Shown in pieces: positions 1 to 26,008 of a stretch of 26,008 bases of DNA. The first letter of the stretch is position 1. Each line of letters begins with the position of its first letter. Under the pieces are notes generated by a model. That model worked only from the letters and a program-made list of their open reading frames with translations, was not told the DNA's origin and searched no databases. The stretch comes from a virus, in IMG/VR virus record IMGVR_UViG_3300028393_000299, positions 1 to 26,008 of that record; one strand, given 5' to 3'. The position numbers and the translations under genes were made by a program.

Positions 1-201
1 TTTCCATTCTTCTAAGTTTTGTTTAGCAATAAACTCGTCAGCTGGTATTGGTTCTTTGATAGTATTTACAATACCATTCTTTACATAAGAAACACCAGTA
101 GCGTGTTTACCACGGATCATAGATTGAATAAAAAGACCACGAACTAAATCGTGATCTTTCTCTTTAAAGTTTTTAATGGCAATACCAAGAACGCCACACA
201 T
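1..201 (-). CDS. Class II glutamine amidotransferase, N-terminal part (runs off window)
   Basis: The first 67 codons of a gene that continues past base 1. The protein begins MCGVLGI, the N-terminal nucleophile (Ntn) signature of class II glutamine amidotransferases, in which Cys2 is exposed after removal of Met1 and attacks the glutamine amide. A second family motif, RGKHATG, lies at residues 30-36, matching the RGxDxxG-type substrate loop. Such domains release ammonia from glutamine for a synthetase, transferase or ligase domain that would lie further downstream and is not visible. The start ATG shares its A with the stop codon of the TET/JBP-like gene (TAATG) and has no clear Shine-Dalgarno sequence, so translation probably depends on reinitiation. 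The fused partner domain, and hence the substrate, cannot be known from this window. It could be an asparagine-synthetase-like or a GAT-QueC-like protein. Confidence 0.85.
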   Translation of the reverse strand, partial: MCGVLGIAIKNFKEKDHDLVRGLFIQSMIRGKHATGVSYVKNGIVNTIKEPIPADEFIAKQNLEEWK

Positions 202-1502
202 TAAAAGAATGCGTCCAAGCTTGCTGAATCTTGTTTGGCATAAGGATCAGCAATATTATGAGCTGCCATATATTCAAACCACTCTTGATCTTCCCACATA
301 CCTGCAGATACACCATTCCATAATGGACGCTGGAGCTTATGATCCTTGTTTAATCTACGCTCATCAACGAACTGCTTGCGCAGATTTTCGTAATCCCAAG
401 ACTCAAGTTCAATCATCTTCTCACGGAAATAAGCAACGATTGTCATACGGTCGTTATCATCGCCAATAAGTTCATCGTTTCCGTGAATTCCTTCGTGGTT
501 ATTGACAAGAAGCATATCACCAGGCTGGAGATTAATTGCAATGCGGTACTCAGGTAGAATAAACTGACCGCCTCTCCATCCCTTACCTTCTGGACCAGTA
601 ACCCCACAAATATTGCTGAAGCCACGAGTAAAATCGCCAGCATCTCGATGACAGGCAGTACGCCAATTATGGTTAACAGTAAGAGTAGTAAAGACAGTGC
701 CATCAATGCGGAATCTTGGGTCAAGTTTGTTTGCTTGATCATTTTGTGCTTTCCATCTGTTAGGAATTAATTCTTTGAATTGTGAATTAAGCTTATGAAG
801 ATATGGGTAACACAGAGCAAACTTATCTAAATTCTTTTCAGTATATGCAGTTGCTCGGCCATAAGGGATGCGTGGATAGCGGTCAAAGTATCCAGCGATA
901 CCAGACATTACAGACTGAGCGTAATTGGTGTCTGAAATATAATTATCAGAAACAAACTTTGCTTCTTTAATTTGCTCATCGCGTGGTAAATTTATAACAT
1001 CAAAAAGCCATTTTTCAAACCAGCCATGATATTCATTATAAGCTTTAGCTACTTCTGAACGAAGCCAAACCCTGCCACGTGTTTCTTCTTTGTTATTATT
1101 TTTATGAAATTCGCGAATAGATTCAATCGTAGTTCCATCATCAATAATATTTGATGGTCGACCAAGGAAACTAAGAATGTCTTCATGTTCGGGTGTTACC
1201 CAGTCACGGCCACCACGACCAGTTGTTCCAAGAAACTCACCACGTGGACCAGCAGCTAAACCACGGTTCTGTGATTCAACAGCGGCTTCTCTAAGCCCCG
1301 CATACGCAGCATCACATTCTTCTTTTGTAAAAACGTTTTTACGATATTTGAATATGATATTTGATTCATCATTGATGCCTGTTGGATTCCAAGCATAAAG
1401 ATCACAATCAGTTTCAATAACACGATCATAATAATTGTTATTAACAAAAGTACCAAGCGTTTCATCAGAATTAATATTTTGCCTTACTAAAACTTCAACC
1501 AT
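201..1502 (-). CDS. TET/JBP-like 2-oxoglutarate/Fe(II) dioxygenase
   Basis: A 433-residue protein. The C-terminal half carries the double-stranded beta-helix pattern of the TET/JBP family. A strand TTLTVNHNWRTAC leads into the iron-binding HRD (H285, D287) followed by AGDF. Then come GGQFILPEYR (311-320), the turn QPGDMLL (326-332), the distal iron histidine in GIHGN (H340), and the 2-oxoglutarate-binding arginine in RMTIVAYFRE (R352). Known TET/JBP enzymes hydroxylate the methyl group of 5-methylcytosine or thymine in DNA, and phage members do this as the first step of base hypermodification. The N-terminal 260 residues are unassigned and may bind DNA. ATG at 1502 is chosen over the TTG one codon upstream because GGAG lies 7 bases before it. 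The gene has its own promoter and is coupled to the amidotransferase downstream. The fold is well supported; the DNA substrate is inferred from the family, since no methyltransferase is visible here. Confidence 0.8.
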   Translation of the reverse strand: MVEVLVRQNINSDETLGTFVNNNYYDRVIETDCDLYAWNPTGINDESNIIFKYRKNVFTKEECDAAYAGLREAAVESQNRGLAAGPRGEFLGTTGRGGRDWVTPEHEDILSFLGRPSNIIDDGTTIESIREFHKNNNKEETRGRVWLRSEVAKAYNEYHGWFEKWLFDVINLPRDEQIKEAKFVSDNYISDTNYAQSVMSGIAGYFDRYPRIPYGRATAYTEKNLDKFALCYPYLHKLNSQFKELIPNRWKAQNDQANKLDPRFRIDGTVFTTLTVNHNWRTACHRDAGDFTRGFSNICGVTGPEGKGWRGGQFILPEYRIAINLQPGDMLLVNNHEGIHGNDELIGDDNDRMTIVAYFREKMIELESWDYENLRKQFVDERRLNKDHKLQRPLWNGVSAGMWEDQEWFEYMAAHNIADPYAKQDSASLDAFF

Positions 1503-1516
1503 CAATTTCTCCTAAA

Positions 1517-1542
1517 CTAGAATTGTCTAGTATATATACTAG
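1517..1542. promoter_or_regulatory. Palindromic operator-like site before the TET/JBP-like gene
   Basis: A perfect 16-base palindrome, CTAGTATATATACTAG, spans 1527-1542. It abuts a second inverted repeat, CTAGA-ATTG-TCTAG (1517-1530), sharing the middle CTAG, so three CTAG half-sites fall at 1517, 1527 and 1539. The block begins just downstream of a TATAAT -10 box, covering the expected transcription start, and ends before the GGAG of the TET/JBP-like gene. This is where a repressor operator would sit. It could instead be an mRNA 5' hairpin. The regulator is unknown; the AbrB-like protein encoded nearby is only one possibility. Confidence 0.45.
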
Positions 1543-1543
1543 T

Positions 1544-1572
1544 ATTATAGCGTGATTGAAGCAATTTTACAA
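1544..1572 (-). promoter_or_regulatory. Sigma70-like promoter for the TET/JBP-like and amidotransferase genes
   Basis: On the minus strand a TTGTAA -35 box (1567-1572) and a perfect TATAAT -10 box (1544-1549) are separated by 17 bases, the ideal spacing. The promoter lies inside the last codons of the MazG-like gene and fires toward the TET/JBP-like gene, giving a leader of about 35 bases. A host-type sigma70 promoter would fit early or middle expression, unlike the TATAAATA late boxes of the virion genes. Confidence 0.55.
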
Positions 1573-1958
1573 ATATATTTTGTGTTCGCCTTATCTAAAA
1601 TGCTTCTGATGTCAGGAGGCGTCCATTCTGCTGGTTTCTGCACTTTACCATCCTCACGACGAATCACCTTACCATTTACTAGCTTTGCCATATTGCTTCG
1701 ATGTACCTCAGCAAAAACATCGTCGAGAGGAATACCATAAGAAACGGCAGTGCCACAAGCAATGTAAATAATATCAGCAAGTGCATCAGCAATTTCAACA
1801 AGATCATTGGCGTATTCTGCATCAGTAAGTTCATTGAATTCTTCCGTGATAAGATTTCTACGAAGAATGCGCTCTTCTCTGTCAGGAAGCTCTGGCTTTT
1901 CACCAATACGCTGACCGAAAGCCTGATGGAAATCTTTTACGTCTGTATAAAAACTCAT
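1545..1958 (-). CDS. MazG-like nucleotide pyrophosphohydrolase
   Basis: A 137-residue protein with the all-alpha NTP pyrophosphohydrolase (MazG / PRA-PH type) metal site: ITEEFNE at 37-43 (the EExxE element) and EIADALADIIY at 55-65, which supplies the paired acidic residues E55, D58 and D62. The segment after it, with GIPLDDVFAEVHRSNMAKL, is typical of phage and bacterial members. The family hydrolyses nucleoside triphosphates to monophosphates plus pyrophosphate. Phage copies are thought to clean the nucleotide pool or alter host alarmone levels. The start ATG overlaps the stop of the upstream membrane-protein gene (ATGA). The last roughly 20 residues are lysine- and isoleucine-rich and outside the domain. 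The exact substrate cannot be read from sequence. Confidence 0.82.
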   Translation of the reverse strand: MSFYTDVKDFHQAFGQRIGEKPELPDREERILRRNLITEEFNELTDAEYANDLVEIADALADIIYIACGTAVSYGIPLDDVFAEVHRSNMAKLVNGKVIRREDGKVQKPAEWTPPDIRSILDKANTKYICKIASITL

Positions 1959-2158
1959 TGCTTAACTCCCATAAGACAAATTGCGTTACCTTGGCTGGTA
2001 GGAATAAACGTACCGCCGCCAGTAGTGCACTTGTCCATAGATGCGTAATATTTCTTATTAGTGTCTTGAACACCAAAGAAAATTGCAGCTACAATTCCTA
2101 AAACTGTTATTGTTGCGCAAGTCCAACCAATAAACCAGTCCCATTCAAATCTACCCAT
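1955..2158 (-). CDS. Small single-pass membrane protein
   Basis: A 67-residue protein. Residues about 9-29 form one hydrophobic segment (FIGWTCATITVLGIVAAIFF) preceded by an aromatic, charged start, MGRFEWDW. The C-terminal part (residues 35-67) is soluble, with two cysteines in CTTGGGTF and AICL that could form a disulfide if this part lies in the periplasm. A GGAG lies 8 bases upstream of the ATG. The gene overlaps its upstream neighbour by 8 bases and shares ATGA with the MazG-like gene downstream. I do not know its function. The form resembles the short inner-membrane proteins that many T4-like phages carry. Confidence 0.7.
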   Translation of the reverse strand: MGRFEWDWFIGWTCATITVLGIVAAIFFGVQDTNKKYYASMDKCTTGGGTFIPTSQGNAICLMGVKQ

Positions 2159-2690
2159 TAATCCACTCCGGAGGTTGCCTGTTAGTCCATTTATGAAGGT
2201 TTATTTTACCTTTACGATAATAATTTCTATAGTTAGTCAAGGGGTCGTCTGAAATAATATATTCATCTGCCATACAAGAAGGCATTGGAGTCCAATCCCA
2301 TTCCTTAAGATTCTTAGGAGGAGACTGTAACATGTACGAGATCTCACCATAGCATTTATGTGTTTTACCATAACGATGAGTATACTCGCGCATCAATGCA
2401 AACATGTGATCGACAAGCCAGTCGTAATTTTGTACAGAAGTACGACACCAAACAGCTGATGGATGATTGATATGCGTCGCCATATATATCACGCCTTCGC
2501 GAGCATCTGGGAGAACCCAACGTTTGGCTTTACGACCAGTTTGTGATTTACCTTCTATTTCTACACCATCAAGAACTCGATGTGCAGTCGAGAGCAACTG
2601 GGCGCTCTCGAGAATCATTTTAACAACATGCTTGTCCACCATCCACTCGGCGGCTTGTATTGGGTCTTTATCGATGTAAAAGATATTCAT
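2151..2690 (-). CDS. Conserved phage protein of unknown function (DKHVVKM family)
   Basis: A 179-residue protein with a recognisable but unassigned pattern. The N-terminus is MNIFYIDKDPIQAAEWMVDKHVV, then KMILESAQLLSTAH, then a central THINHPSAVWCRTS, and a C-terminal YRNYYRKGK. I recall this pattern from many T4-like phages without an established activity. The conserved Asp, His, Lys and Trp residues suggest an enzyme rather than a structural protein, but that is inference. The start overlaps the end of the deformylase gene by 23 bases, and the stop overlaps the small membrane-protein gene by 8. No convincing Shine-Dalgarno precedes it, so it is probably translated by coupling. Confidence 0.75.
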   Translation of the reverse strand: MNIFYIDKDPIQAAEWMVDKHVVKMILESAQLLSTAHRVLDGVEIEGKSQTGRKAKRWVLPDAREGVIYMATHINHPSAVWCRTSVQNYDWLVDHMFALMREYTHRYGKTHKCYGEISYMLQSPPKNLKEWDWTPMPSCMADEYIISDDPLTNYRNYYRKGKINLHKWTNRQPPEWING

Positions 2691-3207
2691 ATGAGCTAAG
2701 ATCCGTATTAAAGGTTAAGGAAGAAACGTCTCCACGTCTCCACTTTTCAAGAGCCTTATCGCGATGAAACCGATTTGCTCTGTTGTAAAAAACAATTCCA
2801 TCTAGATGGTCTAGTTCGTGTTGAAAGATACGAGCAGTCATACCTGTAAACTGCCTAGTTATTGTTTCGTTATTCGGTTTCGTAAAACGAACACGAATAT
2901 GCTGAGGTCTTTTTATCTTAACCGCTAAACCTGGAAAAGTCAAGCACCCTTCTTCTAAAGAAACAACTGTTTCTGAAGGTTGGACTATTTTCGGGTTGAA
3001 ACAAACAAAATTCTCAGGAGAACCACGCATCGCAAACACACGATAAGGAACTCCTACCTGATTGGCAGCAAGTCCAATACCATTACTCTCATACATAAAC
3101 TTTACAATTTCTCTTGAAAACTCACTCGGGTCGAACGGTGGGTTCTGAAAATTGAACTGTTGACACGGAGTCGTCAATATCGGATCGTTGCTCTTCACTA
3201 GTTCCAT
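2668..3207 (-). CDS. def: Peptide deformylase
   Basis: A 179-residue protein with all three deformylase motifs in order: GIGLAANQ (43-50), EGCLTFPG (86-93, where most bacterial enzymes have EGCLS) and QHELDHLDG (129-137). Metal ligands would be C88, H130 and H134, with E131 as the catalytic acid. The enzyme removes the formyl group from the N-terminal methionine of new proteins. Phage-encoded versions are known from marine T4-like phages and are thought to favour rapid processing of phage or key host proteins. ATG at 3207 is supported by an AAGGGA-type ribosome site and by alignment of MELVKSNDPIL with family N-termini. The first 86 bases overlap the AbrB-like gene in another frame. The short C-terminal extension after residue about 160 is not catalytic. 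Confidence 0.93.
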   Translation of the reverse strand: MELVKSNDPILTTPCQQFNFQNPPFDPSEFSREIVKFMYESNGIGLAANQVGVPYRVFAMRGSPENFVCFNPKIVQPSETVVSLEEGCLTFPGLAVKIKRPQHIRVRFTKPNNETITRQFTGMTARIFQHELDHLDGIVFYNRANRFHRDKALEKWRRGDVSSLTFNTDLSSYEYLLHR

Positions 3208-3358
3208 TTTTCTTTTCCCTTAAGCTATATGTACCATCTTTATTATCAACCCAATTTAATTCTGTACCAATTACCCAGCCCAATTGAGCGCATAGATCAT
3301 CTGGGAGAGGTAAAATCAATTCATCTGTTTCGGGGTTTAGTTCTAATGTTATTACCAA
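3122..3358 (-). CDS. AbrB/SpoVT-like small protein (TTG start)
   Basis: A 78-residue protein whose first 50 residues (VITLELNPETDELILPLP, then DDLCAQLGW, then GTELNWVDNKDGTYSLRE) match the swapped-hairpin AbrB/MazE-type domain: a beta strand, LPxxL-xxLGW, then a gly-rich hairpin. Such domains bind DNA as dimers or act as antitoxins; phage copies have no settled role. It has no internal methionine, so the start must be TTG at 3358, which has AGGAG 10 bases upstream. The last 29 residues extend in a different frame into the deformylase gene and look unlike a conserved domain, as if an earlier stop codon had been lost. It could be a local regulator, but no toxin partner is visible. Confidence 0.65.
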   Translation of the reverse strand: MVITLELNPETDELILPLPDDLCAQLGWVIGTELNWVDNKDGTYSLREKKNGTSEEQRSDIDDSVSTVQFSEPTVRPE

Positions 3359-3504
3359 TGTCGTATAACTCCTGCTATAATAAAGATGTTAGTTATAACA
3401 TAACAGAGAACTATGCAGGTGCGAATCATAGCAACCTTATCAGCTTCTCTATCATCTTTCCCAGTTTTTTCACCGAGAGCTTTTGCCCAGATACGCCAAA
3501 TCAT
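3352..3504 (-). CDS. 50-residue membrane peptide
   Basis: A short gene encoding 50 residues. The N-terminus is MIWRIWAKALGEKTGKDDRE, then ADKVAMIRT, then one hydrophobic span (about 30-46, CIVLCYVITNIFIIAGV) ending in IRHW. The pattern WAKALGEK...READKVA.IRT...FIIAGVIRHW is one I recall from other T4-like marine phages, which supports it as real despite its size. The ATG overlaps the stop of the 2OG oxygenase gene (ATGA), and the stop overlaps the TTG start of the AbrB-like gene by 7 bases. It fills what would otherwise be the largest gap in the left cluster. Function unknown; an inner-membrane location with the charged N-terminus in the cytoplasm is inferred. Confidence 0.72.
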   Translation of the reverse strand: MIWRIWAKALGEKTGKDDREADKVAMIRTCIVLCYVITNIFIIAGVIRHW

Positions 3505-4082
3505 ACAGTCAAATCAAAATTAATAATAGTGCGATAACTGACACTAGGCTGACTGCTGCAATGATATCGAGAGCCATCAAAAAACACTGCTCTGCCACGT
3601 CTCGGCGTAACCCTTTTGTGCACTGTGAGTTGTACGTTTTGAGATCCACCTGGAACATCATTAATCGTTTGCTCATAGATAATAGTATCTCCATCAGAAT
3701 CATTGACGTAATACACACAAGCCACATGAGGAAGATGAGGAGGAAGATCGACGTGTACTCCATTGTGTTCTTTTCTGTATTGTGACACTAGAGGAAGCTG
3801 AAGGAAAATACGATTGTAGTAAATTTGTTTATATCCAGGAACAAATTGATTAAACCTGTCCATAAACATATGGTGAATAACATAACGTATTTCAGAGTTA
3901 TGAATGAACTTTTTTTCTGGATGATTTATAACATGTACGAAACCATGAGAAGGAAAGGGCTGATCGTTGTTACCGCTGACATCATTCAGGAATTTAAATT
4001 CGCAATGATGCATTATCATGTCATGGAGATAACCTTGATCTTTTTGGTTTAAGAGATCGTCAACTACCACTGTTTCGAACAT
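3501..4082 (-). CDS. 2OG-Fe(II) oxygenase superfamily protein
   Basis: A 193-residue single-domain protein. The iron site is read as HVD (H110, D112) in the context NGVHVDLPPHLPH, and H174 in FFDGSRYHCSSQP, with R184 (YRTIINFDL) as the 2-oxoglutarate ligand. Strands ACVYYVND and GDTIIYEQ between them fit the jelly-roll core. Small phage oxygenases of this type are common in T4-like marine phages; proposed substrates include proteins, nucleotides or nucleic acids, and none is established. The start has AGGA 9 bases upstream. The gene follows the HNH endonuclease gene after 9 bases. It is not closely similar to the TET/JBP-like enzyme at the left edge, so the two are not recent duplicates. Confidence 0.8.
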   Translation of the reverse strand: MFETVVVDDLLNQKDQGYLHDMIMHHCEFKFLNDVSGNNDQPFPSHGFVHVINHPEKKFIHNSEIRYVIHHMFMDRFNQFVPGYKQIYYNRIFLQLPLVSQYRKEHNGVHVDLPPHLPHVACVYYVNDSDGDTIIYEQTINDVPGGSQNVQLTVHKRVTPRRGRAVFFDGSRYHCSSQPSVSYRTIINFDLTV

Positions 4083-4091
4083 TATACAATC

Positions 4092-4556
4092 CTAGAGAAG
4101 TTTATCATGATTATTGAGATACTGTTGATATTTTTCTTTATTTTTTTCATAAATCCCCAAACCGTTATTACATGAAGTACAAAGCAAAGCACGAAATTTA
4201 CCTGTTTTATGATCATGATCTGCATGAAGAGTAGAAGTAGGTTCTCTGTCACATATTTTACATTTATTCTGTTGTTCTTCTAATGTTTTGTTATATATCT
4301 CATATGTAATGTCAATTATACCTCTATGTTTCCATTGTTTTTCCATAAGAGATGCTTTGTTATTTTCTCTATATTCTTTAGATTTTTCTTTGTCATATTT
4401 TTCTGCCCAGTAATTTGGATTTTCTTCAACTCTTTTTCTTGAATATTCTTTATAATATGTTTTATTATCTTTACCAAGTTGTTTCATTTTTTCTCTATAC
4501 ATTTTTCCATATTCTGGATCAGATCTTTTTGGAAGATCAGGATATTTGTAAGCCAT
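4092..4556 (-). CDS. Endonuclease VII-type HNH endonuclease, probably homing-like
   Basis: A 154-residue protein. The C-terminal half holds the recombination endonuclease VII / HNH zinc fold: CKIC (99-102), the catalytic HADHDHKTGKFRALL (111-125), CTSC (126-129), and the following NNGLG. The N-terminal 90 residues are rich in Lys, Tyr and Glu with repeated YxxEY/KEYR-like segments, probably a helical DNA-binding arm. T4 gp49 (endo VII) has its zinc-binding part near the N-terminus, so this architecture is not gp49. It matches the free-standing HNH proteins common in phage genomes, many of which behave as homing endonucleases. It sits between gene 46 and the accessory cluster, with a 51-base gap upstream and a clean AGGAG ribosome site. 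Its codons look more A/T-rich than those of gene 46. Confidence 0.85.
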   Translation of the reverse strand: MAYKYPDLPKRSDPEYGKMYREKMKQLGKDNKTYYKEYSRKRVEENPNYWAEKYDKEKSKEYRENNKASLMEKQWKHRGIIDITYEIYNKTLEEQQNKCKICDREPTSTLHADHDHKTGKFRALLCTSCNNGLGIYEKNKEKYQQYLNNHDKLL

Positions 4557-4607
4557 ATTTTTCTCCTAAAGTTTTTTATTTTATATTTAGGTTAAAAACA
4601 TAAAAAC

Positions 4608-6314
4608 TTATTCAATATATGAGAAATTTTTTAATTTTTTAAAGCGAATTACCTTACTGAACTTATCGTAAAGCTGATCTGTTTTATGACTTATTATAAA
4701 CGTATTTGTATCGGAAGTCAAGCTAATAATTATCTTAAGAAACTCTTCTGTACCGTTAGAGTCTAGAGAGCTATCGAAAACTTCATCCATAATAAGCAGG
4801 TTAGTAGAGATAGAATTACGCAGCTTAGCCACAGCACGCCATGTAAACAACACAGCAAGATTAATTCGCATCTTTTCACCCTCAGAAAATGAGGCGTAAG
4901 AGAACTCGTCTCTATTGCGCGATTTGATTGTCTCATTAAATTCTTCGTCAAGTTCGAACTGTACAAAGAAATCCATAGCTGAAAGATACTTATTGATAAG
5001 CTTATTAATAACAGGAACATACTGCTTAATAATCCTTGCTTTGATACCACCATCTTTTAACAAAGAAGCTGCAGCTGATAAAACTTGTTTGTCTTCGTTA
5101 AGATTGCTGAACGATTTCTTTAACTCTACCATTTCTTTTTCAAGATCAACTATTTTATTATCGTTCTTATCGACTGTCTTGTTATCTATTTTTTTGATCT
5201 CTTCATCTAATGAATTGCGATATTCGATAAGAGAGTTTATTTTAGTTTTAACTTTATGCATTTCAAACTGGAACGTATTAATCTTAGCATGAACCTCAAT
5301 AATCTCACTCAAACGTTCATTGGTTTCTTCATACTGTTTGATTAGGTCTTCAAGTGCAGTATCAATGTTATCAACTTCTGTATTTTTCTCAGTTATTGTT
5401 TTTGATTTGAATTCAGAATCAATAACTTGTTTACAAGTAGGACATCCTTCGTGCTTGAGTAAAAAACTTATATCCTTATCAAGCATTGCACGTTTAGCTT
5501 CTATCTTATGTCTAAGCTGAGAAAGCTGATTGATACGCTTACTTATCTTAGGTTCGTCTTCGATATCTTCTTGTAAATTCTTGATTCCGTTGTTATGATA
5601 ATGATATTGATCATTAAGGTCAGATATCTGTTTATCGGTTTCCTCTATCCTAGATTCTTTTTCAGCTATCATCTGTTCGTTGTTACTTTGCATCTCAGCA
5701 AGATGTTCGGTAATTATCTTTATCTTTTCTTCTACCAGTTTTCTTTTACTTGTAGCTTCTAATATGTTACCAGTATTAATTGTTATCTTATCTTTCAACA
5801 AAGCATTCATAGTTGTAAATATTTGAAGGTCGAGTAGATCTTCAATGATATCACGACGTTGAGCAGGACTCAATTGCATAAATGGTTGGAATGTTGCCGA
5901 TCCAAGAACAACAACTTGGGAAAATGACTTGTGGTTTACCTTGATGATTTGCTTTTCAAGAATCTCTTGATAGTCTTTCATCTCGGCAGTTTGATTCGTA
6001 AGCTTATCGTTCTGGTAAACTTCAAAAACTACTGGCTTGATACCACGAATAATCTTATAATTATTGACACCAATAGAAAACTCTACCTCTACAACCAATC
6101 CCTTTTGGGTAATTGTATTTAGAAGCTGAGGCTTGTTAATTTTACGAAATGCTTTACCAAACAAAACAAAGGAAAGTGCATCAAGCATTGTTGATTTGCC
6201 TGCGCCATTTTCACCAACGATAAGCGTAGTGTTATGTTCGTTCAAATTAATTTCAGTAAAAACATTACCTGTAGAAAGAAAGTTTTTCCAACGCAGTTTT
6301 TTAAATATAATCAT
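4608..6314 (-). CDS. 46: gp46 recombination exonuclease subunit (SbcC/Rad50-like)
   Basis: A 568-residue SMC-type ATPase, close to the 560 residues of T4 gp46. Walker A is GENGAGKS (34-41). A long coiled coil runs from about 180 to 415, split by the zinc hook CPTC (291-294). The ABC signature FSEGEK is at 476-481, Walker B LLIMDE at 506-511, then the D-loop SSLD and the H-loop ISHK. With gp47 it forms the nuclease that resects double-strand ends to make 3' tails for UvsX/UvsY strand invasion and recombination-dependent replication, and helps degrade host DNA. The start overlaps the gp47 stop (ATGA), so the two subunits are translationally coupled. Confidence 0.97.
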   Translation of the reverse strand: MIIFKKLRWKNFLSTGNVFTEINLNEHNTTLIVGENGAGKSTMLDALSFVLFGKAFRKINKPQLLNTITQKGLVVEVEFSIGVNNYKIIRGIKPVVFEVYQNDKLTNQTAEMKDYQEILEKQIIKVNHKSFSQVVVLGSATFQPFMQLSPAQRRDIIEDLLDLQIFTTMNALLKDKITINTGNILEATSKRKLVEEKIKIITEHLAEMQSNNEQMIAEKESRIEETDKQISDLNDQYHYHNNGIKNLQEDIEDEPKISKRINQLSQLRHKIEAKRAMLDKDISFLLKHEGCPTCKQVIDSEFKSKTITEKNTEVDNIDTALEDLIKQYEETNERLSEIIEVHAKINTFQFEMHKVKTKINSLIEYRNSLDEEIKKIDNKTVDKNDNKIVDLEKEMVELKKSFSNLNEDKQVLSAAASLLKDGGIKARIIKQYVPVINKLINKYLSAMDFFVQFELDEEFNETIKSRNRDEFSYASFSEGEKMRINLAVLFTWRAVAKLRNSISTNLLIMDEVFDSSLDSNGTEEFLKIIISLTSDTNTFIISHKTDQLYDKFSKVIRFKKLKNFSYIE

Positions 6315-7375
6315 TCAACAGCCAGCGCCTCATTGTAAAGTTCCACAATTTTCTTTTCAAGCTTTTCCTTATTAACAGTTTTCTCATCAAACCCGCTAAT
6401 GTATTTCTTAAAAATATCAATTGTTGATTCTGCTTCATTAACAATATCGGAATCTTCTTCAAGATTAAGATTAAGATGATCTTCTACAATCTGTATATCA
6501 AGAGGATTTTCTGATTCAATATTCTCGATAAATTTATCAAACCAAAACAGATTAGTTTTCTCTTGAATAATAACCTTAAGCATACAGTTTTTATATTGAG
6601 CGTAATCAATATCACTGTTTAAGAATGTAGCATCAGCATCATTGTACCATATTTTCTTGAACATCCTGTATGGGTTCTCAACAAAAGTTAAGTTCCTGGT
6701 TTCCGTATCGAATATGTGAAACCCTCTTGGGTCGGAGTAATCAGACCAAGTGAACTCAGCATGGCTACCGAGATAATGAATATTACCGCGAGAACTGCGA
6801 TGGTGATAATGGCCAGACATAACAGTATCGAAACGGTCAAATAAACTGGGATCATCGCCATGTGACACAATAGACCCACGAAACATCTCGAAACCTTGGA
6901 GCTCCAAATGTCCCATGACGATCTGGGCTGACGTAGTTTTGATTGCATGTAAACTTGCCTCTCTATTTTCATCACATATCCAAGGTAGCATTAATACCTT
7001 TGTTCCATCAAAATCCCATTCTAATGGAAGTTGATCATGTATTTTAAATACATATTTGTCTATGACGAGTTCGCGGAGCGCATTAACCGTGTTAGTGTTC
7101 TTAAAGTAAGTATCATGATTACCAGCAATGAAGTGTACATCAAGCTCCCAGTCGGAGAGTCTGTCAAGAAAATCTTTACGCAAACGACTGGCAGTGCGAA
7201 TATTGATATACTTACGACGGTCAACCAAATCGCCGAGATGCACAACTGATTGTATCGCTTCTCGCTTAATTGTAGGAAAGAATATTTCATCTAAAAATCT
7301 CTTACTGTTGTCCATGAAGGCAATGTTATCATTTCGAACTCCCCAGTGCGTATCTGTGATCAGTGCTATTTTCAT
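6311..7375 (-). CDS. 47: gp47 recombination nuclease subunit (SbcD/Mre11-like)
   Basis: A 354-residue calcineurin-type phosphoesterase; T4 gp47 has 339 residues. The five metal motifs are visible: DTHW (8-11), GDLVD (48-52), GNHD (85-88), GHLE (155-158) and GHYHH (188-192). Together they bind two Mn ions for phosphodiester cleavage. The C-terminal third, acidic and helical, is where Mre11 proteins grip the Rad50 coiled-coil base. It partners with gp46, encoded immediately downstream with overlapping ATGA. Its own start overlaps the stop of the 63-residue gene upstream, again as ATGA, so genes 55, 63-aa, 47 and 46 form one tight transcription unit. Confidence 0.97.
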   Translation of the reverse strand: MKIALITDTHWGVRNDNIAFMDNSKRFLDEIFFPTIKREAIQSVVHLGDLVDRRKYINIRTASRLRKDFLDRLSDWELDVHFIAGNHDTYFKNTNTVNALRELVIDKYVFKIHDQLPLEWDFDGTKVLMLPWICDENREASLHAIKTTSAQIVMGHLELQGFEMFRGSIVSHGDDPSLFDRFDTVMSGHYHHRSSRGNIHYLGSHAEFTWSDYSDPRGFHIFDTETRNLTFVENPYRMFKKIWYNDADATFLNSDIDYAQYKNCMLKVIIQEKTNLFWFDKFIENIESENPLDIQIVEDHLNLNLEEDSDIVNEAESTIDIFKKYISGFDEKTVNKEKLEKKIVELYNEALAVE

Positions 7376-7563
7376 CTAAAGTTTTTCTTCTTTGTAAAAG
7401 CTGCAGTTTGTGTTTTGTGTTTTGATAACGACTCTGAGATATATGAGGCTGTTGTTTCTAACCGAAGCACATAGTTTTGAAGTTCGTTTTCCCTGACCGA
7501 CTTATCGCTTAATTTATTTACCAAGTCAACAATATTGACTGGTACTAGATGCTCATTCTTCAT
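7372..7563 (-). CDS. Small conserved-position protein between genes 55 and 47
   Basis: A 63-residue soluble protein, beginning MKNEHLVPVNIVDLVNKLSD and ending in a basic tail KKKNFR. The middle (residues 22-52) is predicted helical and could be a short coiled coil. The ATG at 7563 is preferred over one five codons earlier because GAGGA lies 8 bases upstream. The gene overlaps gene 55 by 11 bases and shares ATGA with gene 47. A short gene at this position is something I recall in marine T4-like phages. Function unknown; position suggests a role linked to late transcription or to the gp46/47 nuclease, but that is only context. Confidence 0.68.
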   Translation of the reverse strand: MKNEHLVPVNIVDLVNKLSDKSVRENELQNYVLRLETTASYISESLSKHKTQTAAFTKKKNFR

Positions 7564-8101
7564 TTTTAAATTCCTCATCTACTATAACTGAAAACACTTC
7601 AACTCCACTTAGTTTACTCTGTTTCTTAGTCTTAGTCAACTTATTTTCATATGACCTAACAACATCTGATGAATATTCGTTTGCTTTTAAATGTATATTC
7701 TCAGAGTCATTCCATAGCTCGTTCATAAGGAAACTATTTTCAAAATTCTTATGCTTAATATATGTTTGCTTCTTTTCTTTCTGAATTCTTCTGATAAAAG
7801 CATTCCAGGCTATCTGAGTGAAATAAGCGAAAGGGTTATTTGTTCTATCAGGATCAAAGTTATCTACGGCTGCGATACAGTCAATGATGCCATCAGATAT
7901 CATATCCTGCTTATATGTATATCCTGAGAAGTTTGGTTTCTTGGCTAGATTGTTACAAATCAAAAGAATAGATTGGCCAATATAATTGGATACCTGAGGC
8001 TTTTGTTTTTCTTCACGTTTAGCTTCAATTAATTTTGTTTTGTATTCAACCATAGAAGTATACAAAGTTTTATTGTTAATATAATTTTTGACTCTAGCCA
8101 T
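7553..8101 (-). CDS. 55: gp55 late-transcription sigma factor
   Basis: A 182-residue protein, close to T4 gp55 (185). The conserved core DMISDGIIDC, then IAAVDNFDPDRTNNPFAYFT, then QIAWNAFIRRIQKEKKQ (about 66-112) corresponds to sigma region 2, which binds the core polymerase clamp helices and melts the -10 element. The C-terminus is charged, as expected for the segment that contacts the gp45 sliding clamp. In T4, gp55 with gp33 and the clamp recognises TATAAATA late promoters with no -35 element. Several exact TATAAATA boxes precede the virion genes of this window, which fits. It lies 56 bases after uvsW. Confidence 0.93.
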   Translation of the reverse strand: MARVKNYINNKTLYTSMVEYKTKLIEAKREEKQKPQVSNYIGQSILLICNNLAKKPNFSGYTYKQDMISDGIIDCIAAVDNFDPDRTNNPFAYFTQIAWNAFIRRIQKEKKQTYIKHKNFENSFLMNELWNDSENIHLKANEYSSDVVRSYENKLTKTKKQSKLSGVEVFSVIVDEEFKNEE

Positions 8102-8157
8102 TTTTATCCCTTTACTTATTTCAAATTCACGGTATAATCATTAATGTAATACTGAAA

Positions 8158-9615
8158 TTAAATATTAAGTGCAACATTATAAAGCTTGTAAGGAAACTTC
8201 TCTTCGTTATAGATCTTAATACGCTCCATAAAATGGAGCAAGGTAAAGTTCTTTTTACTTTTCCAGCTCATGTCATCGGCAATGTCGTAAAGCGTTGCGC
8301 TATCTTTACTATCTGACTTACGTAGTCCACGACCAATAGACTGTAAGTTTCTAATTTTAGATTTGGAAGGACTAGAGAATATAACGTTATGCAAATTACG
8401 AATGTTAACACCTGTGGAGAAAGTTCCATAACTAGCAACGATAATTGCGTTTTGTTCTGTTTCAACGATCTTTCGAATTTCTTCACGTTCTTCTCCATCA
8501 ACTTCACCGGATACATAAAATATCTTACGATCTCCTGCTTCCTGCATTAATTTATCATAAAGACCTTTACCATGTTTATCAACATACTGGAAAAGCAACA
8601 ATGTGTTGCCCTCGAGCGAAAGCGCGAGGTTACGAATAAACTTATTGCGAGGTTCTAATCTTACTAGATAATCCATCTCAGCCTGATAGTCAGCTGCTCG
8701 TGCAATCATCTTTCTTACTTCTTCAGGATATGATAATACAATAGCCTTGATTTTAAACTCGGCTAAATGTTTCTGTTCAATCAATTCAGCAGTTGTAGTA
8801 ACTTTCCTAACAGGACCAAACAAACCTTCAAGAACAAGCTTATTAGTTTGAGTGCCGTCCAAAGTACCTGTAAACCCGAAGCGAAATCTACAACTATCAA
8901 GATTAGACATAATGCTAGTAAGAGACTTAGCTTTGAAAAGATGGGCTTCATCACCTATAACCAAGTCAAATTGTTGGAAATACTCTTTAGGAAGTTTGTA
9001 AATCGACTGCCAGGTTGAGATGGTAATTGGTTTATCTGTTTGTTTATCTTGGCCAGCAAAAATTCTATGAACGAACCGATCAGAAACAAAACCATAGTCA
9101 GCAAAGTCAGAGGCAAGTTGACTAACCAAAGAAGTAGTTGGCACAATAATAAGAGTCCGTGCATTGTAGTACCTCGTTATTAGATAGATTATAAATGACT
9201 TGCCGGATGCAGTCGGTGAGAGAAGTAAAGATCTACGATTACGTATAGCATGTACAAAAGCCTCCAGCTGGTATTCTCTTGGTTGATATTTTTCAGGTAA
9301 GTTTAAAGTACTGATGAATTTACGTGCTTCGAGTACAGAAAATTCGTCAGCTGAGAAATCAGACTTATATATAACAACATAATTACGTTTGCTGGCAAAC
9401 TCTTCAACGTATGCATTAAGTCCTGCATAAAGTAAACAAGTCATAGGATTAAGCAAACGAATTTTACCATCCCACATTTTATTACGATATGCTGGAGTAA
9501 ATTTAGCACCAGGAACATCAAACGTGAAATACCCACTCAACTCCATTATGGTTGAAGGGTCAGCAATAATCTTATTGTAAGTCTCGTTGACTTTTTCTAT
9601 TTCAATTATTTCCAT
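8158..9615 (-). CDS. uvsW: UvsW RNA-DNA/DNA helicase
   Basis: A 485-residue SF2 helicase (T4 UvsW is 503). The N-terminal domain (1-110) holds FTFDVPGAKFTPAYR and MWDGKIRLLN, typical of UvsW. Then follow motif Q-like YQPREYQ, Walker A SPTASGKS (133-140), DEAH (222-225), FTGTL (248-252) and motif VI QSIGRGLRKS (425-434). UvsW unwinds R-loops and branched DNA, shutting off origin-dependent replication and promoting recombination-dependent replication. The ATG at 9615, which shares its A with the uvsY stop (TAATG) and has GGGAG just upstream, is chosen over an ATG nine codons earlier. That longer start would overlap uvsY more and lacks a family match in the extra residues. Confidence 0.96.
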   Translation of the reverse strand: MEIIEIEKVNETYNKIIADPSTIMELSGYFTFDVPGAKFTPAYRNKMWDGKIRLLNPMTCLLYAGLNAYVEEFASKRNYVVIYKSDFSADEFSVLEARKFISTLNLPEKYQPREYQLEAFVHAIRNRRSLLLSPTASGKSFIIYLITRYYNARTLIIVPTTSLVSQLASDFADYGFVSDRFVHRIFAGQDKQTDKPITISTWQSIYKLPKEYFQQFDLVIGDEAHLFKAKSLTSIMSNLDSCRFRFGFTGTLDGTQTNKLVLEGLFGPVRKVTTTAELIEQKHLAEFKIKAIVLSYPEEVRKMIARAADYQAEMDYLVRLEPRNKFIRNLALSLEGNTLLLFQYVDKHGKGLYDKLMQEAGDRKIFYVSGEVDGEEREEIRKIVETEQNAIIVASYGTFSTGVNIRNLHNVIFSSPSKSKIRNLQSIGRGLRKSDSKDSATLYDIADDMSWKSKKNFTLLHFMERIKIYNEEKFPYKLYNVALNI

Positions 9616-10049
9616 TATGCTCCCATTGTAAATTTTTGCCATTCGATAGCAGCTTTAATATTGAAGCCTCTGCTATTGAAGGACTTAATGATCGATTCAA
9701 GTAACTCAACTTTTTCTTGTTGGATACCTATCTTAAGAGATATCTTAATAAGATCCTTATCAGCATCCATATACATAGGAATATCTGTTTTAAGAATCAT
9801 ACCTCTAGAAGGTAGCTCCCACATCTTAGATCTAGTTTCTTCAGTGTGACCTTGAGTGTAAAACTCAAACTTTTCAAGTTTGAGTTTCTTAAAGTCGCCT
9901 TCTAAAGAGCGAAGAGATAATTTCTCCGATATGTATATCTGGTAATATTTGTGATGAAGCTTTGCAATCTTAAGGGCTTCATCACCGAGCTCTGTACGGT
10001 CTACTTCTGAATCTTCTTTCCACTGATCAAGAATATCTTCTATTTTCAT
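9615..10049 (-). CDS. uvsY: UvsY recombination mediator
   Basis: A 144-residue protein, near the T4 length of 137. It is helical and charged. The C-terminal ESIIKSFNSRGFNIKAAIEW, followed by QKF, aligns with the T4 UvsY C-terminus (DAIKSRGFAIKHIQDMRAF), which is its most diagnostic part. A central DADKDLIKISLKIG also matches. UvsY loads the UvsX recombinase on gp32-coated single-stranded DNA as a hexamer. Here the gene heads a unit of uvsY, uvsW, 55, 63-aa, 47 and 46, behind a probable sigma70-like promoter. It joins recombination, late transcription and end resection in one run of genes. Confidence 0.95.
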   Translation of the reverse strand: MKIEDILDQWKEDSEVDRTELGDEALKIAKLHHKYYQIYISEKLSLRSLEGDFKKLKLEKFEFYTQGHTEETRSKMWELPSRGMILKTDIPMYMDADKDLIKISLKIGIQQEKVELLESIIKSFNSRGFNIKAAIEWQKFTMGA

Positions 10050-10072
10050 AATTACTCTCTATTCATTAGCAT

Positions 10073-10101
10073 ATTATACTATACTATGAATATTACAAAA
10101 A
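10073..10101 (-). promoter_or_regulatory. Sigma70-like promoter candidate for the uvsY unit
   Basis: In the 58-base gap before uvsY, the minus strand has a perfect TATAAT (10073-10078) with a weak T-rich -35 region: TTTTTG (10096-10101), 17 bases away, or TTTTGT with 16. No TATAAATA is present in this gap, consistent with early or middle rather than late expression of recombination genes. No MotA box could be identified with confidence. Confidence 0.4.
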
Positions 10102-10107
10102 GTAAAG

Positions 10108-10629
10108 TTAAATTTTAGATATAGTATAATAAGTGTATCTGAAAGTAGCAGAAGCTTCTACGTATCTTATATCTGTATCTGTTGTATTGAAATTAAGACC
10201 AGATAATGTTATTGGGAATGCATCGGCGTATACTATTTCATAATTTGGCATTTTGGTACTTGATAAAATAACAAGAGATATATCAGAGTATACACCATCG
10301 CCAGTCCAAGAAGCAATATTAGCCAAGTTTTTATATTCTTCATATTCTTCTGGTTTACCAAAGGCTCTTAACCACTTATGTATTTCTAGATAATTTTGGA
10401 GATCTTCATCTACCTTGAATGATATATTAAAAATACCATATTCTAAGTGATCGCCTGGGTAAGGAATTTTAACAAAAGGATTCATAACATCAGGAGCTCT
10501 TACAGCAATCTCTGGTATGTTTACTTTCTGAACGAAGAAATTGACATTTGGGGCTTTCTTAATTTGGAAACGAAAATTAAGAGGGCTAAGAAAATTCTTG
10601 TTTGCTGGTGTGTTATCAACTGCAGTCAT
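10108..10629 (-). CDS. Tail-tube-fold virion protein (gene 3-like position)
   Basis: A 173-residue protein. The N-terminal SPLNFRFQIKKAPNVNFFVQ, the central strand YGIFNISFKVDEDLQNYLEIH, and the C-terminal DAFPITLSGLNFN plus EASATFRYTYYTI give the alternating beta pattern of the gp19 tube family: entry strand, long strand plus helix, then a 'FP..LSGL' strand and a final F.Y.YY strand. The gp19 protein of this window shows the same order with low identity. In marine T4-like phages the gene between 23 and uvsY is usually annotated as gp3, the tail tube terminator. Alternatives are a tube paralogue or a baseplate tube initiator. It has a perfect late promoter 26 bases upstream and GGAG before the ATG, so it is expressed late as a virion component. 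The exact position in the tail is uncertain. Confidence 0.7.
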   Translation of the reverse strand: MTAVDNTPANKNFLSPLNFRFQIKKAPNVNFFVQKVNIPEIAVRAPDVMNPFVKIPYPGDHLEYGIFNISFKVDEDLQNYLEIHKWLRAFGKPEEYEEYKNLANIASWTGDGVYSDISLVILSSTKMPNYEIVYADAFPITLSGLNFNTTDTDIRYVEASATFRYTYYTISKI

Positions 10630-10655
10630 AATCGTTCTCCATTATACATCACAAC

Positions 10656-10663
10656 TATTTATA
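10656..10663 (-). promoter_or_regulatory. T4-type late promoter (TATAAATA) for the tube-fold gene
   Basis: An exact TATAAATA on the minus strand, directly after the gene 23 terminator and 26 bases before the ATG of the tube-fold gene. T4 late promoters consist of this single box, recognised by gp55, which is encoded about 2.5 kb downstream. Confidence 0.75.
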
Positions 10664-10665
10664 TG

Positions 10666-10692
10666 AAAAAAAGGGGACCCGAAGATCCCCTT
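10666..10692 (-). terminator. Intrinsic terminator after gene 23
   Basis: On the minus strand, AAGGGGATC pairs with GGTCCCCTT around a TTCG tetraloop (nine pairs including one G-U), and the run of T continues for seven bases. This is a textbook rho-independent terminator. It starts 34 bases after the gene 23 stop, so the highly expressed capsid transcript ends here, and a new late promoter follows at once. Confidence 0.9.
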
Positions 10693-10726
10693 AAGTTTGC
10701 GGCTTGAAACCGTCTTCTTCCTAATA

Positions 10727-12091
10727 TTACATTAGGTTGTTTACAACGATACGACGATAGTAAACGTTAGTGCTGATGACATTGCTACGACCCTTTGGAT
10801 TACCAACAGATGCACCTTCAGCGTATGGATTTGCTACCATGCCATAACGGGTTTTGAAACCAATCTTAGGCTGGAAGGAATCCTGATCAACTGCACGAAC
10901 CATCTGTAGAGGAACGTATGGGCAATAGAATAGACCAGCGTCGAACGCTGACGAACCCTTATAGCCAACAGTTAGGTAGTTACCACCGATTGCGTATGGA
11001 TCGATGTATACCTTTAGACGACCGTTAAGAACACCAGCGAAAGTGTTACCAGTGTCATCTACCTGAAGATTGTTTGAGTTAAGAGCAGGGGTGTAATCAA
11101 GAACACCAGCCATCTGTAGAGCAGAAGCAACGTCTGAAGAACAGATAACAAGATTACCCTTACCACGACGAGTGCTCTTAGCAATTTGGTTAGCTTCTCT
11201 TTCAAGCTGGAACATAAGACCCTTAAACTTTTCAACTGACCAACGACCGTTTGAGTCGGTGTCAAGATCGAATATACCAGCAGTAGTTACGTTATCCTGA
11301 GCGCCAGCAACAGCAGTGATGTTGATAGTACGAACAACTTCACGGTTGATTTCTGCAAGGATTTCAGCTGATAGAATATTTGACAATTCTGTTTCAGCAT
11401 CAAGACCATGGATTGCCTTAAGATCCTGGGCAAGTTCCATAGTGTATTCTGCCTTAAGAGCACGAGTGTTAGCAGTTACTGTAACCTTTTCGATGCTGAA
11501 AGCCATCTGTGGGAAAGCAGTATTTGCTTCAGTTCCAAGAGCTTCGCCCTGTGCTCTTGACATACCAACACCAGTGTTGTATGTATTAACAGCAGTAAGT
11601 GGTGAGGTGTTTGAAGCACCTGGGATAGAACCAACAAACTTGTTACCGAAAGTGTTAGCGCCAGAAGCAACAGTTGAAAATGTAGTATCAACTTCGTTGT
11701 AGAAAGTTTCTGCTCCACCCTGGCCATTTGTAGTATTGGCATAACGTGAACGCATAGCAAAGATCAAGCCAGTTGGGCCAGTCATTGGCTGAACGCCACA
11801 GATGTCATAGGCAATAAGGTTAGGCATTGCACGACGTACTAGAGAAATAAGAACTGGATCGAAAGTATCGATACCAGAACCGCCAGCCATAGCATTAGGT
11901 GGTACTAGAGAAGTAGTTTCTGTCATCATAGTCTGATACTGACCATGAGCGGCAGATTCCATTAGAGCCTTCTCAGTGTTCTCAAGCATAATTGCAGTTA
12001 CGGAACGGCGATGCTGATCCTTAATAACGCCAAGAGCGTTATGATCAAGGACAGGTGCCCACTTGTTTTGAATTTCCTCAGCTAGATACAT
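10727..12091 (-). CDS. 23: gp23 major capsid protein precursor
   Basis: A 454-residue HK97-fold capsid protein; the T4 precursor has 521. The family signature RRAMPNLIAYDICGVQPMTG runs from 86, followed by PTGLIFAMRSRY, and the C-terminal FKTRYGMVANPYAEG is also typical. The first 45-60 residues form the propeptide that binds scaffold and is cut by the gp21 protease. LME-S (43-46) or MTE-T (56-59) are the nearest matches to the L/I-x-E cleavage rule, neither perfect. The product forms the hexamers of the head shell. The gene has its own late promoter, a GAAAGGA ribosome site, and a strong terminator behind it, as expected for the most abundant virion protein. Confidence 0.98.
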   Translation of the reverse strand: MYLAEEIQNKWAPVLDHNALGVIKDQHRRSVTAIMLENTEKALMESAAHGQYQTMMTETTSLVPPNAMAGGSGIDTFDPVLISLVRRAMPNLIAYDICGVQPMTGPTGLIFAMRSRYANTTNGQGGAETFYNEVDTTFSTVASGANTFGNKFVGSIPGASNTSPLTAVNTYNTGVGMSRAQGEALGTEANTAFPQMAFSIEKVTVTANTRALKAEYTMELAQDLKAIHGLDAETELSNILSAEILAEINREVVRTINITAVAGAQDNVTTAGIFDLDTDSNGRWSVEKFKGLMFQLEREANQIAKSTRRGKGNLVICSSDVASALQMAGVLDYTPALNSNNLQVDDTGNTFAGVLNGRLKVYIDPYAIGGNYLTVGYKGSSAFDAGLFYCPYVPLQMVRAVDQDSFQPKIGFKTRYGMVANPYAEGASVGNPKGRSNVISTNVYYRRIVVNNLM

Positions 12092-12128
12092 TTATTTTTC
12101 CTTTCGGGTTTTAAAATAGGATATAAAT

Positions 12129-12136
12129 TATTTATA
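12129..12136 (-). promoter_or_regulatory. T4-type late promoter (TATAAATA) for gene 23
   Basis: An exact TATAAATA on the minus strand between gene 22 and gene 23, 37 bases before the gene 23 ATG. It lies inside a 17-base inverted repeat (12121-12137) with 8-base arms, so the opposite strand carries TATAAATT, one base from consensus. Confidence 0.75.
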
Positions 12137-12141
12137 TTAAA

Positions 12142-13224
12142 TTACTTTTTAACGTTTCTGGCAATTGCCTGAGCATAACGGTTAACGTTTGGATCTACGT
12201 AACGGTTAGTTGATTCAGTAAGTTCGCCTTCGAATGTTTCTTCTTCGATATTAGAAGAATATGAAGCTGGTTCAGTACGGAAATAATTTTCCTTAATGAT
12301 GTTCAACTTTTTCGCATATGTTTCAAGATTACCATCAAATTCAATTCCTTCGGCTAGAGCTGAGAACTTTTCCTGCTGTGTTAGTGCAAGGTCAGAAGCA
12401 AGTTCTTCAAAAATACCTCTAGCTTGATCCTCTACTAACTCACCCTTTAGAGCTGAGTTTTCAGAAATTGTTTCGTCAAGCATTTCTTCTAAATCACTTA
12501 CCTTCTGAGCAAGTGCTTCTAGAACTTCTACCTTATCTTCAGGAACATTAATGTAATGCTCTGAGAAAAGATTCTTTAGTCCATCCATAAATTCTTCCAT
12601 AATTTCATTGCGGAGAGTCGATTCGATGGCTACTTCGTTTTCCTTCATCCAGTTTTCTACAACGTAGTCTAGATAAGTGTCGATTTTTGAAGTTAATTCT
12701 TCATTAATAATAGATACCTGCTCTTCAAGCTTCTGTTCGAATTCTTCTTCAAGACGAGCGGTTTCTGTAATGATACGAGCAGAAATAGCTGCTTCGAAAA
12801 GGGTTGATGCCTTGTCCTTGAATTCTTCGGAAAGATCTGAACCAGCAAACATTTCTTCAACATCTTCTTTCATATTAAGCTTTGGCATCCCGTCCTTAGT
12901 TTTTGGACCCTTGCCAGTAGTCATATCGATAGTTGATGCGTTGCTTGCGGAATTGTCACCAACGCCGTATGTCTTGCCTGGACCAAACTGAGCCATAGTT
13001 GCATTAAACCAATGAGTAAGATCACCCTTTGACATCTGATGCATCTGGCCCATAACTGACTGCATCATACCAATCTTTGACTTGGCATCACCAGCGGGCT
13101 TAGAATTTGGCTTAAGAGTTGCTGCAGCCATAGTTTCTTCTTCTAGACCGTCTTCTTCGCTCTCAATTGCGTCGACAGGAAGCTCTTCCATATTTTCTAA
13201 GTCTTTATTTTTTTCGTTAGCCAT
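12142..13224 (-). CDS. 22: gp22 prohead scaffold (core) protein
   Basis: A 360-residue, strongly acidic, helical protein; T4 gp22 has 269. An acidic N-terminus (residues 8-32) leads to a methionine/glycine-rich stretch. The conserved core block MFAGSDLSEEFKDKASTLFE, then AAISARI (125-150), follows, then coiled coil from about 155 to 290. LFE-A at 142-145 fits the gp21 cleavage rule, as expected for a scaffold degraded to peptides during head maturation. It directs assembly of the gp23 shell on the portal. The extra length lies mainly in the first 120 residues. It is preceded by a late promoter and AAGGAG. Confidence 0.93.
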   Translation of the reverse strand: MANEKNKDLENMEELPVDAIESEEDGLEEETMAAATLKPNSKPAGDAKSKIGMMQSVMGQMHQMSKGDLTHWFNATMAQFGPGKTYGVGDNSASNASTIDMTTGKGPKTKDGMPKLNMKEDVEEMFAGSDLSEEFKDKASTLFEAAISARIITETARLEEEFEQKLEEQVSIINEELTSKIDTYLDYVVENWMKENEVAIESTLRNEIMEEFMDGLKNLFSEHYINVPEDKVEVLEALAQKVSDLEEMLDETISENSALKGELVEDQARGIFEELASDLALTQQEKFSALAEGIEFDGNLETYAKKLNIIKENYFRTEPASYSSNIEEETFEGELTESTNRYVDPNVNRYAQAIARNVKK

Positions 13225-13253
13225 TAAAAAATCTCCTTAATAGAATTTAAAAT

Positions 13254-13261
13254 TATTTATA
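13254..13261 (-). promoter_or_regulatory. T4-type late promoter (TATAAATA) for gene 22
   Basis: An exact TATAAATA on the minus strand, overlapping the last codons of gene 21 and lying 29 bases before the gene 22 ATG. It would allow scaffold to be made in excess over protease. Confidence 0.7.
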
Positions 13262-13931
13262 TAAACTTGTTCTTTATTGCTAATGAAGCAATATAATCTT
13301 CGAAAATAGCCAAACGTTGCTCTTCAAGGTGCGACTTTGACATGCTATGGATTTTATTTTTTGTTTCATGTAACTTTTGTTCGTGCCAGGTATTCTTGAC
13401 TGGATCATAAAGCCATTCAACATTTTCCATAATGCCCTTAACAAAAGCATCGGGGGCGGAAGGATCAGCAACAATATCAGCAGCAGTTGAAAGCTTAAGA
13501 TCGCTTTGAACAACCATACGACCATTTGATTCTTTTAAGGAACCCATTGCTCGAGAAGAAACACCAAGGTTAGCACCAGACTCCAAAAGACCACGAGCGA
13601 TATTACCCATTGGAGTTTCGGTAAGTTTTGCTTTTCCAAGGAAATTATTCCCATTTCTCTTTAGTTCTGTAATGATATGCGAAACACGATCAAGGTTAAT
13701 TGATGGCCCAGATGGATGACCAAGTTCGCCATAGGCGCGACCCTTATCGACTGTTTCTTTCATATAACGATTAACTTCATTTTCTAAAACAGCTATTGGA
13801 TAAACACGACCATTACGATTTTGTAATTCAGCCTGTAAGAATATACCTTCTATATAGTAGTCTTTCTTACCGTTTTCTTTTGCTTCAGTAACGAACTGAA
13901 CGTCTTCAACTAATTCTGTAAAGAGTTTCAT
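13257..13931 (-). CDS. 21: gp21 prohead maturation protease
   Basis: A 224-residue serine protease (T4: 212) of the herpesvirus-assemblin-like fold. Visible family blocks are YYIEGIFLQAELQNRNGRVYP (starting at 25), RAYGELGHP with the catalytic His at 72, ITELKRNGNNFLGKAKL, and NLGVSSRAMGSL with the catalytic Ser at 125 or 126. Aspartates follow in STAADIVADPSAPDAF. It sits in the prohead core, cleaves gp22, gp67-type core proteins and the gp23 propeptide, and then digests itself. AGAGGA precedes the ATG. It follows the 92-residue gene after 9 bases, with no separate late promoter. Confidence 0.95.
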   Translation of the reverse strand: MKLFTELVEDVQFVTEAKENGKKDYYIEGIFLQAELQNRNGRVYPIAVLENEVNRYMKETVDKGRAYGELGHPSGPSINLDRVSHIITELKRNGNNFLGKAKLTETPMGNIARGLLESGANLGVSSRAMGSLKESNGRMVVQSDLKLSTAADIVADPSAPDAFVKGIMENVEWLYDPVKNTWHEQKLHETKNKIHSMSKSHLEEQRLAIFEDYIASLAIKNKFI

Positions 13932-13940
13932 GGTTTCCTC

Positions 13941-14219
13941 TTAATTCTTGTAAGCAACAGGAACGGCTACTAATGTAGCGGATGTATTATTTGATGTTAA
14001 AATATCTGTTGCACCTTTTTCTACAATCAATGTTTCGCCACCAATAATAGACATTGTCCATTTAGTAGTAGTATTTGTAGAATCTTTACATGTAATTAGA
14101 GCTAAAGTTGTAACTGCAGAAGCATGTGATAATTTTACTAATGCGCTGTTGCTATAAGAACTAAAGGTTATTGTATTACAAACAGATTCTGTTCCGAGTG
14201 GTTTAATTATTGCTGCCAT
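13941..14219 (-). CDS. Small putative virion structural protein
   Basis: A 92-residue protein rich in Thr, Ser, Val and Ala with no charge clusters. It opens MAAIIKPLGTE and continues with alternating hydrophobic and polar residues, ending GATDILTSNNTSATLVAVPV. The pattern predicts a small beta-sandwich. I recall proteins of this kind (an IVKPL start, then VEKxxTD near residue 68) annotated as virion structural proteins in marine T4-like phages. Its place between the core proteins and the protease, sharing TAATG with the gene upstream, points to a head or head-decoration protein. No T4 counterpart exists at this site. Function is inferred only from composition and position. Confidence 0.65.
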   Translation of the reverse strand: MAAIIKPLGTESVCNTITFSSYSNSALVKLSHASAVTTLALITCKDSTNTTTKWTMSIIGGETLIVEKGATDILTSNNTSATLVAVPVAYKN

Positions 14220-15118
14220 TATATTCTCCCTGTATCTGAATCGCCAACATTACCAGAAGGCATTCTTATAGGAGTATCTCCAGGCGCTGATTCTTTTTCT
14301 GTTTTCTTTTTCTTAGTGATCTCGTTAATCTTTTCTTCTTTAACAGCATCTCTGTAAGCAGCATCTTTGGCGTTAGCATCAGATGTACCAACCTTTGCTT
14401 TCAATCTTTTATAATCAGGATTCATTTTATCAAGAGCCAAAGCTTGAGTTTTAGCTCTTTTTTGAAAAGTAGAAAATCCTTTATCAGTATTTACGTCAGC
14501 AGTGTCCATTGATTTTGCTGCACCTCTAGCAGTACTCAAAGCAAGTGCATCTGAAATCTCATCAATCTGTTCTTCTTCTTCTTCTTTATGCATACCATAG
14601 TAAGCACCTAGTGCTCTTTTAATACGCTGTTTCTTTGAATCACCAGAAAATGTTTTATTCTTGCTATGAACGAAATCTGAAATTACTTCACTAGCTGGAG
14701 TTTTCTTAGTCAATACTTCCTGAAGTTTTTTCTTATCAGCAATCATTCCTCTTTTGCCTGGCTTTGCTTCTGGTACAGATTTACCGCTGCAACCACATGA
14801 CTCACCTTCATAAGCCTTACCGCATGATTCACATTTCATTGATTCATAAACTTTTTCAGCGTCACCTTTTTTATTTCCATAACGTTTTTCTGATTTAGAA
14901 TTTAATGCATAATGTTCATCATTTCCACTGTACGGATCTTCATCATTACCTACACGATCGGCATGCTTTTCAATCTTATGTTTCTTGGCGAAATCCTGAT
15001 TGCCTGACGATGCATTAAAGTCAGAAATATCTGCTGGTTCTGTTTTACTCTTTTTAACACCAGCTAGTTTGTTTTCTTTTTGGGCTTTTGGAGCAACGTC
15101 TCTGAGCGGTTTCGCCAT
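14219..15118 (-). CDS. Zinc-ribbon, Lys/Glu-rich prohead-region protein (gene 68 position)
   Basis: A 299-residue, highly charged protein of unknown function. A short cysteine cluster CESC (96-99) and CGC (108-110) could bind one zinc. Residues 130-178 hold LQEVLTKKTPASEVISDF and KKQRIKRALGAYYG, a helical block I recall in several T4-like phage proteins, and 182-205 holds an acidic run followed by IDEISDALALSTARGA. The rest is low-complexity. T4 has gene 68 (a 141-residue prohead core protein) here, so a core or internal head role is likely by position, but no similarity to gp68 is evident. ATG at 15118 is chosen over an upstream in-frame start because AGAGGA lies 9 bases before it and it avoids overlap with the gp67-like gene. 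Confidence 0.68.
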   Translation of the reverse strand: MAKPLRDVAPKAQKENKLAGVKKSKTEPADISDFNASSGNQDFAKKHKIEKHADRVGNDEDPYSGNDEHYALNSKSEKRYGNKKGDAEKVYESMKCESCGKAYEGESCGCSGKSVPEAKPGKRGMIADKKKLQEVLTKKTPASEVISDFVHSKNKTFSGDSKKQRIKRALGAYYGMHKEEEEEQIDEISDALALSTARGAAKSMDTADVNTDKGFSTFQKRAKTQALALDKMNPDYKRLKAKVGTSDANAKDAAYRDAVKEEKINEITKKKKTEKESAPGDTPIRMPSGNVGDSDTGRI

Positions 15119-15122
15119 TTGT

Positions 15123-15314
15123 TTAATCCTCTGATTCTTCTTCGTTATCTGGTGTATAACCATACATTTGTTGAGCGACAGCTATTTTCTTATCATTTAC
15201 TGCTGTTGCAATTCTATCAACGATCAAATCGTTAAATGCTGTTTCGAAATCTAATGGTTTCTGTTCATAAGCAGTTGAAATTAAATCTGTAATATCATAT
15301 TTATATTCACTCAT
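15123..15314 (-). CDS. 67: gp67-like prohead core protein
   Basis: A 63-residue protein (T4 gp67 has 80). The segment LISTAYEQKPLDFETAFNDL and then IVDRIATAVNDKKIAVAQQM has the pattern of small T4-type core proteins: a helix, PxxFxxAFxxLIxDRI, then xxxKKIxVAQxM. It ends in an acidic tail DNEEESED. Core proteins of this type help to set prohead shape and are cut by gp21. Position just after gene 20 is that of T4 gene 67. GAGG lies upstream of the ATG. Identity rests on position, size and composition rather than a long alignment. Confidence 0.72.
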   Translation of the reverse strand: MSEYKYDITDLISTAYEQKPLDFETAFNDLIVDRIATAVNDKKIAVAQQMYGYTPDNEEESED

Positions 15315-15323
15315 ATATTAACC

Positions 15324-17093
15324 TCATTGTGTTTGTTGAGCATTACCACTGCCCAATGAATTAACTATATCTGGGTTTTTAGCAACTAATTGAACTGCTG
15401 CTTTATACTTAGACTGGTCCTGAATAGAACGGTTAGCAGGACTACCCTTCTGTTTCATTTGTTTAATGAAAACCATAGCCTGTCTTATTTCTTCTTGTTT
15501 GTTAGTTTCTTCAGGCGAAGCCTGTTGACCTTGATCCTGAGCCGCTGCTTGCTGTTGCATTTGCATAGCATTCTGCTCAATCATTGGATTCATCCAACGT
15601 GGATCCTGTGATTGATTCTCGGCAGCAATCTGTGCTTCCTGCTCTTCAATATCAACGTCAGTCTGCTGAAGAACGTTTCTACGAATCCAATCGTGTGAAT
15701 AATACTTACCAGCAAAATCCTGGAATGCACCAGCCAACTGAATACGACCCTGAGCAATCTCAGCATCTTTAAGCTCAGTGAAATAATTATCTTTGGCATA
15801 GTCAAACTTAATGTCGGATACAAACACATTCCAATCATCAGGTGTCATAATTCCCTTAAGAACTAATTGTTTTTCAAGCATCTTAATGAACAGCTGAGAA
15901 AATCTAGAACGAAGACGAATAATGAAACGAGCGAACTTCAACTCATCGCGAGTAATTTCAGTCGCGCGACCAATAGAAAATAGTGCGTCTGAGTTAAGAC
16001 GACTTACAGGAACATTTAAGCACTGGAGAAATTTCTTTTGGAAATATAGAACGTCGTCCATTTGACCTAGTGTCTGACCGCCTGGTAGGGTAGTAACCTC
16101 CGTACCTCTACCACCTTCACGACGAGGAAGCCAATAGTCTTCCAACATGGTCATGAACTTACGGTCGTCTCTAATTTCTCCAGTTGCCGCATCATAGATC
16201 AAACGATTCTTATGTTTGACCATGATATCGCGAACATACTGCTCTGCCTTCATCTTAGGAAGATTACCAACGTCAATGTACCAAATACGACGTTCGGGGG
16301 CGCGAGCTAAACGATAGATAACCAAAGCATCTTCTAGTGTACGCAATTGATTAAGAGCCTTAATGGCTTTATGCAAATAAGAAAGAACCATTGTACCTTG
16401 ATTATCAGTCAAACCAGATACAACATGAACTACTGAATCCTTGGCAATTTTCAAACCAGAAGTAGTTGGTCCGGATGTTCTATTGCCATAATTAAACCCT
16501 TTATCATTAAAGATAAAGTATTCGTTAGCAACCCTAGAGATAACTGCATCACCAGAGTTACCATTAGGAACTTTCTTTTTCGAAACTTCTCTTACCTTAC
16601 GGATCTTACGTGGATCAACGTAACGTAGTTCTTTGATACCTTCTTTGGGGTTTTTGTCATCAACAAGCACATGATAATATAAACGCCCATCAACATACCA
16701 ACGACGGTATATATCGTAGGCATGAGTATTAAATTGTAGTAAAGCTAAACAATTTTGGAATTCATCGGTTACCACTTTTTTAATTTGTGGTGACATTGTT
16801 TTAACGTTTTCTAAATTAATCTGTACAATTACTTCTTCATCAATAGAAATAGATTCGTTAATAATTTCATCAACCGCTGAATCACATTCGGGATGAAGCG
16901 ACATCTCGCGATACTTAGTTACTAATTCTGCTTCTGTTCTAACAGTTCCGTCAAGATCAACATATGTACCAAACGCACCACCAGCTGCAACAACGACTGC
17001 ACCATCATCTGTCTCCTTTGGAGCAAACGATTGAATCTCATCAATAGCTTTCTGATCTTTTCTTTTAAACTCAAAACCAAATAATTCTGCCAT
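15324..17093 (-). CDS. 20: gp20 portal protein
   Basis: A 589-residue portal (T4: 524). Diagnostic blocks are YREMSLHPECDSAVDEIINE (61-80), the clip/wing segment RLARAPERRIWYIDVGNLPK (261-280) followed by AEQYVRDIM, and the stem/crown segment with QCLNVPVSRLNSDALFSIGR and ITRDELKFARFI. The C-terminal 80 residues are a Gln/Ala-rich tail absent from T4, probably part of an extended crown. Twelve copies form the DNA-entry vertex, bind the gp17 motor, and initiate prohead assembly. A hairpin and a near-consensus late box precede the gene, with TTTGGAG as ribosome site. Confidence 0.97.
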   Translation of the reverse strand: MAELFGFEFKRKDQKAIDEIQSFAPKETDDGAVVVAAGGAFGTYVDLDGTVRTEAELVTKYREMSLHPECDSAVDEIINESISIDEEVIVQINLENVKTMSPQIKKVVTDEFQNCLALLQFNTHAYDIYRRWYVDGRLYYHVLVDDKNPKEGIKELRYVDPRKIRKVREVSKKKVPNGNSGDAVISRVANEYFIFNDKGFNYGNRTSGPTTSGLKIAKDSVVHVVSGLTDNQGTMVLSYLHKAIKALNQLRTLEDALVIYRLARAPERRIWYIDVGNLPKMKAEQYVRDIMVKHKNRLIYDAATGEIRDDRKFMTMLEDYWLPRREGGRGTEVTTLPGGQTLGQMDDVLYFQKKFLQCLNVPVSRLNSDALFSIGRATEITRDELKFARFIIRLRSRFSQLFIKMLEKQLVLKGIMTPDDWNVFVSDIKFDYAKDNYFTELKDAEIAQGRIQLAGAFQDFAGKYYSHDWIRRNVLQQTDVDIEEQEAQIAAENQSQDPRWMNPMIEQNAMQMQQQAAAQDQGQQASPEETNKQEEIRQAMVFIKQMKQKGSPANRSIQDQSKYKAAVQLVAKNPDIVNSLGSGNAQQTQ

Positions 17094-17108
17094 TTAATTC
17101 TCCAAATT

Positions 17109-17129
17109 GGAGGGGATTTGTTCCCCTCC
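17109..17129 (-). other. GC-rich hairpin just upstream of the gene 20 ribosome site
   Basis: A perfect 7-base stem, GGAGGGG paired with CCCCTCC, around a 7-base loop. It is not followed by a T run on either strand, so it is a poor terminator. On the mRNA it ends just before the TTTGGAG ribosome site of gene 20. Its 3' arm could alternatively pair CTCC with that GGAG, so it may control access to the site or stabilise the transcript. Confidence 0.6.
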
Positions 17130-17144
17130 TATAATCATAAAAAA

Positions 17145-17152
17145 TATTTATT
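17145..17152 (-). promoter_or_regulatory. Near-consensus late promoter (AATAAATA) before gene 20
   Basis: AATAAATA on the minus strand, one base from the TATAAATA late box. It overlaps the gene 19 stop and lies 51 bases before the gene 20 ATG. The same variant occurs before gene 19, which makes chance less likely, but activity is unproven. Confidence 0.4.
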
Positions 17153-17765
17153 AGATAGCGCCAGCAGTACCATCTAGCTCAGTTTGTGGTCCATACACGT
17201 TTACGCCACCAGCCTTCTTATCAGAAGTCTCAATAACTGGAACCCAATAATCATAAGAGAATGTTACAGAAAATTCTTCGATTTGACTAGCTGAATCCCA
17301 GCCAAGTTGAATTTCGCCAATAGATGTTGGGAAAGCCCCAACAAACTGATATGAACGAATTTCTGAACCATCTTTAGAATATTGAATTACTTCTAAGTCT
17401 GTCTTATACTGTTCAGCGCCAATGCCAGCATCACGAACATTTGATACATGACGATTAAGAGCATTTGACCAAGTTTCGAACAATGCACGAACAGCGAAAT
17501 CTTCGTCGTTCATTACTGTTACTGACCAGTCGCCGAAAGTTCTTTCTCCAGCAACTTTAATCTTACGACCAAAATAAGGAATTTCGATTGGAGAAATTGT
17601 TGATTCTGGAAGAGCAGCAGTACGGCAAACAAAACGGAACTTGTCTACAGAAACGCTATCAATGCCAAGAGCTCCTGGCACTGATAGAACTACGTTGAAT
17701 AGGGATGGTCTGGCACCACCGTACACCAGACCATTTTGTTTGAAGCTATTGATATTAAATGGCAT
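17151..17765 (-). CDS. 19: gp19 tail tube protein
   Basis: A 204-residue tube subunit (T4: 163). N-terminal FKQNGLVYGGARPSLFNVVL, then FVCRTAALPESTISPIEIPY, then GRKIKVAGERTFGDWSVTV and the C-terminal FVGAFPTSIGEIQLGWDSAS, with FSVTFSYDYW, match T4-like tube proteins. Hexameric rings of it stack to form the DNA channel inside the sheath. The extra residues lie mainly in the loop about 100-135 and in the tail. It follows gene 18 after 33 bases with a near-consensus late box, and it is separated from gene 20 by the hairpin region. Confidence 0.94.
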   Translation of the reverse strand: MPFNINSFKQNGLVYGGARPSLFNVVLSVPGALGIDSVSVDKFRFVCRTAALPESTISPIEIPYFGRKIKVAGERTFGDWSVTVMNDEDFAVRALFETWSNALNRHVSNVRDAGIGAEQYKTDLEVIQYSKDGSEIRSYQFVGAFPTSIGEIQLGWDSASQIEEFSVTFSYDYWVPVIETSDKKAGGVNVYGPQTELDGTAGAI

Positions 17766-17792
17766 CTAAGATACTCCTTTTGAGCTTTAATC

Positions 17793-17800
17793 TATTTATT
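17793..17800 (-). promoter_or_regulatory. Near-consensus late promoter (AATAAATA) before gene 19
   Basis: AATAAATA on the minus strand, overlapping the gene 18 stop and 27 bases before the gene 19 ATG. It differs from the late box at the first base only, and its placement is like that of the perfect boxes elsewhere in the cassette. Confidence 0.4.
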
Positions 17801-20393
17801 AAAACTTGCCAACAACTTCAGAGAACTGAACACCACTTGGAACAGCAACGAAGTTCAGCTGGATAAAGTTGATTGAACGAGCTGGCTTAATATAGATATC
17901 ACCAACAAACTGAGCAGTATCAATTACTGATTGTGTGTTATTTGAATCATCACAAACAACAAGGAAATCAGTAATACCACGACGACCCTTAATAGTGCGA
18001 AGATAAGGTGTTACAAGATTTTTAAACTGTGCACGAGTAAATGCATCATTGAATTCAAATAGTGAATACTTAGCAGCGGTTGAAATTGCCTTTTCAAGAA
18101 CGATAAACAATCTACGAACATTAATACGATCGAATGCAGATGGCTTTGCCTGAAGAGTTCTATCACCATAAAGAACAGTTCCCTGACCAGGAGGTGATAT
18201 AACTGGGTTGATACCATTAGTATAAAGGGTATCACGTTCTGTTTTCTTAGGATTATAAGCAAGCTTAATTGAATTCTTAATGTTTCCGCGATTGAAACCA
18301 GCTGGTGACCACCATGCATCGTTAGTTTGATCTGTACGAGCGCATAGACCACCGATGTCGCCGTTCAATGGAATCCAACGGTTTACATCATTGTAGCGAT
18401 CGTACTGGTATTTATAACCAGAATCAAGAACAGCATAAGAAGTACTACGTACAGCACCTCTCCAATTCTTAAGACTTGATGCTTCGTTACCAACATTGTT
18501 AAGCATCATAGCTTTATCTGGTGAAATTAATGCAATACAGTCTCTACGAGTTTCGCAAATGTTATCGATTATATAATTTGCTAGCTGGAAGTTTGAAACA
18601 GTTTGACCGCCAACTAATGCTGTTCCGCCGATTGGACGACCCTGTAGAACAAGAGAAATATCTACGTCTTCAGGTGACTGGAACAAGTCATAAGCTTCAC
18701 CAAGGCAGCTCATTGTTATAGTTGCTTCGTCTCTACCATCATTACCTAGAGAAAACTGGATATTAAAAGGTGATAGTGAAGATGAATTTATTAGGTTTGT
18801 TGCAGTGTTTGAAACAGCTGTTGTACGATCATTTGCCCACCAAACATACTGTGAGTTCTTATTAATAACACTCTTATAATAATTATCAGTGCCATCGCCA
18901 TTAACTGAACTTGTTGCTCTTGATAGACCCTTATAAGTTTCAAGAACAGTGCCAGTTACACCAGAGAACAATCCACCATTATCAACAACTACAACATGAA
19001 GTTCGTCATTGACAGAAGTGTTACCATTAACGAATTGATAATTTGACTGACCAGGAGCAGATCCAACTAGATTAAAGAATTCCCAGTTACGGTTAATTGT
19101 GCTTGTTACATAATTGTCGCGAAGTCTGTATGGGTCATCAAAAGTAATCTTCAATACGTTAGTGTTTGATGTAAGAGTAAAGTCAGAACCAACCGCCGGA
19201 ACGATTGTAGAAATTGCAGTTCCATAAGCATTTGTTGCAAGCTTAAAGCCGCTTGTATTTGACTCAACGATATAATAGTTTGTACCACCAGCTAAACCAG
19301 AAAGAACAGTTTGAGAAGCAGCATTAACATAGTTGACTATATCACCGTTGCTATATGGATTTGTATTTGGAGCAGTAATAAATCCAGTATAAGCATTAAC
19401 AAAACTACCATTACCATTGAATGAATTGGTTGCTGTATTTACATAAGATGCATTTGAGCCAACTTCAAGTTTTGTAATTTGAAGATACTGCAGGCTTAAT
19501 GTACTGTTTCCAGCAAGGATCTGATCGCCAATAGAAAAATTAGAAGATACAGTATTAGCAGATCCATTTGATGTGCCTAGGAATTTAACAGTTGCGCTGT
19601 CTGATCCAATTCTAAATTCAATTGCTGTATTAACTGTTGAATTAGATAGAGGGATATTAGAAGAAAACGAATTCGCGTTATCGCAAACAGAAACTCTAAG
19701 AGAATTACCCATTGCTCCAGGATACTTTGCTAGATATGCAATATCTGTGTCGAACGTACCTTCTTTTAAGAGATAAGCGTTTTCATTCTTGACAATTTGA
19801 TCAGCAAGATTAGCAACAAAGTATGGAGCTGAAGCATTAGTATTTGCGCCTGTGCCAACTGCAGTATATGTTGTTTCTGAACGACCAAAATAAAGATTTG
19901 TGTTAGCAGAACTACCAGTATTAGTAGTGAATATATTTGAAGAAAGGATAACTGCAGTTGAGTTTACAGCTGCAATACTATACTGAGTACCAGAAGGGAT
20001 TACACTAGAATTACCTGTCTGTGTAACATACATACCAACAGACAAATTAGTAGTATTACCGATAAGGATATTGTTAGATATGATAGTATTTGCTGTTACA
20101 ACAAAATTAATATTTGATGGCGTAGTGCCTGTAGTATTTGCAGCACGAGAAATATAAAGGCTATTTGTATAAGAAAGGAAATTGGCAGCAGTGAAAAATG
20201 TTTCTGCATTGAACGATGTTGGCATGCCATATCTAGAAACAAGAGAAGCTTCGTTATCTACTAACAATCTCTGTCCGATCGGACCCCAACGGAATACACC
20301 ACCAAATGCACCAACAGAACTGGAAACTGCGGGCACAACTGTAGTAAGATCGATTTCAGTAACGTTTACGCCTGGAGATAATTGAAAAGCCAT
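17799..20393 (-). CDS. 18: gp18 tail sheath protein with large insertions
   Basis: An 864-residue sheath protein, about 200 longer than T4 gp18 (659). The first ~88 residues (SPGVNVTEIDLTTVVPAVSS, then GAFGGVFRWGPIG) and the C-terminal ~300 (PEDVDISLVLQGRP, KPSAFDRINVRRLFIVLEKA, RSINFIQLNFVAVPSGVQF) form the conserved contractile core. Between them lies an Asn/Ser/Thr-rich stretch holding at least two small beta modules: one with VGMYVTQTGNSSVIPSGTQY and one with YSNGDIVNYVN, LAGGTNYYIVESN and SGFKLATN. Such modules occur in other tail proteins and probably project from the sheath surface. The sheath contracts to drive the tube through the envelope. A perfect late promoter and AAAGGGG ribosome site precede it. 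Confidence 0.96.
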   Translation of the reverse strand: MAFQLSPGVNVTEIDLTTVVPAVSSSVGAFGGVFRWGPIGQRLLVDNEASLVSRYGMPTSFNAETFFTAANFLSYTNSLYISRAANTTGTTPSNINFVVTANTIISNNILIGNTTNLSVGMYVTQTGNSSVIPSGTQYSIAAVNSTAVILSSNIFTTNTGSSANTNLYFGRSETTYTAVGTGANTNASAPYFVANLADQIVKNENAYLLKEGTFDTDIAYLAKYPGAMGNSLRVSVCDNANSFSSNIPLSNSTVNTAIEFRIGSDSATVKFLGTSNGSANTVSSNFSIGDQILAGNSTLSLQYLQITKLEVGSNASYVNTATNSFNGNGSFVNAYTGFITAPNTNPYSNGDIVNYVNAASQTVLSGLAGGTNYYIVESNTSGFKLATNAYGTAISTIVPAVGSDFTLTSNTNVLKITFDDPYRLRDNYVTSTINRNWEFFNLVGSAPGQSNYQFVNGNTSVNDELHVVVVDNGGLFSGVTGTVLETYKGLSRATSSVNGDGTDNYYKSVINKNSQYVWWANDRTTAVSNTATNLINSSSLSPFNIQFSLGNDGRDEATITMSCLGEAYDLFQSPEDVDISLVLQGRPIGGTALVGGQTVSNFQLANYIIDNICETRRDCIALISPDKAMMLNNVGNEASSLKNWRGAVRSTSYAVLDSGYKYQYDRYNDVNRWIPLNGDIGGLCARTDQTNDAWWSPAGFNRGNIKNSIKLAYNPKKTERDTLYTNGINPVISPPGQGTVLYGDRTLQAKPSAFDRINVRRLFIVLEKAISTAAKYSLFEFNDAFTRAQFKNLVTPYLRTIKGRRGITDFLVVCDDSNNTQSVIDTAQFVGDIYIKPARSINFIQLNFVAVPSGVQFSEVVGKF

Positions 20394-20400
20394 AGTTTTA

Positions 20401-20464
20401 CCCCTTTATTAGGTTGTATGATAGTTATATTTACCATTATTTATAATAATTCAATTTTAAGGGG
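20401..20464 (-). promoter_or_regulatory. Inverted repeat that could mask the gene 18 ribosome site
   Basis: On the minus strand CCCCTT (20459-20464, just after the gene 17 stop) is complementary to AAGGGG (20401-20406), the Shine-Dalgarno sequence of gene 18. The late promoter lies between the two arms. A transcript reading through from gene 17 has both arms and could hide the ribosome site. A transcript starting at the late promoter lacks the first arm. The stem is only six pairs with a 52-base loop. Confidence 0.4.
20438..20445 (-). promoter_or_regulatory. T4-type late promoter (TATAAATA) for gene 18
   Basis: An exact TATAAATA on the minus strand in the 73-base gap between genes 17 and 18, 44 bases before the gene 18 ATG. 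It provides high late expression of sheath, and possibly tube and portal, independent of the terminase transcript. Confidence 0.72.
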
Positions 20465-20466
20465 AT

Positions 20467-22119
20467 TTAGAAATTTTCTTGTGTGTTCCACATCCAACTA
20501 TCTGGAACGATCCTTTCAATTGTTTCATCGTATTCATCTCGACCGTCGAACATGAAACCGAATGGTGACATGTCCTGTTCCATATCCTCTTCTGTTTTTT
20601 CACGAAGGGACATAAGCGTATTTATATTGGTATAATCTTTGAAATATTGCTGCTCCGAGAGCCAAGCGAAAAGAACAAGACACATAACCAAGTCATCATG
20701 TTTGCCAGACTCGGCTTCATAAGAAGTTCCCTTCTTAGAGAAAGTTGAGAGTTCATTGATTGTATGGAAATCGTTGACTATAAATTGGTTCTGTTCGATA
20801 AGAAGCTTAAGGATAGAACATCCAACCGACTTAACGATCTTGGTTGTTCTGATACCCTTGTCTACCGAGCCTCCACCAAATCCACCGGTGATACGTTTAC
20901 CCGAACGACCAGCATTCTCAGTAAACAATACATGTTCGTAACCAAAATCATAATGTAATGAGTGAGAAACCTGCTCACCGATATCGTTAATTTCAACTAG
21001 AACAGATGCATTATTATATGCCTTAGCTGATCGGTGAATGAAGTCTGCATAATCTATAGGTGATATAGCATTGTTACGATATACGCATGCCTGTTGATAT
21101 GGCATAGTTGTTACATCTATAAGTTGGAATGCAGAATAATCTAGACCTTTACCACGAGAAACGTCGCATAACATTATATAGACATGTTGGTCGATTGGTT
21201 GGATATATTGAATTAACCCTTCGCGTTCAACTAATGGCGTTTGATGGACTAACTCTTTAAGTTTCCAACCAGCAATAAGAGTACCAGAGCTACCAAGGAA
21301 TTCACAATTATATTCCTGATCGAACTTTTCTAAGTCGAAGTTCATAGCAGCTAAAGTATCGTCTCTCCATTTTTCGTCTCGTCCAGGAACATCTTGCCAC
21401 ATAACTTGTATGTGTTGATATTGGTTACGTTTCTGTATAGCATTGACCCAGATGCTATAAAAGTGATTTAAGCCACAAGGTGTAGAAACCAGAACAATTT
21501 TAGATTCGCTACCTGAAGAAATCGTAGGATAAACAGAGGTGAAAAACTCATCCCAGTTTTCAATGAACGCCGCTTCGTCGATAAACAACATATTAATAGA
21601 ATAACCACGGATTGAATCTGTGGATGTTGCAGAAGCGATAACACGAGAGTTGTTTTCTAATTCAAAAGAACCCTTGTTCCATTCCTTGATACCCTGTTGT
21701 AGCCATATAGGCAGGTGCTGGTAAGCAAGCTGAATACGTCCAAGAATTTCTCGTGCCGTATCGCCTTTGTTGGCGAGGAGGGCAACTGTTTTGTCTTTAT
21801 GGAATATGATATACCAAAGAATAAAAGCGCAGGTAGTAGTCGATTTACCAGCCTGACGAGCAGTCGTTACAATATTGAATCGATTATTGGCGAACGATAA
21901 CAACATTTCTTTTTGATAGGGGTAAAGCTTAAAATTCATAAGCCCCTTATCAACGTTAATAATTTTCATATATGTTTCAGTGAAATATATAACGTCCTGA
22001 GAACATCTTATATATTCTTGTACTAGTTCAGGCGTCCATTCGATAGCCTGATTTTCACGCTTGAGATTAACGTTACCATTATACCCAGTGCGTACATTAT
22101 TAAACTGCAGATCCACCAT
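20467..22119 (-). CDS. 17: gp17 large terminase subunit (packaging ATPase-nuclease)
   Basis: A 550-residue motor protein (T4: 610). ATPase domain: Walker A ARQAGKST (87-94), Walker B MLFIDE (177-182) and coupling motif VSTP (211-214). Nuclease domain (RNase H fold): MLCDVSRGKGLDYSAF with D319, VLVEINDIGEQ with E376 and D379, and SGKHDDLVMC with D475/D476, which match the metal-binding acids of T4 gp17. It docks on the gp20 portal, cuts concatemeric DNA and pumps it into the head. The start overlaps gene 16 by 20 bases, so the two subunits are co-translated. No late box lies directly before it. Confidence 0.98.
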   Translation of the reverse strand: MVDLQFNNVRTGYNGNVNLKRENQAIEWTPELVQEYIRCSQDVIYFTETYMKIINVDKGLMNFKLYPYQKEMLLSFANNRFNIVTTARQAGKSTTTCAFILWYIIFHKDKTVALLANKGDTAREILGRIQLAYQHLPIWLQQGIKEWNKGSFELENNSRVIASATSTDSIRGYSINMLFIDEAAFIENWDEFFTSVYPTISSGSESKIVLVSTPCGLNHFYSIWVNAIQKRNQYQHIQVMWQDVPGRDEKWRDDTLAAMNFDLEKFDQEYNCEFLGSSGTLIAGWKLKELVHQTPLVEREGLIQYIQPIDQHVYIMLCDVSRGKGLDYSAFQLIDVTTMPYQQACVYRNNAISPIDYADFIHRSAKAYNNASVLVEINDIGEQVSHSLHYDFGYEHVLFTENAGRSGKRITGGFGGGSVDKGIRTTKIVKSVGCSILKLLIEQNQFIVNDFHTINELSTFSKKGTSYEAESGKHDDLVMCLVLFAWLSEQQYFKDYTNINTLMSLREKTEEDMEQDMSPFGFMFDGRDEYDETIERIVPDSWMWNTQENF

Positions 22120-22528
22120 TTTTCATGTTCTCGATTACTTTTTGAAGTTCTGCTGTAGAACCTACAAATAAATTGTTATGAATAGTTTTTGCTGTTTCGT
22201 TTGTTGGGGCGCTTGCAGCTGTAATTTTTCTAATGGTATTTTGTAATTCCATTAAATCTTTATTAGCTGCTAACATTGTATCCATTAACTTTGCCAATAC
22301 TTCAAAAGCTCTTGGGTGTTGAGAACTGTCTGCTATTTGACCAAGCTTAAACATAGCCTCTTGACCATTCTGTATAACTTCATAGATATTAGCTCTGGCT
22401 GTTTCAAAGTCTGTTTTCGCAGAATCATCATGAGCATCAACAATCATGTTACTGATTGTGCTAGTTGAACTCATTGGCGTAACACCTAAAGCTTGGCCTA
22501 TAGGATCGTTGTTTGCATTATCTGTCAT
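22100..22528 (-). CDS. 16: gp16 small terminase subunit
   Basis: A 142-residue helical protein (T4: 164). The segment ARANIYEVIQNGQEAMFKLG, then DSSQHPRAFEVLAKLMDTML, then AANKDLMEL has the pattern of T4-like small terminases, whose central helices oligomerise into a ring. The flanks are polar and probably flexible. It recognises DNA for packaging and regulates gp17. It shares TAATG with gene 15 and overlaps gene 17. Identification rests on pattern plus position between 15 and 17. Confidence 0.88.
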   Translation of the reverse strand: MTDNANNDPIGQALGVTPMSSTSTISNMIVDAHDDSAKTDFETARANIYEVIQNGQEAMFKLGQIADSSQHPRAFEVLAKLMDTMLAANKDLMELQNTIRKITAASAPTNETAKTIHNNLFVGSTAELQKVIENMKNGGSAV

Positions 22529-23388
22529 TATATCTCATCTTCATTGTAAATCATTGTAACAAACCCAAAATCATCAGATACTTTTATATCAGCATATGGT
22601 ATTGTCGATATAGAATTATTAGGCTGACCATAATAACTTATTGAGGTATTACCTGGAGTAAATCCTGGCTGCACTGTAACACGTTCGCCAACAGGAAGAG
22701 TTCCAGCAACAGTTGGTATTTTTCCATATTCAGTATCTGGTAGATAAAAATTAGTTTCAACGAATTTAATAATATTACCTGTTTTAACAGGACCATATAT
22801 ATAGCCTTTTAGAACAAAGTCTAAAGTCCATATAATTGCTCTACGATTTTGAAAAGCGCCATCATAATTATCAGTATATGCTATATCATTTAATATGATT
22901 GGGATATCCATTGTAACTTCCATTTCGGGAATAAGTTTTACAGTGGTTGTCCAATCAGGAGTAAAATAAGGAATGATCTGCTCGATTATTTTTGTACCGT
23001 CTTCGGCATTTTTAGCATAAACATAAACTTTAAATTCTATGTCATATGGAACTGGGTTATATTGATATTTTAACTTGTTAACATCTGCAACATTTTTGAC
23101 AGCTATTTTATTAATAGTTGGTAGTTTTCTAGATCCATCATATCTCATCTTGCCCATTTCAAAAGAAATCATAGGCAATGGAGCTACAGCAGAAGCTCTA
23201 TCAATATTTGGATCTTGTGTTACACGGGCAAGCATTTTGTCTTTTGGTGCATATGTAACAGGAACTTTGATAAGAGATGTTACATTACCAGCTTTATCTG
23301 TTCTTGTAATACGAATATTGTTGACGAGTGTTCCCATCAAGATAACATATTTTCTTATCATTGAAAAGTAGAATGGAGAACCAAACAT
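22528..23388 (-). CDS. 15: gp15 tail terminator (sheath-stabilising) protein
   Basis: A 286-residue protein (T4: 272). Family blocks include SPFYFSMIRKYVILMGTLVN, IRITRT, a central PVPYDIEFKVYVYAKNAEDG, then QIIPYFTPDWTTTVKLIPE, and IIWTLDFVLKGYIYGPV. It forms the hexameric cap on the tail end and makes the joint to the neck proteins gp13 and gp14. It is coupled to gene 14 upstream and 16 downstream by TAATG junctions, which fits equal, low-copy production. Confidence 0.92.
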   Translation of the reverse strand: MFGSPFYFSMIRKYVILMGTLVNNIRITRTDKAGNVTSLIKVPVTYAPKDKMLARVTQDPNIDRASAVAPLPMISFEMGKMRYDGSRKLPTINKIAVKNVADVNKLKYQYNPVPYDIEFKVYVYAKNAEDGTKIIEQIIPYFTPDWTTTVKLIPEMEVTMDIPIILNDIAYTDNYDGAFQNRRAIIWTLDFVLKGYIYGPVKTGNIIKFVETNFYLPDTEYGKIPTVAGTLPVGERVTVQPGFTPGNTSISYYGQPNNSISTIPYADIKVSDDFGFVTMIYNEDEI

Positions 23389-24110
23389 TAAATTGCTCTT
23401 TCGCTGAACGGATCAAATGCAGTAAAGTCAACAAACATATCTGACTCTGATTGTATTGCATCATTGTTTGAAACAACAACAATATCTGTTACTGATGATT
23501 GTTCCATCACAATATACTCATCGTTTTCTGTTAATAGGTTGAATCCACTTTCATCCATGATATTCCAATCAAGAATATTGGTGCTGGATTTTGCTTGTAG
23601 AATATCAATTTCAGGTATGCCAGTATTCATTAATTCATTGGAATATTCGAACAACTCGCAAGTCATTTCCCAAGTTTGAAGAGCACCCAACTGGTAAAAC
23701 ATTTCGAACTTGTTGACATACTTAACCTGGAAACACTTTTTGTTCAATGGGAAATATATAAGGTCGCCTTCGTTTGGTCTTGGTTGTGTTGAGAAACTAC
23801 CAACTTCCTCATTAAAGATACGCTGAGCAACAGAGAATATAACTTGGTCTCTAATTTCAAGGCCAAACTTAGACATAAAATTACCATCACCAGAAAACCC
23901 ATCTACTGACTTGATGTATATTTCAATAGGATATGCGCTCTCATAACTTGATTGATCGTCTGCGCCATATACCTTATCGTAGTTGTTTAACTTACGAGGC
24001 ATATACCACATGTCTTGACCATAAATTTTAATAGTTTCAATAATTAAATTCTCGAGAAGCAGCTGCTCCTGAGACGATTGGAAATTATTGAAGAAAAAGT
24101 TAGTTGCCAT
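23388..24110 (-). CDS. 14: gp14 neck protein
   Basis: A 240-residue protein (T4: 256). It has the start ATNFFFNNFQSSQEQLLLEN followed by an IKIYGQDMWYMPR block, then GLEIRDQVIFSVAQRIFNEE and PRPNEGDLIYFPLNKKCFQV, all typical of T4-like neck proteins. It closes the head after packaging together with gp13 and forms the docking site for the tail. ATG at 24110 is chosen over a TTG three codons earlier because it avoids overlap and gives the usual MATN start. The gene begins one base after gene 13 stops. Confidence 0.92.
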   Translation of the reverse strand: MATNFFFNNFQSSQEQLLLENLIIETIKIYGQDMWYMPRKLNNYDKVYGADDQSSYESAYPIEIYIKSVDGFSGDGNFMSKFGLEIRDQVIFSVAQRIFNEEVGSFSTQPRPNEGDLIYFPLNKKCFQVKYVNKFEMFYQLGALQTWEMTCELFEYSNELMNTGIPEIDILQAKSSTNILDWNIMDESGFNLLTENDEYIVMEQSSVTDIVVVSNNDAIQSESDMFVDFTAFDPFSERAI

Positions 24111-24111
24111 A

Positions 24112-24852
24112 TTAGCCAATCATATCTGTAACAGGAAGTGAATAGCTATGGATCATTTCTTTTTCAAGCTCTACTCTTTCCTGAGTGGCTTCTTCATATA
24201 TTCGTTGACCATTAAAAGTTAAACCACCTGGCATTTTCATACCATCAAATTTCTTTAAGTTGTTACCCCACTGTTGTTTGATCAAACATGCAGCGTAACG
24301 AAGCAACCAGCGATCAGACCAAGCATCAGTATAGATGTCTGGATTTACAATTTCATAAGCTTCGACTAAAAGGTATTCACCAATATCTACCCTATCCCAA
24401 TCCATATCAACATATAAACGATTAACATGACGATTGTATCTTAATGGTTGTTGACCAACAAGTATCTGTTCAAGATTTTGAATATGAGTTAGCGCCATAA
24501 CATATGGCACCATAGAAACAGAAGTTAAAGTGTACAGATCATTAAGAGCAATCTGATAACGAATATTGAATAGGTTATTGGTATTTAAACCACTACCAAT
24601 AGGAAATATATTAACAGCGCCAATAATGTTTTCAGGTAGTGTGATGTACTTGTTGGTTTTATCTGTTTGTGTTACTTGCTGTTTATAAAATAGTTTTTCG
24701 GAACCATCAAAATGGTAATCCCAAAAATATCTCAAAGACTCATCAATACGATCATCTACCTGATCGTCATCAACGTTGATTTCGATAACAGGCTTACCTA
24801 AACGTCGTAGACAATTTTCTTTAAAATCTGATCTTGATGTTGGGGTTGCCAT
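24112..24852 (-). CDS. 13: gp13 neck protein (head completion)
   Basis: A 246-residue protein (T4: 309). Blocks include TSRSDFKENCLRRLGKPVIE, then IDESLRYFWDYHFDGS, a middle SDRWLLRYAACLIKQQWGNN, and LKKFDGMKMPGGLTFNGQRI. These are characteristic of T4-like gp13, which assembles a dodecamer under the portal. The ATG at 24852 gives the family N-terminus MATPTSR; an in-frame start 23 codons earlier would overlap the preceding gene and adds unrelated residues. The gene begins one base after its upstream neighbour ends. Confidence 0.93.
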   Translation of the reverse strand: MATPTSRSDFKENCLRRLGKPVIEINVDDDQVDDRIDESLRYFWDYHFDGSEKLFYKQQVTQTDKTNKYITLPENIIGAVNIFPIGSGLNTNNLFNIRYQIALNDLYTLTSVSMVPYVMALTHIQNLEQILVGQQPLRYNRHVNRLYVDMDWDRVDIGEYLLVEAYEIVNPDIYTDAWSDRWLLRYAACLIKQQWGNNLKKFDGMKMPGGLTFNGQRIYEEATQERVELEKEMIHSYSLPVTDMIG

Positions 24853-24853
24853 T

Positions 24854-25381
24854 TTACTGACCTTGAACCTTTCCGGAATCTTTAAAATAAACAGCAACCG
24901 ACCCTGGATATACTGTAACATTAGCTATTTTGCCATTTAGTACTCTAACATAATTTTTACTCTCAAGTACTTTATCATTAACTTTTACTGTTCCAGTAAC
25001 ACAAACTATAACATTTTCTACGCCATCGCCTGTATATGTTTTTGTTGTGTTTTCTTTTAATAAAGTAGCATCATATATTTTAGTAGCAAGAATTGGGTTT
25101 ATACAAAACCAAGTTCCACTAGTAGTAGAATTTGTTCGCATTTTATATGATGTACTGTAATAATCTCTAAAGTCGTATAGATTACCGCCAGATAATTCTT
25201 GTATTACTTTACCATCAGAATCTATTAAATCTGCATAACCTTCTATGCAATAACCCAATTGACTGAATACGCCATTACCTGTTGTCTCTTCAACAGTAAA
25301 AACAAACTCATCATTAGCAGTAATATGACCAACACAAATAGCAAATCCTTTACATATTTCTGCAGTGCTTAATACTTTCAT
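24854..25381 (-). CDS. Unrecognised 175-residue protein, beta-rich
   Basis: I do not recognise this protein. It has many alternating hydrophobic strands and no signal peptide. The C-terminal 70 residues (TYTGDGVENVIVCVTGTVKV, then NDKVLESKNYV, then GKIANVTVYPGSVAVYF) resemble a cupin-like barrel or the beta-domain of a phage fibre or head-fibre protein. The first part holds two cysteines (C10, C16). It lies between a 104-residue unknown and the neck gene 13, sharing ATGA with the former, so a virion or tail-fibre accessory role is plausible. T4 has wac (whisker fibritin) at this position, but no coiled coil is visible here, so it is not a whisker. Confidence 0.65.
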   Translation of the reverse strand: MKVLSTAEICKGFAICVGHITANDEFVFTVEETTGNGVFSQLGYCIEGYADLIDSDGKVIQELSGGNLYDFRDYYSTSYKMRTNSTTSGTWFCINPILATKIYDATLLKENTTKTYTGDGVENVIVCVTGTVKVNDKVLESKNYVRVLNGKIANVTVYPGSVAVYFKDSGKVQGQ

Positions 25382-25692
25382 ATTGAAATCTCATAAGAGT
25401 TGTTTGCTGATAATTCAGAAATAGAATATGTTTGTGGTTTACCAACAAGCGATTTAAACTCATTAACATGAGAGAATTTGTTATTAAATGTTTTTTTATT
25501 TTTAATATCTTTTAGAGCGTTGATACCAGCTAATGATATTTTTTTTAAGATATCTGATGTTGATATACTTGAATCAAACGTATACGGTTGAAAATTGTAG
25601 ATTGGTGTTTCATCTACACCATCTGAAAATTTAACATGCATATTATGATCATCGTCATAACTTACAATAGTAACAATAATATTGTCTGACAT
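25378..25692 (-). CDS. Unrecognised 104-residue protein
   Basis: No family recognised. The N-terminal half (IIVTIVSYDDDHNMHVKFSD) starts with a beta strand and an acidic, His-containing turn. The second half is helical and Lys/Asn-rich. A ribosome site AAAAGG lies 10 bases upstream of the ATG, and the stop overlaps the next start as ATGA. Placed directly after a glycine-rich tail protein, it could be a fibre chaperone or assembly factor of the kind commonly encoded after adhesins, but this is inference from position. Confidence 0.6.
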   Translation of the reverse strand: MSDNIIVTIVSYDDDHNMHVKFSDGVDETPIYNFQPYTFDSSISTSDILKKISLAGINALKDIKNKKTFNNKFSHVNEFKSLVGKPQTYSISELSANNSYEISI

Positions 25693-25712
25693 ACTAATAC
25701 CTTTTTAATTTA

Positions 25713-25720
25713 TATTTATT
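25713..25720 (-). promoter_or_regulatory. Near-consensus late promoter (AATAAATA) before the 104-residue gene
   Basis: AATAAATA on the minus strand overlaps the stop of the glycine-rich gene and lies 20 bases before the next ATG. An adjacent TATAAATT in the same run is one base from consensus. One of them could start a transcript for the 104-aa, 175-aa, 13-14-15-16-17 run. Confidence 0.35.
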
Positions 25721-26008
25721 AACCAGAATAACCTCTTCGGTCACCAGTAGCTGCCCAAATAACATTACCACCACCTACAACATAATAACCTGGCGCACCG
25801 CCGCCGCCACCATTATTACTTCCACCACCTGCATTGCCTGGATCACCACCGCTGCCGCCGTTACCTGCAGTTCCTCCACGCCATTCGCCATTACCACCAA
25901 CAGTAAGAGTACCGCCATTATATCCAGAACCTCCAACATACCCAGCGCCGCCGCCTCCGCCTCCACCAGGATTAAATGCTGGTTTTGGTGAACCATCGCC
26001 ACCATCAT
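25719..26008 (-). CDS. Glycine-rich tail fibre/adhesin protein, C-terminal part (runs off window)
   Basis: The last 95 complete codons of a gene that begins beyond the right edge. The correct reading frame is the one ending at TAA (25719-25721). It gives long glycine runs such as GGGGGGGAGYVGG and NNGGGGGAPGYYVVGGG, then the terminal segment NVIWAATGDRRGYSG. Glycine-rich repeats ending in a 'GxYxxxGxxxVxWxATGxRxG' element are typical of the C-termini of phage fibre adhesins and related receptor-binding proteins, in which the glycine segments pack as polyglycine helices. It probably contributes to host recognition. The N-terminal part and hence the fibre identity (gp37/gp38-type or other) is not visible. 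Confidence 0.8.
   Translation of the reverse strand, partial: DGGDGSPKPAFNPGGGGGGGAGYVGGSGYNGGTLTVGGNGEWRGGTAGNGGSGGDPGNAGGGSNNGGGGGAPGYYVVGGGNVIWAATGDRRGYSG

Follow-up and report, generated by a model that had tools for sequence, protein, structure and literature searches.

A TET/JBP dioxygenase gene heading an exchangeable decoration cassette in a T4-like phage: a possible entry to hypermodified thymine in DNA

The DNA analysed here (the window: 26,008 nt, positions 1-26,008 of IMG/VR record IMGVR_UViG_3300028393_000299, a 26-kb environmental virus fragment) carries on its minus strand, at 201-1502, an open reading frame that is confirmed to encode a TET/JBP dioxygenase. The reading that best accounts for this gene and its neighbours, to which a probability of about 0.6 is assigned, is that the dioxygenase hydroxylates thymine in the phage DNA, that a cassette, here of the amino-acid type, decorates the hydroxymethyl handle so formed, and that the decoration shields the DNA. 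The TET/JBP identity, the catalytic residues, the fold, the operon structure and the cassette content of the relatives were all computed.

The T4-like nature of the virus, as given by the sequence-only reading, is borne out by homologues of gp46/47, UvsW, gp23, gp22, gp21, gp20, gp18 and gp17 in the window, whose T4-like gene products include the scaffold, protease, portal, sheath and terminase proteins as well as a late sigma factor. Two tail-tube-like proteins are encoded on the minus strand, one (10108-10629) confirmed by PHROGs and the other (17151-17765) recognized by position only. The features of the TET gene and of its upstream side are:

201..1502, minus strand: TET/JBP dioxygenase, 433 aa (Pfam Tet_JBP, phrog_24024, AlphaFold model)
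420..851, minus strand: Tet_JBP catalytic domain, residues 218-361 (Pfam profile)
1509..1513, minus strand: Shine-Dalgarno motif AGGAG, 6 nt before the TET start (sequence; similar motif in relatives)
1544..1572, minus strand: promoter-like TTGTAA-17-TATAAT before TET (consensus match only; relatives similar upstream)
1545..1958, minus strand: MazG/PRA-PH-type nucleotide pyrophosphohydrolase (Pfam PRA-PH, E=5e-23)

The TET frame consists of 433 codons and a stop, with the ATG at 1502. The MazG/PRA-PH-type gene is the usual upstream neighbour of TET, being at position -1 in 49 of 84 loci. Between the two genes, a 16-bp perfect palindrome (CTAGTATATATACTAG, window 1527-1542) was weighed as a possible regulatory element but discarded, as it is absent in the relatives inspected. 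Farther upstream, also on the minus strand, the window encodes a pyrimidine-dimer DNA glycosylase family protein (PF03013, 2151-2690), found near TET in 55 loci, a phage peptide deformylase (2668-3207, E=1e-41), kept near TET in 56 loci, and a second 2OG-Fe(II) oxygenase unrelated to TET (3501-4082, 2OG-FeII_Oxy_3 just under its cut-off), which 13 loci likewise have on the upstream side of TET.

The assignment of the protein to the TET/JBP family, proposed from the letters, holds in the profile searches. Pfam Tet_JBP matches residues 218-361 with 72.5 bits (E=3.1e-20), i.e. twice the curated cut-off of 34.9; over the whole record the profile finds a single place, the TET gene (73.4 bits), and in 14 control genomes none. 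The protein also matches phrog_24024, a family with no function label (E=1.4e-137), and NCBIfam has no model for it. A phmmer search of the PDB with the single protein yielded no match, and the profile of A2, an alignment of close relatives, picked up only proteins of the clavaminate-synthase and TauD types, and these weakly; that of a diverse alignment (A1) reached human TET2 (E=1e-4). Two labels were rejected, namely a weak PHROG one (‘queuine tRNA-ribosyltransferase’) and the ‘SNF2 DNA repair protein’ that GenBank gives to TET relatives, no SNF2 helicase domain being found; the latter name probably comes from similarity to JBP2. The active site is located as follows:

642..650, minus strand: H285-R286-D287, two of the three iron ligands (H and D, invariant; aligned with the HRD of TET2)
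483..485, minus strand: H340, third iron ligand (invariant; aligned with TET2)
447..449, minus strand: R352, 2-oxoglutarate-binding arginine (invariant; aligned with TET2 ‘RISLVFY’)

The complete iron and 2-oxoglutarate site that had been read from the sequence, with its AGDF and GIHGN contexts, is present, and no iron ligand is lost. Neither the 7 phage homologues nor the 48 relatives compared show any variation at H285, D287, H340 or R352, and in A1 the HRD motif falls on that of human TET2, H340 on the third ligand and R352 on the 2-oxoglutarate arginine. The AlphaFold model (pLDDT 85, pTM 0.72) has the TET-like double-stranded beta-helix fold; with Foldseek, its best matches in the PDB were TET2 (4.5e-10), CcTet, NgTET1, CMD1 and then FTO, all nucleic-acid dioxygenases, and its matches among viral models were S-CBWM1 and other TET/JBP proteins. 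From sequence and model, the enzyme would be expected to oxidize a 5-methylpyrimidine in nucleic acid. The same data bear on the alternative that the protein merely resembles TET and is a 2OG oxygenase acting in metabolism or on proteins, such as one of the prolyl hydroxylase type of phages. T4-like phages do carry such enzymes, and one is present in the window at 3501-4082, but this alternative is highly improbable: Tet_JBP exceeds its cut-off twofold, TauD and another 2OG profile remain below theirs on the TET protein, a better match to a non-nucleic-acid oxygenase family was sought among the Pfam profiles and none scores higher, and the fold matches are nucleic-acid enzymes.

Outside the catalytic domain, two further regions were defined:

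945..1241, minus strand: insert of the T4-like lineage, residues ~88-186, not in minimal phage TETs (alignment A1)
204..410, minus strand: C-terminal extension, residues ~365-433, with a conserved WNG...EW motif (alignments)

The N-terminal region of about 260 residues, earlier described as unassigned and as a possible source of specificity, is in part accounted for. Tet_JBP starts at residue 218, and residues 1-87 and those from ~187 onward align in A1 with the minimal phage TETs HTVC112P (302 aa) and P12024L (288 aa), so that about half of the region is ordinary core shared with them and only residues ~88-186 are extra. The confidence of the AlphaFold model is low at residues 80-82, near the start of the insert.

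At least 585 relatives of the window TET were found in IMG/VR. The annotated ones are DLP6, C48C1, Cr30 and S-CBWM1, mostly under the ‘SNF2 DNA repair protein’ label, and DLP6, Cr30 and C48C1 are cultured. A short TET/JBP type (~288 aa, L098-L177) is common in other phage contigs, with at least 481 matches. For the survey of gene content, open reading frames were called in 87 loci and clustered, and the genes 3' of TET were read. TET was found to lie within a block of replication genes, with the MazG-type hydrolase before it and DUF3310, a putative glycosyltransferase, the sliding clamp and the clamp loader after it, and with a variable cassette between TET and the downstream replication genes. 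In these loci, which are the best-scoring 80 and include near-identical ones, so that simple counts and Fisher values are not independent, a base-decorating cassette follows TET in all 52 that are readable to the next core gene. The decorator is TAGT in 22, ADDT in 26 (25 of them with a P-loop kinase) and another putative glycosyltransferase in 4; none of the 52 combines TAGT with ADDT. Cr30, outside this set, has ADDT beside a TAGT-like protein and an inositol-phosphate synthase. The TET stop is overlapped by 1 or 4 nt by the first cassette gene when this is the amidotransferase (28 of 29 loci), TAGT (at least 21 of 26) or cluster 54 (4 of 4), and the amidotransferase is accompanied by amidoligase and ADDT in each of the 15 readable loci that have it. 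A quick tree of TET proteins calls for at least 29 changes of cassette type (33 with unassigned types included) and for at least 19 switches between the sugar and amino-acid classes; for the two largest groups, the starred branches by themselves already require 9-10 changes.

Some arrangements depart from the common ones. Two tandem ADDT-cluster genes are found in some cassettes (L033, L055, L058). In DLP6, the gene before TET (L002, 18241-19929), described as ModA-like, has by Pfam a nucleotidyltransferase and a weak phosphotransferase (APH) domain, which suggests another decoration chemistry; in C48C1 (L004, 21356-23385), TET is followed by an uncharacterized protein and a UDP-galactopyranose mutase, which suggests a decoration with galactofuranose.

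The regular presence of decorators weighs on a second alternative, according to which TET erases or alters host-made 5-methylcytosine, or oxidizes RNA, as a regulator, the cassettes being unrelated neighbours. Animal TET homologues act in this way and RNA oxygenases of the FTO type come next among the fold matches, but with no readable locus of the 52 lacking a decorator, mostly in overlapping frames, and with the TAGT family owing its very name to TET, such a role is very unlikely.

The cassette enzymes were identified mainly from Pfam families. Cluster 16 is TAGT, the TET-associated glycosyltransferase, and cluster 8 is ADDT, the amino acid:DNA transferase, with PF18724 matched by 34 of 42 members (best 1e-52); five members match the related aGPT-Pplase3, that of L033 has no Pfam match and that of Cr30 matches ADDT. 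Cluster 11 is Ploopntkinase3 (PF18751), cluster 14 a class II glutamine amidotransferase (GATase_6) with a conserved N-terminal Cys, and cluster 30 is ParB-like (PHROGs); cluster 54, found in 4 loci, is a putative glycosyltransferase (GT54) without a family match. Cluster 18 is, by sequence and predicted structure, an amidoligase: Amidoligase_2 is weakly matched by 18 of 20 members, the motifs GxExE, GGExNxxPT, HxH and T(I/V)EFR are conserved, and the top 50 PDB matches of the model (pLDDT 94), each with a modest E-value, are only of the glutamine synthetase, glutamate-cysteine ligase, YbdK and PafA types.

The cassette of the window itself is represented by its beginning:

1..201, minus strand: class II glutamine amidotransferase, first 67 codons with an M-C-G start, cut by the contig end (phrog_4736, E=6e-10)
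199..203, minus strand: TAATG, 1-nt overlap of the TET stop and the amidotransferase start (sequence; same overlap in 28 of 29 loci of this type)

The overlap suggests translational coupling of the two genes. The amidotransferase fragment, which is the first gene of the decoration cassette in the window, clusters with the full-length GATase_6 proteins of relatives. Of these relatives, L009 is the closest with long flanks and is colinear with the window over 11.5 kb at 82-85% DNA identity. In L009 and L008, the closest relatives, the amidotransferase (GATase_6, E=4e-11 and 8e-12, respectively) is followed by the amidoligase, the ParB-like protein, ADDT (2.4e-24 and 4e-24) and the kinase (PF18751, 2.7e-13 and 7e-13). 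By analogy with these two loci, the window phage would carry the same four genes past the contig end, and its cassette is most likely of the amino-acid type.

Which base is oxidized was approached through the presence or absence of other modification enzymes. The C5-cytosine methyltransferase family PF00145 was detected in none of the 70 records of this TET type (4 complete annotated T4-like genomes, 16 longer contigs and 50 others, most IMG/VR records being fragments) and in neither of two short-TET phages searched alongside the four complete genomes; the same search picked up 4 of 50 short-TET records and 10 of 14 controls. The ‘DNA methyltransferase’ annotations of C48C1 and P12024L were discarded as sources of 5-methylcytosine, both being of the adenine/N4 type (D12, N6_N4). 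Thymidylate-synthase-type enzymes (PF00303), which are the source of hydroxymethyl bases made at the nucleotide level, are missing in 12 of 13 TET records, with the controls ViI and W-14 positive; the sole positive record, Cr30, scores like an ordinary thymidylate synthase. HMUDK_hel, the 5-hmdU DNA kinase, was found in 0 of 10 TET records, with the controls M6, ViI and W-14 positive, and the kinase of the TET cassettes is the distinct PF18751, which in profile comparison shows weak similarity to the 5-hmdU kinase; both points speak against the preferred reading. One cassette ADDT has its nearest phage homologue in Lysinibacillus phage LysYB1 (profile comparison, 1.1e-29), where the gene of this homologue is immediately followed by one for a 5-hmdU DNA kinase (E=2e-24), with a thymidylate-synthase-type gene nearby. 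The lack of PF00145 in the 70 records, together with PF00303 in only 1 of 13, argues for thymine oxidized in DNA, and thymine is also the simplest target because no prior methylation is needed. Of the two substrates first suggested, methylated cytosine and thymine, the latter is favoured by about two to one. H285, D287, A288, G289 and D290 are invariant among the 48 relatives of all cassette types, R286 being the exception within 285-290, so that there is probably one common target base. The suggestion that modification takes place in polymerized DNA is strengthened by the decorators of the 52 readable loci and the rarity of PF00303.

The main competing proposal keeps the TET and decoration logic, with the oxidized base being 5-methylcytosine, made by the host or by an unrecognized phage methyltransferase, and the product a hypermodified cytosine. 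D290 aligns in A1 with N1387, a base-contacting Asn of TET2, and in NgTET1 the equivalent aspartate contacts the amino group of cytosine, which would fit cytosine better than thymine. In the characterized phage system, the TET works alongside a C5-methyltransferase and glycosyltransferases to hypermodify cytosine (Burke et al. 2021, cited in PMC12730594); the substrate of T6 TAGT is glucosylated 5-hydroxymethylcytosine (PMC13216743); and the host could supply the methylation. A Rossmann methyltransferase (cluster 48), with an FSGIG motif, comes after TET in five loci, and directly so in L012, L033, L041 and L077. Against this stand the sequence of cluster 48, which is without the PC motif of C5-methyltransferases, the contrast between 0 of 70 records of this TET type and 4 of 50 short-TET records for PF00145, and the fact that ADDT is known from thymidine hypermodification. 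On balance, cytosine as the target is rather unlikely.

According to the preferred thymine-based scheme, the Fe(II)/2-oxoglutarate-dependent TET would hydroxylate the 5-methyl group of a pyrimidine in the phage DNA, during or after replication, the base most likely being thymine and the product 5-hydroxymethyluracil. The hydroxymethyl group would be the handle for the cassette that begins at the overlapping next gene: the P-loop kinase would activate the hydroxymethyl base, ADDT would attach an amino acid to the activated base, and the amidoligase and glutamine amidotransferase would amidate (or extend) the carboxyl group of the amino acid, with the ParB-like protein possibly assisting. In sister phages, TAGT or another glycosyltransferase would act in place of the amino-acid cassette. 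In each case, the decoration would keep host nucleases from cutting the DNA. The TET activity, the base, the order of the steps, the cassette past the contig end and the protective role are the predicted parts of this scheme.

With respect to protection, the decoration probably hides the viral DNA from bacterial defences. DLP6, whose TET is 48% identical to that of the window and whose genome is without PF00145 and PF00303, is listed in a review with the words ‘DNA is restriction enzyme resistant’ (PMC8228603), and the original DLP6 paper also mentions a digest (PMC5349666). The resistance of DLP6 may be taken, by analogy, to back the protective role, other explanations of it also existing.

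More broadly, the survey can be read as describing a hot spot of base modification among T4-like phages, at which TET stays constant and would oxidize thymine in DNA, and exchangeable, translationally coupled cassettes would finish the base, the window type leading to an amidated amino-acid-linked thymine; this wider picture is tentative, at a little less than even odds. Phage TETs, TAGT and ADDT are already known. Provisionally, in the part of the literature covered, no description was found of TET as the entry to the amino-acid branch in T4-like phages, of the amidoligase-amidotransferase pair, of frequent cassette exchange, or of the modified base itself. If the scheme is correct, these phages reach thymidine-type hypermodification through bases in finished DNA, as for base J, and not through altered nucleotides. 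The exchange of cassettes behind a conserved TET looks like a rapid diversification of the chemical surface of DNA under attack by host nucleases, and the exchanged cassettes form a natural series for asking which defences each decoration defeats; their enzymes could also serve as DNA-labelling tools.

Among known systems, kinetoplastid JBP1 and JBP2 hydroxylate thymine in DNA, after which a glycosyltransferase completes base J. The order of a TET/JBP dioxygenase first and a decorator second is common to both; here the enzyme is from a phage and the decorator varies between phages, being of the amino-acid type in half. Iyer et al., in NAR in 2013, reportedly predicted phage TET/JBP products to be starting points for complex modification. 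The thymidine hypermodification of M6, ViI and phi W-14 (Lee et al. 2018; PMC6449724) has in common with the cassettes of L008 and L009 an ADDT-family transferase and a kinase for the hydroxymethyl base, and an amino-acid-type product would be expected here too. There, however, the handle is made at the nucleotide level by a dUMP hydroxymethylase (PF00303), whereas here it would be made by TET in DNA, with PF18751 in place of HMUDK_hel and with an amidoligase and a glutamine amidotransferase added. The hydroxymethylcytosine system of T4 belongs to the same virus superfamily, and the TAGT family is shared with a T6 glucosyltransferase (PMC13216743), but in T4 dCMP is hydroxymethylated before replication, whereas hydroxylation is here predicted in DNA, PF00303 being missing in 12 of 13 TET records. 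In the C5-cytosine hypermodification described by Burke et al. (2021, PNAS; as reported in PMC12730594), a phage TET/JBP enzyme likewise makes the hydroxymethyl handle in DNA and glycosyltransferases follow. The relatives of the present TET type differ in being without a C5-methyltransferase (0 of 70 records) and in that ADDT and a kinase take the place of a glycosyltransferase in half of their readable cassettes; TAGT follows TET in 22 of 52 loci, and the next gene in the window is the amidotransferase.
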